Notes under the pieces: generated by a model | What the model saw: only the letters and a program-made list of their open reading frames with translations | Databases searched by the model: none | What the model was told of the DNA's origin: nothing | Source of the DNA: a bacterium | Lineage (GTDB): Bacteria > Pseudomonadota > Alphaproteobacteria > Rhizobiales > Aestuariivirgaceae | Reading direction: 5' to 3' | Assembly (NCBI GenBank): GCA_022842165.1 | Contig: JALHQC010000011.1 | Location: 1 to 64,000, forward strand | Length of the DNA: 64,000 bases | In this document: in pieces, positions 1-64,000 of the stretch | Layout: every line of letters begins with the position of its first letter | How positions within the stretch are numbered: position 1 is the stretch's first letter | Translations under genes and position numbers: made by a program

Positions 1-372
1 CGTCCGCGCCGCAAAGAGCGCAAGAACATCTCCTCGGGTGTTGTTCACGTCAATTCGTCGTTCAACAACACGATGATCACCATCACCGACGTTCAGGGCA
101 ATGCCATCGTCTGGGCATCGTCCGGCAAGCTGGGCTTCAAGGGTTCGCGGAAGTCGACGCCCTATGCCGCCCAGGTCGCGGCAGAGCAGGTCGGCCGCGC
201 CGCCATGGAACATGGCATGCGCACCGTCGAAGTCGAAGTTTCGGGTCCCGGCGCTGGCCGCGAGTCCGCACTTCGCGCCCTCCAGGCCTGCGGCCTGCAG
301 GTCACTTCGATCCGCGATGTGACGCCCATTCCGCACAACGGCTGCCGCCCGCCGAAGCGCCGCCGCGTCTGA
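1..372 (+). CDS. rpsK: 30S ribosomal protein S11 (5'-truncated by window edge)
   Basis: The reading frame is open from base 1 and ends with TGA at 372. The ORF track starts only at an internal ATG at 73, but the upstream codons ([18 protein letters not shown]) are typical S11, so the true start lies before the window. S11 is a small-subunit platform protein near the E site. The visible part shows the usual core ([10 protein letters not shown]..., [14 protein letters not shown]) and the basic C-terminal tail PPKRRRV. It is followed by rpoA and rplQ in the standard alpha-operon order. Confidence 0.97.
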
Positions 373-473
373 GCGGCGCCGCACTTGCCCGCATTTTACG
401 GGCATGCCCTATTGATCTTTGTGAAAATGGCTCTCCCTCGGGAGAGCCGGATTTTCGACAGGAAGCAAAACAG

Positions 474-1496
474 ATGCATGTGAACCAGAAGAATTGGCAG
501 GAACTTATCCGTCCGTCGAAGCTCGACGTTCAGCCCGGCCGCGACCGCCGCCGCGTTGCCACCTTCACGGCCGAGCCGCTGGAGCGTGGCTTCGGCACGA
601 CGCTCGGCAACGCGCTGCGCCGCATCCTGCTGTCCTCGCTTCAGGGCGCCGCCGTCATCTCCGTCCACATCGACGGCGTGCTGCATGAATTCTCCTCGAT
701 CGCCGGCGTCCGCGAGGACGTGACGGACATGATCCTGAACATCAAGGAAATCGCCATTTCCATGCAGTCCGAAGGCCCCAAGCGCCTGATGCTGCGCAAG
801 GAAGGCCCCGGCACCGTCCGCGCCGGCGATATCCAGACCACGGGCGACATCCATATCCTAAATCCCGAACACGTCATCTGCACGCTGGACGAGGGCGCGG
901 AAGTCCGCATGGAATTCACCGTCAGCACCGGCAAGGGCTACGTCTCTGCCGAGCGGAACCGCCCTGAAGATGCGCCGATTGGCCTGATCCCGGTCGACTC
1001 GATCTACAGCCCGGTAAAGCGCGTGTCGTTCAAGATCGAGAACACCCGCGAGGGCCAGATCCTCGATTACGACAAGCTCATCATGACGGTCGAGACCGAT
1101 GGCTCGGTCAGCCCGGAAGACGCGGTGGCCTACGCCGCCCGCATTCTCCAAGATCAGCTCTCCGTCTTCATCAACTTCTCCGAACCCTCCAAGGCCGTGA
1201 TCGAGGAGGCCCGCCCCGAACTCGAGTTCAACGCCGCCCTTCTGAAGAAGGTCGACGAGCTGGAACTGTCGGTGCGTTCGGCAAACTGCCTGAAGAACGA
1301 TAACATCGTCTATATCGGCGACCTGATCCAGAAGACGGAAGCAGAGATGCTGCGCACTCCGAACTTCGGCCGCAAGTCGCTGAACGAGATCAAGGAAGTC
1401 CTCGCCCAGATGGGTCTGCACCTCGGTATGGAAGTGCAGAACTGGCCGCCCGAGAACATCGAAGAACTCGCTAAGAAGTACGAACAACATTATTGA
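474..1496 (+). CDS. rpoA: DNA-directed RNA polymerase subunit alpha
   Basis: This 340-residue protein has the usual length for bacterial alpha. The N-terminal dimerisation domain carries the [14 protein letters not shown] signature. A linker at about residues 235-255 leads to the C-terminal domain, which shows [13 protein letters not shown] and [10 protein letters not shown], the part that contacts UP elements and activators. The ATG follows an AGGAAGC ribosome-binding site. It sits about 100 nt after rpsK and about 50 nt before rplQ, and all three are presumably one transcript. Confidence 0.98.
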
Positions 1497-1549
1497 GAAC
1501 CCGAACGGCTCAGGCTAGAGGCCTGCGCCGGAATTGAAGGAGAACGGTT

Positions 1550-1975
1550 ATGCGTCATGGTTTCAGGGGTCGCCGGTTCAACCGCACGGCAGAGCATCGT
1601 CAGGCGATGTTTGCCAACATGTCGGCTGCACTCATCAAGCATGAGCAGATCGTGACCACGCTGCCCAAGGCAAAGGACCTCCGTCCCGTCGTCGAAAAGC
1701 TGGTGACGCTGGCCAAGAAGGGCGGCCTCCACTCGCGCCGCCAGGCCATGTCGGTCCTCCGCGACGAGACGCAGCTGAAGAAGCTGTTCGACGTGCTTTC
1801 AGCGCGTTACGCCGGCCGTCAGGGTGGCTACCTTCGCATCATGAAGGCAGGTTTCCGCTATGGCGACTCGGCGCCGATGGCCGTCATCGAGTTTGTCGAT
1901 CGTGACGTCAACGCCCGTGGCCTCGACTCCGGCCCGGTTCTCAACGCTGACGATACGGCAGAAGCGGCCGCCTGA
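1550..1975 (+). CDS. rplQ: 50S ribosomal protein L17
   Basis: A 141-residue L17, a large-subunit protein near the exit tunnel. The start [24 protein letters not shown] is the family signature, and the ATG follows AAGGAGAA. The C-terminal extension (about 20 residues, ending DDTAEAAA) is typical of alphaproteobacterial L17. It is the last gene of the rpsK-rpoA-rplQ block and is followed 30 nt later by a strong intrinsic terminator. Confidence 0.97.
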
Positions 1976-2003
1976 TCGGCCCTTTCATAACGGTTCGAAA
2001 AGA

Positions 2004-2028
2004 GGGTGGCTTTGGCCGCCCTTTTTTT
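2004..2028 (+). terminator. Intrinsic terminator after rplQ
   Basis: Stem GGGTGGC/GCCGCCC (one G-T pair) with loop TTTG is followed by seven T residues. It lies just downstream of rplQ and closes the ribosomal-protein/rpoA transcript. Confidence 0.85.
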
Positions 2029-2131
2029 GTTAGGGCATCCAGCCGTGGCTCGGCTCTTGCAATGCAATTTCCTTAGCAGACTGTTTCAAAATGAGACGTT
2101 TGGCTGCTAAGCTGGTGGTTTGCAGGGGCCG

Positions 2132-2854
2132 ATGCACAGTCGATTCGACATCTTCTCGGAGACGGTGAAACCGTTCGTCAACACAGACGAGTCGGCCTCA
2201 TATCTGCGCGCCGCCAGGCAGCGCTTCAACGTTCTGAACCTGTCCTACTGGTTTCTCGGCACCAGCAATCGCATCCCCGACAAGCTCACCTGGCTCTCGA
2301 CCTATGACGAGCGCTACATGTCGATCTATCTGCGCGACATGTCGCCCCTCGGGGATCCCGCCTTCGACCTGTGTTTTCAGCGCTTGCTGCCTGTGGACTG
2401 GGCCGAAGTCAGAACCTCGCATGAGGAAGTCAATCCGATGCACTCGATCGCCGAGAGTTTTGGCGTCGGGCGGCATGGCATATCGATTCCGATCCGTGAG
2501 ATCGGCCAGGGCGATGCGATGTTCTCGATCAACTTCGATTGCGACGACCATCACTGGAACGAGATGCGCGTCGAGATTCTTCGCAGCATGCATCTCTTCG
2601 CGCACTACTTTCATCAGCGCATGAAAGACGTGATCATCGGCCGCCCGGCCAGTGCTGACTATGATTTGAGCCCGCGTGAGCGCGAGGTTCTGAAATGGGC
2701 CGCGGAAGGCAAGACGGCATGGGAGACGGCCCAGCTCCTCCGTGTCAGCGAGCGCGCCATTCGTCTCTACACGGAAAACGCCATGAACAAGCTGCGCGCC
2801 AAGACCAAGACCCAGGCCGTGGCCATCGCCGTCAAGAACGAAGTCCTCAACTGA
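2132..2854 (+). CDS. LuxR-family transcriptional regulator with autoinducer-binding domain, no adjacent luxI (solo)
   Basis: From ATG 2132 this is 240 residues; a TTG at 2120 would add four. The N-terminal half matches an acyl-homoserine-lactone (AHL) binding domain and the C-terminal about 65 residues are a LuxR helix-turn-helix (LSPREREVLKWAAEG... ERAIRLYTENAMNKL). Aligned without gaps to TraR, the pocket residues Tyr61, Asp70, Pro71 and Trp85 are present (here Y66, D75, P76, W90), but the Trp57 position is Tyr (Y62). No AHL-synthase gene lies nearby, so this is an orphan receptor. It ends four bases from the convergent decarboxylase gene. Its ligand is unknown; the family call is firm. Confidence 0.88.
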   Translation: MHSRFDIFSETVKPFVNTDESASYLRAARQRFNVLNLSYWFLGTSNRIPDKLTWLSTYDERYMSIYLRDMSPLGDPAFDLCFQRLLPVDWAEVRTSHEEVNPMHSIAESFGVGRHGISIPIREIGQGDAMFSINFDCDDHHWNEMRVEILRSMHLFAHYFHQRMKDVIIGRPASADYDLSPREREVLKWAAEGKTAWETAQLLRVSERAIRLYTENAMNKLRAKTKTQAVAIAVKNEVLN

Positions 2855-2858
2855 GATT

Positions 2859-4046
2859 TCAGCCGTTGAACACCTTGTCCACCGGGATGACCGGATGGCT
2901 GCCATAGCCATTGAACATGGTCGAAGTGGCGATGCCATAGGCACCGATCGTCCCGAACTCGATGAAATCCTCGTCGCGCAGCGCTGCCGGAAGATCGAGC
3001 TTGCTGGGCAGAACGTCGAGCGGATCGCAGGTCGGCCCGAACACTTTCCATGCCTTCGTCTCGCCCTCCAGAACCTTGCCGTCGCGGATGGCGCGAAACG
3101 GCGGCTGAAGCTCCGGCACCTGCATGAACTCCATCAGCCCGCCATAGACGCCATCATTGATGAAGATGTCGTCGCCATCGGTGCAAACGAGTTTCACCCG
3201 CGTCAGCAGCGACATGCTGGTCGCCACCAAGCCGCGGCCCGGTTCGCATTCGAGTTCGGGCTCGGTGCCCTTGCCGAAAAACCGCGTGGCGGCATCGGCA
3301 ATTGCGGTGAAGAAATTCTGCAAGGGCGCTGGTTTGCTGTGCGGATAGCTGGCCGGAAAGCCGCCGCCCACATTGAGCTTGCCCACATGCACGCCGGCCA
3401 GCTTCGCAATCCGCGCCGCCGCCTCGATATGGCGCACATAGACCTGCGGATCGCGCGATTGCGAACCGGGATGGAACGTCAGCGCCGGCACATAGCCGCG
3501 CCGGTCGATATCCTGCAGAAGTTCGATGGCGATGTGTTCGGGCGCACCGAACTTCGTCGAGAAATCATGCGCCGATGACGTGCGCTCGCGCGGCAGCACG
3601 AAGCGCACGGCCAGTTCCACCGTCCGGTCGTCACCGACGATTTCGGCGATCTTGCGAACCTCTTCGCGCGCATCGACCGCAAAACGCCGGCAGCCGTGCT
3701 TGTGGTAGGCATCCGATATCTCGCGCCGCGACTTGACCGGGTTGTGATAGTGGAAATGCGCGTCGCGTTGAACGCCATGGATCATCGCCATCTCATGAAC
3801 GGAGGCGACATCCCAATGCTTCAGCCCGGCGGCCGCCAGCGCTATGGCGACATCCTTGGAAGGGTTGGATTTGACGGCAAAACTCACCGTGCCCGGAAAC
3901 CCCGCCGTGAAGACGGCGAGCCGCTCGCGAAGGGCTTCAGCGCTGAAGCAGAATACGGCTTCTTCCGGCTGCAGCACGCGCGCGACTTCAAGGGCATCGG
4001 CATAGTGCGGCGTGGAGATGACGTTCAGGGCGGACGCAACGGCCAT
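2859..4046 (-). CDS. PLP-dependent ornithine/lysine-type decarboxylase (alanine-racemase fold)
   Basis: A 395-residue fold-III decarboxylase of the eukaryotic-type ODC family, predicted to make putrescine from ornithine (possibly cadaverine from lysine). Visible motifs are the PLP lysine in FAVKSNPS, the glycine loop GGGFP, EPGR (phosphate contact), FGPTCDPLD (substrate-side Cys/Asp) and NDGVYGG near the C terminus. The ORF track extends to 4328, but ATG 4046 has an ideal GGAGG seven bases upstream, so I choose it. The gene is divergent from an Lrp-type regulator, a likely controller. Ornithine is favoured, but ornithine versus lysine specificity cannot be settled here. Confidence 0.9.
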   Translation of the reverse strand: MAVASALNVISTPHYADALEVARVLQPEEAVFCFSAEALRERLAVFTAGFPGTVSFAVKSNPSKDVAIALAAAGLKHWDVASVHEMAMIHGVQRDAHFHYHNPVKSRREISDAYHKHGCRRFAVDAREEVRKIAEIVGDDRTVELAVRFVLPRERTSSAHDFSTKFGAPEHIAIELLQDIDRRGYVPALTFHPGSQSRDPQVYVRHIEAAARIAKLAGVHVGKLNVGGGFPASYPHSKPAPLQNFFTAIADAATRFFGKGTEPELECEPGRGLVATSMSLLTRVKLVCTDGDDIFINDGVYGGLMEFMQVPELQPPFRAIRDGKVLEGETKAWKVFGPTCDPLDVLPSKLDLPAALRDEDFIEFGTIGAYGIATSTMFNGYGSHPVIPVDKVFNG

Positions 4047-4179
4047 AGAAACCTCCATCGGCGACGGGATCGAAATCAGATGCTCACATACGCGCCGTGA
4101 TGATTGGTTTACACACGGCATTATGCTGAAATATGACGGTTGAGTCGTCTGACTGACGAAGGAAGCACCATTTAGACGA

Positions 4180-4617
4180 ATGACCCAGGTCACCGCCAAG
4201 GATGAGGAGCTGATTGCCCTCCTGAAGGCCGACGCACGCGAACCCGTGGCTGCCCTGGCGCGGAAGCTTGGCCTGTCGCGCACCACCGTGCAGGACAGGC
4301 TGCGGCGGCTCGAGGAATCAGGCGTCATCGCCGCCTATTCGATCCGTCTTTCCCGGGAAATGGACCAGGGCGGCATGCGCGCCTTCGTGACGCTGGCCAT
4401 AGAGCCGCGCCGCCAGGTGGAAATCGCCCGCATGCTGTCGCGCTTCCCCCAGATCGAGACGCTGCACACCCTCAGCGGAAAATTCGACCTGATCGCCCAG
4501 GTCAAGACCTCGTCGTCAGAGGCGATGGACCGCCTGATCGATGATATTGGACAGCTGCCGGGAATCACCCGGATCGAGACTTCGGTCATCTTGTCGACAA
4601 AGCTTGATCGCAGATAG
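4180..4617 (+). CDS. Lrp/AsnC-family transcriptional regulator
   Basis: 145 residues. An N-terminal winged HTH (ELIALLKADAREPVAALARKLGLSRTTVQDRLRRLEESGVI) is followed by the alpha-beta RAM/Lrp ligand domain (GKFDLIAQVKTSSSEAMDRLIDDIGQLPGI). Family members form octamers and sense amino acids. It is divergent from the ornithine-type decarboxylase with 133 bp between starts, so it probably regulates that gene and itself. Downstream, the HtrA protease gene starts 27 nt later. Confidence 0.92.
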   Translation: MTQVTAKDEELIALLKADAREPVAALARKLGLSRTTVQDRLRRLEESGVIAAYSIRLSREMDQGGMRAFVTLAIEPRRQVEIARMLSRFPQIETLHTLSGKFDLIAQVKTSSSEAMDRLIDDIGQLPGITRIETSVILSTKLDRR

Positions 4618-4644
4618 GGGCAGCTTGTGCCCGTGAGGAGAGAA

Positions 4645-6042
4645 ATGCGTTTTTTGATCGGCCTGATCGCCGTGGTTTTGTTGGCGGCCGCACCTTTCGC
4701 GCGCGCCGAGGATGTGGTGCCGCAATCCCGGCTCGACGTGCAGATGTCCTTCGCGCCGGTCGTGCGCAAAACCGCACCCGCCGTCGTCAACGTCTTTGCC
4801 CAGCGCATGGTAGCCAGCCGGGAGAACCGCTATTTCGATGATCCCTTCTTCCGCCGGTTCTTCGGCGATGATGGCACCTTCGGCCGCCCGCGAGAGCGTG
4901 TTCAGAACTCGCTGGGCTCCGGCGTCATCGTCGATCCTGCCGGGATCATCATTACCAACAACCATGTCATCGCCAATGGCACCGACATCAAGGTGGTGCT
5001 GGCGGACCGCCGCGAGTTCGAAGCGCGTGTATTGCTCACCGATCCCCGCACCGACCTAGCGGTCCTCAAGATCGACGTGCCGGACGAGGAACTTCCCGCG
5101 CTCGAACTGGGCGATTCTGACGCGCTCGAAGTTGGCGATCTCGTCCTCGCCATCGGCAATCCCTTCGGCGTGGGGCAGACGGTCACCAGCGGCATCGTCT
5201 CGGCCCTGGCGCGCACCAAGGTGGGCGTCAGCGACTATCAGTTCTTCATCCAGACCGACGCCGCCATCAATCCCGGCAATTCCGGCGGCGCGCTCGTCAG
5301 CATGGCAGGCGAACTCGTCGGCATCAACACGGCGATATTTTCGCGCGGCGGCGGCTCGATCGGCATTGGCTTTGCCATCCCCACCAACATGGTGCGCACC
5401 GTCGTCGCCACCGCCGAGAGCGGCAGCGATGCGATCCGAAGGCCGTGGCTTGGCGTCGACTTGCAGGATGTCACGGCCGATATCGCATCCTCTCTCGGCA
5501 TGGCGCGTCCGGAAGGAGCGCTCATCATCAACCTTCATCCCGAAAGCCCGCTTCTGAAATCGGGCCTGAAGCGCGGCGACGTCATTCTGGCGATCGAAGG
5601 AAAGCCGGTGGAGAGCGCCCAGGAACTGGGCTACCGCGTTGCCACCACGGCGATTGGTTCCACCACCATCATCGAGTACCAGCGCGATGGCGAACGCCGT
5701 GAAACGCAATTGACGATGGTGGCCGCCCCCGAAACCGTGGACCGCAAGGACACCCTCATCGAAGGCCGCAATCCGCTCGCGGGCGCCACGGTAGCAAATC
5801 TTTCACCGGCCGTGGCAGACGAGCTTGGCATACCCTCGTCTCTCAAGGGCGTCGTGGCGCTGAATGTGGAGCAGGGCCCGGCCATGCGTTTCTTCAAGAA
5901 GGGCGACCTGATCCTTGAGGTCAACGGCAACGACATCGACAGCGTTGAAACTCTGACGTCCGTCCTCAAGGCCAACGAGGGTTTCTGGCGCATCACACTC
6001 AGCCGACGTGGGCGCATCCTGAAGCTTGCCGTCGGCGGCTGA
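4645..6042 (+). CDS. HtrA/DegP-family periplasmic serine protease
   Basis: 465 residues from ATG 4645, which has GAGGAG five bases upstream; the ORF track's GTG at 4627 lacks a site. A signal peptide (MRFLIGLIAVVLLAAAPFARA) sends it to the periplasm. The trypsin-like domain has the complete triad: His107 (TNNHVI), Asp137 (DPRTDLAVLKID) and Ser213 (NPGNSGG). Two PDZ domains follow, at about 285-375 and 385-460. Family members degrade or chaperone misfolded envelope proteins. The stop overlaps the rarA start (TGATG), so the two are cotranscribed. Whether it is DegP, DegQ or DegS type cannot be decided; two PDZ domains argue against DegS. Confidence 0.93.
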   Translation: MRFLIGLIAVVLLAAAPFARAEDVVPQSRLDVQMSFAPVVRKTAPAVVNVFAQRMVASRENRYFDDPFFRRFFGDDGTFGRPRERVQNSLGSGVIVDPAGIIITNNHVIANGTDIKVVLADRREFEARVLLTDPRTDLAVLKIDVPDEELPALELGDSDALEVGDLVLAIGNPFGVGQTVTSGIVSALARTKVGVSDYQFFIQTDAAINPGNSGGALVSMAGELVGINTAIFSRGGGSIGIGFAIPTNMVRTVVATAESGSDAIRRPWLGVDLQDVTADIASSLGMARPEGALIINLHPESPLLKSGLKRGDVILAIEGKPVESAQELGYRVATTAIGSTTIIEYQRDGERRETQLTMVAAPETVDRKDTLIEGRNPLAGATVANLSPAVADELGIPSSLKGVVALNVEQGPAMRFFKKGDLILEVNGNDIDSVETLTSVLKANEGFWRITLSRRGRILKLAVGG

Positions 6043-7352
6043 TGTCGAACCTGTTCCAAGCGGCCGGCATGGGGAAGGACGCGCCGCGTCCCCTTGCCGA
6101 CCGCCTGCGCCCGCAGAGGCTGACGGATGTAGTAGGCCAGGATCACCTTGTCGGTGCGGATGGCGTGCTCACCCGCATGCTGGCGGCGGGCCGCATCCCC
6201 TCGATTATCCTGTGGGGTCCGCCTGGCACGGGCAAGACCACCATCGCACGGCTGCTCGCCGGAGAAACCGGCCTTGCTTTCGAGCAGATATCGGCGATCT
6301 TTTCGGGCGTCGCCGATCTGAAGAAGATGTTCGAACAGGCCCGCATCCGCCGCGAGCAGGGCAGGGGGACGCTGCTTTTTGTCGATGAAATCCATCGCTT
6401 CAACAAGTCCCAGCAGGATTCCTTCCTCCCTTATGTGGAAGACGGCACGATCATTTTGGTCGGCGCCACGACCGAGAACCCATCTTTCGAATTGAACGGC
6501 GCGCTATTGTCGCGGGCGCAGGTACTGGTTCTGAACCGGCTGGATGCCGATGCCATGCAGGCCCTGATCCGCCGCGCCGAAGTGTTCGAGCGCCGCACGC
6601 TTCCCGCCGATGAGCCGGCCCGCGATGCCATGATCGGCATGGCCGATGGCGATGGCCGCTATTTTCTCAACATGCTGGAAGAAGTCTTCGCCGCGGTGCC
6701 GGAGGGTGGTGCCCCCCTCGACACGGCAACGCTCGCCCGCACCGTGCAGCAGCGCATGCCGCTATACGACAAGGCGGCGGATGGGCATTACAACCTCATC
6801 TCCGCACTTCATAAATCCGTACGCGGATCAGATCCCGACGCGGCACTTTACTATCTGGCGCGCATGCTGGTAGCGGGTGAAGATCCGCTCTTCATCGCGC
6901 GCCGTCTGGTCCGCATGGCGAACGAGGACATCGGTCTCGCCGATCCCGAGGCTGTAAAACAGGCACTGGCTGCCAAGGACACGTTCGATTTTCTGGGCAG
7001 TCCGGAAGGCGAACTCGCACTCGCCCAGGCGACTGTCTACATCGCGACTGCGCCGAAATCGAATGCGCTCTACACCGCCTTCAAAGCCGCCATGGAGCGC
7101 GCGAAGCAGACTGGCTCGCTGATGCCGCCGAAGATCATCCTCAACGCGCCGACGAAGCTGATGAAGCAGCAGGAATACGGTTCGGGCTATCGCTATGATC
7201 ACGACCAGCCCGATGCCTTCTCCGGCCAGAACTATTTCCCCGATGGCATGGGCCGCGAGCAATACTATCAGCCCGTCGAACGCGGCTTCGAGCGCGAAGT
7301 GAAGCGGCGTCTCGACTACTGGTCGAAGCTCCGTAAGGAACGCGGAGGCTGA
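6042..7352 (+). CDS. rarA: Replication-associated recombination protein A (RarA/MgsA AAA+ ATPase)
   Basis: 436 residues, the normal size. Walker A is GPPGTGKTTIARLL, Walker B is LLFVDEIHRFNKSQQD, and sensor 1 is LVGATTENPSFELN. The C-terminal clamp-loader-like region carries KSVRGSDPDAALYYLARML and the MGREQYYQPVERGFE block. RarA acts at stalled forks and gaps together with SSB. It is translationally coupled to the upstream protease gene. Confidence 0.96.
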   Translation: MSNLFQAAGMGKDAPRPLADRLRPQRLTDVVGQDHLVGADGVLTRMLAAGRIPSIILWGPPGTGKTTIARLLAGETGLAFEQISAIFSGVADLKKMFEQARIRREQGRGTLLFVDEIHRFNKSQQDSFLPYVEDGTIILVGATTENPSFELNGALLSRAQVLVLNRLDADAMQALIRRAEVFERRTLPADEPARDAMIGMADGDGRYFLNMLEEVFAAVPEGGAPLDTATLARTVQQRMPLYDKAADGHYNLISALHKSVRGSDPDAALYYLARMLVAGEDPLFIARRLVRMANEDIGLADPEAVKQALAAKDTFDFLGSPEGELALAQATVYIATAPKSNALYTAFKAAMERAKQTGSLMPPKIILNAPTKLMKQQEYGSGYRYDHDQPDAFSGQNYFPDGMGREQYYQPVERGFEREVKRRLDYWSKLRKERGG

Positions 7353-7455
7353 CAAGTCACTGACGCGGCCTGTCGGCCTCTCATCATCGGCAATCCTGCA
7401 TGGTGCGTGGGCGTTCAAGGGGAACGCCACTGCCAACCGACAGGAGAACCGCACC

Positions 7456-7656
7456 ATGAAGACAATCGCATCTGGCCTTTTGGCCGCTGTCCTCGCCCTT
7501 GCTATCGCAGGCCCGGCAGCCGCGGCCACACACAAGCCCGCCGGTTTCAATGCCGATGCAGGAACTGTGGTCGTCGAACGCCGCAAGAAGCGCGTCAAGG
7601 GCGGTTCCGGCTGCGACGATCCGGGAGATGTGGCCGAACACCCCGAATGCCGGTGA
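7456..7656 (+). CDS. Small secreted protein of unknown function
   Basis: 66 residues with a clear signal peptide (cleavage expected after GPAAAA). The mature part is short and basic (VVVERRKKRVKGGSGCDDPGD) with two cysteines, C-terminal end EHPECR. ATG follows CAGGAGAACCGCACC, a good ribosome-binding site. A hairpin GGCGTTC/GAACGCC lies at 7410-7428 in its leader, and a terminator-like hairpin follows it. I do not recognise the family. Confidence 0.7.
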   Translation: MKTIASGLLAAVLALAIAGPAAAATHKPAGFNADAGTVVVERRKKRVKGGSGCDDPGDVAEHPECR

Positions 7657-7680
7657 ACTGAAGAGAATTCGCCAAACAGA

Positions 7681-7706
7681 AATGGCCGGGTCACCCCGGC
7701 CATTTT
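7681..7706. terminator. Hairpin between convergent genes, probable bidirectional terminator
   Basis: Perfect 10-bp arms AATGGCCGGG/CCCGGCCATT with a four-base loop, followed by a short T run. It sits between the convergent small secreted-protein gene and doxX, so it can end transcripts from both sides. The T tract is short, so efficiency is uncertain. Confidence 0.65.
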
Positions 7707-7726
7707 GCATCGTGGATAAATGTCGA

Positions 7727-8125
7727 TCAGGCGCGCTTGGCGTCCACGCTCCACGACCCGGGGCCGGATGCGGCAAAGTACAGGAACACGAAGCAGTACA
7801 GGATCGCCAGTTCGCCGCCGTTGAGGATCGGATAGAAGCCGGCCGGCGCGTGGAACATGAAGTAGGCCACGGCCATCATGCCGGAGAGAACGAAAGCCGT
7901 CAGCCTGGTGAACAGGCCGATGACGATGAGGATGCCGCCGACAATTTCGATGATGCCGCCGATGCCGAAGAGCGAGGCAATCGGCACCCCGTCCTTGAAC
8001 ATCTCGACCATGGGCCACTGGAGCAGTTTCGCCGTGCCATGTGCCAGGAACAACAGCCCGGTCACGATGCGGAGGACCGACAGGAGAGGGCCGGACCAGG
8101 ATGCAGGAATAATTCCGAAGTTCAT
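7727..8125 (-). CDS. DoxX-family inner-membrane protein
   Basis: 132 residues from the ATG at 8125, preceded by AAAGGCGAC; the ORF-track start 42 nt upstream (8167) has no site. Four hydrophobic helices and the family pattern LRIVTGLLFLAHGTAKL... LFGIGGIIEIVGGILIVIGLFTR identify DoxX/SURF4-like proteins. These are small quinone-associated or redox-linked membrane proteins whose exact role is mostly unknown. The AT-rich upstream region contains two GTTACC copies (as read on the minus strand) that could be regulatory. Confidence 0.88.
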   Translation of the reverse strand: MNFGIIPASWSGPLLSVLRIVTGLLFLAHGTAKLLQWPMVEMFKDGVPIASLFGIGGIIEIVGGILIVIGLFTRLTAFVLSGMMAVAYFMFHAPAGFYPILNGGELAILYCFVFLYFAASGPGSWSVDAKRA

Positions 8126-8232
8126 TGTGTCGCCTTTGTTTGTTATTGGTAACTGCCGCATACACAATTAATGTTTCGGTAACAACCTGTATTACTGATA
8201 AAGTTTGCGTGATCTGTAATCAGTTTAACAAA

Positions 8233-8706
8233 TCAATCGGATAGAACAGGTATCCGAAGCAGCATCTCAACATAGGCGGCTGGAATGCTGTTTTCCAGCG
8301 CCCCGGTATGGATCAGGCCATGGTAGTGCGCGCTGGGTGAGAATATGCCCTGTTGCGGGGTGGCGACATAGGTCAGGCACTGCACCGGAATAGTGCCATC
8401 CTTCAGCACCTGCACCTGACGGCGATTGTAATTGTTGAGGTGAGGCGCGCGCCGCGGGTCACATCCCTCGTGGCGATCCAGCGCCACAAGATCTGCGGGG
8501 TCCATCTGGTAGATGACACCCCACACATGGCTCGCCCCGCAGGCCTCGACGCTTGCCGCCCCGCAGTTCCGCTTGGTCGAATAGCGCGGAAACACCAGCC
8601 GGTAGCCATCGAGCCTGCCGATTCCCGCCCGCGGACTGGCCGGGCAGCGCTCGGCCATCTGTGCCAGCGACATGTTGGAGCCATAGGCGAAATAAAGATC
8701 GGTCAA
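8233..8706 (-). CDS. Gamma-glutamylcyclotransferase-like (AIG2/GGCT fold) protein, TTG start
   Basis: 157 residues when begun at TTG 8706. The YFAYGSNM loop, which binds the gamma-glutamyl group, must lie at the N terminus, and no ATG or GTG precedes it outside the uvrA overlap. A GGAG lies about ten bases upstream of the TTG. The predicted catalytic Glu is in ALDRHEGCD. The family cleaves gamma-glutamyl amines or peptides to 5-oxoproline. The gene follows uvrA by five bases and is probably cotranscribed with it. Its substrate is unknown. Confidence 0.82.
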   Translation of the reverse strand: MTDLYFAYGSNMSLAQMAERCPASPRAGIGRLDGYRLVFPRYSTKRNCGAASVEACGASHVWGVIYQMDPADLVALDRHEGCDPRRAPHLNNYNRRQVQVLKDGTIPVQCLTYVATPQQGIFSPSAHYHGLIHTGALENSIPAAYVEMLLRIPVLSD

Positions 8707-8711
8707 GCCCG

Positions 8712-11633
8712 CTACTCCGCCGCTTCCTTCCGGCCGCGCCGCAGCACGTCTTTCAGATAGTGCCCGGTGTAGCTCTTCTTGTCCCGCGCCACGTCCTCGG
8801 GCGTTCCAGCCACCACGATCTCGCCGCCGCCGTCGCCGCCCTCCGGCCCCAGGTCGATGATCCAATCCGCCGTCTTGATGACTTCGAGATTGTGTTCGAT
8901 CACCACGACGGAATTTCCCTGGTCCACCAGCTCGTGCAGCACTTCGAGCAGCTTCCGCACGTCATGGAAGTGCAGTCCCGTCGTCGGCTCGTCGAGGAGA
9001 TAGAGCGTGCGGCCCGTGGCGCGGCGCGAAAGCTCCTTCGCCAGCTTCACGCGCTGCGCTTCACCGCCGGAAAGCGTCGTCGCCTGCTGGCCCACCTTGA
9101 TGTAGCCAAGCCCCACGCGTTCCAGCGTCTCCATCTTGTCGCGCACACTCGGCACGGCGCGGAAGAACTCGGCACCCTCCGCCACCGTCATGTCGAGCAC
9201 GTCGGCGATTGACTTGCCCTTGAAGCGGATATCCAGCGTCTCACGATTGTAGCGGTGTCCGTGGCACTCGTCGCAAGTCACATAAACGTCGGGCAGGAAG
9301 TGCATCTCGATCTTGATGACGCCATCGCCCTGGCAGGTCTCGCAGCGGCCGCCCTTTACGTTGAACGAAAAGCGTCCCGGCCCATAGCCGCGCGCCTTGG
9401 CTTCCGGCAAGCCTGCGAACCAGTCGCGGATCGGCGTGAAGGCGCCCGTATAGGTCGCCGGGTTCGAGCGCGGCGTGCGGCCGATGGGCGACTGGTCGAT
9501 GTCGATGATCTTGTCGAGAAGCTCCAACCCCTCGATCCGGTCATGCTCGGCAGGCGCTTCCCGCGTGCCCATCAGCTTTCGCGCCGCTGCCTTGTAGACG
9601 GTATCGATCAGCAAGGTCGACTTGCCGCCACCCGAAACACCCGTCACGCAGGTGAAGACGCCGAGCGGAATCTCGGCAGACACATTCTTGAGGTTGTTGG
9701 CCCTGGCACCCTTGACGCGGATCGACCGGTTCTTCTCCCACTTGCGGCGGATGCCGGGCAGCGGCACCTGCTGCATGCCGGTGAGATATTGCCCGGTGAG
9801 TGACTTGGGATTCGCCATCACTTCGGCAGGAGTTCCCTGCGCGATGATCTCGCCGCCATGAATGCCGGCACCTGGCCCGATGTCGACCACATAGTCCGCA
9901 AGCCGGATCGCATCCTCGTCATGCTCGACGACGATCACAGTGTTGCCGATGTCGCGCAGGTGAACCAGCGTCTCCAGAAGCCGCGCATTGTCGCGCTGGT
10001 GAAGCCCAATCGAAGGCTCGTCCAGCACATAGAGGACGCCGGTGAGGCCGGAGCCGATCTGCGAGGCCAGCCGGATGCGCTGGCTCTCGCCGCCAGAAAG
10101 CGTGCCGGAGGTGCGCGACAGGTTGAGATAGTCGAGCCCGACATCCACAAGGAACTGCAGCCGCTCGCGGATTTCCTTCAGCACGCGGGCGGCAATTTCC
10201 TGGTCCTTCGGCTTCAGCTTTGCGGGCAAGGCGCCGAACCAGCTATTTGCCTCGCGGATCGACATCGCCGAAACCTCGCCGATGTGCCTCGCGTCGATCT
10301 TCACGGCGAGTGACTGCGGCTTCAAGCGATAACCGTTGCACGCGCTGCAAGGATGGTCCGACTGATACTTCGAAAGTTCCTCGCGCATCCAGTCGGAATC
10401 GGTCTCGCGCCAGCGCCGCTCGATGTTGCCGATCACGCCTTCGAAAGGTTTCTTCGTCTTGTAGGCGCGGATGCCGTCGTCATAAGTGATCGAAACCTCT
10501 TCGTCTCCCGTGCCGAACAGCACGGCGTCCCGTGCCTTCTTCGGCAGGTCTTTCCACGCCGTTGCCATTGAGAACTTGAAGTGCTTCGCCAGCGCCTCGA
10601 GCGTCTGGTTGTAATAGGGCGAGGTGTTGCCTGTTCGCGCCCAGGGCAGCACAGCGCCATCGCGAAGCGACAGCGTGGCATCGGGCACCACCATGTCCGG
10701 TTCGAAATGCAGCTCGGTGCCCAGCCCGTCGCACTTGGGGCAGGCCCCGAATGGATTGTTGAACGAGAAAAGCCGCGGCTCGATCTCGTCGATCGTGAAG
10801 CCCGAGACGGGACACGCGAAGCGCTCGGAGAACAGCAACCGCTCATGCGTGTCGTTCTTCGACTTGTTGGCGCTTTCGCCGGATTGCTCGGAGGCGGGGA
10901 GCGGCTTGTCGGCAAATTCCGCCACCGCCAGCCCATCGGCCAGCTTCAATGCCGTCTCGAAACTGTCGGCCAGACGCGTGCCGAGGTCGGGCTTCACCAC
11001 GAGGCGGTCCACCACCACGTCGATGTCGTGCTTGAACTTCTTGTCGAGGGCCGGCACCGCGTCGATCTCGTGGAACACACCGTCCACCTTCACGCGCTGG
11101 AAGCCCTTCTTCTGAAGCTCCGCCATCTCCTTGCGGTATTCGCCCTTCCTCCCGCGCACGATCGGCGCCAGCAGGTAGAGCCTGGTTCCCTCCGGCAGTG
11201 CCAGCACGCGGTCCACCATCTGCGTCACAGTCTGGCTCTCGATGGGAAGCCCGGTGGCGGGAGAGTAGGCAACGCCAATGCGCGCGAACAGCAACCGCAT
11301 GTAGTCGTAGATCTCGGTCACCGTGCCGACGGTCGAACGCGGATTCCGGCTCGTCGTCTTCTGCTCGATCGAGATTGCCGGCGACAGCCCGTCGATCTGG
11401 TCGACGTCCGGTTTCTGCATCATCTCAAGGAACTGCCGCGCATAGGCGGACAGCGATTCCACATAGCGCCGCTGGCCCTCCGCATAGATGGTGTCGAAGG
11501 CAAGTGACGACTTCCCCGAGCCTGAGAGCCCGGTGAAGACGATCAGCTTGTCGCGCGGCAGATCAATGGAAATGTTCTTCAGGTTGTGCTCGCGCGCACC
11601 CTGGATCGACAAAACTTTCTTGTGCTCTGGCAT
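8712..11633 (-). CDS. uvrA: Excinuclease ABC subunit A
   Basis: 973 residues, full length. The damage-recognition ATPase of nucleotide excision repair, it works as a dimer with UvrB. Two ABC units are visible: N-terminal Walker [15 protein letters not shown] and C-terminal [14 protein letters not shown], with signatures [12 protein letters not shown] and [13 protein letters not shown]. The zinc module [14 protein letters not shown]...[10 protein letters not shown] is intact. A LexA-type box lies 12 bases upstream of the start. ssb, the usual divergent neighbour in this class, is about 6 kb away. Confidence 0.98.
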
Positions 11634-11645
11634 CGGTCCTGACTA

Positions 11646-11660
11646 GATCAAAAAGAGAAC
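11646..11660 (-). promoter_or_regulatory. LexA/SOS box upstream of uvrA (one mismatch)
   Basis: GATCAAAAAGAGAAC on the plus strand matches GAAC-N7-GAAC, the alphaproteobacterial LexA operator, at seven of eight fixed positions. It is identical to the ssb box at 14 of 15 bases. Read toward uvrA, a TTGCCC 17 bases before a weak TAGTCA would frame the box as promoter spacer. The -10 match is poor, so the operator is better supported than the promoter. Confidence 0.75.
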
Positions 11661-11739
11661 ATGGGCAAGGTGTCGTGTCGGGAATTGACCGGAGGCTCTC
11701 CCGAAGGGAACCGGCCAATTTCCAATCCGTTTTACAGCC

Positions 11740-12207
11740 ATGAGTTCAACGCGGCTTCTCGCACTGCAGTTCACAATTCTGTTCTGCCTCGCGGTCATCC
11801 TCATACCTGCGGGCGCGCATTTGTTCGAATATCCCGCCAAGATGGGGCTTGAGCCCGCAGAATACATGGTGACGCAGCGCATCTATGCGGGCTGGGCATG
11901 GTTCGGAGTGCCCATATACGCCGCGATGATTCTCCTTGCTATCCACGCGCTGGTGCTGAGGAAAAATCGTTTGCCAATGGTCCTGTCCCTCGTGGCATTT
12001 GCTGTCGTTGTCCTCACCCAGGTCATCTTCTGGCGCTACACTTTTCCGATGAACGCGATTACCCACAACTGGACAGTTTCCCCGCCCGATATTGCGGCTG
12101 CCCGCTGGCAGTGGGAGACTTCGCATGCCTTGAATGCTATCCTGACCTTTGTTGCCTTCATCCTGGGAACCCTGGCGATCCTTGTCAGCCGCCGCCGTGG
12201 ATGCTGA
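11740..12207 (+). CDS. Small integral membrane protein, DUF1772-like
   Basis: 155 residues with four predicted helices (residues about 7-25, 50-70, 80-100, 130-150). The segment NAITHNWTVSPPDIAAARWQWETSHALN resembles the conserved loop and W-x4-H region of DUF1772/anthrone-oxygenase-like membrane proteins. Its function is unknown. It lies in the segment that separates uvrA from ssb and its end overlaps possible upstream starts of recQ. The family call is tentative. Confidence 0.6.
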   Translation: MSSTRLLALQFTILFCLAVILIPAGAHLFEYPAKMGLEPAEYMVTQRIYAGWAWFGVPIYAAMILLAIHALVLRKNRLPMVLSLVAFAVVVLTQVIFWRYTFPMNAITHNWTVSPPDIAAARWQWETSHALNAILTFVAFILGTLAILVSRRRGC

Positions 12208-12216
12208 GAATGGCAG

Positions 12217-12240
12217 CAGCACCTGTCAGCACCTGTCAGC
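12217..12240. repeat. Short tandem repeat, CAGCACCTGT x2.4
   Basis: Two exact copies of CAGCACCTGT plus CAGC of a third lie between the DUF1772-like gene and recQ. It may be simple slippage, but it sits in the recQ leader and could alter its length. Confidence 0.8.
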
Positions 12241-12304
12241 AGATTGCCGCAGGCTCCGAATCACCAGGTTTCGGCTAAGCCACACCCGAACAAGGCAGCC
12301 GAGA

Positions 12305-14119
12305 TTGAGCAAGCACGACATCCTTCGCCAGACCTATGGCTACGAGACCTTCCGCCCCGGACAGGAGGAAATCGTCGATCACCTGATTGGCGGCCGCAAC
12401 GTGCTGGCCGTGATGCCCACGGGGTCCGGCAAGTCGCTGTGTTATCAGGTGCCGGCCCTTGTGAAGGGCGGCTTGAGCATCGTCGTCTCGCCGCTGGTGG
12501 CGCTGATGCAGGATCAGGTGGCGGCCCTGAAGCTCGCGGGCGTCGCCGCCGAAACCATCAATTCTGCTGCCCGGCGCGAAGAAAATGTCGAGATATGGAA
12601 GCGCGCCGCGGCGGGCGATGTGCGGCTTCTCTACATGAGCCCCGAACGCCTGATGACGGAGCGCATGATCATCGCGCTCAAGAAACTTCCGGTCAGCCTC
12701 TTTGCCATCGACGAGGCGCACTGCATCTCGCAATGGGGCGCATCCTTCCGCCCGGAATACGACATGCTGCAGTCCCTGAAGGATGCTTTCCCGAAGGTCC
12801 CCATCGGCGCCTTCACCGCCACGGCAGATGAGGCCACCCGGCGCGACATCGTGACGAAACTGTTCGGCGGCAAGGCAGAAGTCTTCGTCTCGGGCTTCGA
12901 CCGTCCGAACATCCGCCTCATGGTCTCGCCCAAGAAGGGCGCGAAGGAGCAGCTTCTGGATTTCCTCGAAGGCCGCAAGGGCCAGAGCGGCATTGTCTAC
13001 GCCCTGTCGCGGAAATCGACGGAGGAACTCGCGGCTCATCTCGTCTCCAAGGGCTGGCGCGCTATCGCCTATCATGCCGGCATGAGCGCGGAAGACCGGG
13101 CCGAGGCGCAGAACCTGTTCATGACCGAGCCGGGCGTCATCGTCTGCGCCACCATCGCCTTTGGCATGGGGATCGACAAGCCCGACGTGCGCTTCGTCTT
13201 CCATGCCGATCTGCCGTCCTCGCTCGATGCCTATTACCAGGAGATCGGCCGGGCCGGGCGCGATGGCGGAGCATCGGACGCTCAGATGGTCTTCGGACTT
13301 GTCGACATCCAGATGCGCCGCCGCTTCATCGACCAGGAGGAGGGTGGAGAAGAGCGCCGCCGCCGCGAGCACAAGCGCCTTGATGCGCTCGTCGCCTATT
13401 GCGAGGCGCCCGAATGCCGGCGCCAGAACCTGCTCGTTTATTTCGGTGAGGAGTCGCTTCCCTGCGGCAATTGCGACGTCTGCCTCGATCCCGCGGAAAC
13501 GGTTGACGGCACGGCGGAGGCGCGCTGGATTCTCGATGCCGTGATCGCGACGGGCGAGCGTTTCGGCGCCGCCCACATCGCCGATGTTCTGGCCGGCAAG
13601 CCGAACGAGAAGGCTGAAGCGATGCGCCACACAATGCTGGCCGTATTCGGCATCGGCAAGGCGCACGGCCGCAGTCATTGGCAGTCGCTGCTGCGCCAGA
13701 TGGTGGGAGGCGGCTTCCTGTCGATCGATGTGGCGGGCTTCGGCGGCCTCGGGCTGACGCCAAAAGGCCGTGCACTGATCAATGGCGAAGGCGCCTTCCG
13801 CTATCGCGCTGCCGTGAGCGCGCCTTCGAAGAAGGCCGAGCGTGCCCGGCGCATGATGGCAGCGGTCGAGGAAGGCGGCGTTTCGGATGAGCTTTTGCAG
13901 CGCCTGAAGGCGCTTCGCTCGAAGCTTGCCCGCCAGCGAAGCGTGCCAGCCTATGTCATTTTCTCGGACCGTACCCTGATCGACATGGCCCAAAAGCGCC
14001 CGCTGACGCGTTGGGATTTTGGCGAGGTGAACGGCGTCGGCGAGGCGAAACTTCAGCAGTTCGCCGATGTGTTTCTGGGTGAAATCCGCGCCTTCGTGCA
14101 GGAGGGCAGGGCGGCCTGA
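12305..14119 (+). CDS. recQ: ATP-dependent DNA helicase RecQ, probable TTG start
   Basis: 604 residues from TTG 12305, placed because family similarity begins at LSKHDILRQTYGYETFRPGQEEIV; the track's longer N terminus has no family character. A GTG at 12197 is an alternative. Motifs: Walker A MPTGSGKSLCYQ, DEAH box IDEAHCISQWG, motif VI EIGRAGRDG, the RecQ zinc cysteines C-x5-C...CGNC, and a C-terminal HRDC domain. RecQ unwinds 3'-5' in recombination and fork repair. It lies within the block between uvrA and ssb. Confidence 0.94.
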   Translation: MSKHDILRQTYGYETFRPGQEEIVDHLIGGRNVLAVMPTGSGKSLCYQVPALVKGGLSIVVSPLVALMQDQVAALKLAGVAAETINSAARREENVEIWKRAAAGDVRLLYMSPERLMTERMIIALKKLPVSLFAIDEAHCISQWGASFRPEYDMLQSLKDAFPKVPIGAFTATADEATRRDIVTKLFGGKAEVFVSGFDRPNIRLMVSPKKGAKEQLLDFLEGRKGQSGIVYALSRKSTEELAAHLVSKGWRAIAYHAGMSAEDRAEAQNLFMTEPGVIVCATIAFGMGIDKPDVRFVFHADLPSSLDAYYQEIGRAGRDGGASDAQMVFGLVDIQMRRRFIDQEEGGEERRRREHKRLDALVAYCEAPECRRQNLLVYFGEESLPCGNCDVCLDPAETVDGTAEARWILDAVIATGERFGAAHIADVLAGKPNEKAEAMRHTMLAVFGIGKAHGRSHWQSLLRQMVGGGFLSIDVAGFGGLGLTPKGRALINGEGAFRYRAAVSAPSKKAERARRMMAAVEEGGVSDELLQRLKALRSKLARQRSVPAYVIFSDRTLIDMAQKRPLTRWDFGEVNGVGEAKLQQFADVFLGEIRAFVQEGRAA

Positions 14120-14196
14120 CCCGTTGATTCCGGGAAACGCCGCCTTGCCGCTTGCCCTCGAACAAGCTAGGCGCTGACCACAAAGAGGAAGTGCTT

Positions 14197-15576
14197 GTGA
14201 AACCGTCAAGACCGCAGGAAGCGAAAGCGCTTCTCGTCATCGCGCTGCCTCTGGTCTTCGCCTATCTGGCGGACGTGGTGATGATCGTTACCGCCAAGAT
14301 GGTGGTAGGCCGCCTCGGTGCGCTGGAACTTGCAGCCGCCGGAATATCGACTGATCTTTCCTACCAGATGTGCATCGTGCTGATGGGCTTCTTCTCCGTC
14401 GTCGGTGTTCTGGTTTCGGGCGCCCTCGGCGCAGGGCGCAGGCAGGACGCACTCCCCGAACTCATCCGCGCCATGCTGCTGGCAGGCGTACTGGGGGTGA
14501 TCGTCACCCTTGTTGTCCTGAACCTCGAAACCGTGTTGACGCTTGCCCGGCAGGATGCCGAGGTGATCGCCATGTCGGAACCGTTCTACAGGAACTTCGC
14601 CTTCGCGATGCTGCCCATCATCTGGTTTGGCGTGCTCAGAAGCTTCGCCGCCGCCATGATGCGCACTGGCTTTGTGCTGGCGATAACCGTAGTCACCGTG
14701 ATTATGAACTACATCCTCATGCAGGGCCTTGTGCATGGTGGCTTCGGACTGCCTCAACTCGGCATTGGCGGGGCAGGGCTCGCCTGGACTATTTCCATGT
14801 GGTTCAAGTGCCTCTGCCTCGGCGCCTACACGCTCTGGCTCATTCGTGCTGAAAAACTGCCGGCTCGCGGCTGGTATTACGGTGGCGTGAGGAGATATCT
14901 GCCGCTGGTGGCGCTGGGGCTGCCGGTCGCCGGTATCGTCGCCATGGAATCAGGACTCTTCGCCGCAACAGCCTTGCTGTCCGGCATTCTTGGCCCGCTC
15001 GATCTCGCGGCTTACCAGATGGTCATGGGCTGGATCGCCATTCCCTTCGTCATCTCGCTGGGTATTTCGGAAGCCGCCATGGTGCGCGTCGCCTACTGGA
15101 TGGGCGCGGACGATCCGCCCGCCGCACGCCAGGCCGGAAATCTCGGCATGGTCATTGGCGTGGCCATCCCCTTCGTGCTGGTGGCTATTCCGGTGTTGGC
15201 ACCCGGCATCGTCACGCGCATTTTTCTGGATGCCGCCGACCCGAACTACGCCGAAATTGCCGCACTGGTCTCCGTCTTGCTCATCATCGCGGCGATCTTC
15301 CAGGTCTTCGACGGATTGCAGGTGATTGCCTCCCACGCGCTTCGCGGATTGCGCGACGCCACCATTCCGCTGCTGATCGCGGGCGTGGGCTATTGGATCG
15401 TCGGAATGGGTTCAGCCTATGTCATGGGCTTCCGTCTCGGTTGGGGCTCACCCGGCCTGTGGATAGGCCTCGCTATCGGCTTGGCCTTTACCGCCTCTCT
15501 TCTGGCTTGGCGGTTCGAACTTCTGGCAAAGCGCGGAGCGAGGCTCAGTTTGACGAATGGTCCGTCGTCGAGATGA
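14197..15576 (+). CDS. MATE-family efflux transporter
   Basis: 459 residues from GTG 14197, which has AGAGGAA six bases upstream; the track's TTG at 14152 lacks one. The protein is hydrophobic throughout with about 12 helices in two similar halves, and shows MATE-like segments such as GRLGALELAAAGISTDL near the N terminus. MATE proteins export drugs or metabolites using a Na+ or H+ gradient. Its 3' end overlaps the convergent YkgJ gene by 32 bases. Substrate unknown. Confidence 0.9.
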   Translation: MKPSRPQEAKALLVIALPLVFAYLADVVMIVTAKMVVGRLGALELAAAGISTDLSYQMCIVLMGFFSVVGVLVSGALGAGRRQDALPELIRAMLLAGVLGVIVTLVVLNLETVLTLARQDAEVIAMSEPFYRNFAFAMLPIIWFGVLRSFAAAMMRTGFVLAITVVTVIMNYILMQGLVHGGFGLPQLGIGGAGLAWTISMWFKCLCLGAYTLWLIRAEKLPARGWYYGGVRRYLPLVALGLPVAGIVAMESGLFAATALLSGILGPLDLAAYQMVMGWIAIPFVISLGISEAAMVRVAYWMGADDPPAARQAGNLGMVIGVAIPFVLVAIPVLAPGIVTRIFLDAADPNYAEIAALVSVLLIIAAIFQVFDGLQVIASHALRGLRDATIPLLIAGVGYWIVGMGSAYVMGFRLGWGSPGLWIGLAIGLAFTASLLAWRFELLAKRGARLSLTNGPSSR

Positions 15577-15922
15577 AGGTTTCGTCTTCCTGGCCGCTGC
15601 GCTCGAATGTCAGGAAGTCATAATAGCCACAGTGGCCTTCCCCCGGAAACACCCGGCAGGTTGAGGGCCGTGCCTCATAGATCCCGCAGCGCCGCAGCTC
15701 ACTGTCGAAGAACTGGCAGATCTTGCCGAAATGCTCGTCGGTCTTGCGCCGCAGGATGCGCTTGTACCCGTGCGCCGACTTGAAATACTTCTTCTCGGCC
15801 ACCTTCAACTCCACGCCAAAATACTTGGCGATCCTCTCGGCATCCCGGTCCTTTACCTCGATCACGGGATAGGAACAGCAATAGCCGGGACATTTCGAAC
15901 AGTCGTATTTCTTGCGGGGCAT
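15545..15922 (-). CDS. YkgJ-family cysteine-cluster protein (putative Zn/Fe-binding)
   Basis: 125 residues from ATG 15922 (TTG 15931 is possible; neither has a good ribosome-binding site). The cysteine cluster CSKCPGYCC at the N terminus and CGIYEARPSTCRVFP later are the YkgJ/CxxCxxCC hallmark, thought to bind zinc or an Fe-S cluster. Function is unknown. The last 32 bases overlap the convergent MATE gene. Confidence 0.88.
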   Translation of the reverse strand: MPRKKYDCSKCPGYCCSYPVIEVKDRDAERIAKYFGVELKVAEKKYFKSAHGYKRILRRKTDEHFGKICQFFDSELRRCGIYEARPSTCRVFPGEGHCGYYDFLTFERSGQEDETFISTTDHSSN

Positions 15923-15952
15923 CAGGTTCAAATCCGTTGTTGAGGCAGGAAA

Positions 15953-16900
15953 CTATGCGTTTGAAGTTTTCGCCGCAACGCCCGTTGGCTTGTGACCGGC
16001 CAATTGTGCAAATTTTCTGTTGGTATCTGCCATTTCTGCCATCACCCATTCGCGAAAGGCGCGAGCCGGGGCGGATTCGCGAGAACCCTTGGCACGAACG
16101 ATCCAGTAGGTGCCATAATCGCGCACGTCGATGTTGAACGGCCGGACGAGCCAGCCCTCGATGATCGAGTCCATGCAGAGGATCTGGTCGCCCAGCGCAA
16201 AACCCTGGCCGGCCTCGGCCGCCTCGATGGCGAGATGGGATTGGAAGATCGGCCCGCGCCAGTCAACCCCGCTGGTCACGCCCGCCGCGCGCAGCCAATC
16301 CTCCCACCACTGCTTGCGCTCCTCGTGAAGCAAGGTGAAGCGCCCCAGGTCTGCAGGCCGCAGGTTTGACTCACCCGCAACCAGCGAAGGCGCGCAAACG
16401 GGAAAGCTGACCGAATCGGCGAGCTTCACGGCGTCGACATCCTCCCATTGCCCGCGTCCGTAGCGCATTCCGATATCGGCATCGCCGGCCCGGAAGTTGA
16501 CCAGTCGCGAGTCGGCCTCGATGGCGAGTTCGATATCAGGATGCAGGGCACGGAATTTGCCGAGTCGTGGCACCAGCCAGCGTGAAGCAAGCGCCGGCTC
16601 GACTGACACTTTGAGAAGCCGGGTGTTGCCTGCCGCAGCGGCGTCGCGTGTCGCATCCGCCAATTGGTCAAAAAGGGCCGTCAGCCGCGAGCTGAAATTG
16701 CGGCCCGGATCGGTGAGAGTCACGCCCCGTCCGGTGCGATTGAAAAGCTCCGTGCCGAGCCATTCTTCGAGGTCGCGCACATGGCGGCTGATGGCGGCAT
16801 GCGTCACGAATAGCTCTTCAGCAGCGTCGGTCAGGCTTTCGTGCCGCGCCGCAGCTTCGAAAGCCTTGAGGGCATTGAGGGAAGGGAGACGCCGGGCCAC
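15953..16900 (-). CDS. LysR-family regulator, GcvA-like
   Basis: 315 residues from GTG 16900. The N-terminal winged HTH (LNALKAFEAAARHESLTDAAEELFVTHAAISRHVRDLEE) matches GcvA-type LysR proteins, and a periplasmic-binding-like effector domain fills the rest (DADIGMRYGRGQWEDVDAVKL). It diverges from a 47-codon ORF. A perfect TGTAA-N7-TTACA dyad lies between the two starts, the likely binding site. The regulated pathway cannot be told from neighbours. Confidence 0.92.
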   Translation of the reverse strand: MARRLPSLNALKAFEAAARHESLTDAAEELFVTHAAISRHVRDLEEWLGTELFNRTGRGVTLTDPGRNFSSRLTALFDQLADATRDAAAAGNTRLLKVSVEPALASRWLVPRLGKFRALHPDIELAIEADSRLVNFRAGDADIGMRYGRGQWEDVDAVKLADSVSFPVCAPSLVAGESNLRPADLGRFTLLHEERKQWWEDWLRAAGVTSGVDWRGPIFQSHLAIEAAEAGQGFALGDQILCMDSIIEGWLVRPFNIDVRDYGTYWIVRAKGSRESAPARAFREWVMAEMADTNRKFAQLAGHKPTGVAAKTSNA

Positions 16901-16913
16901 AGACAGGTTCCAG

Positions 16914-16930
16914 TGTAAGTTTTTGTTACA
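16914..16930. promoter_or_regulatory. Inverted repeat TGTAA-N7-TTACA, probable LysR operator
   Basis: Perfect five-base dyad containing the T-N11-A pattern typical of LysR sites, 14 bp in front of the LysR gene and 86 bp in front of the divergent small ORF. It probably serves autoregulation and control of the divergent gene. Confidence 0.65.
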
Positions 16931-17015
16931 GGTAGCGTAGGTTATTGCCGTTTGTGTTGCAAGAGCGAAGAGGGCATATAGGCAACATCAGATTTGAAGC
17001 ACACGGAGACATCAA

Positions 17016-17159
17016 ATGAACTGGGTTTTTAACACATATTCAAGCGTTTACACGACCGCCATGATGCAGTCACAGGACGGGCAGCATAATGCTGCACCTG
17101 CGAAGGAACGCGTCAATGCCAAGCGCTCTGCCATTCTCAACCTCTTCGGCCGCCGCTAA
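17016..17159 (+). CDS. Small ORF, 47 residues, divergent from the LysR gene
   Basis: Not in the ORF track. ATG 17016 is preceded by GGAG at good spacing (ACGGAGACATCAAATG) and the frame runs to TAA at 17157-17159. The product starts MNWVFNTYSSVYTT and ends in a basic tail (AKRSAILNLFGRR). It has no signal peptide or membrane helix. Position opposite a LysR gene with a dyad operator between suggests it is a regulated target. Family unknown. Confidence 0.6.
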   Translation: MNWVFNTYSSVYTTAMMQSQDGQHNAAPAKERVNAKRSAILNLFGRR

Positions 17160-17185
17160 GCCACACCGTTTTCAGCGCCTCCGGC

Positions 17186-17578
17186 TCATGTGGCCGGGGC
17201 CGCTGCCACAAGATCAACCTCCACCACCAGCCGTTCGTCGGCCAGTCCGGCGACCACCAGCAGTGTAGCGGCTGGCTTGTGGCCCTTCATCATCCTGTCC
17301 CGGGTTTCGCGGTAAAGCGCGATATGCGCCCGGTCGGTGATATAGACATGGGCATCGACCACATGAGTGTGGTCCATTCCGGCAGCAGCCAGTACGGCCA
17401 TCGCATTGTCCCATGCCAATTGGTGCTGCACCGCCGGATCAGGCGGAATATCCCCGGTTAGCGTCACTCCGATCTGTCCCGAGACATGGACGATGCGGCA
17501 TCCCGGCGTCACCTCGATCCCTTGCGCATAGTTTGAAAACGGCTTCGGCGCGTTCGGCGTGGCGATAGCTCTGATCAT
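17186..17578 (-). CDS. RidA/YjgF-family protein, non-canonical subgroup
   Basis: 130 residues of the Rid fold (IVHVSGQIG...; AWDNAMAVLAAAGMDHTHVVDAHVYITD). ATG 17578 follows AGGGAGAACATC. In canonical RidA imine deaminases an Arg in VARLP contacts the substrate carboxylate; here the same place reads VAGLADERLVVEVD, so that Arg seems to be Gly. That points to one of the Rid subgroups without proven imine deaminase activity. It is divergent from ssb. Confidence 0.85.
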   Translation of the reverse strand: MIRAIATPNAPKPFSNYAQGIEVTPGCRIVHVSGQIGVTLTGDIPPDPAVQHQLAWDNAMAVLAAAGMDHTHVVDAHVYITDRAHIALYRETRDRMMKGHKPAATLLVVAGLADERLVVEVDLVAAAPAT

Positions 17579-17610
17579 GATGTTCTCCCTGTTCCGATGT
17601 CATAACCTGC

Positions 17611-17639
17611 TTGAATGGGAACAAAAAGAGAACTATAAG
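17611..17639 (+). promoter_or_regulatory. ssb promoter with embedded perfect LexA box
   Basis: TTGAAT (17611-17616) and TATAAG (17634-17639) are exactly 17 bp apart. The last 15 bp of that spacer are GAACAAAAAGAGAAC (17619-17633), a perfect GAAC-N7-GAAC LexA operator. A repressor bound there would block RNA polymerase directly. Confidence 0.85.
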
Positions 17640-17723
17640 CCTGCGGATGTGGATAAGGTCCGGTCTGTGCGTGTATCAGGGCCTTGGTTTGATTAGTGTG
17701 CTGAAACACAGGGAGTTCTGGTT

Positions 17724-18212
17724 ATGGCAGGTTCGGTAAACAAGGTGATTCTGGTGGGCAATCTGGGCAAGGATCCGGAGGTGCGCCACACCCAGGATGG
17801 AAAGCCCATCGTCAACCTGTCGATCGCCACGTCCGAATCCTGGCGCGACCGCAACACCGGCGAGCGCAAGGAAAAGACCGAGTGGCACCGTGTCGTTATT
17901 TTCAGTGAAGGCCTCGCCAAGGTCGCCGAGCAATATCTGAAGAAGGGCTCGACGGTCTATATCGAGGGCCAACTGCAGACGCGGAAATGGACCGACAAGG
18001 ACGGCGTCGAGAAGTATTCGACAGAGGTCGTCCTTCAGGGCTTCAACAGCACGCTGACGATGATTGGCGGCCGGGCAGGCGGCGGCAGCGAGGCGGGGTC
18101 TTCCTATGGCGGAGGCGATGAATTCGGCCAGTCGAGCCCGATGGAGCGCCCGCGCGCCGGCGCCAAGACGCAAAGCTTCGCTCGCGATCTCGATGACGAG
18201 GTACCGTTCTGA
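17724..18212 (+). CDS. ssb: Single-stranded DNA-binding protein
   Basis: 162 residues. The OB fold starts [37 protein letters not shown] and contains [12 protein letters not shown] glycine/serine-rich linker leads to the acidic tip DLDDEVPF that recruits repair partners such as RecQ and UvrD-type proteins. A promoter with an embedded LexA box lies about 90 bp upstream, so it should be induced by DNA damage. Confidence 0.97.
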
Positions 18213-18323
18213 TTCAAATTATCGGAACACGAGTGAGGTTGTACTGACGCTCTTTGCGGGCTTGTGTCGCGATAATGCCTGAAGTGGGTTAGGCTCTGTC
18301 TTCTTCATGAATGGAGGGCAGCC

Positions 18324-18668
18324 ATGCTCGCACGTGCAGTTTGCAGCCTCGGCCTTCTACTTTCCGCATCGATCGGCAATGCCGCATTTGCTGATACCCC
18401 GATGACGGCACAGGAAATCATCAAGCTGGCGCCCGGCACCTTCCGGGCCGTCGTCAAGGGCAAGTATGAATTGACCGTTGTTCTGACGCGTGACGGTACC
18501 GCCGTCGGCAAGGCCCAGGGCCTCGAGGACCGCGGCCGCTGGACCGTTCGCAACGATGAACTCTGCATCGTTCTCCCCACCTGGACGAGGGGCCGTGTGG
18601 AGTGTTCTGCAGTGGTCGCTGACAATGGCTGGTACCGGGGCCGCAGCGTGTCGTTCCGCAAGCTCTGA
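18324..18668 (+). CDS. Secreted protein of unknown function
   Basis: 114 residues. ATG follows GGAGGGCAGCC, an excellent ribosome-binding site. A signal peptide (cleavage expected near NAAFADT) is followed by a compact domain with one disulfide-capable Cys pair (ELCIVLPTW, GRVECSAV) and the pattern LAPGTFRAVVKGKYELTVVLTRDGTAVGKAQGLEDRGRW. The pattern suggests a small beta-rich periplasmic domain. I cannot name the family. Confidence 0.75.
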   Translation: MLARAVCSLGLLLSASIGNAAFADTPMTAQEIIKLAPGTFRAVVKGKYELTVVLTRDGTAVGKAQGLEDRGRWTVRNDELCIVLPTWTRGRVECSAVVADNGWYRGRSVSFRKL

Positions 18669-18705
18669 AACTGGCGTTTTCTTTCGAAAAATCAACCGCT
18701 TTTCA

Positions 18706-18734
18706 TTGTAACGGCGGCCTTCCCGTCCTACATT
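18706..18734 (+). promoter_or_regulatory. Candidate sigma-70 promoter for gyrA
   Basis: TTGTAA and TACATT separated by 17 bp, about 75 bp upstream of the gyrA start. Good spacing and three to four consensus bases per box. No other evidence. Confidence 0.5.
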
Positions 18735-18775
18735 GCAGGAGCCGCCGAATCGTCGTTTTTTGAGCCTCGGTCCGG

Positions 18776-18795
18776 CCGGTTTCACCGGGGTTTTT
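18776..18795 (+). terminator. Terminator-like hairpin in the gyrA leader
   Basis: CCGGT-TTC-ACCGG followed by GG and five T residues, 14 bases before the gyrA start. The stem is only five base pairs. It could attenuate gyrA or be incidental. Confidence 0.35.
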
Positions 18796-18808
18796 CGCAA
18801 GGTTTTTC

Positions 18809-21520
18809 GTGGCCGACAACGACGACAAGAAGGGCGGCGTGCCGCCCTCCAATCCATCTGAAATTTCGCCCATCTCCATCGAAGAGGAGATGAAGAAAAG
18901 CTACCTCGATTACGCGATGAGCGTCATCGTGAGCCGTGCGCTGCCTGATGTGCGCGATGGGCTGAAGCCCGTGCACCGCCGCATCCTCTTCTCGATGAAC
19001 GAGAACGGCTACGACTGGAACAAGCCCTATCGCAAGTCCGCCCGCATCGTCGGCGATGTCATCGGTAAGTACCACCCTCACGGTGACCAGTCGATTTACG
19101 ACGCGCTGGTGCGCATGGCGCAGGAGTTTTCCCTCAGGCTGCCGCTGATCGACGGACAGGGCAATTTCGGCTCGGTCGACGGCGATCCGCCGGCCGCCAT
19201 GCGCTATACCGAATCCCGCATGGCGAAGGTGGCGCACGCGCTGCTCGACGATATCGACAAGAACACCGTCGATTTCCAGGCCAACTATGACAACTCCGAG
19301 CGCGAGCCGACCGTTCTTCCAGCCAAGTTTCCGAACCTCCTCGTCAACGGTTCAGGCGGCATCGCCGTCGGCATGGCCACCAACATGGCGCCCCACAATC
19401 TGGGCGAGGTGATCGACGCCTGCATCGCCGTCATCGATAATCCCGCCGTCAGCATCGAGGAACTGATCGACATCATTCCGGGCCCAGATTTCCCGACGGG
19501 TGCCATGATCCTCGGCCGCTCCGGCATCAAGTCGGCCTTCCACACCGGGCGTGGCTCCGTGGTCATGCGCGCCAAGGTTCGCACGGAAGAAATCCGCAAG
19601 GATCGCGAGGCCCTGATCGTCACCGAGATTCCCTATCAGGTGAACAAGTCGATGATGATCGAGCGCATCGCCGATCTGGTGCGCGAGAAGAAGCTCGAAG
19701 GCATCTCCGACATCCGCGACGAGTCCGATCGCGACGGCATGCGTGTCGTCATCGAGATCAAGCGCGATGCGATGGCCGATATCGTGCTGAACCAGCTTTA
19801 CCGCTTCACGCCGCTGCAATCGACCTTCGGCATCAACAACGTCTGCCTCACCGGCGGCCGCCCGGAACTGATGAACCTGAAGGACCTGCTGCAGGCCTTC
19901 ATTGCCTTCCGCGAGGAAGTCGCCACCAGGCGCACCAAGTTTCTGCTCAACAAGGCGCGCGACCGCGCCCACATCTTGGTGGGCCTGGCAATCGCCGTTG
20001 CCAACATCGATGATGTGATCGCTCTCATCCGCCGCTCCAAGGATGCAGCCGAGGCGCGTGAAGCCCTGATGGGGCGCGACTGGCCTGCGAAGGACATGGC
20101 CCCGCTGATCGTCCTCATCGCCGATCCGCGCCAGCGCCACAGTGCGGAAGACAGCTACCGCCTGTCGGACGAGCAGGCCCGCGCCATCCTCGAGTTGCGC
20201 CTTGCCCGCTTGACCGCTCTTGGCCGCGACGAGATCGCCGAGGAACTCGAAAAGCTCGCTCTCGAAATCGCCGAGTATCTCGAGATCCTCCGCTCGCGCG
20301 CCCGCGTGCTCGGCATCATCAAGGATGAACTCGCCGCGATCCGCAACGAATTCGCCACTCCACGCCGCACCGAGATCGTCGAAAACGAGGGCGAGGTCGA
20401 GGACGAAGATCTGATCCAGCGCGAGGACATGGTCGTCACCGTCAGCCACGCCGGCTACGTGAAGCGCGTGCCGCTCTCGGCCTATCGCGCCCAGCGCCGC
20501 GGCGGCAAGGGCCGCTCGGGCGTGGGCATGAAGGACGAGGATTTCGTGACGAAGCTTTTCGTCGCCAACACCCACACGCCCATCCTGTTCTTCTCGTCGG
20601 CCGGCATGGTCTACCGCCTGAAGGTCTGGCGCCTGCCGGTCGGAAATCCGCAGGCGCGCGGCAAGGCTTTGATCAATCTTTTGCCGCTGGCCCAGGACGA
20701 GCGCATCACGACGATCCTGCCGATGCCCGAGGAAGGCGCCAACGGCAACGCCATGCATTTGATGTTTGCGACGAAATCCGGAACCGTCCGCCGCAACGAG
20801 ATGTCGGATTTCGAAAGCATCAACCGCGCCGGCAAGATCGCCATGAAGCTGGACGAGGGCGACCAGATTGCGGGTGTCGAAATCTGCACCGCCTCCGATG
20901 ACGTGCAGTTGACCACCGCGCGAGGCCAGTGCATCCGCTTTGCGGTCGATGATGTCCGCGTCTTCAAGGGTCGCGACTCGACCGGCGTGCGCGGCATCCG
21001 GCTGGAGGAGGGCGATCACGTCATCTCGATGTCGATCCTCCGCCACGTCGAGGCAACGCCTGACGAACGCGCTGCCTTCCTGAAAATGTCCCGCGCCGTT
21101 GCCGGAGAAGAAACCGAGCCGGGTCTGAGCGATGAAGAAGCAACTGCCGACATTCGCCTCAGCCAGGAGCGCTACGCCGAGTTGGGTGCTGCCGAACAGA
21201 TCATCCTGACGGTTTCATCGAACGGCTACGGCAAGCGCACGTCGTCCTATGAGTATCGCGTTACCGGCCGCGGCGGCAAAGGCATCGTCGCCATGACGGT
21301 GAATGGCCGCAACGGCCCGCTGGTCGCCAGCTTCCCCGTCGATGACGAGGACCAGATCATGCTGGTGACGGATGGCGGACAATTGATCCGTTGCCCGGTG
21401 CACGACATCCGCAAGGCCGGCCGTTCGACGCAGGGCGTCATCGTGATCGACGTCGCCGATGACGAGCATGTCGTCTCGGTAGAGCACATCACGGAAGAAG
21501 AGGATGACGCCTCGACTTGA
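18809..21520 (+). CDS. gyrA: DNA gyrase subunit A
   Basis: 903 residues from GTG 18809. Gyrase A cuts and rejoins DNA during supercoiling. The catalytic Tyr is Y133 in AAMRYTE. The breakage-reunion domain is followed by a six-bladed C-terminal wheel with GyrA boxes ([10 protein letters not shown]). In the quinolone pocket the sequence is [13 protein letters not shown], so the residue matching E. coli Ser83 is Gln (Q94 here), while Asp87 is kept. The C terminus is acidic (EEEDDAST). Gene order gyrA...coaD-ppi-queA-tgt is common in Rhizobiales. Confidence 0.98.
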
Positions 21521-21583
21521 TGTTGCTCAACAGGCGGATGAGGGCAGTCGTGCAACGCATTGCGCTATTGCCGCGTAGCCTCC

Positions 21584-22201
21584 GTGCCGCCTGAAATCCT
21601 CCTCGCCTTCGCAGGCGCCTGCGCGCTGCTGTTTCTGAAGCCGGGGCCTGCCATGTCGGTGATCGTCGCCAACGCGGTGGGCTATGGGATACGGGGCGGC
21701 CTGGTGACTGTCGCTGGCAACGTCATCGGTTTCCTCCTGCTGCTGACGATCGTCGGTTTCGGGCTCTCCTGGATTGCCGAAACGATGCGAACCTGGTTCG
21801 ACTGGATCAGGCTCGGCGGTGCCATCTATCTCATCTGGCTCGGGCTCTCGCGCCTTCGCAATGCCGGGCGGATCTCGAAATACAGCGAAAATCCGACGGG
21901 TGAACTTTTCCGCGATGGTTTTCTCGTCGCCGTAGCGAACCCGGAGGTGATCCTGTTCCTCGCCGCCTTCCTGCCGCCTTTTGTCGATCCCGCGCAGCCC
22001 GCTGCGCCACAAGTCGCCGCTCTATCGGCGATCTTCCTGGCAATCAGCGCTGGCGCGGGCGTTCTCCTCGCGGTGCTGGCAGGGCAGGCGAGGCAGTTTC
22101 TCTCCGGCGGCCGCCTGAAATGGATTGACTGGCTCTCCGGGGGCTTGCTGGTGATAGCCGGTCTGTGGCTAGCTTGGCCATCGCTGGAGCTGCTGTCATG
22201 A
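21584..22201 (+). CDS. LysE/RhtB-family amino-acid exporter
   Basis: 205 residues from GTG 21584, the usual size for the family; TTG 21560 is the track's start and neither has a clear ribosome-binding site. Six predicted helices and the motifs FLKPGPAMSVIVANAVGYGIRGGL and GAIYLIWLGLSRLR are LysE/RhtB signatures. It overlaps a second LysE gene by four bases (ATGA), a tandem pair with probably different substrates. Confidence 0.88.
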   Translation: MPPEILLAFAGACALLFLKPGPAMSVIVANAVGYGIRGGLVTVAGNVIGFLLLLTIVGFGLSWIAETMRTWFDWIRLGGAIYLIWLGLSRLRNAGRISKYSENPTGELFRDGFLVAVANPEVILFLAAFLPPFVDPAQPAAPQVAALSAIFLAISAGAGVLLAVLAGQARQFLSGGRLKWIDWLSGGLLVIAGLWLAWPSLELLS

Positions 22202-22809
22202 CGCTCGAATCCTACATCGCCTTTTGTCTTGCCGCCGCGGCTCTTGCCTTTGTGCCGGGTCCCACGGTCACCGTCATCATTGCCAACAGCCTGCGCCATG
22301 GCACCCGTGCCGGACTGATGAACGTGGCGGGAACGCAGGCAGGCTTTCTGATCTGGCTCGCCATCGCGGCACTGGGCCTCGGCGCCGCCATCGAAGTGAT
22401 GGGCCTGTGGTTCGACGTGCTGCGCTATGCCGGCGCCGCCTATCTCATCTGGTTGGCGATCAAGCTTTTCCGGTCGAAGGGCGATCTCGCCATCGCGGTC
22501 GATCGTGCCCGGCCGCATGGCAGCTTCTTCCTGCAGGGTTTCATCGTCATCATTTCCAACCCCAAGATGCTCGTCTTGTTCGGCGCCATGATCCCGCCCT
22601 TCATCGTGCCGGGTGGTGACCCGATGCAGCAGATCGTGCTGCTCGGCCTCACCTTCATGGTCATCGCTGGCGTGGGCGATACGCTTTACGCGCTGATGGC
22701 GGGAAAGGCCGGGATCTTCCTGTCGCGCTCGCGTATCCGCGCGCTGGAAATCGCCAGCGGCATGTTCCTGCTGGGCGGCGGCATCTGGATGGCGCTGCGC
22801 GGGCGCTGA
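22198..22809 (+). CDS. LysE/RhtB-family amino-acid exporter, second copy
   Basis: 203 residues from ATG 22198, overlapping the stop of the first copy (ATGA); the track's start at 22165 lies inside that gene. Motifs FVPGPTVTVIIANSLRHGTRAGLMNVAG and GAAYLIWLAIKLFRSK match the family. The two copies are clearly diverged. It ends four bases from the convergent VOC gene. Confidence 0.9.
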   Translation: MTLESYIAFCLAAAALAFVPGPTVTVIIANSLRHGTRAGLMNVAGTQAGFLIWLAIAALGLGAAIEVMGLWFDVLRYAGAAYLIWLAIKLFRSKGDLAIAVDRARPHGSFFLQGFIVIISNPKMLVLFGAMIPPFIVPGGDPMQQIVLLGLTFMVIAGVGDTLYALMAGKAGIFLSRSRIRALEIASGMFLLGGGIWMALRGR

Positions 22810-22813
22810 AGCC

Positions 22814-23236
22814 TCACGCCATGCCGAGCTTGCGGGCCAGTTCGAAATCCCAGAACGTCGCCTCGATTTTGTTGCCGTCCAGGTCTTTCACGAAACAGCC
22901 GAAATAGGGTTCGCCATAGTCATGGCGATGGCCAGGATCGCCGTCGGGCGTACCGCCAGCGGCTATCGCTTCGGCGAAGAATGCTTCGACCTCGGCCTTC
23001 GAAACCGCCATGAAGCCGACGTGCACGCCGTTCCCGACGGTGGCAGGTCCGCCATTGAATGGCGCGTTGATCCAGAATTCAGGATAGGTTCTGCCGAAGG
23101 CCACCATGCCCGGATGCTCCATCATCACCTTGCAGCCGACGGTCGCCAGCACACGGGTATAAAATGCCCTGGCCCGCGGCAAATCATTGGTGCCAAGCGA
23201 TACATGCGAAAGGCAGGACGGGTTTTCATCTGTCAT
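22814..23236 (-). CDS. VOC-superfamily (glyoxalase-like) protein
   Basis: 140 residues from ATG 23236, preceded by GGGAGCACTGAC; the track's longer N terminus is not family-like. The fold is recognisable from LSHVSLGTNDLPRARAFYTRVLATVG and FVKDLDGNKIEATF, which carry the expected metal ligands His and Glu. Family members bind divalent metals and act as lyases, dioxygenases or resistance proteins. Function unknown. Confidence 0.85.
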   Translation of the reverse strand: MTDENPSCLSHVSLGTNDLPRARAFYTRVLATVGCKVMMEHPGMVAFGRTYPEFWINAPFNGGPATVGNGVHVGFMAVSKAEVEAFFAEAIAAGGTPDGDPGHRHDYGEPYFGCFVKDLDGNKIEATFWDFELARKLGMA

Positions 23237-23321
23237 GTCAGTGCTCCCTCGGTCGGCTTTACTCTGGCGAAATCCTGCTGACAGGTTGCGGCAGGATGAT
23301 GATGGGACTATTGATGATCGC

Positions 23322-23822
23322 ATGGCACGCACAGGCTTCTATCCCGGCTCGTTCGATCCCGTCACCTACGGCCACCTCGACATCATCGCGAGGGCAGCCC
23401 GCCTTGTTGACAAGCTCGTGCTTGGCGTGGGCGTCCACCACGGCAAGCAGGCGCTCATCGACGCCGAAACCCGCATCAATCTGCTCGAAAACGTTATCCG
23501 CCCCATTGCGGAGCATACCGGCGTGAAGATCACGGTGGCGACGTTCGATGGCCTAGCGGTCGATGCCGCACGCCGCCACCACGCCGGCCTCATCATCCGC
23601 GGCCTGCGCGATGCGTCCGACTTCGACTACGAGGTGCAGATGGGGCAGATGAACGGCGCCATGGCGCCCGACATCGAGACGGTATTCCTCGCCGCATCGC
23701 CCGCCACCCGCATGATCGCCTCGTCGCTGGTGAAGCAGATCGCGAAAATGGGCGGCGACATCACGCTCTTCATCCCGAAGGAAGCGCAAGACGTCATGGC
23801 CGCCGCCCTCAAGCGCCTTTGA
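23322..23822 (+). CDS. coaD: Phosphopantetheine adenylyltransferase
   Basis: 166 residues from ATG 23322. CoaD makes dephospho-CoA from 4'-phosphopantetheine and ATP. The nucleotidyltransferase start MARTGFYPGSFDPVTYGHLDII contains the T/HxGH motif, and ISS/T-like AASPATRMIASSLVKQIA is present near the C terminus. No strong ribosome-binding site is visible. Its end overlaps the convergent VOC gene by 14 bases. Confidence 0.96.
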   Translation: MARTGFYPGSFDPVTYGHLDIIARAARLVDKLVLGVGVHHGKQALIDAETRINLLENVIRPIAEHTGVKITVATFDGLAVDAARRHHAGLIIRGLRDASDFDYEVQMGQMNGAMAPDIETVFLAASPATRMIASSLVKQIAKMGGDITLFIPKEAQDVMAAALKRL

Positions 23823-24225
23823 CCGCCGCATCGTTGATTTCGATGACGTGATTGTCGGGATCGACGATGTAAAGCTGCTTGTAGGGTGCCGGACCGTCGA
23901 GACGGAGCACCAGTTGCATACGGTCTCCCGAGGCCAGCGTGCTGTCATACCCAAGCGCCTCCAGGTGCCGCCGCGTCCCGTCGAAATCCGCAACGCGTGC
24001 TGCGAAATGAACGGCACCCGTGTCAACGGCGGGCGCAGGCCTCAAAGGCACCTCCATATTCACCGTCAAGTGGATTTCCAGCGAACCCGCCGCCATCCAC
24101 GCGCCGATGTTGTTGAACGGTGGCCGCTCGATCTGGGTCAGACCCAGCACATCCCTGTAAAATGCCTTGGACCGTTCCAGATCGCGGACCGGCAGCGAGA
24201 CGTGGTCGAACGACGAAATCTTCAT
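23809..24225 (-). CDS. VOC-superfamily (glyoxalase/fosfomycin-resistance-like) protein
   Basis: 138 residues from ATG 24225 with GGGGGCTTTG upstream. SSFDHVSLPVRDLERSKAFYRDVLGL and LYIVDPDNHVIEIND are the two ends of a glyoxalase-fold monomer with metal-binding His and Glu. It differs strongly from the other VOC gene on the far side of coaD. Activity unknown. Confidence 0.87.
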   Translation of the reverse strand: MKISSFDHVSLPVRDLERSKAFYRDVLGLTQIERPPFNNIGAWMAAGSLEIHLTVNMEVPLRPAPAVDTGAVHFAARVADFDGTRRHLEALGYDSTLASGDRMQLVLRLDGPAPYKQLYIVDPDNHVIEINDAAVKGA

Positions 24226-24324
24226 CAAAGCCCCCGGGGCGCCGGATATTGGATCGCGGGATGGCGCCGGTCCGAAGGCTACCGGGCCGTGAAACCCACC
24301 GCAAGGTCATTGCATTGACATTTT

Positions 24325-24344
24325 GTTCCTGTCCGGTCAGGAAC
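24325..24344. repeat. Inverted repeat upstream of ppiA
   Basis: GTTCCTG-N6-CAGGAAC, perfect seven-base arms, 26 bp before the ppiA ATG and just after a TTGACA (24315-24320). It may be an operator or a leader hairpin. It does not have the N7 spacing of a LexA box. Confidence 0.5.
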
Positions 24345-24369
24345 GGCTTTGACAACAATGGGAGTCACC

Positions 24370-24882
24370 ATGATCAGGAAACTGGGCCTTGCCGCGCTTG
24401 CGGCCGGCCTTCTCGCAACCCCCGCAGTCGCCGCGGAAAAACTCACCGTCGAAACCAGCAAGGGCTGTTCCTTCGACATCGCGCTCCGGTCCGATCTGGC
24501 GCCGAAGCATGTGGAGCAGATCACGAAACTCGCGGCCGCCGGCTTCTACGATGGTATCGTCTTCCACCGTGTCATCGAGGGCTTCATGGCCCAGACCGGC
24601 GATCCGACAGGCACCGGCATGGGCGGCTCGAAGGAGCCTGATCTTGCAGCCGAATTCACGCCCGAACCGTTCTCGCGCGGCACCGTCGGCATGGCGCGTT
24701 CCAGCGATCCCAACTCTGGCAACAGCCAGTTCTTCATCATGTTCGCACAGGGCGATTTCCTCAACGGCCAATACACGGTCTGGGGCAAGGTCGATGAAGC
24801 GGGCATGGCCTGCGTTGACCAGATCGCGCGCGGCGAACCCCCTGCAACCCCTGACAAGATGACAAAGGTGACAGTGCAATAA
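24370..24882 (+). CDS. Periplasmic cyclophilin-type peptidyl-prolyl isomerase
   Basis: 170 residues from ATG 24370, with GGAG five bases before. A signal peptide (ending ATPAVAA) targets the periplasm. Cyclophilin catalytic features are present: FHRVIEGFMAQTGDPTGTGMGG with the active Arg, and GTVGMARSSDPNSGNSQFFI. It assists proline-limited folding of envelope proteins. TAATG couples it to the cytoplasmic paralogue that follows. Confidence 0.93.
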   Translation: MIRKLGLAALAAGLLATPAVAAEKLTVETSKGCSFDIALRSDLAPKHVEQITKLAAAGFYDGIVFHRVIEGFMAQTGDPTGTGMGGSKEPDLAAEFTPEPFSRGTVGMARSSDPNSGNSQFFIMFAQGDFLNGQYTVWGKVDEAGMACVDQIARGEPPATPDKMTKVTVQ

Positions 24883-25367
24883 TGGCCGATCTCGAAAACA
24901 CCCTCTATCTCGACATTGCGAATGCCAAGGGCGAGGCCAAGGGCCGCGTCACGATCGAGCTCCGCCCCGATCTCGCGCCGAACCATGTGAACCAGATCAA
25001 GTCGCTGGCGCGTGAAGGCTTCTACGACAACGTGGTGTTCCACCGCGTGATCGAGGGCTTCATGGCCCAGGGCGGCGACCCGACGGGCAGCGGCATGGGC
25101 GGCTCCAAGAAGCCGAACCTCAAGCAGGAATTCTCGAAGGAACCGCACGTGCGCGGCACCTGTTCGATGGCCCGCTCGCAGAGCCCTGATTCGGCCAACA
25201 GCCAGTTCTTCATCTGCTTCGGCGACGCCGGCTTCCTCGACCGTCAATACACGGTCTGGGGCAAGGTCACCGAAGGCATGGACATTGTGGACGGCATCAA
25301 GCGCGGCGAACCCGTGCGCGAGCCGGACAAGATCGCCAAGATGCAGGTCGCGGCAGACGCGAAGTGA
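24882..25367 (+). CDS. ppiB: Cytoplasmic cyclophilin-type peptidyl-prolyl isomerase
   Basis: 161 residues without a signal peptide. It carries the same core as the upstream gene (FHRVIEGFMAQGGDPTGSGMGG; GTCSMARSQSPDSANSQFFICF). The start overlaps the previous stop by one base. The secreted/cytosolic pair is typical for Rhizobiales next to coaD and queA-tgt. Confidence 0.94.
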   Translation: MADLENTLYLDIANAKGEAKGRVTIELRPDLAPNHVNQIKSLAREGFYDNVVFHRVIEGFMAQGGDPTGSGMGGSKKPNLKQEFSKEPHVRGTCSMARSQSPDSANSQFFICFGDAGFLDRQYTVWGKVTEGMDIVDGIKRGEPVREPDKIAKMQVAADAK

Positions 25368-25368
25368 C

Positions 25369-25776
25369 ATGAGACAGCTTCTCGCCGCCGCAGTGCTTTT
25401 CACCTTGATGGCCCTGCCAGCGCAGGCCACCGAGTGGATGGATTGCTCCGGCGGCGAGAAGGTCAGTATCCGCGTTCTGTTGGGCGCCATGGATGTGATC
25501 GCGGTCGATACCGTCGAGATCGAAGTTGCGGACAGGAAATGGTCCACGCGCGGCGGTGAGGGCGTCACCCCCATCACCAAGGGTCAGGCCTTCGAAACAC
25601 CCGACCAGATGTGGATCGACGTGACGGATGAGAACGTCAACCTCATCGTCGCCAGGCTGCGCGTGTTCAAGGCCTTTGAAGACGGCCCGGAGGACGGCCA
25701 GCCTTCCGACGCCAGGGGCGGAACGCTCCACATGCCCGGCATCGGCGCCTGGGCGGTGAGTTGTACGGGGCCATGA
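25369..25776 (+). CDS. Secreted protein of unknown function
   Basis: 135 residues from ATG 25369, one base after the ppiB stop, so probably in that transcript. The signal peptide ends LPAQA. The mature part (TEWMDCSGGEKVSIRVLLGAMDVIAVDTVEIEVADRKWST) has Cys near each end (MDCSGG, AVSCTG), likely a disulfide. The family is not recognised. Confidence 0.72.
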   Translation: MRQLLAAAVLFTLMALPAQATEWMDCSGGEKVSIRVLLGAMDVIAVDTVEIEVADRKWSTRGGEGVTPITKGQAFETPDQMWIDVTDENVNLIVARLRVFKAFEDGPEDGQPSDARGGTLHMPGIGAWAVSCTGP

Positions 25777-25796
25777 GAAACAAGTTTTTTATTCAA

Positions 25797-25836
25797 CTTC
25801 TATCTTAAGCTCATCGCTTCTATCTTGAGATCGTCG
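25797..25836. repeat. Imperfect 20-bp tandem repeat before the low-GC gene
   Basis: CTTCTATCTTAAGCTCATCG is followed directly by CTTCTATCTTGAGATCGTCG, 17 of 20 bases alike. It lies in the AT-rich gap between the ppiB cluster and the HEPN-motif gene and may mark an insertion boundary. Confidence 0.75.
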
Positions 25837-25912
25837 TCCACTGTCGCTCGCGTTTCTTCAATGGCCAACGCATGGTATAAATCAGTTTCGCGGGACAACT
25901 ATCTCAGGCAAT

Positions 25913-26620
25913 GTGCTTGCCAGCAAAAAGGGAACAGGTGACTTGGATTTTCCCGACAATGTCGAGCAATTGCAAGCAGAGGAGCGGTCAATTAGATTAA
26001 TTGGGACCGCGCTTTATCGCGGTTTTCATGACGACCGGGACTTCAGAGATGTCCTGAACCCGTTAATCTCTGCAATGGCGACACGTTGCAGGTCTCATGC
26101 CTCCACGCGGAATGATCATTTTCAGGATGCTTTCAACAGTTACATCGTTTCGGCCTATCATGCCGCGCGCAGCGCTGAAGCGCTGGCGCGTTTAGCCCAA
26201 GAGTATCGTGCCGATCTAGTTCAATATTGCTTGCTCATGTCGGTTCAACATTCGTTTGGTCCTGCGGCAGTTTTTGAACTGCAGAATGCAGCTGACTTGC
26301 TTAGCATACCGAAGATACGAGAGTGCATTAGTTTAACTGGAGAATCTGTGTCAGAACTCTTCACGAGACATTTTCCCGATTTACGACAGGCAAGACATGC
26401 ACTTGCGCACGAAGCTGAGCGCTCCATGGGGCTTGTACGAAATCAGCCCATTGGTCTTGGCCTGCCGCAAATGAGAGGCCAGTTCGGATCGAAGTTGTTT
26501 GGGTTGACCACAGAAAAGTTCGAGCCGCTTGAGATAGATATTAGCTCCGTCAAAATTGTCGATTTCTTGAAAGACCTTCAAGGGATGCTCAACGCGGCCG
26601 AAGCCTCCGGTTGGCCGTGA
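25913..26620 (+). CDS. HEPN-motif protein, possible RNase toxin or defence protein, low GC
   Basis: 235 residues from GTG 25913 (weak ribosome-binding site; TTG ten codons later follows AGGTGAC and is an alternative). The protein is mainly helical. Residues 161-166 read RHALAH, which fits the R-[NHD]-x3-H motif of HEPN ribonucleases, and lie at the expected place in a late helix (LRQARHALAHEAE). The gene is visibly poorer in G+C than its neighbours: bases 26221-26280 are 26/60. It sits as a single gene between ppiB and queA, ending directly against the queA ATG. No antitoxin-like partner is adjacent. The HEPN assignment is motif-based only. Confidence 0.6.
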   Translation: MLASKKGTGDLDFPDNVEQLQAEERSIRLIGTALYRGFHDDRDFRDVLNPLISAMATRCRSHASTRNDHFQDAFNSYIVSAYHAARSAEALARLAQEYRADLVQYCLLMSVQHSFGPAAVFELQNAADLLSIPKIRECISLTGESVSELFTRHFPDLRQARHALAHEAERSMGLVRNQPIGLGLPQMRGQFGSKLFGLTTEKFEPLEIDISSVKIVDFLKDLQGMLNAAEASGWP

Positions 26621-27679
26621 ATGCGCGTCTCGGATTTCGATTTCGACCTGCCGCCGGAGCGGATTGCATTGCGCCCGGCAACCCCGCGCGATTCATCGAA
26701 ACTCCTTGTTGTGAGACCAGTTGGCCTGGAAGACCGCATCTTCCGCGAACTTCCGCAGTTCCTGAAGAAGGGTGACGTCCTCGTCTTCAACAATACCCGC
26801 GTCATTCCTGCTGCCCTCTCGGGCCACCGCATCGGCCGTCTCGGTACCCTGCCGAAAATCGAAATCCTGCTACACATGCGGCTCGACGGGCACCGTTGGA
26901 AAGCTTTCGCAAAGCCCGCGAAAAAGCTCCAGCAGGGCGATCGCATCCGCTTTGGTGCGGAAGGAAAAGTCTGTCTTCTCGGGACCTTGGATGCCACGGT
27001 TGAGGAAAAGGGCGAAGCGGGCGAAATCACGCTCGCCTTCGATTTCCATGGTCCGATACTGGACGAGGCCATTGCAGCCGTCGGCGAGATGCCGCTGCCG
27101 CCTTACATCGCGGGCAAGCGCGGAACCGACGAACAGGACCGCACCGACTATCAAACCATCTACGCCGAGAAAGAGGGTGCCGTCGCAGCACCCACCGCCG
27201 GATTGCACTTCACACCGGAAGTGATGAAGTCACTGCAAGACGCTGGTATTAAAACGGAATTCGTAACGCTCCACGTCGGCGCCGGGACCTTCCTGCCCGT
27301 CAAGACGGAAGACACAGCCGAACACAAGATGCATGCCGAATGGGGCGAGGTCACCGCCGAAACCGTCAAGCGCCTGAAAGCCGCCCGCGCCGCCGGTGGC
27401 CGCATCGTGGCAGTGGGCACCACATCGCTCCGCCTTCTCGAAAGCTCCGGCCTCGAACCCTTTTCCGGAACGACCGACATTTTCATCACGCCAGGCTACC
27501 GCTTCCGCGCCGTCGATCTCCTCATCACCAATTTCCATTTGCCGAAGTCGACGCTCTTTATGCTTGTCTCGGCCTTCGCGGGGCTGGAGCGAATGCGCTC
27601 CGCCTATGCCCACGCGATCGCAAATGACTATCGGTTCTATTCCTATGGCGATGCGAGCCTGCTATTCCCCGCGCCATGA
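26621..27679 (+). CDS. queA: S-adenosylmethionine:tRNA ribosyltransferase-isomerase
   Basis: 352 residues. QueA transfers the ribosyl part of AdoMet to preQ1-tRNA to give epoxyqueuosine. Family motifs: [90 protein letters not shown]. The ATG directly follows the stop of the low-GC gene, so its native promoter or ribosome-binding site may now lie inside that gene. It overlaps tgt by four bases. Confidence 0.97.
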
Positions 27680-28815
27680 CACGCGCAGAAACTCCTGAAT
27701 TCTCCTTCACCCTCCACGCGACCGATGGCGCCGCACGCCTCGGCACCGTGAACACGCTGCACGGCGCCATCCGCACGCCGGCCTTCATGCCGGTTGGCAC
27801 GGTTGGCACGGTAAAGGGCCTCTATCTCGACCAGGTGGAGGATACAGGCGCCGACATCATCCTCGGCAATACCTATCACCTGATGCTCAGGCCCGGCGCG
27901 GAGGAAGTGGCGAAGCTCGGCGGCCTTCACAAGTTCATCGGCTGGAAGCGCCCCATTCTCACCGACTCCGGCGGCTTCCAGATCATGTCGCTCTCCAAGA
28001 TCCGCAAGATCACCGAGCAGGCGGCGACCTTCCAGTCCCACATCGATGGGCGGAAGCATGAGTTGTCGCCCGAACGCGCCATGGAAATCCAGCGCCTGCT
28101 GGGCTCCGATATCCAGATGCAGCTCGACCAGTGCCTCGAATATCCGCACACCGAGAAAGACGCTGAGAAGGCGATGCAGCTTTCGCTCCGCTGGGCGGAT
28201 CGGTCCCGCAAGGCCTTCGGGAGTCAGCCGGGCAGGGGCAACTTCGGCATCGTGCAGGGCGGCATCAACGAGCGCCTGCGCCGGACGAGTGCGGAGGGCC
28301 TCAAATCCATCGGCTTCGAAGGCTACGCCATCGGCGGACTGGCGGTAGGCGAGGGCCAGGCGCTGATGCTGCAGGCGATTGAGTTCACCGAACCGCACTT
28401 GCCGAAGGATCGCCCGCGTTACCTGATGGGCGTCGGCACCCCGGAAGATATCCTCGAGTCGGTGGCGCGCGGCATCGACATGTTCGACTGCGTTCTCCCC
28501 ACGCGCTCCGGCCGCCACGGCCAGGCCTTCACCCGCTTCGGCAAGATCAACCTCCGCAATGCGAAGCATGCAACCGATACGCGCCCGCTCGATCCGGAAT
28601 CGCCATGCCCCGCGCTGTCGTGCTATTCCCGCGCCTATCTCCACCACCTCATGCGCTCGGGCGAGTTGCTGGGCATGATGCTCTTGTCCTGGGCCAACAT
28701 CGCCTATTACCAGTCGCTCATGCAGGGCATCCGCCAGTCGATTGCCGAGGGCCGCTTCGAGGCGTTCCGCGCCGAGACAAAGGAACAGTGGAAAAGGGGC
28801 GACGTTCCGGCATAA
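27676..28815 (+). CDS. tgt: Queuine tRNA-ribosyltransferase (tRNA-guanine transglycosylase), zinc site apparently lost
   Basis: 379 residues, normal size. Tgt swaps guanine for preQ1 at position 34 of GUN tRNAs. Catalytic parts are intact: [12 protein letters not shown] (general base Asp) and [17 protein letters not shown] (nucleophile Asp). The usual zinc signature C-x-C-x2-C before YSRAYLHHL is not there: the sequence is CPALSC (C311, C316), leaving only one Cys in a canonical position. The zinc His in the usual TEHN is Ala (SWAN, A340). It forms an ATGA-coupled operon with queA. Confidence 0.95.
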
Positions 28816-28847
28816 TCGCGCATCGAGATTCTGGGAGGGTAGAACCG

Positions 28848-29573
28848 ATGCAAATGTCTGATGAAGTGATTATTCCGGCCTCGCGCGAAACCGTGTGGCG
28901 CGCGCTGAACGATCCGCAGGTGCTGAAGCAGTGCATCCCGGGCTGCGAGTCGATCACCAAGCATTCCGACACCGAGATGGAAGCCAGGGTGACGATCAAG
29001 CTCGGCCCCGTGAAGGCAGGCTTCAAGGGCGCGGTCACTCTCTCCGACCTCGATCCGCCCAATGGTTACCGCATCTCGGGTGAGGGCAAGTCGATGATGG
29101 GCGGTGCCGCAGGCGGCGCCAATGTTCAGCTCACCAGCGTGCCGGAGGGCACGAAACTGTCCTACGATGTCGATGCCAATGTGACTGGCAAGATTGCCAG
29201 CCTCGCCGCCCGCTTCATCGACCCCACGGCCCGCATGCTGGCCGGCCAGTTCTTCGAGAAATTCGCCGAAATCGCTGCAAGTATGGAAGAGAAGGCTCCG
29301 GCAGCTGCACCTGCCATGGCGGCGGAAATGCCGGAGATTGCCCCCGCGCCTGTGAAGGTTGCCACCGCACCGAAGCCGAAGAAGCCTGCAGTGAAGTCCC
29401 CGGCCAAGAAGCCAACGGCGAAGAAGGCAGTTGCAAAAGCACCGGCAAAGAAGGCCACGCCGAAGAAGGTGGTCGCCAAGCCAGCTGCAAAGAAGCCTGC
29501 CGCGAAGAAGCCTGCAGCCAAGAAGCCAGCCGCGAAAAAGCCGGCCAAGAAAGCCGCAAAGAAGAAGCGTTGA
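28848..29573 (+). CDS. CoxG/SRPBCC-domain protein with histone-H1-like lysine-alanine tail
   Basis: 241 residues from ATG 28848 with GGGAGGGT seven bases upstream; the track's start lies inside tgt. Residues 1-150 are a CoxG-type SRPBCC domain (VWRALNDPQVLKQCIPGCESI; MGGAAGGANVQLTSVPEGTKLSYDVDANVTGKIASLAARFI). In CO-dehydrogenase operons CoxG is a membrane-associated accessory protein, but no cox genes are here. Residues about 150-241 are low complexity: a Pro/Ala stretch, then AKKP-type repeats ending AKKKR, as in eukaryotic H1 and bacterial H1-like proteins. The tail could bind nucleic acid or anionic membranes. Confidence 0.85.
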   Translation: MQMSDEVIIPASRETVWRALNDPQVLKQCIPGCESITKHSDTEMEARVTIKLGPVKAGFKGAVTLSDLDPPNGYRISGEGKSMMGGAAGGANVQLTSVPEGTKLSYDVDANVTGKIASLAARFIDPTARMLAGQFFEKFAEIAASMEEKAPAAAPAMAAEMPEIAPAPVKVATAPKPKKPAVKSPAKKPTAKKAVAKAPAKKATPKKVVAKPAAKKPAAKKPAAKKPAAKKPAKKAAKKKR

Positions 29574-29595
29574 GCCGATCAGGGCGGGGCGGAGG

Positions 29596-30411
29596 CTACT
29601 TTCCCGCGCCGCCCGTATGCTCGCCGTCCCGCGTCAGATAGTATGCCGCGAGGATGGGGATGAAGGTCACCGCGATCACGAAGATCGCCACCACATTGGT
29701 CACCGGCCTCTGGCGCGGGCGGATAAGCTCGTTCAGCATCCAGATCGGCAATGTCGCCTGCTGACCCGCAGTGAAGGTCGTGACGATCACCTCATCGAAC
29801 GACAAGGCAAAGGCCAGCATGCCGCCCGCCAGCAGGGCCGAGCCGATCTGCGGCAGCACCACATGCCGGAACGTCTGGAACCCGTCGGCGCCCAGATCCA
29901 TCGAAGCCTCGATCATGCTGCCGCTGGTACGCCGGAACCGCGCCAGCGCATTGTTGTAGACGACGACGATGCAAAATGTCGCGTGACCCAGCACGATGGT
30001 CCATGTCGAAAAGGGTATGTCCATCACGCTGAAGGCGGAACGGAGCGAGATGCCGGTGATGATGCCGGGCAATGCGATCGGCAGGATGAACAAGAGCGAG
30101 ATGTAGTCGCGCCCGAAAAATCGCGCGCGCGAAACGGCAGCCGCCGCGCAGGTGCCCAGCACCAGCGCAATCACCGTTGCGATCGACGCGACTTTCACAG
30201 ACAGCCAGATCGCGTTCCAGATGTCTTGGCGCTCCCACACCACCGAGAACCACTTGAGCGTATAGCCCGGCGGCGGAAACTGATAGCTCTTCTCCTCCGT
30301 CGTGAAGGCGTAGACAAAGATGATCAGCAGCGGCACGTGCAGGAACAAGAGCCCGCCGATGGCCGTCGCCTTCAAGGCCCAGGGTGCGGACCGCGTCCCG
30401 TCAGAGCGCAT
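29596..30411 (-). CDS. ABC transporter permease, PotC-like (polyamine type)
   Basis: 271 residues with six helices and the EAA loop [27 protein letters not shown]. Similar to spermidine/putrescine permease PotC. It is the last gene of the potD-A-B-C-ordered operon and overlaps the PotB-like gene by 11 bases. Confidence 0.9.
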
Positions 30412-31354
30412 CGAACGCCCCCGTGCGCTTGGCGATCGAGAGATAGATCAGCATGATGATGATCGGCACGACCGTGAAGGCAGCTGCGAGCGGAATGTTC
30501 CCCGCTGTGCCCTGCAGGGTATAGACGGCCTGCCCGAGAAAATACGTCGACGTCCCCACGATCTGCGGAATGATGTAGTCGCCCAGCGTCAGCGAGAATG
30601 TGAAGATCGATCCGGCGATGAGGCCGGGCAGCGCCAGCGGAAAGATCACCGTGCTGAAGGTCTGCCGCGGTTCCGCGCCAAGATCGGCCGAGGCCTCGAT
30701 CAGATTGCCGGGTACCCGCTCAAGTGCCGCTTGCGTCGGCAGGATCATGAACGGCAGCCACACATAGCAGAACACTAGGAATGTCCCGATATAGCTGATC
30801 GAAAGCGACGGTCCGCCGATGACCGGGATCGACAGGATGAGATCGAGCAACCAGGTCAGGTGCGTCTGTTCCGCCATCCAGCTGATGATGCCCTCCTTGG
30901 CGAGGATCAGTTTCCACGCATAGACCTTGACGAGATAGCTTGACCACAGCGGCAGCATGATCATCAGGTAGAACAGCGCCTTCCACTTTCCTTTCGCATA
31001 GCGCGCCGCGTAATAGGAAATGGGAAACGCCATCGCCGCGCACGCAATCGTCACTGCAATCGCCATCACCACCGAGCGGATGATGACGTCCATGTTCGAC
31101 AGACGGAACAACTCGGCATAGGTCGCGAGCGTGAATTCGTAGACGATGAAGCCGGAAAATTCGTCGATCGAATAGAAGCTGTGCAGCAGCAGCGCGAACA
31201 GCGATCCGAGATAGACGATGCCGAGCCAAAGAAGAGGCGGCGCCAGCAGCAACGCCAGAAACCACATCGGCTTCCGGAACAATGCATCCGAGATGCGCCT
31301 GAGCAGGCCGCCCCCGAAGTCGACAGCCGCGGTTCCGGCCGCCGTCACGCTCAC
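30401..31354 (-). CDS. ABC transporter permease, PotB-like (polyamine type)
   Basis: 317 residues, inner-membrane, about six helices, EAA loop [27 protein letters not shown]. Partner of the PotC-like permease. Start and stop overlap both neighbours (4 and 11 bases), a tight operon. Confidence 0.9.
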
Positions 31355-32367
31355 CGTTCGCCCTCCATCACATGGAAGGCATCCGCACTCCAGTGCAGCG
31401 TCAGCGTTTCGCCATCCGCCACTCTGCCGAAAGAGGAGGGTGCGGTCACATTGACCTGGTGTCCCTCAGCCGTCACCGTGTTGAGCCGCGTCGATGCGCC
31501 CTGGTAATGAACGGCCTTCACCGTCACCGCCGCTTTCAGCTGTCCCTTTGGCGCCGCAGCATTTCCGCGCAACAAGGTGATTTTCTCGGGCCTGAGGCTC
31601 GCCCACCGCTCCGGCCCTCCGGAGGCTTTCGTGAAGGCGGGCGACAGCACGTTCGACGATCCCACGAAGTCGGCCACGAAACGTGTTTGCGGCCGTTCGT
31701 AGATGTCCTCCGGCGTTCCCACCTGCACGATCTTCCCCTCGTTGAAAATCGCCACACGGTCCGCCATCGACAACGCCTCGCCCTGGTCATGCGTCACGAA
31801 GACGAAGGTGATGCCAAGGTTGCGCTGCAGCGTCTTCAGTTCCACCTGCATCTGCTCGCGAAGCTTCAGGTCCAGCGCGCCGAGCGGTTCGTCCAGTAGC
31901 AAGACTTTTGGCTGGTTGACGAGCGCGCGTGCCAGCGCCACCCGTTGCCGTTGCCCACCCGAGAGCTGCGAGGGCCGCCGCCCGCCAAAGCCCGACAGCG
32001 CGACGAGTGCCAGTGCTTCTTCAGCCTTCGCATCGCGCTTCGGCTTGTCGACACCCTTCACCATCAACCCGTATCCGACGTTTGCGAGAACCGTCATGTG
32101 CGGGAACAGCGCATAGTCCTGGAACACCGTGTTCACGTTGCGCCGGTAGGGTGGAACGCCCTCCGCCGTCGCCCCAAAAATCTCGATGTGGCCGGAAGTC
32201 GGCTGCTCGAACCCGGCGATCAGCCGCAGGCACGTCGTCTTGCCGGATCCCGAAGGTCCGAGCATGGCGAAGAATTCACCCTCTGCGATGTCGAGCGAGA
32301 CATCGTCCACGGCGCGCACGCTGCCAAAGTGCCGGCTCACATGCTGGAAACTGACGGCTGTTGTCAT
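31351..32367 (-). CDS. ABC transporter ATP-binding protein, PotA-like
   Basis: 338 residues. Walker A GPSGSGKTTCLRL, signature LSGGQRQRVALARAL, Walker B VLLLDEPLGALD, then a C-terminal TOBE regulatory domain (residues about 275-335). It energises the PotB/PotC permeases. A palindromic element lies between it and the upstream solute-binding protein gene. Confidence 0.93.
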   Translation of the reverse strand: MTTAVSFQHVSRHFGSVRAVDDVSLDIAEGEFFAMLGPSGSGKTTCLRLIAGFEQPTSGHIEIFGATAEGVPPYRRNVNTVFQDYALFPHMTVLANVGYGLMVKGVDKPKRDAKAEEALALVALSGFGGRRPSQLSGGQRQRVALARALVNQPKVLLLDEPLGALDLKLREQMQVELKTLQRNLGITFVFVTHDQGEALSMADRVAIFNEGKIVQVGTPEDIYERPQTRFVADFVGSSNVLSPAFTKASGGPERWASLRPEKITLLRGNAAAPKGQLKAAVTVKAVHYQGASTRLNTVTAEGHQVNVTAPSSFGRVADGETLTLHWSADAFHVMEGER

Positions 32368-32390
32368 TGAAATGCTCTGGCGCCAAGGAC

Positions 32391-32478
32391 TGTCATTGCC
32401 GGACTAACTCCGGCAACCCATTGTTCAACTGGCGCGCCCGTTGAAACATGGGCCCCCGGGACACGCCCGGGGATGACA
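32391..32478. repeat. 88-bp nested palindromic element between potA-like and potD-like genes
   Basis: The segment is bounded by TGTCAT and ATGACA. Inside are two perfect hairpins, TTGCCGGA-N5-TCCGGCAA (32396-32416) and CCCCGGG-N5-CCCGGGG (32454-32472). The interval between them is itself an imperfect inverted repeat (CCCATTGTTCAAC against GTTGAAACATGGG). The whole can fold as a cloverleaf-like cruciform, as in REP/BIME or MITE-like elements. It may adjust the ratio of binding protein to transporter by stabilising or terminating the transcript. Confidence 0.75.
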
Positions 32479-32497
32479 TCATGTGCAAGACCTGAAC

Positions 32498-33658
32498 TCA
32501 GCGCCCGCCCAGCACCGCGATCATGTCGGTGACCCAGCGGTAGTAGGGCACGCAGCCGGCCGATTGCGATTCGCACTTGGCAACAGGGGTGCGCCAGAAG
32601 TGGATCTTCTCGAAATTGTTGAAGCCGTTCGTCTCGCAACCTGCATCGGTCAGCAATGCATTGCCCTTGCATGCAGCGGGTACCGACGGCACGGAGCCAA
32701 ACCACGCCGCAAGGTCGCCCTGCAGCTTCGGATTGATCGAGTGCTCGAGCCACATATAGGCACAGTTCGGATGCGCGGCATCCACATGCATCATCGTGGT
32801 GTCGGCCCAGCCCGTTGCACCCTCCTCGGGAATGGTCGACGCGATGGGTTGCTTGTCAGCCTGCAGCAGGTTGACCTGGAACGGCCAGGATGACGATGCA
32901 GCAACGCCTTCGTTCTTGAAGTCGTCGATCTGAACCATGGCATCGTGCCAGTAGCGGCCAACGAGGGTACGCTGGGCACGAAGCAGGTCGAGCGCTGCCT
33001 TGTACTGTTCTTCCGTCAGCTCGTATGGATCCTTGATGCCGAGTTCGGGCTTCTTGTGCATCAGGTAGAGCGCCGCATCGGCAATATAGATCGGGCCGTC
33101 GAAGGCCTGGACACGGCCCTTGTTGGACTTGCCGTCCGGCAGGTTCTGTTCCTCGAACACGACCGACCAGCTCTTCGGCGCTTCCTTGAACACGTTCGTA
33201 TTGTAGGCCAGCACGTTGGCGCCCCACTGATAGGGCACGCCATAGTGAACGCCGCCCACCGTATGCCACGGTGCATTTTGCAGGCGCTCGTCCACCGTCT
33301 TCCAGGAGGGGATCAGCTCAGGATTGATCGGCTGCACGCGCTTGCCCGAGATGAGCCGCAGCGAGGCATCGCCCGATGCGGTGACGAGGTCGAAGCCGCC
33401 CTCGTTCATCAGCGCCACCATTTCGTCGGAGGTGCCCGCCGTCTTGATGTTCACCTTGCACTGGGTCTTGGCTTCGAAATCCGTCACCCAGTCGAAGTTC
33501 TTGTCGGTCTGGCCGCGCTCGATATAGCCGGGCCATGCCACGATATCGACCTGGCCTTCGCCGGCGCCGAGTTCCTTCTTCATCTCCTGCGCGGTGGCAA
33601 TTCCCGCCGCTGCGGCCAGCGCCGCAATAGAAACGATTGCGCGTTTCATGAATGTCAT
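32498..33658 (-). CDS. ABC transporter solute-binding protein, PotD/PotF-like
   Basis: 386 residues. Signal peptide with cleavage near GIATAQE. The mature part has the family-1 binding-protein layout (VDIVAWPGYIERGQ; YGVPYQWGANVLAYNTNVF; TGWADTTMMHVDAAHPNCAYMWL), closest to polyamine-binding proteins. It is first in the operon and divergent from an amidohydrolase. Polyamine is the likely substrate class, but the divergent purine-type deaminase leaves other cations possible. Confidence 0.88.
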   Translation of the reverse strand: MTFMKRAIVSIAALAAAAGIATAQEMKKELGAGEGQVDIVAWPGYIERGQTDKNFDWVTDFEAKTQCKVNIKTAGTSDEMVALMNEGGFDLVTASGDASLRLISGKRVQPINPELIPSWKTVDERLQNAPWHTVGGVHYGVPYQWGANVLAYNTNVFKEAPKSWSVVFEEQNLPDGKSNKGRVQAFDGPIYIADAALYLMHKKPELGIKDPYELTEEQYKAALDLLRAQRTLVGRYWHDAMVQIDDFKNEGVAASSSWPFQVNLLQADKQPIASTIPEEGATGWADTTMMHVDAAHPNCAYMWLEHSINPKLQGDLAAWFGSVPSVPAACKGNALLTDAGCETNGFNNFEKIHFWRTPVAKCESQSAGCVPYYRWVTDMIAVLGGR

Positions 33659-33784
33659 GATGTTGCTTCTCCCTGTGGGCTCCCATGCTGGAATCCGTCT
33701 TGGCTTCCGCTAGCCGCCCGTGCATCTATTGTGAACAGAATTGCGGGGCAGTTTCAACCCCCGGTCATTTGCAGGGAAGAAATC

Positions 33785-35116
33785 ATGGGAAGCCTGTACC
33801 TGAAATCGCCGCTGGCCTGTCTGGCAGGGGATGCAGCCGGCGGAATCGTCCTGCGCGACGGCATCATTGCCGAACTCGTGCCCTCCGGCGGCAGGCCCTC
33901 ACAGCCGGTCGATGAGATCTTCGATGCCTCCCGCCATGTCGTGCTGCCGGGCCTCGTCAACACCCATCACCACTTCTACCAGACGCTCACCCGCGCCCAC
34001 CCGCAGGCGATCAACAAGAAGCTGTTTGACTGGCTCAAGGCGCTATATCCCGTGTGGTCACGGCTGACACCACGGTCGATGCGCCTCGCCACCCGGCTTG
34101 CCCTCACCGAACTCCTGATGTCGGGCGTCACCACCACGTCCGATCATCATTACTTGTTCCCCGCCGATCTCGATGACGCGATGGACATTCAGGTGGAAGA
34201 GGCTCGCAAGCTCGGCATCCGCATGATGGTCACGCGGGGGTCCATGAACCTCTCGGAGAAGGATGGCGGCCTGCCGCCCGACAGCGTGGTGCAGGACGAA
34301 GATGAGATCCTCGCCGATTGCGAGCGTGTCATCGGCAAGTATCATGAGCGCGGCGATGGCGCGATGATCCAGGTGGCGCTGGCACCGTGTTCGCCCTTCA
34401 CCGTTACCAAGTCGCTGATGTGCGCCTGTGGCGCGCTCGCCGAGAAGCATGATTGCCGCCTCCACACTCATCTGGCCGAAACCCATGACGAGGACCAGTT
34501 CTGCCGGTCCGTCTTCGGCATGAGCCCTCTCGACTATCTCGACGAGGTCGGCTGGCTCAACGACCGCACCTGGCTCGCCCATGGCATCCATTTTTCCAGC
34601 AGCGACATCGCGCGGCTTGGCAAGCACGGGGTAGGTGTCTGCCATTGCCCCACCTCGAATATGGTCCTGGCATCGGGGCAGTGCCGCACGAGAGAGCTTG
34701 AGGCCGCAGGCTCACCCGTAGGCCTCGGCGTCGATGGCTCGGCCTCGAGCGACTCCTCGAACCTCATGGAGGGCGTCCGCCACGCCCTGATGATCAACCG
34801 GCTGACCTATGATGCGACCATCACCCATCTCGATGCACTGCGCTGGGCAACGCAAGGCTCGGCCCGCTGCCTTGGCCGTTCGGATATTGGAGAGATCGCC
34901 GTTGGCAAGCAGGCCGATCTCGCCATGTTCACCCTCGATGAATTGCGCTTTTCGGGCGCGGGCGACCCTGTTGCCGCGCTCGTCCTCTGCGGCGCCCACC
35001 GGGCAGACCGCGTGATGGTGGCAGGCCAGTGGCGCGTCGTCGACGGCATGCCGGTTGGTATCGATATTGCCCGGCTCCGCGCCGAACATGGCGCCGCCGC
35101 ACAAGCTTTTCTGTAA
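33785..35116 (+). CDS. Amidohydrolase, 8-oxoguanine deaminase/AtzB-like
   Basis: 443 residues from ATG 33785 with GGGAAG upstream; the track's long extension crosses the divergent potD gene and is spurious. TIM-barrel amidohydrolase with LPGLVNTHHHFYQTLTRA, HTHLAETHDED, a His in LAHGIHF and metal Asp in GVDGSASSDSSNL. The HHHFYQTLTRA start closely recalls 8-oxoguanine deaminases and hydroxyatrazine hydrolases of the same subgroup. It is followed by an alpha/beta hydrolase ten bases later, probably one operon. Confidence 0.85.
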   Translation: MGSLYLKSPLACLAGDAAGGIVLRDGIIAELVPSGGRPSQPVDEIFDASRHVVLPGLVNTHHHFYQTLTRAHPQAINKKLFDWLKALYPVWSRLTPRSMRLATRLALTELLMSGVTTTSDHHYLFPADLDDAMDIQVEEARKLGIRMMVTRGSMNLSEKDGGLPPDSVVQDEDEILADCERVIGKYHERGDGAMIQVALAPCSPFTVTKSLMCACGALAEKHDCRLHTHLAETHDEDQFCRSVFGMSPLDYLDEVGWLNDRTWLAHGIHFSSSDIARLGKHGVGVCHCPTSNMVLASGQCRTRELEAAGSPVGLGVDGSASSDSSNLMEGVRHALMINRLTYDATITHLDALRWATQGSARCLGRSDIGEIAVGKQADLAMFTLDELRFSGAGDPVAALVLCGAHRADRVMVAGQWRVVDGMPVGIDIARLRAEHGAAAQAFL

Positions 35117-35125
35117 GGAACCCCG

Positions 35126-35935
35126 ATGGACATCGCCGCCGAATACAACAACCGCGAACTCGTGCCGGATCATCCGCGCATCATTCTCGACTGGCACGCC
35201 GATGCCAAGGCCTACCGCGAAGCTGCCCGCAGCGAGCTCGACATCGCCTATGGCGCGAAGCCCCGCAACAGGCTGGACCTTTTCCATGCGGCAGAGGGCG
35301 GCAATGGCCCGATCATCGTCTTCATCCATGGCGGGTATTGGCGGAGCTTCGACAAATCCGTCTTCAGCCACATGGCGGCTGGCGCCAATGCCAATGGCTT
35401 GGCCGTGGTGGTCCCGAGCTACACGCTCTGCCCGGAAGCCTCGATTGCCGATATCATCGACGAGCTGCGCCAGTGCCTGTTGTTCCTGCACCGCCAGTAT
35501 CGCCGCCCACTGGTCGTTGCGGGACATTCCGCAGGTGGTCACCTCGCGGCCTGCATGGCGGCCACCGGCTGGACCCATTATGGAGCGCCCGCCGATATGA
35601 TCCACTCGGGCTTTTCGATCAGCGGCATTTTCGACATGCGACCATTGATGGCAACGCCCTTCAACGATGATCTGAAGCTTGACGCCGTCAGCGCCCAGGT
35701 CACCAGCCCGCTGTTCTGGCCGGTGCCTCACAAGCTGCCTTTTGACAGCTGGGTCGGGGCTGAGGAAAGCTTCGAATTCCGCCGCCAGGCCCGCTCCCTT
35801 GCCGCCGCCTGGACGGGGCTGGGCCTCGCATCAGACTATCAGGAGGTGCCGGGGGAAAACCATTTCTCGGTTCCAAACGCGCTGGCGCTGCCAGACAGCC
35901 TGGTGACCCGCCGCCTGGTGGAACTCGCCCGCTGA
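35126..35935 (+). CDS. Alpha/beta hydrolase, arylformamidase-like esterase
   Basis: 269 residues, no signal peptide. The oxyanion motif FIHGGYW, nucleophile elbow GHSAGGH and a C-terminal ENHF His give a complete hydrolase. HGGYW near the N terminus is typical of kynurenine-formamidase-like enzymes, but no kynurenine genes are nearby. It is paired with the upstream amidohydrolase; the two may act in sequence on a heterocyclic substrate. Confidence 0.83.
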   Translation: MDIAAEYNNRELVPDHPRIILDWHADAKAYREAARSELDIAYGAKPRNRLDLFHAAEGGNGPIIVFIHGGYWRSFDKSVFSHMAAGANANGLAVVVPSYTLCPEASIADIIDELRQCLLFLHRQYRRPLVVAGHSAGGHLAACMAATGWTHYGAPADMIHSGFSISGIFDMRPLMATPFNDDLKLDAVSAQVTSPLFWPVPHKLPFDSWVGAEESFEFRRQARSLAAAWTGLGLASDYQEVPGENHFSVPNALALPDSLVTRRLVELAR

Positions 35936-35962
35936 CCGCCACGTTCCTTCTGGCACGGCCTC

Positions 35963-36177
35963 TGCAACGGATGTTGCAATCGGGCTTCACGCGTCCCAGG
36001 GAGGTACAGATGGCGAGGAAATTGGTCAGGATCGGTGGGCTTTACCTCGCCTACGAGATCATTTCGACAGCGGGAATTCTTGCGCTGTTAGGCTGGGGCA
36101 TCAACGTTCCGGGTTTCTGATCCACAAAATTTCATTCAGATGGTCAAATATTGTTGCGGCGCGCAACAATTGTTGCA
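35963..36177. repeat. Repeated GTTGCA dyads around a tiny ORF
   Basis: TGCAAC-GGAT-GTTGCA (35963-35978) lies before the 36-codon ORF. TTGTTGC-N5-GCAACAA (36151-36169) followed by another TTGTTGCA (36170-36177) lies before the DUF2934 gene. The shared core suggests one regulator for both small genes. Confidence 0.45.
36010..36120 (+). CDS. Small membrane protein, 36 residues
   Basis: Not in the ORF track. ATG 36010 has a near-perfect AGGGAGG five bases upstream. The product is a single predicted helix (YLAYEIISTAGILALLGWGI) with a positively charged N terminus (MARKLVRI), as in small inner-membrane proteins. Function unknown. Confidence 0.6.
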   Translation: MARKLVRIGGLYLAYEIISTAGILALLGWGINVPGF

Positions 36178-36227
36178 TTGCACAAGAACCTGAGGTAAGG
36201 CGGAATCATCCACAAGAGGTGATTCCC

Positions 36228-36473
36228 ATGACCGCCAATTCGCTGCCCGCCTCTGAAGATCGTGTCCGCGCCATCGCCCACAAGCTCTGGGTAGACGAGG
36301 GCATGCCCGAGGGCCGCGCCGAGGCCCACTGGCTCCAGGCCATGGAAATTGCCGGTGCCGAGTCCCTTGCAGCCCTGAAAGCCGCGGCGATGCCAAAGGC
36401 CGCCGCGCCTGTAGTGAAGAAAAAGCCAGCCGCCGCAGCCGCCAGGAAGTCCTCTCCCAGCAAGCGCGGCTGA
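36228..36473 (+). CDS. DUF2934 domain protein with basic tail
   Basis: 81 residues from ATG 36228, with AGAGGTGAT upstream. RVRAIAHKLWVDEGMPEGRAEAHWLQAMEIA matches the DUF2934 pattern, a short domain frequent in Rhizobiales with unknown role. The C terminus is Lys/Ala-rich (KKKPAAAAARKSSPSKRG), like the CoxG-type protein upstream, and may bind nucleic acid. Confidence 0.8.
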   Translation: MTANSLPASEDRVRAIAHKLWVDEGMPEGRAEAHWLQAMEIAGAESLAALKAAAMPKAAAPVVKKKPAAAAARKSSPSKRG

Positions 36474-36736
36474 CGCGTTTCACGACGATCCCCTTATTAT
36501 TGTAGTATCGGAACGCCAGCGTTATACGCTGTTGAAGACGATGACCGTGGCATGTAGCCACCTTGGCCATGGCGGCACTTCGGCCCGGCAAGCCCTCAGA
36601 CTGCCTGAATCTCGCGCTTCATTGCCAGTTTGAAGAAACTATTTTCCGTGATCCGCCGTTGTCCCTGGCGTCTTGCCGGAAAATCGCCGCGAATTGCCTC
36701 TCCCATTTCGTCTCGAACCAACTATATAATCGATCC
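36474..36736 (+). other. Intergenic region before clpS
   Basis: 263 bp with no convincing gene. It holds a small hairpin CAGCG-N5-CGCTG (36517-36531), a GGAAC (36510-36514) that is a partial fit to an alphaproteobacterial EcfG promoter (GGAAC-N16-GTT), and the clpS -10 box at its end. The ORF-track extension of clpS across it has no family similarity. Confidence 0.5.
36725..36730 (+). promoter_or_regulatory. TATAAT -10 box placed for a leaderless clpS transcript
   Basis: A perfect TATAAT ends six bases before the clpS ATG, and no Shine-Dalgarno sequence precedes the ATG. Normal -10 to start spacing would begin the mRNA at or next to the ATG. No good -35 is seen at 17 bp. Confidence 0.5.
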
Positions 36737-37072
36737 ATGCCGAAGCAGCCCGTTCAAAAACCCGGTCAAAGGGACGACAATCAGACGGGTGTCATCACCC
36801 GGACCGAAGCGAAGACCAAGAAGCCTTCGCTCTACAAGGTTTTGCTGCTCAATGACGACTACACGCCGATGGAATTCGTCGTGCACGTCCTGGAGCGCTT
36901 CTTCGGCAAGGGACGCGACGAGGCGACCCGCATCATGCTCCACGTTCACCAGAAGGGCGTGGGGATATGCGGTGTCTATACGTTTGAAGTTGCGGAAACC
37001 AAGGTCACCCAGGTCATGGATTTCGCGCGCAACAACCAGCATCCCCTGCAGTGCACGATGGAAAAGGAATAG
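36737..37072 (+). CDS. clpS: ClpAP adaptor protein ClpS
   Basis: 111 residues from ATG 36737. ClpS binds N-degron substrates and the ClpA N domain. The core [25 protein letters not shown] holds the substrate-pocket NDDYTPM motif, and [11 protein letters not shown] and the ClpA-contact region follow. The N terminus is short and polar. clpA begins three bases after the stop. Confidence 0.96.
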
Positions 37073-37075
37073 GCC

Positions 37076-39502
37076 ATGCCGACATTCTCACGCAGTCTCG
37101 AAAAGGCCCTCCACCGTGCCCTGGCACTGGCCAACGAACGCCGCCACGAATACGCAACGCTCGAGCATCTTCTCTTGTCCCTCACCGATGACAAGGACGC
37201 CGCAGCGGTAATGAAGGCCTGCAATGTCGATCTCGACGTGCTGCGCCGCAGCCTGACGGGCTATATCGACACCGAACTGGGTCAGATGATTTCGGCGGAG
37301 CGCGAGGATTCGAAGCCCACTGCCGGGTTCCAGCGCGTCATCCAGCGCGCGGTGATCCATGTGCAGTCGTCGGGCCGCGAGGAAGTGACCGGCGCCAACG
37401 TGCTCGTCGCCATCTTCGCCGAGCGTGAGAGCCACGCCGCCTTCTTCCTGCAGGAGCAGGACATGACCCGCTATGACGCGGTCAACTATATCTCGCATGG
37501 CATCGCCAAGCGTTCCGGCCTGTCCGAGGCCCGGCCCGTCCGCGGGGTCGATCAGGACCAGCAGGGCAGCACCGGGGGCGGCGAAAACAACGAGGAACGC
37601 GGCGATCCATCGAAGAAGAAGGGCGAGGGGGACGCGCTCGACGCTTATTGCATCAATCTCAACAAGAAAGCCGGCGAGGGAAAGATCGACCCGCTGATCG
37701 GCCGCGAGGCGGAAGTCCGCCGCACGATCCAGATCCTGTGCCGCCGCCAGAAGAACAATCCGCTCTTCGTGGGCGATCCCGGCGTCGGCAAAACTGCCAT
37801 TGCCGAAGGCCTGGCCCGCAAGATCATCAACGATGACGTGCCCGAAGTGCTGCGCAACTGCACGGTCTACCAGCTGGACATGGGCGCGCTTCTGGCCGGC
37901 ACGCGCTATCGCGGCGATTTCGAGGAACGCCTGAAAGCCGTCGTCAAGGAGATCGAGTCGCGCCCCGGCGCCATCATGTTCATCGATGAAATCCACACCG
38001 TCATTGGTGCCGGCGCCACTTCGGGCGGCTCCATGGATGCCTCGAACCTGTTGAAGCCGGCGCTTGCCAATGGTTCGCTCCGCTGCATCGGGTCCACCAC
38101 CTACAAGGAATACCGCCAGCACTTCGAAAAGGACCGTGCCCTTGTCCGCCGCTTCCAGAAGATCGACGTGAACGAACCATCGATCCCGGATGCGATCGAG
38201 ATACTGAAGGGCCTCAAGCCCTACTACGAAGAGTATCACAAGGTCCGCTACACCGACGATGCGATCGAAACCGCCGTCCAGCTCTCGGCCCGTTACATGG
38301 CGGACCGCAAGCTGCCCGACAAGGCCATCGACGTGATTGACGAGACCGGCGCCTCCCAGATGCTGGTTGCGGAGGACAAGCGCCTCAAGGTCATCGGCGT
38401 GCCGGAGATCGAGGCCACCATCGCCACCATGGCCCGCATCCCGGCCAAGACCGTGTCGAAGGACGATGCCTCGGTATTGAAGAACCTCGAAACCGAACTG
38501 AAGCGTCTGGTCTTCGGGCAGGACAAGGCGATCGAAGCGCTGGCCTCGTCGATCAAGCTGGCGCGCGCCGGCCTGCGCGAGCCGGAAAAGCCCATCGGCT
38601 GCTACCTGTTCTCCGGCCCCACCGGCGTCGGCAAGACCGAGGTTGCCAAGCGTCTGGCCGAAGTCATGGGCGTCAACATGCTCCGCTTCGACATGTCGGA
38701 GTATATGGAACGCCATTCCGTGTCGCGTCTCTTGGGCGCGCCTCCGGGATATGTCGGCTTCGATCAGGGCGGCCTCTTGACCGATGGCATCGACCAGCAC
38801 CCCTATACTGTGCTGCTGCTCGACGAGATCGAGAAGGCGCATCCCGATATCTACAACATCCTGCTGCAGGTGATGGACCACGGCAAGCTGACGGACCATA
38901 ACGGCAAATCGGTCGATTTCCGCAACGTGATCCTGATCATGACCACCAACGCCGGCGCGCAGGACATGGCGCGCGAGGCGATCGGCTTCGGCAGCAGCGT
39001 GCGGGAAGGTGACGACCAGGAAGCGATCATGCGGCTGTTCACGCCGGAATTCCGCAACCGCCTCGATGCCGTCATTCCCTTCGGCCATCTGCCGCCGACT
39101 GTCGTTCGCAAGGTGGTGGAGAAATTCGTCATGCAGCTGGAAGCCCAGCTGTCTGAGCGTCAGATCAACATCGAACTCTCGTCCGAAGCTGCCGACTGGA
39201 TCGCCAGGAAGGGTTATGACAATGCCATGGGCGCGCGGCCGCTAGCCCGCGTCATTCAGGAAAAGATCAAGAAGCCGCTGGCCGAGGAAGTGCTGTTCGG
39301 CAAGCTGGCGAAAGGCGGCACGGTCCGCATCCTGCTGAAGGAAGACGAGCTTCATTTCGACTATCTTGGCCGCGACGAAGAGAAGGCGCTGCCGAAAACG
39401 CCCGAACGCAAGGCCCTGCCGCGCGCCAAGGCGGCAAAGCCTGAGAAGGATGTCGAGGCCAAAAAACCTGCAAAGCGCAAGCCCAGCGCCAAGGCGGACT
39501 GA
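37076..39502 (+). CDS. clpA: ATP-dependent Clp protease ATP-binding subunit ClpA
   Basis: 808 residues. N domain (residues 1-140), first AAA+ module with [15 protein letters not shown], second with [16 protein letters not shown] and [24 protein letters not shown], then the D2 small domain. ClpA unfolds substrates for ClpP. The last 40 residues are a Lys/Ala/Pro-rich extension ([24 protein letters not shown]) beyond E. coli ClpA. A terminator follows. Confidence 0.97.
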
Positions 39503-39536
39503 CGGGTTCCCGTCCAGTCCGACGTCACTTTCGGCA

Positions 39537-39579
39537 AAAACCGGCAAACTGCTCAATTGCAGTTGCCGGTTTTCTTGTT
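39537..39579 (+). terminator. Intrinsic terminator after clpA
   Basis: AAAACCGGCAA-CTGC pairs with GCAG-TTGCCGGTTTT with one bulged A, followed by a T-rich run. It separates clpA from the amino-acid transporter operon and argues against the ATG at 39585 as start of the next gene. Confidence 0.8.
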
Positions 39580-39647
39580 ATTCTATGAGCAACAAGAACA
39601 AGGGCGGTGTCGCCCAACCAGGGGGTTCAGGCGTGGCAGGAGCTGCA

Positions 39648-40433
39648 GTGCAGACCAGGGGTGACCGCACCCTCGCGGTCCAGGTGCATGATCTTCACAA
39701 GCGGTTCGGAGAACTCGAGGTTCTGAAAGGCGTCTCGCTGAAAGCACGCGAGGGCGATGTCGTCTCGATGATCGGCGCCTCGGGCTCAGGCAAGAGCACG
39801 TTTCTCCGCTGCATCAATTTTCTTGAGATGCCAACATCTGGCACAATCGAGGTGACGGGCGAGCAGGTTGCCCTTTCTCGCCACAAGGACGGCAACCTCC
39901 ACCCGACAGACCGCCGCCAGCTCGAACGCATCCGCACCAAGCTCGGCATGGTCTTCCAGAGCTTCAATCTCTGGCAGCACATGACGGTGCTGCAGAATGT
40001 GATCGAAGCCCCCGTCCACGTGCTGGGTCTGCCAAAGGCGGAAGCGGTCGAGCGTGGAGAGCGACTTCTCCACAAGGTCGGCCTCTACGACAAGCGCGAT
40101 GTCTATCCGGCCTTCCTCTCCGGCGGTCAGCAGCAGCGCGCGGCAATTGCCCGCGCACTCTGCATGGAGCCGAAGGTGATGCTGTTCGACGAGCCGACCT
40201 CGGCGCTCGATCCCGAACTCGTCGGCGAAGTTCTGAAGGTCATTCGTGACCTTGCGGAAGAGGGCCGCACCATGATCCTCGTCACGCATGAAATGAAGTT
40301 CGCCCGCGACGTGTCGAGCCACGTCATCTACCTCTACAAGGGCGTGATCGAGGAGGAGGGGCCGCCCACACAGGTTTTCGGCGCCCCGAAAAGCGATCGC
40401 TGCCGCCAGTTCGTTTCCGCCCTTCATTCCTGA
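39648..40433 (+). CDS. Polar amino-acid ABC transporter ATP-binding protein
   Basis: 261 residues from GTG 39648, which has AGGAG exactly five bases upstream. ATG 39585 (282 residues) lies on the clpA terminator and has no site. Walker A GASGSGKSTFLRC, signature LSGGQQQRAAIARAL, Walker B VMLFDEPTSALDPEL. HisP/GlnQ type. Followed by binding protein and two permeases. Confidence 0.92.
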   Translation: MQTRGDRTLAVQVHDLHKRFGELEVLKGVSLKAREGDVVSMIGASGSGKSTFLRCINFLEMPTSGTIEVTGEQVALSRHKDGNLHPTDRRQLERIRTKLGMVFQSFNLWQHMTVLQNVIEAPVHVLGLPKAEAVERGERLLHKVGLYDKRDVYPAFLSGGQQQRAAIARALCMEPKVMLFDEPTSALDPELVGEVLKVIRDLAEEGRTMILVTHEMKFARDVSSHVIYLYKGVIEEEGPPTQVFGAPKSDRCRQFVSALHS

Positions 40434-40514
40434 GTTGGCGGACACTTTCGAATATGTTTAGCTTTCACAATCGCGGCTGGGCTGGGACCAGCCGCTAACA
40501 ACAGGGAGAAGTCT

Positions 40515-41312
40515 ATGAAGTTGACACGCCGTTTCGCTCTTGCCGCCGCTGCCGCCGCCATGATGGCGACTGCCGCGCCCGCCATGGCCGACCTGAAGTT
40601 CGGCGTTGCCGCAGAGCCTTATCCGCCGTTTTCCTCCAAGGATGCCTCGGGCACCTGGGTCGGTTGGGAAATCGATCTCATGAATGCCGTCTGTGCCCAG
40701 ATGAACGAGAAGTGCGAACTCGTCGAAGTGGCATGGGACGGCATCATCCCCGCGCTCACCTCGAAGCAGATCGACGTGATCTGGTCCTCGATGTCGATCA
40801 CGGCGAAGCGCAAGGAAACGATCGACTTCACCAACATGTACTACAACACGCCGACCGTGCTGATCGGCGCCAAGACCGGCGACCTCGACATCACGCCTGC
40901 CAAGCTGAAGGGCAAGGTCATCGGCGTCCAGGTTTCGACCATTCACGAAGCCTATCTGCAGAAATATTACGGATCGGCCGGAGCCGAGATCAAGACCTAC
41001 GCCACGCAGGACGAGGCCAACAACGACCTCGCCGCCGGCCGCCTCGACTACGTTCAGGCTGACGGTTCGGCGCTCGATGCCTTCCTGAAGACCGAGCAGG
41101 GCACCGCCTGCTGCGAATTGAAGGGCCAGGTGGCGGATGATCCGGAGATTCTCGGTGAAGGCGTGGGCGGCGGCCTCCGCAAGGAAGATACCGCCATCAA
41201 GGAGAAGCTCAACGCCGCGATCGCCGAACTCGCCAAGTCCGGCAAGTTCGAGGAAATCACCGCCAAGTATCCCGATCTCGTCGGCAAGATGATCACGCCG
41301 AAGGGCATGTAA
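40515..41312 (+). CDS. Amino-acid ABC transporter substrate-binding protein (SBP_bac_3, HisJ/ArgT-like)
   Basis: 265 residues. Signal peptide ending APAMA. The mature part has LKFGVAAEPYPPFSSKDASGTWVGWEIDLMNAVC and WDGIIPALTSKQIDVIWSSMSITAKRKETIDFT, typical of lysine/arginine/ornithine/histidine binders. One Cys pair (CAQMNEKC) matches the disulfide of that group. Basic amino acid or opine-like substrate likely. Confidence 0.92.
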   Translation: MKLTRRFALAAAAAAMMATAAPAMADLKFGVAAEPYPPFSSKDASGTWVGWEIDLMNAVCAQMNEKCELVEVAWDGIIPALTSKQIDVIWSSMSITAKRKETIDFTNMYYNTPTVLIGAKTGDLDITPAKLKGKVIGVQVSTIHEAYLQKYYGSAGAEIKTYATQDEANNDLAAGRLDYVQADGSALDAFLKTEQGTACCELKGQVADDPEILGEGVGGGLRKEDTAIKEKLNAAIAELAKSGKFEEITAKYPDLVGKMITPKGM

Positions 41313-41318
41313 CCAAGC

Positions 41319-41357
41319 GAAGGCCCGGGGCGATTGCCGCGGGCCTTCTTCTTCTGG
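41319..41357 (+). terminator. Intercistronic hairpin after the binding-protein gene
   Basis: GAAGGCCCG/CGGGCCTTC, nine perfect base pairs with a 12-base loop, followed by TTCTTCTTC. The weak T tract suggests partial termination or 3'-end protection, which would give more binding protein than permease. Confidence 0.6.
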
Positions 41358-41363
41358 GGCATC

Positions 41364-42086
41364 ATGGCAGACAAACCCGGCTTTCCCGAAATCCTGTCCT
41401 TCAGTCCCACGGGCTATGGTGATGAACTGGCCTGGGCCGCGGCCATCAGCATTTCGATTGCCATCCTCGCCTATGCACTGGGGCTCTTGATCGGCATCAT
41501 TGGAGCGCTGGGTAAGCTCGGCGGCAGCGAACTTACGCAGAAGGTGCTGCACGGCTATACGACGCTCGTGCGTGCCGTGCCAGAACTGATCCTCATTCTT
41601 CTTTTGTTTTATGCGGGAACTTCGGGCCTGAACGCGCTGCTTGCGGAAGCGGGCTTCGAATCGATTACCATCAATGGCTTTATCGCCGGGGTCTGCGTGC
41701 TGGGCTTTGTGCAAGGCGCCTATTCGACTGAAGTGTTGCGCGCTGCTATTCAGGCCATCCCCATTGGCCAGATCGAGGCCGCACGCGCCTATGGCATGTC
41801 GCCTTTCCTGCAGTTTCGCCGCATCACTCTGCCCGCGATGCTGTCATTTGCCATTCCGGGCATGGCCAATCTCTGGCTCATCGTCACCAAAGGCACCGCC
41901 TTGCTCGCCGTTGTCGGCTATACGGAATTGACGCTGGCGACCAAACAAGCCGCCGGCAATACCAAAATGTATTTCACCTTCTATATTGTGGCCGGCGCAA
42001 TTTACCTTTGCGTTACTCTGCTATCGGAGCAGGGCTTTGGCTGGCTGGAACGCCGCGTGCGACGCGGCCAGCGTGCCCTGACCTGA
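41364..42086 (+). CDS. Amino-acid ABC transporter permease (HisQ-like)
   Basis: 240 residues from ATG 41364; the track's TTG at 41334 lies in the hairpin. Membrane protein with the EAA loop IEAARAYGMSPFLQFRRITLPAMLSFAIPG and the HisQ/M-type VRAVPELILILLLFY. Works with the next permease. Confidence 0.91.
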   Translation: MADKPGFPEILSFSPTGYGDELAWAAAISISIAILAYALGLLIGIIGALGKLGGSELTQKVLHGYTTLVRAVPELILILLLFYAGTSGLNALLAEAGFESITINGFIAGVCVLGFVQGAYSTEVLRAAIQAIPIGQIEAARAYGMSPFLQFRRITLPAMLSFAIPGMANLWLIVTKGTALLAVVGYTELTLATKQAAGNTKMYFTFYIVAGAIYLCVTLLSEQGFGWLERRVRRGQRALT

Positions 42087-42096
42087 GGATGACGCC

Positions 42097-42894
42097 GTGA
42101 ACATGAACTCCCTCAAACTCGCAGCGAAAATTCTTATCTATGGAACGCTGCTGATAGTTGCAGCGCTGATCCTGTATTGGCTGGTGTTTCACTCGAGATG
42201 GTCGTGGTTTGTTGAATACTTGCCCCTTTTGATCAAAGGCTTGTGGCTCACCATCCTGTTGCTCGTACTGTCAGTCGTATTGGGTGGTTTGCTGGCGATC
42301 CCGATCGGTCTTGTGCAAGTGACTGGTCCGGCACCGCTGGCATGGGCGGCCAAAACCTTCTGCACCGTCATTCGCGGCACACCGTTGCTCGTGCAGCTTT
42401 GGCTGATCTACTACGGGCTGGGTTCGCTGTTCCCGCAGATCGGCATGGCCTATCCGGGCTTCAAAGAAAACTTCATGTGGCTGATCCGGCTGGATGGCTT
42501 CTACTATGCGCTGTTTGCTTTCACCATCAGCTTTGCCGGCTATGAGGGCGAAGTCATGCGCGGCGCTTTCCTCGGCGTGCCGCGCGGCGAGCTTGAAGCC
42601 GCCCGCGCCTTCGGCATGTCGCCATGGAAGGTGCTGACGCGGGTCTGGTTCCCCCGTGCTGTGCGCTTCGTGCTGCCGACGCTCGCGGGTGAAACGGTCC
42701 TGCAGTTGCAGTCGACGCCGCTTGCCTTCACGGTCACGGTAATGGACCTCATGGGCGTCACCTCGAAAATCCGGCAGGACACCTTCCGCATCTTCGAGCC
42801 GCTGATGCTGCTGGCCGTGCTCTATATGTGCCTCACATTCGTCATCGTCTGGGGCTTCAGTTTCGTCGAAAAAATGGTTCCCCAGAAAAGATGA
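42097..42894 (+). CDS. Amino-acid ABC transporter permease (HisM-like)
   Basis: 265 residues from GTG 42097 (GAGGAT seven bases upstream; ATG 42103 possible). EAA loop LEAARAFGMSPWKVLTRVWFPRAVRFVLP and VIRGTPLLVQLWLIYYGL identify HisM/GlnP-type permease. The stop overlaps the M20 gene start by four bases. Confidence 0.92.
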   Translation: MNMNSLKLAAKILIYGTLLIVAALILYWLVFHSRWSWFVEYLPLLIKGLWLTILLLVLSVVLGGLLAIPIGLVQVTGPAPLAWAAKTFCTVIRGTPLLVQLWLIYYGLGSLFPQIGMAYPGFKENFMWLIRLDGFYYALFAFTISFAGYEGEVMRGAFLGVPRGELEAARAFGMSPWKVLTRVWFPRAVRFVLPTLAGETVLQLQSTPLAFTVTVMDLMGVTSKIRQDTFRIFEPLMLLAVLYMCLTFVIVWGFSFVEKMVPQKR

Positions 42895-44057
42895 TCGAAG
42901 ATATTCTGCTGAAGCACCGTGCGGAACTGACCTCCATCCGCCACGATCTCCACGCGCATCCCGAAATGCTGTTCGAGGAGGTGAGAACCGCCGCCATCGT
43001 GGCGAAGGAGCTCGAACGCCTCGGCTTCAAGGTCACTTCAGGCATCGCGAAAACCGGTGTCGTCGGTACACTGACGAATGGCTCGTCCTCGCGCACCATC
43101 GGCATCCGCGCCGATATGGACGCGCTTCCGATCCACGAGCAGACGAACCTGCCCTATGCCTCGAAATACCCCGGCAAGATGCACGCCTGCGGGCATGATG
43201 GCCACACCACCATGCTGCTGGGCCTCGCGCGCTATCTTGCAGAGACGAAAAACTTCAACGGCACGGTGCACCTGATCTTCCAGCCATCCGAGGAAGACGA
43301 GGGCGGCGCATTGCGCATGATCGAGGATGGCCTCTTCAAGCGTTTCCCCTGCGATGCCGTCTACGCACTTCACAACTATCCGGGCGAACCCGCGGGCCAG
43401 ATCATGGTCAGGCCCGGCCCCATCACCGCGGCAGTCGATATCGTCGGCATCACCATTCATGGCGTCGGCGGCCATGGCGCCATTCCGCAGAAGTCCGTCG
43501 ATCCCATCGTCGCCGCCTCGAGCCTGGTGATGGCGCTGCAGACCATCATCTCGCGCAACCTGCCGCCGCTCGATCCCGCCGTCCTGACGGTCGGCGCCTT
43601 CAACGCAGGCTCGCTCGGCACCATCATTCCCGCAGAAGCAAAACTGGTCGTCGGCGTCCGCACCTGCACGAAGGATATCCGCGAACTCGTCCTCGGCCGC
43701 ATCCGCGATCTCGCAACCCTGCACGCCAAATCCTTCGGCTGCACCGCCGAACTGAAGGTCGGCGACGGCAGCTGGAGCTATCCCGCCGGCTCGAACACCG
43801 CCGCCGAAGCGGCCCTCGTGCGTGAAGTGGCCCTCGAGATGGGGCAGGACCCCGTGCACGTCGACATCAAGGGTCCCTTCATGTTCTCGGAGGATTTCTC
43901 CTACATGCAGGAACTCGTCCCCTCATGCTATTTCTGCGTGGGCGCGGGGCCGGGCCCCATGCTCCACGATCCGGCCTATAACTTCAACGACGACCTGCTC
44001 GTGCAAGGCCCCGCCATCTGGGCGCGGATTGTGGAGAAGGCGCTGCCTCAGGCATAA
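42891..44057 (+). CDS. M20-family metallo-amidohydrolase (hippurate hydrolase/N-acyl-amino-acid deacylase-like)
   Basis: 388 residues from ATG 42891, coupled (ATGA) to the permease. Metal site: MHACGHDGHTTMLLGLA (Cys/His), FQPSEEDEGGA (Glu), a lid-domain His in IHGVGGHGAIPQKSVDPI and a late His/Glu region. It probably removes an acyl group from an N-acylated amino acid brought in by the linked transporter. Its end overlaps the convergent SerC-SerA fusion gene by ten bases. Confidence 0.9.
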   Translation: MIEDILLKHRAELTSIRHDLHAHPEMLFEEVRTAAIVAKELERLGFKVTSGIAKTGVVGTLTNGSSSRTIGIRADMDALPIHEQTNLPYASKYPGKMHACGHDGHTTMLLGLARYLAETKNFNGTVHLIFQPSEEDEGGALRMIEDGLFKRFPCDAVYALHNYPGEPAGQIMVRPGPITAAVDIVGITIHGVGGHGAIPQKSVDPIVAASSLVMALQTIISRNLPPLDPAVLTVGAFNAGSLGTIIPAEAKLVVGVRTCTKDIRELVLGRIRDLATLHAKSFGCTAELKVGDGSWSYPAGSNTAAEAALVREVALEMGQDPVHVDIKGPFMFSEDFSYMQELVPSCYFCVGAGPGPMLHDPAYNFNDDLLVQGPAIWARIVEKALPQA

Positions 44058-47026
44058 GGCCCTTCGATGCCGAGCTTCCGCATCAGCGTGGCGTAGGAAT
44101 TGAAATTCTTCACCAGCGTCGCGCCATGCCGCTCGATCAGCATCTGCCGCCGCTCATCCGTGCCCGCGGTTGCCAGCGCCCCCCAGATCGCAGCCATGGC
44201 CTCCACCTGCGTTCGCGCAGCCTCTGTGCTTGCGGCATCTGCCGCAGCCCGGGCAATCGTCTGGCCGGAGCATTTGCCGACACCCGCCACCGTCATCGCT
44301 CCGCCTGACGAATATCCGTCCGGCAGGTCGCCCTTGAGGTTCACCACGTGTCGGTACCGGATCACATCCAGGATCTGATCGACCGCCTGTTTCGCACCCT
44401 CCACACGGCTGACGTGCTCGGTATCCGCCGCCGCATGCGGCAACAGTTCGACACGGCCTGGATATTTCTCGTGCAGCGGCAGATAGGGCGCCATCGGCCC
44501 GCTGATCGCACCGGTCTCGGCGTTGACAAAGATGTCGGCGTCGATTGCCGCATGCCGCACCTTGCCCGTAGCCATCGCGACATCGAGTGCTGCCGCATCC
44601 ACGCATTCGCCGCGGTCGTAATTGATGACGATGGCGCCATCCCTCATCGCGTTCAGCACGGCCGCATTCACCACATTGGCATTGGCATATTTCCCCGTGG
44701 CGGAGTTGAGCGGCCCCAGCCCCGTGTGAACCGAGATGACGTCCGCACCTCTCGCCGCATCTTCGGGTGCTGCCGCGAAGATGAATCCCTCCGACTCGAT
44801 CCAGTCCCGGTGCCGGGGCCGCGCATGAACGGCAACGCTCATGCCGAAGGCCTGCGCCAGCTTCGCCATCTCGCGCCCGATATTGCCATAGCCGATGATG
44901 GCCATGCGCCTTCCTTCAAGCTTCTCGGTCGGAAAGTCCTTGAGGTTCCGCCCGGTGTCGAACTGCCCGGAAACCGTCAGCCGGTGCAACTCGCCGACGG
45001 CGATGTCCGGCATCACCTTCAGCAGCGCCTTCATGCCCATCTGCGCGGTGGCGCGCGAGTTGAACGAGGGCGTGTTCATCAGTGGCGCAATACCGCCTTC
45101 GCCATTGCCACCGCCCCACGAGGCAGACCCCATGTTGCCGGTGCCAGCCCCGATCCGAACGCCGCCGCATTCGAATACGCTCTCCTTCGGCAGGAAGGTC
45201 GCCGCTGCGATCACGGCGTCATACTGCCCCTTGTCCGTGAGCGGACGGATTTCATCAGGCTTGGACAGATGCGGCTGATAGAAGAAGTGCACCTTGCCCT
45301 TGTCCAGCTTCTTCGTGTCGCCCAGCGGGCCATGGTGGAACACGCCGCCATGCTGTTCGACATGAACCTTCACATCCGAGCAATCGGGCGATCCATCGCT
45401 CCCGCGTTTCAGCCCCACGAAATCGCACACCAGCACCTTGTAGGCGCGGTTCGGATCATCCTTGCGGACGCGTGAGGAAGCCGAAGCCGGGGCAGGGAAG
45501 GTGACACCCGCCGTCGCCAGTTCCTCTTCCAGCACCACGATCTTGGCGCGGTGATAGGCGTATTTGATGTTGTCGAGCAGCGCCAGAATATCTTCGACCG
45601 GGCGGATACCGCCGATCCACGCACGATAGTCGCCCGGCGTTCCGGGAAACGCATTGATGTAGCGCGCCACATCCAGCCCCGCCTCGTGCACGCCATTGGG
45701 ATGGGTGATGCCGTCATAGGCCAGCAGCTGTTTCGAGCGTGCGATGATCCGGGCATGGATCGCCAGATCGCTCACGCCCGCATCCTTCACCTTGAACAGC
45801 GTGACCGCCGCGCCGCGATGCTCGGCACTCGCAACGCCCAGTTCGAGTAGCGTCGAATTGCTCATCCATTCATTGATCGCCGCGCGGTTCGCTTCGGAGC
45901 GCCGGTTCATCTCCGCCACCGGCCCGATTTTCTTCTCAACCCGCAACAGGCCAAAAGTGGTTTCGGCAAAAGCCAGCGTCGAGAACGTATTGATGACGCC
46001 GCCCAGCATCCTGTTCTGTTCCGGGTCATAGATCGGTCCCAGCTTCACGCTGCGCTGGCCGGACAGTGGCATTTTCGGATCGACAGGAGCGGCAAGCTTC
46101 AGTTGCCGCGGAATGGCCCATGAAGGCTTCTTCTGGTTCTCTTCCACCAGCTCCAAGGCCTGTGGCGTGAAGGACACGATGAAATAGCCAGAGATACCGC
46201 CGATCGCCTTCTGGAACGGCATGAACAGGCAGCATCTCGCCATTACCTGCGCGACGATCTCGGGTCCCCACGGCATCGCGCCCAGCATCGAGGTGGCGTC
46301 CAGCACCGCATGATGCTCGTTCGGGTTCCGGTCGATCCAGTCGAGCAGGTTCAGGATGTCGGCCTTCGAATAGGTGGTCGCTCCCGTCGTCTCGTGGCCG
46401 ACGCCGAAGAACACCTTGATCCCCATCCGCTCCAGCATGTCGGAGGAGGGGATCGCACCTTCCGTCTTGGCAAAGTGGATGCGCGCCTCATCGCCATTCC
46501 TTGCAAAGCGCATCATCTCGATGATCTGCGTGCCCCACGACTGGCGGAAGAATCCGGAAGCCTTGGCGAGATCGGACTCAGGTGCCGGCGTATCGACGTA
46601 GACATGCTGCGTGGCATCATTCACCGTCAGGAAATGCAACGCCGCGACCGTAAAGCCCGAATGGCCGCCGCCGAGGCCCACCGCCATGCGGTTCGACTTC
46701 GGGAACTCGAAATAGCGGTGGATCTCCCGCATCATGTCGAGCAGGAACTTGTCCGCCGGATAGCCCCGGTGCATCGAGCGGCCGATTTCGGCTGAGGTGA
46801 AGGCGCCCACGTCGCGGCCCGTATCGTCCAGCTTGCGGTAGTTGGTCTCCAGCCAGTGCTCGAACTCGAACCGGATCATCCGGCTTTCCGCTTCGTCGCG
46901 GGCCATGTCGGTAATCGGCCCCACCCCGAAAAACGGGTTCTGCGTCCGCTGCGGCGGCCCTCCGGCCGTTGCCTGCAATGATGCCTCACGCTCCGCCTTG
47001 AGGCGATCGATCAAATCCTGATGCAC
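44048..47026 (-). CDS. Fusion of SerC-like class-V aminotransferase and SerA-like 2-hydroxyacid dehydrogenase
   Basis: 992 residues in one uninterrupted frame, GTG start with GGGAGG five bases before. Residues about 30-510 resemble phosphoserine/class-V aminotransferases: PLP Asp243 (VLDATSMLG) and Schiff-base Lys273 (FQKAIGGISG). Residues about 528-900 are a D-2-hydroxyacid dehydrogenase: substrate domain (RIGAGTGNMG; LMNTPSFNSRATAQ), Rossmann loop GYGNIG (712-717), catalytic Arg805 (NYDRGECVD), probable Glu837 and His864 (LLPHAAADT). The last 90 residues match nothing I know, and no ACT domain is seen. If active on 3-phosphoglycerate it would hold two consecutive serine-pathway steps in one chain. 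A different hydroxy acid/amino acid pair is possible. Convergent with the transporter-M20 operon. Confidence 0.75.
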   Translation of the reverse strand: MHQDLIDRLKAEREASLQATAGGPPQRTQNPFFGVGPITDMARDEAESRMIRFEFEHWLETNYRKLDDTGRDVGAFTSAEIGRSMHRGYPADKFLLDMMREIHRYFEFPKSNRMAVGLGGGHSGFTVAALHFLTVNDATQHVYVDTPAPESDLAKASGFFRQSWGTQIIEMMRFARNGDEARIHFAKTEGAIPSSDMLERMGIKVFFGVGHETTGATTYSKADILNLLDWIDRNPNEHHAVLDATSMLGAMPWGPEIVAQVMARCCLFMPFQKAIGGISGYFIVSFTPQALELVEENQKKPSWAIPRQLKLAAPVDPKMPLSGQRSVKLGPIYDPEQNRMLGGVINTFSTLAFAETTFGLLRVEKKIGPVAEMNRRSEANRAAINEWMSNSTLLELGVASAEHRGAAVTLFKVKDAGVSDLAIHARIIARSKQLLAYDGITHPNGVHEAGLDVARYINAFPGTPGDYRAWIGGIRPVEDILALLDNIKYAYHRAKIVVLEEELATAGVTFPAPASASSRVRKDDPNRAYKVLVCDFVGLKRGSDGSPDCSDVKVHVEQHGGVFHHGPLGDTKKLDKGKVHFFYQPHLSKPDEIRPLTDKGQYDAVIAAATFLPKESVFECGGVRIGAGTGNMGSASWGGGNGEGGIAPLMNTPSFNSRATAQMGMKALLKVMPDIAVGELHRLTVSGQFDTGRNLKDFPTEKLEGRRMAIIGYGNIGREMAKLAQAFGMSVAVHARPRHRDWIESEGFIFAAAPEDAARGADVISVHTGLGPLNSATGKYANANVVNAAVLNAMRDGAIVINYDRGECVDAAALDVAMATGKVRHAAIDADIFVNAETGAISGPMAPYLPLHEKYPGRVELLPHAAADTEHVSRVEGAKQAVDQILDVIRYRHVVNLKGDLPDGYSSGGAMTVAGVGKCSGQTIARAAADAASTEAARTQVEAMAAIWGALATAGTDERRQMLIERHGATLVKNFNSYATLMRKLGIEGPYA

Positions 47027-47029
47027 TGT

Positions 47030-47050
47030 GTCCTCCCGAGATGAGGGGAC
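47030..47050 (-). promoter_or_regulatory. Hairpin that covers the ribosome-binding site of the SerC-SerA fusion gene
   Basis: Read on the minus strand, GTCCCCTC-ATCTC-GGGAGGAC forms eight pairs with one mismatch and one G-T. It buries the GGGAGG Shine-Dalgarno of the downstream GTG. This may be translational control. Confidence 0.5.
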
Positions 47051-47118
47051 GCTAGTCCATCCGATGCCGGTTGGGGGCGATCAAAAACGTCATGTTGGGC
47101 AGGCTCTACGCCGCAGGA

Positions 47119-47940
47119 TCAGGGCCTGAAGGCAGGGCGCCATTCGCGCACCCGCCGTTTGGCCTCGCGGAGTTGGTCGGCGCTCATTTCGGGCTCGATC
47201 GCATCGCGCCGCGCCGCAGCTTCCGTGGCCCGCGCATCACCGTCTTTCGCGGCCACCAGCGCGAACCACATATAGGCCTGGATCAGGTTCCGCGAAACGC
47301 CCTGGCCCTCGGCATAAAGCCCGCCAAGGCTCATCTGCGCTTCGGTATTGCCCTGGATCGCCGCCTTGGCGAACCAGTCCGCCGCCCGCACGAAATCCTG
47401 CGGCACGCCGATCCCCTGCATATGCATCGTGGCAAGCCGCACCTGCGCGTCCGCCACCCCTTGCGAGGCGGATTTCCGGAACCATTCCGCGGCGATCACA
47501 TCGTCTTCCGCAACGCCCATCGCCTCGCTGTAGATCAGCCCCAGCCGGTATTGCGCGCCGGCATTGCCCTGAAGCGCTGCAAGGCGGAACAGTTCTGTTG
47601 CCTGCGGAAGATCGGTCTTCTCCACTCCGCGCCCATCCATCAGGAACACGCCAAGCCCATATTGCCCCGTGGCATTGCCCTTCTGCGCGGCGGATCGGTA
47701 CCATTTCAGCGCCTGCGCATCGTCGCGCGGCACGCCCTTGCCCTCGTCATACATCGAGCCAAGAAGCGCTTCCGCCCGGGCGTTTCCTTGTTCCGCCAGC
47801 GGCACCAGAAGAGCAAGTGCGGACTGATAGTTTCCCGCCCGATAGGCATTGAGCGCGTCTTCATAAGGTCCGGCCAGGGCCGGAACCGTCAACAACCATA
47901 AGGCGAGGCCCGCCGCCGCCCACCATGTCCTATGCGCCAT
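47119..47940 (-). CDS. Sel1-repeat (SLR) secreted protein
   Basis: 273 residues. Signal peptide ends VPALAG. About five to six Sel1 repeats follow (pattern A-x2-LG-x-MY-x-G-x-GV-x-x-D-x2-A-x2-W-x-x-x-A-A-x-Q-G), for example AEALLGSMYDEGKGVPRDD and AQMSLGGLYAEGQGVSRN. These helical repeats bind other proteins in the periplasm. Partner unknown. The end is basic (RRVREWRPAFRP). Confidence 0.9.
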   Translation of the reverse strand: MAHRTWWAAAGLALWLLTVPALAGPYEDALNAYRAGNYQSALALLVPLAEQGNARAEALLGSMYDEGKGVPRDDAQALKWYRSAAQKGNATGQYGLGVFLMDGRGVEKTDLPQATELFRLAALQGNAGAQYRLGLIYSEAMGVAEDDVIAAEWFRKSASQGVADAQVRLATMHMQGIGVPQDFVRAADWFAKAAIQGNTEAQMSLGGLYAEGQGVSRNLIQAYMWFALVAAKDGDARATEAAARRDAIEPEMSADQLREAKRRVREWRPAFRP

Positions 47941-48161
47941 TCACATTCCTTTGCCGCCACGCCCCGGCGGAGATTACCCCGGCCAACGCCATTTCCCTAT
48001 ACTACAACAGCTTTTCGCTGCCAGCCGGCCGGTTTGCCAGTTTCGAGGTGAAGTGCCGCCGCGCGCACCGGTTCCACTTGCCATACCATCGACATTCTCA
48101 GGCCGCATTGTTCCTGTTTTGAGACGTCTGAAGTGAGTGGACCGGAGTAGAGTACCCGCAC

Positions 48162-48848
48162 ATGAAGATCGTCGAGATCATCGTCCTCATGGGCACGCAA
48201 TGCGTCAGCCCCATTCAGCATGCACCCATGATGACGGAAGTCAGCAAGGTGCCCTGCGCCGTGGTGATCGAGAAGGATACGGTCACCAGCCAGATGGAGG
48301 TATCGCCTCCCGCTGCGGTCAACCATCCCACCGTGTCGAAAGCCATGGTCCGGCTCTCGGCCCAGACCGGAAACGCCGTTGCGGCAGCGCCCGCGGCACC
48401 TCAACCCTTCCGGATCGAGCCTGCCGCCGCCGCGCGCCGTGCCGCCATTGCCAGCCCCATCATGCCGCCCTTGCCGCCCGGCGCCGGAAAACCCCTGCAG
48501 GAACCGCTTAGCCCGCCTGCCGCCATGGCGCCCGAGGCGGAGACCATCCCGCCCCCCGAACAGCAGGTCGCAAGCCTTGTCGAGGAACCCCAGGACGCAG
48601 CCGCAGCGCCTGAGCCGCCGGAAACCGCCGCAGCACCGCCCGCAAAGCCGGAGGCCAAGGCCAAGCCCGCCAAGCGCAAGAAGGCCGGCCCCTCGCGCAC
48701 GGCGGGCCTCTCCGATCGCTGCAAGGGCACTGCCACGGCCAAATGGTACAAGAACAAGCAGGGCCACATGAAATACCGCTGCGTCTCGGGTTCGCGCTCC
48801 GCCAAGCCGAAAAAGGCTGCCGGCACCCCGGCAAAGGCGCTTTACTAG
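48162..48848 (+). CDS. Proline/alanine-rich protein of unknown function
   Basis: 228 residues. ATG follows GGAGTAGAGTACCCGCAC. The N-terminal 60 residues are ordered-looking with two Cys (GTQCVSPI, VPCAVVIE). The middle is a Pro/Ala-rich linker. The C terminus has a compact segment (SDRCKGTATAKWYKNKQGHMKYRCV) with two Cys and aromatic residues, then a Lys/Ala tail. No signal peptide is evident. Not recognised. Confidence 0.65.
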   Translation: MKIVEIIVLMGTQCVSPIQHAPMMTEVSKVPCAVVIEKDTVTSQMEVSPPAAVNHPTVSKAMVRLSAQTGNAVAAAPAAPQPFRIEPAAAARRAAIASPIMPPLPPGAGKPLQEPLSPPAAMAPEAETIPPPEQQVASLVEEPQDAAAAPEPPETAAAPPAKPEAKAKPAKRKKAGPSRTAGLSDRCKGTATAKWYKNKQGHMKYRCVSGSRSAKPKKAAGTPAKALY

Positions 48849-48886
48849 CGGCCGGTTATCGTCTGCCATCGCTGTTCAGGAAAAAG

Positions 48887-48961
48887 TGGTGAGCCCGACG
48901 GGATCCGAACCCGTGACCCTCTGATTAAAAGTCAGATGCTCTACCGCTGAGCTACGGGCCC
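48887..48961 (-). tRNA. tRNA-Lys(UUU)
   Basis: The minus strand folds as a tRNA: acceptor GGGCCCG/CGGGCTC (one G-T pair), D arm with GCTCAGCGGTAGAGC, anticodon stem TCTGA/TCAGA with loop CTTTTAA, T arm with GGTTCGGATCC, and encoded CCA. Anticodon TTT (48927-48929). No integrase or duplicated 3' end is adjacent. Confidence 0.97.
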
Positions 48962-49127
48962 ACTGCCGGAGGTGAACCCCGGCGAACGCGGCGGAACATA
49001 GTGGGGGGCCGGAGTCCGGTCAATAGCGCATTCCGCAACGCGTCATTAAGCACTGGCGTCACATTGTTGCCGTCTGGTACGGGAAATGCTCTCACTCAGG
49101 GGGAGATTCTGTTTTGGCACGGGGCTT

Positions 49128-50486
49128 ATGACCGAGATCGCGATTGTCGTCCTTGCGGCGGGCAAGGGCACGCGGATGAAATCCGAACTGCCGAAGGTTT
49201 TGCACCGCGCTGCTGGCCGCAGCCTGCTAGGCCATGTCCTGCAGGCGGCGAAGGTCTTGTCGCCCTCGCGCGCCGTCATCGTGCGCGGGCCGGATATGGA
49301 CAATGTTGCCGCCGCGGCGCGGGCCGTCTTTCCTGAAGCGGCCTTCGCCACGCAGGCCGAACGCCTCGGCACCGGCCACGCCGTATCGATGGCGATCGAG
49401 CATCTGGCAGGTTTTTCCGGCACGGTGTTGATCCTTTACGGCGACGTTCCGCTCATCACCTCCGCCTCGCTGCAGCGCCTCGCGACGCTCGTGAACGCAC
49501 AGCAGCCGATGGCCGTCCTGGGCTTCGAGGCCGCCAACCCGCATGGCTATGGCCGCCTCATCCGCGACGCCCAGGGCAACGTTGTCGCCATCCGCGAGGA
49601 ACTTGATGCAACACCCGAAGAGCGCCGCATAAGCCTTTGCAATTCCGGCATTATAGCCATCTCGGACAGTCTTCTGGCACAGCTTCTGCCATTGATTGGC
49701 AACGCCAATGCCAAGGGCGAATACTACCTCACCGACCTCGTCGAACTCTGCGCCGCCTCAGGCCATGGCTGCGGCCTTGCCACCTGTAGCGAGGCGGAGG
49801 TCGCAGGCGTCAATGACCGCATCCAGCTCGCCGCCATCGAGGCCACCCTGCAGGCCTCCTACCGCCGCAGGCACATGACCGGCGGCGCCACGCTGGTGGC
49901 CCCGGAGACGGTATTCTTCTCCGCCGATACCGAAGTCGGAAAGGATGTCGTGATCGAGCCCAACGTCGTCTTCGGCCCCGGCGTCACCGTGGGCGACGGG
50001 GCGGAGATCCTGGCCTTCTCGCATATCGAGGGTGCCGTAATCGGGCAGGGCGCCCGCATCGGCCCCTATGCCCGGCTGCGGCCCGGCGCCGAGATCGGCG
50101 AGGACGCCCATATCGGCAACTTCGTGGAAGTGAAAAAAGCCGTCATCGGCAAGGGCGCCAAGGCGAATCACCTGTCCTATATCGGCGATGCGAAGGTCGG
50201 CCCCAAAACCAATATCGGCGCAGGCACCATCACCTGCAATTACGATGGCTACGAGAAACACCTGACCGACATCGGCGCCAATGTCTTCGTCGGCTCCAAC
50301 ACAGCGCTCGTCGCACCCGTGAAGATCGGCGATGGTGTTTCGATTGCGGCGGGCAGCGTCATCACCCGCAACATTCCGGCGGATGCGCTCGCCATGACCC
50401 GCCCCGAACTCGATGTGCGCCCCGGCTGGGCCGCGCGCTACCGCGAAATCAAGGCCGCAAAAAAAGCGGCAAAACTCAAGGGCTAG
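49128..50486 (+). CDS. glmU: Bifunctional GlcN-1-P acetyltransferase/GlcNAc-1-P uridyltransferase
   Basis: 452 residues from ATG 49128. The N-terminal pyrophosphorylase domain starts IAIVVLAAGKGTRMKSELPKVLH; the C-terminal left-handed beta helix shows hexapeptide repeats (IGPYARLRPGAEIGEDAHIGNFVEVKKA) and NYDGYEKHLT. It makes UDP-GlcNAc for peptidoglycan and LPS. glmS follows by ten bases, so substrate supply and use are cotranscribed. Confidence 0.97.
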   Translation: MTEIAIVVLAAGKGTRMKSELPKVLHRAAGRSLLGHVLQAAKVLSPSRAVIVRGPDMDNVAAAARAVFPEAAFATQAERLGTGHAVSMAIEHLAGFSGTVLILYGDVPLITSASLQRLATLVNAQQPMAVLGFEAANPHGYGRLIRDAQGNVVAIREELDATPEERRISLCNSGIIAISDSLLAQLLPLIGNANAKGEYYLTDLVELCAASGHGCGLATCSEAEVAGVNDRIQLAAIEATLQASYRRRHMTGGATLVAPETVFFSADTEVGKDVVIEPNVVFGPGVTVGDGAEILAFSHIEGAVIGQGARIGPYARLRPGAEIGEDAHIGNFVEVKKAVIGKGAKANHLSYIGDAKVGPKTNIGAGTITCNYDGYEKHLTDIGANVFVGSNTALVAPVKIGDGVSIAAGSVITRNIPADALAMTRPELDVRPGWAARYREIKAAKKAAKLKG

Positions 50487-50496
50487 GAACAACACC

Positions 50497-52323
50497 ATGT
50501 GCGGCATCGTCGGCATTCTCGGCAAGGAACCGGTCGCGGGCAATATCGTCGAGGCGCTGCGCCGCCTTGAGTACCGGGGCTATGACTCGGCGGGCGTCGC
50601 CACCCTCGAGAACGGCGCGATCGACCGCCGCCGTGCCGTGGGCAAGCTGAAGAACCTGGCGGAGCTTCTGGCAAGAGAGCCGCTCGCCGGCACCTCCGGC
50701 ATCGGCCACACGCGCTGGGCCACCCATGGCGGCGTCACCGAAACCAACGCCCACCCCCATGTGGTGGGCGATGTCGTCGTCGTTCATAACGGCATCATCG
50801 AAAACTTCCGTACACTGAAGGATGAGTTGATTGCCGGTGGCGCCAGCTTCTCCACCCAGACCGATACCGAAGTCGTGGCCCAGCTTCTGGCCCGCGAGGT
50901 GAAGGGCGGCGTGACCCCGCGCGAGGCGGTGCGCAAGGTCCTCAAGCGTCTCGAAGGCGCATTCGCACTGGCGATCCTGTTCAAGGGCGAGAACAATCTG
51001 CTGATCGGCGCGCGCAATGGCCCGCCGCTGGCCGTCGGCCACGGCGATGGCGAAATGTATCTGGGCTCGGACGCCATAGCGCTTTCGCCCTTCACCAACC
51101 GCATCACCTATCTCGAGGACGGCGATTGGGCGGTGCTCACCCACAACTCGCTCGAGATCTTCGATGCCGAGGATCATCCGATCAGCCGCCCGATGAGCTT
51201 CAGCCAGGCCTCCGCCATGCTGGTGGACAAAGGCAACCACCGCCATTTCATGGCCAAGGAAATCGCCGAACAGCCAGAGGTCATCGGCCACACGCTGGCC
51301 GAATATGTCGACTTCTCGGAACGCGCCATACGGGTCCCCGAGAAGCTGCCCTTCGATTTCAGGACGCTGGACCGTCTCACCATCACCGCCTGCGGCACCG
51401 CATCCTACGCAGGCCTCACCGCCAAATACTGGTTCGAGCGTGTGGCAAGGCTCCCGACCGAGGTCGATATCGCCTCCGAATTCCGCTACCGCGAGGCGCC
51501 GCTTCCGAAGCATGGCCTTGCCATCGTCGTCTCGCAGTCGGGCGAAACCGCCGATACGCTCGCGGCACTTCGCTATTGCAAGCAACAGGGCCAGCATACG
51601 CTGGCAATCGTCAACGTGCCGGAGTCGACCATCGCGCGCGAAAGCGAAATCGTCTTCCGCACCTATGCCGGGCCGGAAATCGGCGTTGCCTCCACCAAGG
51701 CCTTCACCTGCCAGCTCACGGCCCTGGCCTGCCTCGCCATTCTCGCGGGCAAGCTACGCGGCACCATCACGCGCGAACAGGAGAAGGAACTCGTCGGCGC
51801 GCTGATCGAGGCGCCCCGCCATATGACCGAGATCCTGAAGGAAGAAAAGCACATCGCCTCGGTTGCCCGCGAAGTGGCCGCCGCCCGCGACGTGCTGTTC
51901 CTCGGCCGTGGCATCAACTATCCGATTGCGCTGGAAGGTGCGCTGAAGCTCAAGGAAATCTCCTACATCCACGCCGAAGGCTATGCGGCGGGCGAGCTGA
52001 AGCACGGCCCCATCGCGCTGATCGACGAGAATGTGCCGGTCATCGTCATTGCGCCGCATGACGAGCTTTACGAGAAGACCATCTCGAACATGGAGGAGGT
52101 GGCAGCCCGCGGCGGCAAGATCGTGCTGCTGACGGACGATCACGGCGCCGAGCAGAACGGCCACCGCACCTTCCACACCATCCGCGTGCCGAAGGCCCAT
52201 TCCTTCATCAGCCCGCTGCTCTACGCCGTGCCGGTGCAGCTTCTTGCCTATCATGCCGCCATCTTCATCGGCACCGATGTCGATCAGCCGCGCAACCTCG
52301 CGAAATCCGTCACGGTGGAGTGA
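50497..52323 (+). CDS. glmS: Glutamine-fructose-6-phosphate aminotransferase (isomerizing)
   Basis: 608 residues from ATG 50497, placing the nucleophile Cys next to the start (MCGIVGILGK). The glutaminase domain (GHTRWATHGGVTETNAHPH) is followed by two SIS domains (TACGTASYAG; SQSGETADTL) and the C-terminal AKSVTVE. It commits carbon to amino sugars. Its last 14 bases overlap the convergent MFS gene. Confidence 0.97.
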   Translation: MCGIVGILGKEPVAGNIVEALRRLEYRGYDSAGVATLENGAIDRRRAVGKLKNLAELLAREPLAGTSGIGHTRWATHGGVTETNAHPHVVGDVVVVHNGIIENFRTLKDELIAGGASFSTQTDTEVVAQLLAREVKGGVTPREAVRKVLKRLEGAFALAILFKGENNLLIGARNGPPLAVGHGDGEMYLGSDAIALSPFTNRITYLEDGDWAVLTHNSLEIFDAEDHPISRPMSFSQASAMLVDKGNHRHFMAKEIAEQPEVIGHTLAEYVDFSERAIRVPEKLPFDFRTLDRLTITACGTASYAGLTAKYWFERVARLPTEVDIASEFRYREAPLPKHGLAIVVSQSGETADTLAALRYCKQQGQHTLAIVNVPESTIARESEIVFRTYAGPEIGVASTKAFTCQLTALACLAILAGKLRGTITREQEKELVGALIEAPRHMTEILKEEKHIASVAREVAAARDVLFLGRGINYPIALEGALKLKEISYIHAEGYAAGELKHGPIALIDENVPVIVIAPHDELYEKTISNMEEVAARGGKIVLLTDDHGAEQNGHRTFHTIRVPKAHSFISPLLYAVPVQLLAYHAAIFIGTDVDQPRNLAKSVTVE

Positions 52324-53539
52324 CGGGTTCCTTTTCCTTCAGCGTGAGGAAATAGGCGAAGGTCGCCGCCAGCAGCGCGGCGCAGATGAAGAAGCCAGCC
52401 CCCGGGCTCACCAGCACCGGGTTGGGCTTCATGAACCAGCCAAAGGCCTGCGCGAAGAAGAACGTGCCGACGAGACTGCCAATGGCCTGCAGGCTGGCGA
52501 TGCCGCCCTGCAACTCGCCCTGTGCATTTTCCGGCGCCTCGCGCGACATCAGCGCCGTCAGCGCCGGCTGTGCGAAGCCCTCCGGCGCATGGACGAGAAA
52601 CAGCAGGATCACGATGCCGATCCCCGGCGCCACGCCATAGCCGATGGCCGCGACGATCGAAGTCGACAACGCCAGGATCACCGTGTTCCACTCGCCCAGA
52701 GCCTTCACCACCGGCCCGGTGAGAAAGCCCTGCGTGATCGCCATGACGAGGCCGAACGCGGCGAGCGTCAGCCCGATCGTGGCCTCCGTCCAGCCGAAAC
52801 GGGCGATGCCCCAGAACGACCAGATCGCCGGATAAACCGAGGTCGCCGCGAAATAGCCGAACATGATGATGCCCAGCGGCACCACGCCCTTGTAGCTCGC
52901 AAACACCTTGAGAGCGCCGACGGGGTTCGACCGGGCGAGCGAGAAGGGCCGGCGCTTGGCGCGGTCCAGTGTCTCCGGTAGCACGAACCAGCCATAGGCA
53001 AAGTTGGCAATCGATAGCCCGGCCGCCACGAAGAAGGGAACGCGCGGGCCGAACTCGCCCAGCAATCCGCCGATCGCCGGTCCCACGATGAAGCCCAATC
53101 CGAAGGCGGCGCCCATCATGCCAAAGGCCTTGGCGCGTTCCTCGGGCGTGGTGATGTCGGCCAGATAGGCATTGGCCGTGGTGTAGGATGCCCCGCACAC
53201 GCCCGCGATCAGCCGTCCGATGAACAGCCAGATCAGGCTCGGCGCGAAGGCCATCAGAAGATAGTCGACGGCGAGCCCGAATACCGAAAGCAGAAGAACC
53301 GGACGCCGGCCATAGGCGTCCGACAGGTTGCCGATTGTCGGCCCGAACAGGAACTGCGTCAGCCCATAGGCGACGAAGAGCCAGCCGTTCCAGGCGGAAG
53401 CGCCGGCAAGGTCGCTGCCGCTCACCTCCTCGATGAGTCGCGGCAGCACCGGCCAGATGAGCCCGATTCCCACCATGTCGAGAAACACGGTGACGAACAC
53501 GAAGGCCACGGCAAATTTGGCCGGAGGTTTCGGCAACAT
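52310..53539 (-). CDS. MFS transporter, TetA-like drug efflux subfamily
   Basis: 409 residues with about 12 helices. Motif A is [14 protein letters not shown], and the antiporter motif [16 protein letters not shown] is present in helix 5. It begins [24 protein letters not shown], the normal start of Tet(A)-type proteins. Substrate unknown; resemblance to TetA is not proof of tetracycline resistance. Confidence 0.9.
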
Positions 53540-53630
53540 GGAATGTCTCTTGTTGAAGGAGCGCCGCTCTTAGAGCAATCGACCAGGTTCCGCCAGAGTC
53601 CGGTGGATCAGATGCTGTCGGCGGCTGTCA

Positions 53631-53972
53631 TCAGTGGTGATGGTGGCGGTCGCGCGGCAGATAGGATTTGCGCCGCGAATCGAAGCCGTCGAAATAGTCC
53701 CGCACCTGCGGATGGCGCACCGGCTCGCCCGTATCGTCCACCAAGAGGTTCTGCTCCGAGACATAGGCCACATATTCCGTGTCCTCGTTCTCGGCCAGCA
53801 GGTGGTAGAAGGGCTGATCCTTCCGCGGGCGGATTTCTTCCGGAATCGAGTTCCACCACTCCTCGGTATTGTTGAAAACCGGGTCGACGTCGAAGATCAC
53901 GCCGCGGAATGAGAACAGCCGGTGCCTTACAACCTGTCCGATTCCGAATTTTGCACTCGAGGAATTGCCCAT
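53631..53972 (-). CDS. hspQ: Heat shock protein HspQ
   Basis: 113 residues from ATG 53972. AKFGIGQVVRHRLFSFRGVIFDVDPVFNNTEEWW and RPRKDQPFYHLLAENEDTEYVAYVSEQNLL are HspQ hallmarks. In E. coli HspQ is a Lon-related specificity factor. No ribosome-binding site is seen before this ATG; ATG 54020 would add 16 residues without family similarity. The C terminus is a natural HHHH. Confidence 0.93.
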   Translation of the reverse strand: MGNSSSAKFGIGQVVRHRLFSFRGVIFDVDPVFNNTEEWWNSIPEEIRPRKDQPFYHLLAENEDTEYVAYVSEQNLLVDDTGEPVRHPQVRDYFDGFDSRRKSYLPRDRHHHH

Positions 53973-54041
53973 AACAAATGATTGCCAAGCCAGCGCCCGG
54001 AAGGCAAGAGGCTTGGGCATTACGGGTTATCCTGCTTCGAA

Positions 54042-54995
54042 ATGTCTGAAATCCTCAACCTTGCCATGCCGTTCTTCGGCCTCATCCTGCTCGGCGTCTT
54101 CGCGGCGCGGCGCTGGAGTGCGGATGACGGCGGGCTTGTCTGGCTCAACATCTTCCTCGTCTACTTCTCGCTGCCCGCTCTGATCTTCCTGATTGTATCG
54201 GCAGCTCCCTTCGAGCAGATCCTGAACTGGCCCTTCGTCACCGCCACGGTGTCCGTCACCATATTCGCCTTCCTCGCCATCGTCGTGGCCTCGCGCTGGT
54301 TGTTCGCCACACCGCTGAAAACCGCAACCCTGCAGGGTACGGCCGGAAGCTATGGCAATGTCGGATACATGGGCCTGCCGCTGGCGGTCGCCTTCTTTGG
54401 TCCCGAGGCCGCCGTTCCGGCCGCACTGGTCTTCTGTTTCGACTGCGCGGGTCAGTTCATCCTCACAGCCTTCCTGGCAACGCTCGCCCATGAACGGAAC
54501 GAGGAAGCACACTGGGGCGAGGTGACACTGAAGATCCTGAACCAGGTCTTCACGCACCCCTTCATCGTTGCCACCGCCTTGGGGATTTTCGCTTCCGCTG
54601 TTCAGTTCAAGGCACCGGGCGCTGTCGGGACCTTGCTCGACATGCTGATGCGGGCGGCAGGGCCAACGGCACTGTTCGCGCTAGGGGTTACCGTCGGCAT
54701 GCGGAAGTTCGAAGGCTTCGGGCCGGAGCTTGGATTGGTCGCCGGCATGAAGGTGATCCTGCAGCCCGTTCTTGCCCTGGCTGTGGTCAGCCAGGTTCCA
54801 GGCATCGAGCCCTTGTGGCTCCACGTCGCGGTCATGATGGCCGCACTTCCGACCGCGTCCAACGCCTTCATTCTGGCCAGCCAGTACAAGACCTATATCG
54901 AAGGCGCATCGACCGCAGTCATCGTGACGACGCTTGCCTCCGCGCTCACCATTCCGGCGATCATCTACGCGATCAAGGCCGGGCTGCTGCCCTAG
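54042..54995 (+). CDS. AEC-family (auxin efflux carrier-type) transporter
   Basis: 317 residues from ATG 54042 with ten predicted helices. AGSYGNVGYMGLPLAVAFFGPEAAVPAALVFCF is the conserved AEC motif. Bacterial members export or import dicarboxylates or malonate-like acids. Divergent from hspQ with 69 bp between starts. Confidence 0.9.
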   Translation: MSEILNLAMPFFGLILLGVFAARRWSADDGGLVWLNIFLVYFSLPALIFLIVSAAPFEQILNWPFVTATVSVTIFAFLAIVVASRWLFATPLKTATLQGTAGSYGNVGYMGLPLAVAFFGPEAAVPAALVFCFDCAGQFILTAFLATLAHERNEEAHWGEVTLKILNQVFTHPFIVATALGIFASAVQFKAPGAVGTLLDMLMRAAGPTALFALGVTVGMRKFEGFGPELGLVAGMKVILQPVLALAVVSQVPGIEPLWLHVAVMMAALPTASNAFILASQYKTYIEGASTAVIVTTLASALTIPAIIYAIKAGLLP

Positions 54996-55007
54996 CGCAT
55001 TGGGCGA

Positions 55008-55088
55008 GCAAGTGGTTTCACTTGCGACGCGAAAAATGCGCCAGATTCAAAGTTTCCGACCAACTTATCGGCGGTCAATTGACCGCCG
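55008..55088. repeat. Two perfect dyads between convergent AEC and UbiH genes
   Basis: GCAAGTG-GTTT-CACTTGC (55008-55025) and the 20-bp palindrome CGGCGGTCAATTGACCGCCG (55069-55088). The first is nested in outer GCGCAT/ATGCGC arms. Without T tracts they are more likely Rho-assisted 3' ends or protein sites than simple terminators. Confidence 0.6.
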
Positions 55089-55094
55089 GTTGCT

Positions 55095-56279
55095 CTAGGC
55101 CGCCCGCATCCGCCGCGGCAGGTTGGCGGTAGGCGCCAGTCCGTAGCTCATCACCGCCCGCCGGAGAGGACCGAACTGTGAAAGCAGCGCCATCCCGGCG
55201 GCGCGTCCCGCCTCCATTGCCACAAAGCCCGACAGCAGAGAGCGGTTCATGAGATCGATCACCTGCTGGCGCGGCTGCACGTCGCGCCGCCGCAGCGCAT
55301 CGTATTCGGCAAGGACCGAGGCCTGGCCCGGGTCGTCCTCGCCCTCCATGAGGTCGGCGGCCTGGGCCGCGTCGCGAAGCGACATGTTGAGACCCTGCGC
55401 GCCGATCGGCGGCACCACATGCGCGGCCTCGCCGATGAGGATGATGCGGTTCCGTGCGAAGTCCCGCGCCACTAGGCCCTGCATGGGAAAAAGCTTGCGC
55501 GGCCCAATGTTGGAAATGCGCCCCAACTCGCCATGCGTGCCGATCTGGATTTCGGTTGCAAGCTCGTCGTCCGAAAGCGCCATCAGTGCGGCAGCCCGCG
55601 CCGGGCGTTCCATCCACACGAGGCTTGAGCGGTTACCCGGCATCGGGACCGTCGTGAATGGCCCGGCCCCCTTGTGATATTCGGTCGAGATGCCGTCATG
55701 CCGCCCGCTATGGTCGAAGCTCGTCGCCAGTGCCGACTGGTCATAGGCCCAGCCATTGATCTTGATGCCCGCCGCCTCGCGCATGATCGAATTGCGCCCG
55801 TCCGCGGCCAGCGCGACCCGTGCCTCGATGCGCTCGCCCGCCGCCGTCGTCACGCTGACGCTGTTGGATGAGGTGACGGCTAAAGCCGCATCCGATCCGG
55901 TGATCGTCACGCCAAGCTCCTGCGCACGCGCGTGCAGGGCAGGGATCAGCAGTCCCAGCGGGAAATTCCAGCCGAAAGCCTCTTCGCCCAACTCCGCCGG
56001 ATCGAAGGTGATGGCCGGCGCCTTGAACATCGAGCCCGTGTCATCGACCAGCCGCAGCTTCAGCAGCGCCTGCGTCTGGCTCTTCAGTGTGCCCGGCCAC
56101 AGTCCCAGATGCATTAGCAGGCGTATCGAAGGTTGCATTAGCGCCACCGTCCGGGGGTCGCTGGCATCGCCCTTGTCGCGCGCCACCAGCGCCACGCGCC
56201 GCCCGTCGAGCGCCAGCAGGCAGGCGGCTGAAAGCCCCGCCGGGCCCGCGCCGGCGACGATCACATCGAACTCACTCAT
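55095..56279 (-). CDS. UbiH/UbiF-family FAD-dependent monooxygenase
   Basis: 394 residues from ATG 56279 (GTG 56288 possible). FAD motifs: N-terminal GAGPAGLSAACLLALDG, the DG motif AADGRNSIMREAAG, and ILIGEAAHVVPPIGAQGLNMSLRDA. The usual Asp of the GD motif is Glu here. UbiH-type enzymes hydroxylate the ubiquinone ring, the most likely role; an aromatic hydroxylase of another pathway remains possible. Confidence 0.88.
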   Translation of the reverse strand: MSEFDVIVAGAGPAGLSAACLLALDGRRVALVARDKGDASDPRTVALMQPSIRLLMHLGLWPGTLKSQTQALLKLRLVDDTGSMFKAPAITFDPAELGEEAFGWNFPLGLLIPALHARAQELGVTITGSDAALAVTSSNSVSVTTAAGERIEARVALAADGRNSIMREAAGIKINGWAYDQSALATSFDHSGRHDGISTEYHKGAGPFTTVPMPGNRSSLVWMERPARAAALMALSDDELATEIQIGTHGELGRISNIGPRKLFPMQGLVARDFARNRIILIGEAAHVVPPIGAQGLNMSLRDAAQAADLMEGEDDPGQASVLAEYDALRRRDVQPRQQVIDLMNRSLLSGFVAMEAGRAAGMALLSQFGPLRRAVMSYGLAPTANLPRRMRAA

Positions 56280-56347
56280 GGCGCTCACACATGATGATGA
56301 AACTGGACTCTCAGCCCCGGGGTTTCAAGTCCGCGATTGCCGCAGCC

Positions 56348-56962
56348 TCACTTTGCCTGCAGCGCTGTTTTCACCATGCTGTCGCGCTTGGAAAACGCGT
56401 CATGAAAGGCCTGCAGGGCAGGGCGTCCGTTCCGCCAGCCGAGGTCGCCGAGGCGGAAATCAAGGTACGAAAGGCTCACGGCAGCGGCGATCGAACCCGC
56501 ATTCAGGCTGCCGAGCGTGTCGCCCCAGTTGCGGTCGAGATCATCAAGCGCCGCGTTGATGCGCGCCACCGTCCGCGTCATCCAGTCCTGCCATTGCAGG
56601 CCCTTGGGCCTGACCCCCGTCTCGTAGCGGTAGGCGACGGCGGAATCAGAAAGCCCCTGTCCCAGCGCCTGCAGCGTCAGCACCTTGAAGCGCCTGACCG
56701 GCTCATCCGGAATGACTTCCGCGTTTCCGGCGACATGCGCGAGATATTCGATGATCACCCGGCTATCGAATATGCCGTGCCCATGATCGGTCTCGAGAAC
56801 GGGAATCTTGCCAATGGGCGAGAGCGCGCTGAGCCTGGCGTTCACCTCCGTCGGCTTCACCGGCTCGACGATATGCTCGATCTTGCTTCCAAGGCCAACC
56901 TCATGCGCGGTGACGACGGTCATGCGCACGAAGGGAGAAATCAAGTCGCCGTAGATCTTCAT
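56348..56962 (-). CDS. Glutathione S-transferase family protein
   Basis: 204 residues. Thioredoxin-like N domain (MKIYGDLISPFVRMTVVTAHEVG), cis-Pro IGKIPVL, glutathione-binding FDSRVIIEYL in place of ES. All-helical C domain with the N-capping region SIAAAVSLSYLDFRLG. Conjugation substrate unknown. Confidence 0.88.
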   Translation of the reverse strand: MKIYGDLISPFVRMTVVTAHEVGLGSKIEHIVEPVKPTEVNARLSALSPIGKIPVLETDHGHGIFDSRVIIEYLAHVAGNAEVIPDEPVRRFKVLTLQALGQGLSDSAVAYRYETGVRPKGLQWQDWMTRTVARINAALDDLDRNWGDTLGSLNAGSIAAAVSLSYLDFRLGDLGWRNGRPALQAFHDAFSKRDSMVKTALQAK

Positions 56963-57040
56963 GGGGCAGGCACTCCTCGATCAATTCTGATCGAGGAACC
57001 TAGAACAGACCGGCGCGCGGCGGAAGCCCGAAACCTCGTA

Positions 57041-57748
57041 TCAATATTTCCGCATCAGACCGATCAGCCGGCCCTGCACCCGCACCCGGTCCGGCCCGAA
57101 AATCCGCGTCTCATAGGCCGTATTGGCGGCTTCGAGCGCCACCGAATCGCCCTTGCGGCGAAGGCGTTTCAGAGTTGCTTCCTCGTCATCCACCAGCGCC
57201 ACGACGATATCGCCGTTATGCGCCGTGTCGCCCTTGCGGATGATGACGGTGTCGCCGTCGAAGATCCCGGCCTCGATCATCGAATCGCCCTTGACCTCCA
57301 GCGCGAAGTGCTCGCCACCGCCCAGCATCTCGGGCGGAACGGTGATGTTGGCCGTATGGTCCTGAATGGCGGAAATCGGCACGCCCGCCGCGATCCGCCC
57401 CATCATCGGCACCACCGCCGCGCGCGGCGAACCGTCGTTCGAGGCCGCCAGCGGTTTCACCCGGCCGAGGTTGCCCTGGATGACGCTTGGCGTGAATCCG
57501 CCCGCCTTCTTCGGCGTAAGGCTCGGCGAATGGCTGTCCGGCAGCTTGACCACCTCCAAGGCACGCGCCCGGTTCGGCATGCGCTTGAGGAAACCGCGTT
57601 CCTCCAGTGCCACGATCAGCCGGTGGACGCCCGACTTTGACTGGAGATTAAGCGCTTCCTTCATTTCCTCGAAGGAGGGCGGCACGCCTTCCTCCTTCAA
57701 GCGTTCATTGATGAACAGAAGGAGTTCGAGTTGCTTGCGCGTCAGCAT
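57041..57748 (-). CDS. lexA: LexA repressor
   Basis: 235 residues. Winged HTH ([44 protein letters not shown]), a linker with the self-cleavage Ala-Gly (GRIAAGVPI), and the Ser-Lys dyad ([29 protein letters not shown]). It represses SOS genes until RecA-DNA triggers cleavage. A perfect LexA box sits just before its start codon. moeA lies upstream in the same direction. Confidence 0.97.
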
Positions 57749-57753
57749 GGCCA

Positions 57754-57768
57754 GTTCTTCCCACGTTC
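57754..57768 (-). promoter_or_regulatory. Perfect LexA box at the lexA start
   Basis: GTTCTTCCCACGTTC (plus strand), GTTC-N7-GTTC, ending five bases upstream of the ATG and covering the Shine-Dalgarno region. It would give autorepression. Confidence 0.85.
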
Positions 57769-57782
57769 AGGTCCCGGAATCG

Positions 57783-57797
57783 GAACATATCTGAAAC
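57783..57797 (-). promoter_or_regulatory. Second, imperfect LexA box upstream of lexA
   Basis: GAAC-ATATCTG-AAAC on the plus strand, seven of eight fixed positions. With the perfect site 15 bp away it may allow cooperative binding. Confidence 0.5.
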
Positions 57798-57847
57798 AAA
57801 CATATCCGTTGCCATTTAGTTCTGCAACTGTTTACTTTCTGTAACGT

Positions 57848-59050
57848 TCAGAAGTCGAGAAGAAGTATTTTTGCGAGGTCGCCCTTGTCTGCCGCCGGAG
57901 CATGGGGCGGGCGGACGATCAGCGCGTCTGCCTCGCGGAACGTCCGCTGCATGGATGAATCCTGCTTCGAGAACGGCGTCACCGTCCGGCTGCCATCCGC
58001 CGCAATCGCGAGCCTTGCCCGCACATAGTCCTGGCGGCCGTCATTCTCCTTCATCGCCGTGCCGAGCCTCGCCTCTGCGAGGTCGTCCCCGGTGGCAAGG
58101 CCAAGCATCGCGTCGAGGAGCGGCTTCAGGAACAGCCGCGCGCACACCAGCGCCGAAACCGGGTTCCCCGGCAGCCCCATCACCTGCAGCGGGCCTTTCC
58201 GGCCATACATGAAGGGCTTGCCCGGCCGCATGGCAATCTTCCAGAAATCGATCCTGACGCCTGAATTCTTCAGCGCCTCCTGCACATAGTCATGATCGCC
58301 CACCGAAGCCCCGCCGGTCGTCAGCAGGATGTCGGCATTCGAAGCTTTCGCAATCGCCCGTTCCGTCGCCTTCAGGCTGTCAGGGATGATGCCGAGATTG
58401 ACCACCTTGGCGCCGAAGCGCTCGGCCATGGCCGCAAGCGCATTGCTGTTCGAGGACACGATCTGGTCTGCTCCCGGCCTGCCGCCCGGCAGCACCAGTT
58501 CGTCACCGGTTGCGAACAGGGCGACGACCGGCTTCCTCCGCACACGGAGGGTTCCGGCATTCGCCGCCGCCGCCAGCCCGATGTCACGCGCGTTGAGCCG
58601 CGTACCCGCCGGAATGAGAATCTCGCCGCGCCTGAAGTCGAGCCCCGTGAACCGCACGTTTTGCGCAGGCTTCACGCCTTGCAGCACCGTCACGCTGCCG
58701 TCCTGCGCCTCCGTATTCTCCTGTATCACCACGGCATCGGCCCCGCGCGGCATTGGTGCGCCGGTGAAGATGCGCACGGCCTCGCCGGATCGGACCATGC
58801 CGGCAAACCGGTGGCCCGCCGCCGAAACGCCCGTCACCTTCAGCACCACCGGCGTTGAAGCGGTATCGGCGGACAGAACCGCATAGCCATCCATGGCGGA
58901 ACCGTCGAAGGGTGGTTGGTTCCGCCTTGCGAGAAGCGGTTTGGCCAGCACCCGGCCTTGCGCCTCGCCAATTGCGACGTCCTCGCCCCCCAGCGCCTTT
59001 ACGCCTTTCAGAATTTGTGTCCGCGCATCCTCGACGGGCAGCAGCGCCAT
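57848..59050 (-). CDS. moeA: Molybdopterin molybdenumtransferase
   Basis: 400 residues. Inserts molybdenum into adenylated molybdopterin. It shows the substrate-loop region QPPFDGSAMDGYAV, the MogA-like domain TTGGASVGDHDYV and PGKPFMYGRKGPLQVMGLPGNPVSALV. Six bases after moaC, same operon. Confidence 0.96.
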   Translation of the reverse strand: MALLPVEDARTQILKGVKALGGEDVAIGEAQGRVLAKPLLARRNQPPFDGSAMDGYAVLSADTASTPVVLKVTGVSAAGHRFAGMVRSGEAVRIFTGAPMPRGADAVVIQENTEAQDGSVTVLQGVKPAQNVRFTGLDFRRGEILIPAGTRLNARDIGLAAAANAGTLRVRRKPVVALFATGDELVLPGGRPGADQIVSSNSNALAAMAERFGAKVVNLGIIPDSLKATERAIAKASNADILLTTGGASVGDHDYVQEALKNSGVRIDFWKIAMRPGKPFMYGRKGPLQVMGLPGNPVSALVCARLFLKPLLDAMLGLATGDDLAEARLGTAMKENDGRQDYVRARLAIAADGSRTVTPFSKQDSSMQRTFREADALIVRPPHAPAADKGDLAKILLLDF

Positions 59051-59056
59051 GGTGAC

Positions 59057-59533
59057 TTACTCCGCTGTGTAGTGACCGGACTTTCCGCCCGACTTCTCGA
59101 CGAGCCGCAAATCGGTAATCCTCATTCCCCGGTCCACCGCCTTGCACATGTCGTAGAGCGTCAGGCAGGCGACGGAGCACGCCGTCAGCGCCTCCATCTC
59201 GACACCGGTCTTTCCCTCGACCTTCACCGTCGCCGTCACCTCGATCGCGGAGGAGGGCACATCGGGCGCAAATTCAACCGACACTTTCGAGATCATCAGC
59301 GGATGGCACAGCGGGATCAGTTCATGCGTTTTCTTCGCGGCCATGATGCCGGCAATCCGTGCCGTGGCGAGAACATCGCCCTTCTTCGCCTTGCCTTCAA
59401 GGATGAGCGCCAGGGTTTCCGGCAGCATCTCGACCTTCGCCTTCGCGGTGGCGCTCCGTGTCGTCACGTCCTTGTCCGAAACGTCCACCATGTGGGCGTT
59501 GCCAGTGGAATCGAGGTGGGTGAGCTTGCTCAT
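59057..59533 (-). CDS. moaC: Cyclic pyranopterin monophosphate synthase
   Basis: 158 residues. MoaC completes cPMP formation after MoaA. Motifs: [37 protein letters not shown], and KSGGKSG at the C terminus. Overlaps trpC by four bases, which places molybdenum-cofactor genes in the tryptophan operon. Confidence 0.97.
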
Positions 59534-60324
59534 GGTTTCGTCAGGATAGCACGCGTTGCAGCCGCCACGTCCACCTGCCGCATCAGGCTTTCGCCGATCA
59601 GGAAGGCGTTGACGCCCACCCTGGCGAGACGCGCCAGATCGGCTGGCGCGAACAGGCCGCTCTCGCCCACCGCCATGCGGCCCGCAGGAATGCGCGGCGC
59701 CAGCCGTTCGGTGGTTTCAAGCGTGGTGTTGAAGGTATGGAGATCGCGGTTGTTGACGCCGATCATCCGTGAACGGAGCTTCAGTGCCCGCTCCAGCTCT
59801 TCCTCGTTGTGAACCTCGACCAGCACGTCGAGTCCCCAATGGGCCGCCGCCGCTTCGAGTTCCGCTGCCATCGCGTCTTCGATCATCGCCATGATGAGCA
59901 GAATGCAGTCGCCGCCCCAGGCGCGCGCTTCCGCCACCTGCCAGGTGTCGAGCATGAAATCCTTGCGCAGCGCCGGCAGCGAACACGCCGCCCGCGCCGC
60001 CGTCAGGAATTCCGGCGCGCCCTGGAACGAGGGCCGGTCCGTCAGCACCGAGAGACACGCGGCACCACCTGCCTCATAGGCTTTCGCCAGGAATGGCGGG
60101 TCGAAATCGGCGCGGATGAGCCCCTTGGATGGGCTGGCCTTCTTGATCTCGGCGATGAGTCCCCATTGGCCAGCCTCCGCCCTTGCGTCGAGCGCTGCCG
60201 CAAAGCCGCGCACCGGCGGCGCGGCCTTGGCGCGCGCCTCCAATTCGGAATAGGGGAGCGCCGCCTTTGCCGCTGCCACTTCGTCGCGCTTGTAGGTGGC
60301 GATCTTGTCGAGAATGGTTGCCAT
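59530..60324 (-). CDS. trpC: Indole-3-glycerol-phosphate synthase
   Basis: 264 residues, one domain (no PRAI fusion). TIM barrel with [12 protein letters not shown] (catalytic Lys), ALRKDFMLD and [11 protein letters not shown], and VGESGLF. Coupled to trpD by one-base overlap. Confidence 0.97.
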
Positions 60325-61337
60325 CAGCCGTTTGAAACCTTCACAAGGGCGTTCAACGCACCTTCCGCTGCACCACTGTCGATTGCCTTCTGCGCCTGTG
60401 CCACGCCCGTTTTGAGGTCGGCAGCCTTGCCCGCCACGATCAGCGCGGCACCCGCGGTCATCACCGCCGCGTCACGGAAGGCGCCTGGCTTTCCCGCCAG
60501 CACATGGCGCAGCGCCTCGGCATTATGCGCGGCGTCGGCACCTTTCAGTGCCTCGAAGGACGAGCGTTGCAGTCCCGCCGCCTCGGGCGTCACTTCGAAG
60601 CTGCGGATGGCGCCGTCCTTCAGTTCCGAAATCCACGTCGTTCCGCTCGGCACGATCTCGTCCATTCCGCCGTCGCCATGGCAGATCCAGCAGGCCTCGC
60701 ATCCCAGGTTCTTCAGAACATGGGCGAGGGGTTCAACCCAAGTCCTTGAAAAGACGCCCGTAACCTGCCGCCGGACGCCGGCGGGGTTCGACAGCGGTCC
60801 CAGCAGGTTGAAGATCGTCCGCGTGCCAAGCTCCACCCGGCTCGGCCCCACGTGCTTCATCGAGGCATGATGCGCCGGCGCGAACATGAAGCCGAGGCCC
60901 GCCTCCGATATGCATTCGGAAATCTTCGCCGGCGCGACATCGATCTTGACGCCGAGCGCCATCAGCACATCCGCCGCTCCGGATTTGGACGACAGCGCCC
61001 GGTTACCATGCTTGGCCACCTTCAGCCCCGCGCCCGCCGCCACGAAGGCCGCGCAGGTCGAGATGTTGTACGAGCCGGACGAGTCTCCACCGGTGCCGAC
61101 GATGTCGATCGCACCGTCGGGCGCATCGACCCGCACCATCTTCTCGCGCATGATGTCGACGGCGCCGGTGATCTCGTCGACCGTTTCGCCGCGCACCCGC
61201 AGCGCCATCAGCAAGCCGCCGATCTGCGAGGGTGTGGCCTCGCCCGACATCATGATGTTGAAGGCATCCCGCGCCTCGGCGCGCGTCAACGCCGTTCCGT
61301 TGGCGGCCTTGGCGATGATCGGCTTCAGATCGGCCAT
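60324..61337 (-). CDS. trpD: Anthranilate phosphoribosyltransferase
   Basis: 337 residues from ATG 61337; the track's longer start lies in trpG. Motifs [20 protein letters not shown] (PRPP loop) and [21 protein letters not shown], plus [32 protein letters not shown]. Start overlaps the trpG stop (TGATG). Confidence 0.97.
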
Positions 61338-61909
61338 CAGCGCACCCCCGCCAGGTCGAGGAAATTCCGCAACAGTTTGTGCCCGTGTTCCGAAGCGATG
61401 CTCTCCGGGTGGAACTGCACGCCATGCACGTTCTTGGTCTTGTGCTGCAATCCCATGATCAGCCCATCCGTCTCCGCCGTCACTTCGAGGCAATCCGGAA
61501 GATTAGCCCTGTCCACGATCAGCGAATGATAGCGCGTCGCGGTAAAATCCTGCGGCAGGCCCTTGAACACGCCCTGGCCCGTATGATGCACTTTCGACAC
61601 CTTGCCATGCATCAGCTTCGGCGCCCGCACCACGTCGCCCCCGAAGCACTGCCCCATCGACTGCATGCCGAGGCACACGCCGAAGATCGGGATCGTCCCC
61701 GCCGCCTTTTCGATCAACTCCAGGCAGATGCCCGCCTCGTTGGGTGTTGCAGGCCCGGGCGATATCACGATCGCCTCGGGCTTGGCGGAGATCACCTGTC
61801 CCACACTGATCTTGTCGTTCCGGTGCACCACCGTCTCCGCACCGAGATCGCCGAGGAAGTGATAGAGGTTATAGGTGAAGCTGTCGTAGTTATCGATGAG
61901 GATGATCAT
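61337..61909 (-). CDS. trpG: Anthranilate synthase glutamine amidotransferase subunit
   Basis: 190 residues from ATG 61909. Class-I amidotransferase with [11 protein letters not shown] (nucleophile Cys) and the His/Glu of [13 protein letters not shown]. Separate from trpE with a four-base overlap. It may also serve 4-amino-4-deoxychorismate synthesis. Confidence 0.96.
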
Positions 61910-63426
61910 TGCGCTCTCCCGGCGCGGCCGGCGAAACGCACTGCCTCTTCGGCGGCGCGGAACAGCGCCTTCGCCTTGTTCACGCATTCCTGGTGCTCGC
62001 TCTCGGGGTCGCTGTCGGCAACGATTCCGGCACCCGCCTGCACATACATCTTCCCATCCTTCACGATGGCAGTCCTGAGAACGATGCAGGTGTCCATCTC
62101 ACCGTCCGCCGAGAAATAGCCCACGCATCCGGCATAAACGCCGCGCTTGTTCTTCTCCAGTTCGTCGATGATTTCCATCGCCCGCACCTTTGGCGCACCC
62201 GAAACCGTGCCGGCGGGAAAGCCTGCAACGAGCGCATCGATGGTGTCGAATCTATTGGAAAGCCGTCCCTCGACGTTCGAGACGATATGCATCACCTGGC
62301 TGTAATATTCGAGGATGAACTGGTCCGTCACCTTAATAGTGCCGATGTCGGCGACCCGGCCTACGTCATTGCGGCCAAGGTCCAGCAGCATCAGGTGTTC
62401 GGCGCGTTCCTTGGGGTCGGCCAGCAGTTCCTCCGCCAAGGCGCGGTCCTCGGCAGGCGTCGCGCCGCGCCGCCGCGTCCCGGCGATCGGCCGGATCGAA
62501 ACCTTGCCGTCCCGCACCCGCACCAGTATCTCCGGGCTCGAGCCGATCACCGAGAACGTATCGAAATCGAGATAGTAAAGGAACGGCGAAGGGTTCACGC
62601 GCCTCAGGCTGCGATAGAGCGAGAAGGGCGGCAGGGTGAAGTCCGTCTCGAAACGCTGCGACAGCACGCATTGGAAGATGTCTCCCGCCGTGATCAAGTC
62701 CTTGGCCTTCAGCACCATCGCCTTGTAGTCCTCAGGCGACGTGTTGGAGCGCGGTGCCGAGATCGGCGGGGCATCCTCGCCGCGCAGCGCCAGGTGATCG
62801 AGCGGCCGGTCGAGCGCGTCGACGATCTCGCTGATCCGCTCCTGCGCCCGTGCATAGGCGGCGCGCGCGGCAAGACCCGCCTCCGCATAGACGGGAGAGG
62901 TCACCGTCACCTCGTCCTTCACGCTGTCGAAGATCGCCATGATGGTGGGGCGGATCAGCATCGCATCCGGCAGGCCCAGCGTATCCGGGTTGGGTGCGGG
63001 CAGCTCTTCCATCAGCCGCACCATGTCATAGCCCATGTAGCCGAATACCCCGGCCGCCATGGGGGGCGCATCTTCCGGCAGCTTGATGCGGCTTTCCGCC
63101 AGCAGCGCTCTCAGCGATTCGAGCGGCGGCAGGTCGAGGGGCACGAACGGCCTCTCGGGTTGCAGCCCCGCCTTGCGGTTGATCGAGGCCTTGCCGCCCT
63201 CGACCTTCCAGATCAGGTCGGGGTTGAGCCCGATGATCGAATAGCGCCCGCGCACCGCGCCGCCTTCGACCGATTCGAGCAGGAAGGAATAGCGCGCATT
63301 GCGGGCCAGCTTCAGCTTGGCTGAAACCGGCGTCTCGAGATCGGCCACAAGCCTGGTCGAGACGATCTGCGCTTCGCCGCGCTCATAGGCGCGGGCGAAG
63401 CTGTCGTAGTCGGGAGAGATGATCAT
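61906..63426 (-). CDS. trpE: Anthranilate synthase component I
   Basis: 506 residues, unfused. Chorismate-binding C domain with [51 protein letters not shown] and [19 protein letters not shown]. The N domain keeps the region (LLESVEGG) used for Trp feedback. Only 33 bp separate it from the upstream ppiD stop, too short for a normal attenuator. Confidence 0.97.
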
Positions 63427-63459
63427 TGGTGCCGTCCGGCGAAAAAATGGATCTTGGGG

Positions 63460-64000
63460 TTATTGCGTCTGCGTGCCCGAGATCTGTCGCCAGAGATTTT
63501 CATTGATGGTGACACCCACGCCGCTCTGCAAGGCATCGAGATAGGCGGTGAGAACATCGTTCGAAACCGAACCTTCGAGCTGGCGGCTCAAGGCCTTGGC
63601 CTCTTCCGAGTCCGGGTTGAAACCCGCCAGCAGTACAGGCTGCGACTGCATGATCCTGGCGCCCCGGCCATCGGCCTCGATGCCATAGGCGAAACCGTTC
63701 TCCGGCGCCGCGAACAATGCCGAAACCGCCGCGACATCAAAGCCCGATGACGGCTCGTTCCGCCGCAGGCCCTGCGCCGTTTCGACGGTTGCTCCCGCCT
63801 CGGCGGCGAGGTCTTCGAGCTTCGATCCGGCCCTCAGGCGTTCCACCAGCTTCTTGGCCTTGTCTTCCGACAGCGCCCGCACCTTGGCCGAGACGACGTT
63901 GGCCCGCGCCTGCTCCTTCACCGCATCGAACGGCTTCACGGCGGAAGGCGCCACTTCGCGCACCTCGTACCACACATAACCCTCGTCAAGCTGCAGCGCA
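63460..64000 (-). CDS. Peptidyl-prolyl isomerase D (PpiD-like), C-terminal part only
   Basis: The frame is open through the window edge, so the gene's 5' part is outside. The visible 180 residues (GYVWYEVREVAPSAVKPFDAVKEQARANVVSAKVRALSEDKAKKLVERLRAG) resemble the C-terminal region of PpiD/SurA-like periplasmic folding factors. The GTG the track uses as a start is internal. Followed by trpE after 33 bp. Confidence 0.85.
   Translation of the reverse strand, partial: ALQLDEGYVWYEVREVAPSAVKPFDAVKEQARANVVSAKVRALSEDKAKKLVERLRAGSKLEDLAAEAGATVETAQGLRRNEPSSGFDVAAVSALFAAPENGFAYGIEADGRGARIMQSQPVLLAGFNPDSEEAKALSRQLEGSVSNDVLTAYLDALQSGVGVTINENLWRQISGTQTQ

Follow-up and report, generated by a model that had tools for sequence, protein, structure and literature searches.

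A SerC-like aminotransferase fused to a D-2-hydroxyacid dehydrogenase in Alphaproteobacteria, a candidate one-chain route from L-serine to D-glycerate

What reaction does a protein carry out when it joins, in one chain, relatives of two serine-pathway enzymes? We addressed this question for a gene of an Aestuariivirgaceae bacterium, located in a window of 64,000 nucleotides (positions 1 to 64,000 of contig JALHQC010000011.1, assembly GCA_022842165.1), which is the whole stretch of DNA that was analyzed. An earlier reading of the letters (the original prediction) had proposed an aminotransferase followed by a dehydrogenase in one chain of 992 residues, and both the SerC-like half and the SerA-like (D-2-hydroxyacid dehydrogenase) half were confirmed. 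The gene is a single unbroken open reading frame of 992 codons with a GTG start.

44048..47026, minus strand: fusion gene, 992 aa, with a SerC-like aminotransferase, a D-2-hydroxyacid dehydrogenase and a helical tail (open frame, full-length conservation)
47032..47037, minus strand: Shine-Dalgarno sequence GGGAGG, separated by 5 nt from the GTG of the fusion gene (from the sequence)
42828..44057, plus strand: convergent M20 amidohydrolase of an ABC-transporter operon (PF01546), a neighbor in close relatives only and probably not part of the system

A scan of public genomes retrieved about 25 loci encoding full-length relatives with 60-85% identity, spread across Alphaproteobacteria, and 31 plasmid records carry a relative that covers at least 80% of the query. 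Because the full-length form is conserved so widely, we ruled out a missed frameshift or a misassembly that joined two genes. Most genomes of the source genus carry the full-length fusion, and only 3 of 385 sampled genomes of the class (~1%) do so. No riboswitch or other RNA element scored above chance.

The M20/ABC operon is convergent with the fusion gene, not divergent: the two lie tail to tail and the gene ends overlap by 10 nt. A substrate linked to this facing operon, as once suggested, looks doubtful, given that the pairing occurs only in close relatives and that the neighbors differ in other families. No conserved operon was found for the fusion. In several loci, neighbors of 770-850 aa gave the impression of a single family, which we rejected: they have no relation to one another and include ClpA-type AAA, CoA transferase, DUF1631 and helicase proteins. 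Among these, only the Paracoccus aminovorans case has a dimethylglycine/sarcosine-dehydrogenase-like gene upstream.

The first half of the protein is a divergent aminotransferase.

45497..47026, minus strand: N-half, aa 1-510, a SerC-type aminotransferase of class V, divergent in sequence (hhalign, Foldseek, NCBIfam)
46766..46771, minus strand: His86-Arg87, equivalent to the side-chain/phosphate motif GRS-HR in SerC (lines up with GRSHR there)
46298..46300, minus strand: Asp243, PLP pyridine-N Asp in a DATS motif (aligned with Asp172 of the genome's own SerC)
46208..46210, minus strand: Lys273, PLP Schiff-base Lys in FQKAIGG (aligned with Lys196, QKVLGG, of the own SerC)
45623..45625, minus strand: Arg468, substrate alpha-carboxylate Arg in YRAWIGG (aligned with Arg349, GLRIWCG, of the own SerC)

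Alignment with hhalign matched this half to alphaproteobacterial SerC over 374 columns (probability 98.6%, E 7.5e-16). Its Foldseek matches were SerC/AGT structures, with a top TM of 0.78 (2fyf) among the matches listed. AF2 models were made for each half separately. The NCBIfam SerC models gave 55 and 40 bits; on TIGR01365 (SerC) the score of 39.9 bits is below the family cut-off of 448 bits, and Pfam Aminotran_5 matched none of 22 members. The PLP Lys and Asp of the original prediction are in place and, together with the Foldseek matches, assign the N-half to fold type I class V. The His86-Arg87 pair is invariant in 22 members. Since this SerC motif is kept, the N-half may act on a phosphorylated substrate.

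The second half is a divergent dehydrogenase, whose residues we compared across 64 members of the dehydrogenase family and with the SerA of the same genome.

44297..45466, minus strand: C-half, aa 521-910, a divergent D-2-hydroxyacid dehydrogenase that is probably a hydroxypyruvate reductase using NADPH (PF02826, Foldseek, glycerate-kinase linkage of stand-alone forms)
44876..44893, minus strand: GYGNIG dinucleotide-binding loop, aa 712-717 (glycines invariant, 64/64)
44612..44614, minus strand: Arg805, catalytic/substrate Arg (64/64)
44435..44437, minus strand: His864, catalytic His (64/64)
45203..45205, minus strand: Ala608, at the position of the SerA 3-phosphoglycerate-binding Arg (IRS; Ala in 64/64, Arg in the own SerA)
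44819..44824, minus strand: Ala735-Arg736, at the NAD-selecting Asp of SerA (Arg736 in 64/64; Asp-Pro in SerA)
44051..44296, minus strand: helical tail at the C-terminus, aa 911-992, where SerA-like proteins have an ACT domain (AF2)

PF02826 matched the C-half at 5e-26 and was found in 24 of 24 members, and the Foldseek matches were CtBP, Ser33 and PHGDH. The predicted GxGxxG loop (invariant glycines 712, 714 and 717) and the Arg and His hold throughout the family, and with PF02826 they place the C-half in the D-2-hydroxyacid dehydrogenase superfamily. At the position normally taken by the Glu of the Arg-Glu-His triad, the family shows no conservation: E837 is present in the fusion but variable in the family, and D831 nearby is invariant. 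In all 64 members the NAD-type Asp is replaced by Ala or Ser followed by the invariant Arg. This Arg resembles that of NADPH enzymes and suggests a preference for NADPH, i.e., for reduction. The loops of the C-half are unlike those of the other dehydrogenases compared. As had been noticed earlier, an extra C-terminal region stands in place of the ACT domain. An ACT-like tail was rejected because these 82 residues have no ACT match in Pfam and are mostly helical in the AF2 model. The tail occurs in most fusions and is absent from tail-less stand-alone forms of the same dehydrogenase family.

The original prediction read the two halves as the 3-phosphoglycerate dehydrogenase and phosphoserine aminotransferase of the phosphorylated serine pathway, possibly the main serine enzyme of the cell. 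The best NCBIfam matches do fall on PGDH (76 of 454 bits, TIGR01327, SerA) and phosphoserine transaminase (52 of 477), albeit far under the cut-offs, and the N-half retains the HR motif. However, a complete adjacent serC-serA pair lies elsewhere in the same genome, and on this ground we rejected the role of main serine enzyme. Against the pathway itself we further count the rarity of the fusion in the class, the missing ACT domain, the linkage of the dehydrogenase to glycerate kinase (described below) and, in all 64 members, the replacement of the IRS Arg by Ala and a gap at the second 3-phosphoglycerate-site Arg of SerA (GRAG). This reading is therefore very unlikely.

The stand-alone relatives of the dehydrogenase (53-65% identical) point elsewhere. 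Glycerate 2-kinase adjoins them in four contexts. For instance, the kinase (DUF4147/MOFRL) lies directly beside the dehydrogenase in a gammaproteobacterium (L028) and in Fuscibacter (L031), and both genes belong to an operon shared by Aminobacter and Paracoccus versutus. In two Pseudochrobactrum species the dehydrogenase and the kinase form one in-frame ORF of about 819 aa, which is a Rosetta-stone link. A D-amino-acid dehydrogenase-like gene lies upstream in three contexts, which implies that the stand-alone enzyme would reduce the keto acid released by deamination of an amino acid. Several other stand-alone contexts show no glycerate kinase. The link to this kinase, by which we recognize hydroxypyruvate reductases, was thus seen for the stand-alone forms and not for the SerC-like fusion itself: none of the fusion loci examined has a glycerate kinase next to it, and their neighbors vary. 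A glycerate 2-kinase gene is present elsewhere in the genome. We regard the assignment of the C-half as a hydroxypyruvate reductase as fairly strong. Its activity may be redundant, because the genome holds other D-2-hydroxyacid dehydrogenases that look like glyoxylate/hydroxypyruvate reductases.

We propose that in the fusion the aminotransferase takes the place of that amino-acid oxidase and that the protein is bifunctional, converting L-serine through hydroxypyruvate to D-glycerate (probability about 0.5). The SerC-type half would transaminate L-serine, with a 2-keto acid as the amino acceptor, and so yield hydroxypyruvate, which the NADPH-preferring half would reduce to D-glycerate; glycerate 2-kinase would then form 2-phosphoglycerate, which enters glycolysis. 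Covalent joining would keep hydroxypyruvate, a reactive compound, close at hand, and its reduction would pull the transamination. We infer the shared hydroxypyruvate, L-serine as the amino substrate, the direction, the cofactor and the channeling. Of the original prediction, two consecutive steps through a common keto acid probably stand; the serine-making direction and role lack support.

The two halves could instead share another pair of 2-keto acid and D-2-hydroxy acid, such as that of a hydroxy-amino acid with a longer chain, or that of the PdxB and SerC steps of pyridoxal phosphate synthesis. PdxB and SerC also catalyze consecutive steps, the PdxB model gave 62 bits on the C-half, the varied neighbors are compatible with other amino substrates and the C-half loops are distinctive. 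We consider this rather unlikely, because the glycerate-kinase fusion and linkage indicate a three-carbon acid. As for PdxB, its C-terminal dimerization domain has no Pfam match in the fusion, and a patchy distribution is ill-suited to an essential cofactor pathway.

It is also unlikely, to a greater degree, that the chain runs in reverse, from D-glycerate through hydroxypyruvate to L-serine, as in the non-phosphorylated (glycerate) route of plants, where HPR-1 is able to run toward serine synthesis (PMC5861185). SerC-type enzymes normally act toward the amino acid, and this direction matches the reaction order first proposed. Yet the genome already has its serC-serA pair, the Arg found where SerA has its NAD-type Asp favors reduction, and the stand-alone forms lie between amino-acid oxidases and glycerate kinase, a catabolic order.

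Returning to the conversion of L-serine to D-glycerate, we found nothing relevant on such a fusion in the open-access literature searched; the enzyme is undescribed yet understandable as a two-step type. Somewhat more tentatively, it would define an undescribed one-chain family composed of a new SerC-derived aminotransferase family and a new hydroxypyruvate-reductase family, whose stand-alone reductases pair instead with D-amino-acid dehydrogenases and glycerate kinase (once fused). The same reductase module would thus be placed behind different amino-acid deaminating modules. If true, nature would here have a bifunctional enzyme that shortens the way from serine to glycerate, with bearing on serine and one-carbon catabolism in alphaproteobacteria and on serine-cycle pathway engineering. 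It would also give a function to the stand-alone relatives and to a family whose sole annotation is 'NAD(P)-dependent oxidoreductase' and to whose aminotransferase half Pfam is blind.

Among known systems, the N-half resembles alphaproteobacterial SerC (TIGR01365) and Mycobacterium tuberculosis SerC (2fyf) in full-length profile alignment, and has in common with SerC the PLP Lys and Asp, the HR motif and the carboxylate Arg. Unlike SerC, it is about 130 residues longer, is fused to a dehydrogenase, and escapes both the SerC cut-off and Aminotran_5. The C-half shares with SerA the fold, the GxGxxG loop and the catalytic Arg and His, but is without the 3PG-site Arg, the NAD Asp, the triad Glu at its usual place and the ACT domain, and has extra WGGG and DAD/GPMxPY segments. 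With the glyoxylate/hydroxypyruvate reductases (GhrA/GhrB, HprA) its family shares the glycerate-kinase linkage and a basic residue that follows the second Rossmann strand, although it is a subfamily apart, strongly diverged, that has a tail and motifs of its own. The closest functional parallel would be Sga and Hpr of the serine cycle, which Methyloceanibacter and Methylocaldum encode under adjacent locus tags (PMC6417678). They carry out the two reactions proposed for the fusion, in the same order and feeding glycerate kinase, but there the two proteins are separate and the aminotransferase is of the AGT type, whereas the fusion is one chain with a SerC-type half.

The gene at the centre of this analysis begins at a GTG codon preceded by GGGAGG 5 nt upstream, and it converges on a neighbouring M20 gene:

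44048-47026, minus strand: fusion gene, 992 codons, uninterrupted open frame
42828-44057: M20 gene, tail to tail with the fusion gene, the ends overlapping by 10 nt

Relatives of equal length and domain order (~60-85% identity) occur in Aestuariivirgaceae, Rhizobiaceae, Paracoccaceae, Labrys, Roseibium and others. The majority of genomes within its own genus have the gene, and it was found in 3 of the 385 genomes sampled from the class, its own genome counted among the three. Given these conserved same-length relatives and carrier counts, the predicted 992-residue fusion gene is real and patchy in distribution. The copy in Ensifer adhaerens p1 (L051:8995-10743; two more records are alike) stops 65 residues into the dehydrogenase and looks like a truncated remnant.

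None of 22 members had a Pfam aminotransferase match in the N-terminal half, and its only credible NCBIfam matches were two SerC models, at about one tenth of their cut-offs. Profile against profile, this half aligns with 18 SerC sequences from Alphaproteobacteria over 374 columns (probability 98.6%, E-value 7.5e-16), pairing K273 and D243 with the PLP Lys and Asp of SerC, GRSMHR with GRSHR, and Y-R468-A-W-I-G-G with L-R-I-W-C-G, which holds the carboxylate Arg. A structure model of this half alone (pLDDT 82) resembled class V aminotransferases in the PDB, with serine:pyruvate and alanine:glyoxylate aminotransferases top by E-value and Mtb SerC (2fyf; 0.78 of target) top by TM-score. Because of the profile alignment, the paired residues and the class V matches, we consider the N-terminal half SerC-type by descent, with the predicted PLP residues in place, yet far beyond the known SerC family.

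PF02826 is present in the C-terminal half of every member, and the model of this half (pLDDT 82.5) resembles CtBP, Ser33, PHGDH and further D-2-hydroxyacid dehydrogenases. We aligned 64 family members with SerA and six further dehydrogenases from the fusion's own genome. As originally predicted, the GxGxxG loop and the dehydrogenase Arg and His (R805 and H864) are present, and they are invariant in all 64. SerA binds the phosphate of 3-phosphoglycerate through two Arg residues (IRS and GRAG); the family has Ala at the first position (64/64) and a gap at the second. At the NAD-selecting Asp of SerA it has Ala or Ser, and the next residue, Arg736, is invariant; in this superfamily, use of NADPH goes along with a basic residue that follows strand two of the Rossmann fold. 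The position usually held by the triad Glu varies across the family; D831, invariant and within an insertion, might stand in for it. The C-terminal tail of the fusion is predicted to be helical, and short stand-alone forms lack it.

The fusion had been proposed as a possible main serine enzyme. Its genome holds a complete serC (378 aa) with serA directly downstream on another contig (C28), so the fusion is dispensable for serine synthesis. A further contig (C55) encodes a glycerate 2-kinase, and thus glycerate, if produced, would be usable. The suggested link to the facing transporter-M20 operon is weak: this arrangement is confined to close relatives. The tail-to-tail orientation places the fusion gene outside that operon's transcript. 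Because flanking genes differ from family to family, neither the trigger nor the amino substrate of the fusion can be read from context. In Paracoccus aminovorans a gene upstream of the fusion, in the same orientation, resembles dimethylglycine/sarcosine dehydrogenase (DAO + FAO_M + GCV_T; L047:6025-8583), which might connect the fusion with the breakdown of methylated glycines.

The dehydrogenase half also occurs as a stand-alone protein (53-65% identical), and glycerate kinase adjoins it in four independent contexts out of ~14, which we estimate far exceeds chance at ~4000 genes per genome. Glycerate 2-kinase is the gene directly after it in a gammaproteobacterial MAG and Fuscibacter. In the near-identical plasmid operons of Aminobacter and Paracoccus versutus, which include a class II aldolase, an aldehyde dehydrogenase and a TRAP transporter, the gene that follows carries a glycerate kinase annotation. 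A single open frame of ~819 codons encodes both enzymes in Pseudochrobactrum algeriensis and P. sp. XF203, and the database records annotate only its kinase part:

L082:7998-10457, Pseudochrobactrum plasmid: dehydrogenase and glycerate 2-kinase in a single frame, ~819 aa
L136, ~4998-7457, Pseudochrobactrum plasmid: the same single frame, ~819 aa

Upstream of the stand-alone gene, Rhizobium sp. ACO-34A, Agrobacterium larrymoorei and Pseudochrobactrum carry a D-amino-acid-dehydrogenase-like gene. The order in these loci runs from amino acid to keto acid to D-hydroxy acid to phosphate, a series consistent with serine to hydroxypyruvate to D-glycerate to 2-phosphoglycerate.

Some same-genus genomes (L061, L062, L068) have a tail-less stand-alone dehydrogenase near seryl-tRNA synthetase and SurE, as judged by domain search in the first and by gene lengths and order in the other two. 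The Roseateles sp. XES5 record (L083, NZ_CP084753.1), flagged UNVERIFIED_ORG, follows the gene order of the Shinella plasmid L049 at nearly every gene, has a matching dehydrogenase, and is probably a mislabelled Shinella.

A tree of the 64 dehydrogenase domains requires at least four changes between fused and stand-alone states. Its midpoint root falls among stand-alone forms. From this tree, it is likely, though not proven, that the aminotransferase half was gained and then lost a few times, with caution called for by the long L081 and L082 branches. Within this family the same rubrerythrin-VIT gene adjoins both forms, which are therefore probably orthologous at a single locus. One genome (G388; L060:2909-4741) has a tandem second fusion copy that has lost the dehydrogenase and retains the aminotransferase and a tail-like C-terminus.

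The fusion itself is as originally described, and the interpretation attached to it is supported only in part. The protein is likely a catabolic two-step serine-to-glycerate enzyme, in which the aminotransferase would convert its substrate, probably serine and the least certain of these assignments, to hydroxypyruvate and the reductase would convert hydroxypyruvate to D-glycerate, which glycerate 2-kinase would turn into 2-phosphoglycerate. It is likely a new version of the already known pair of aminotransferase and hydroxypyruvate reductase.
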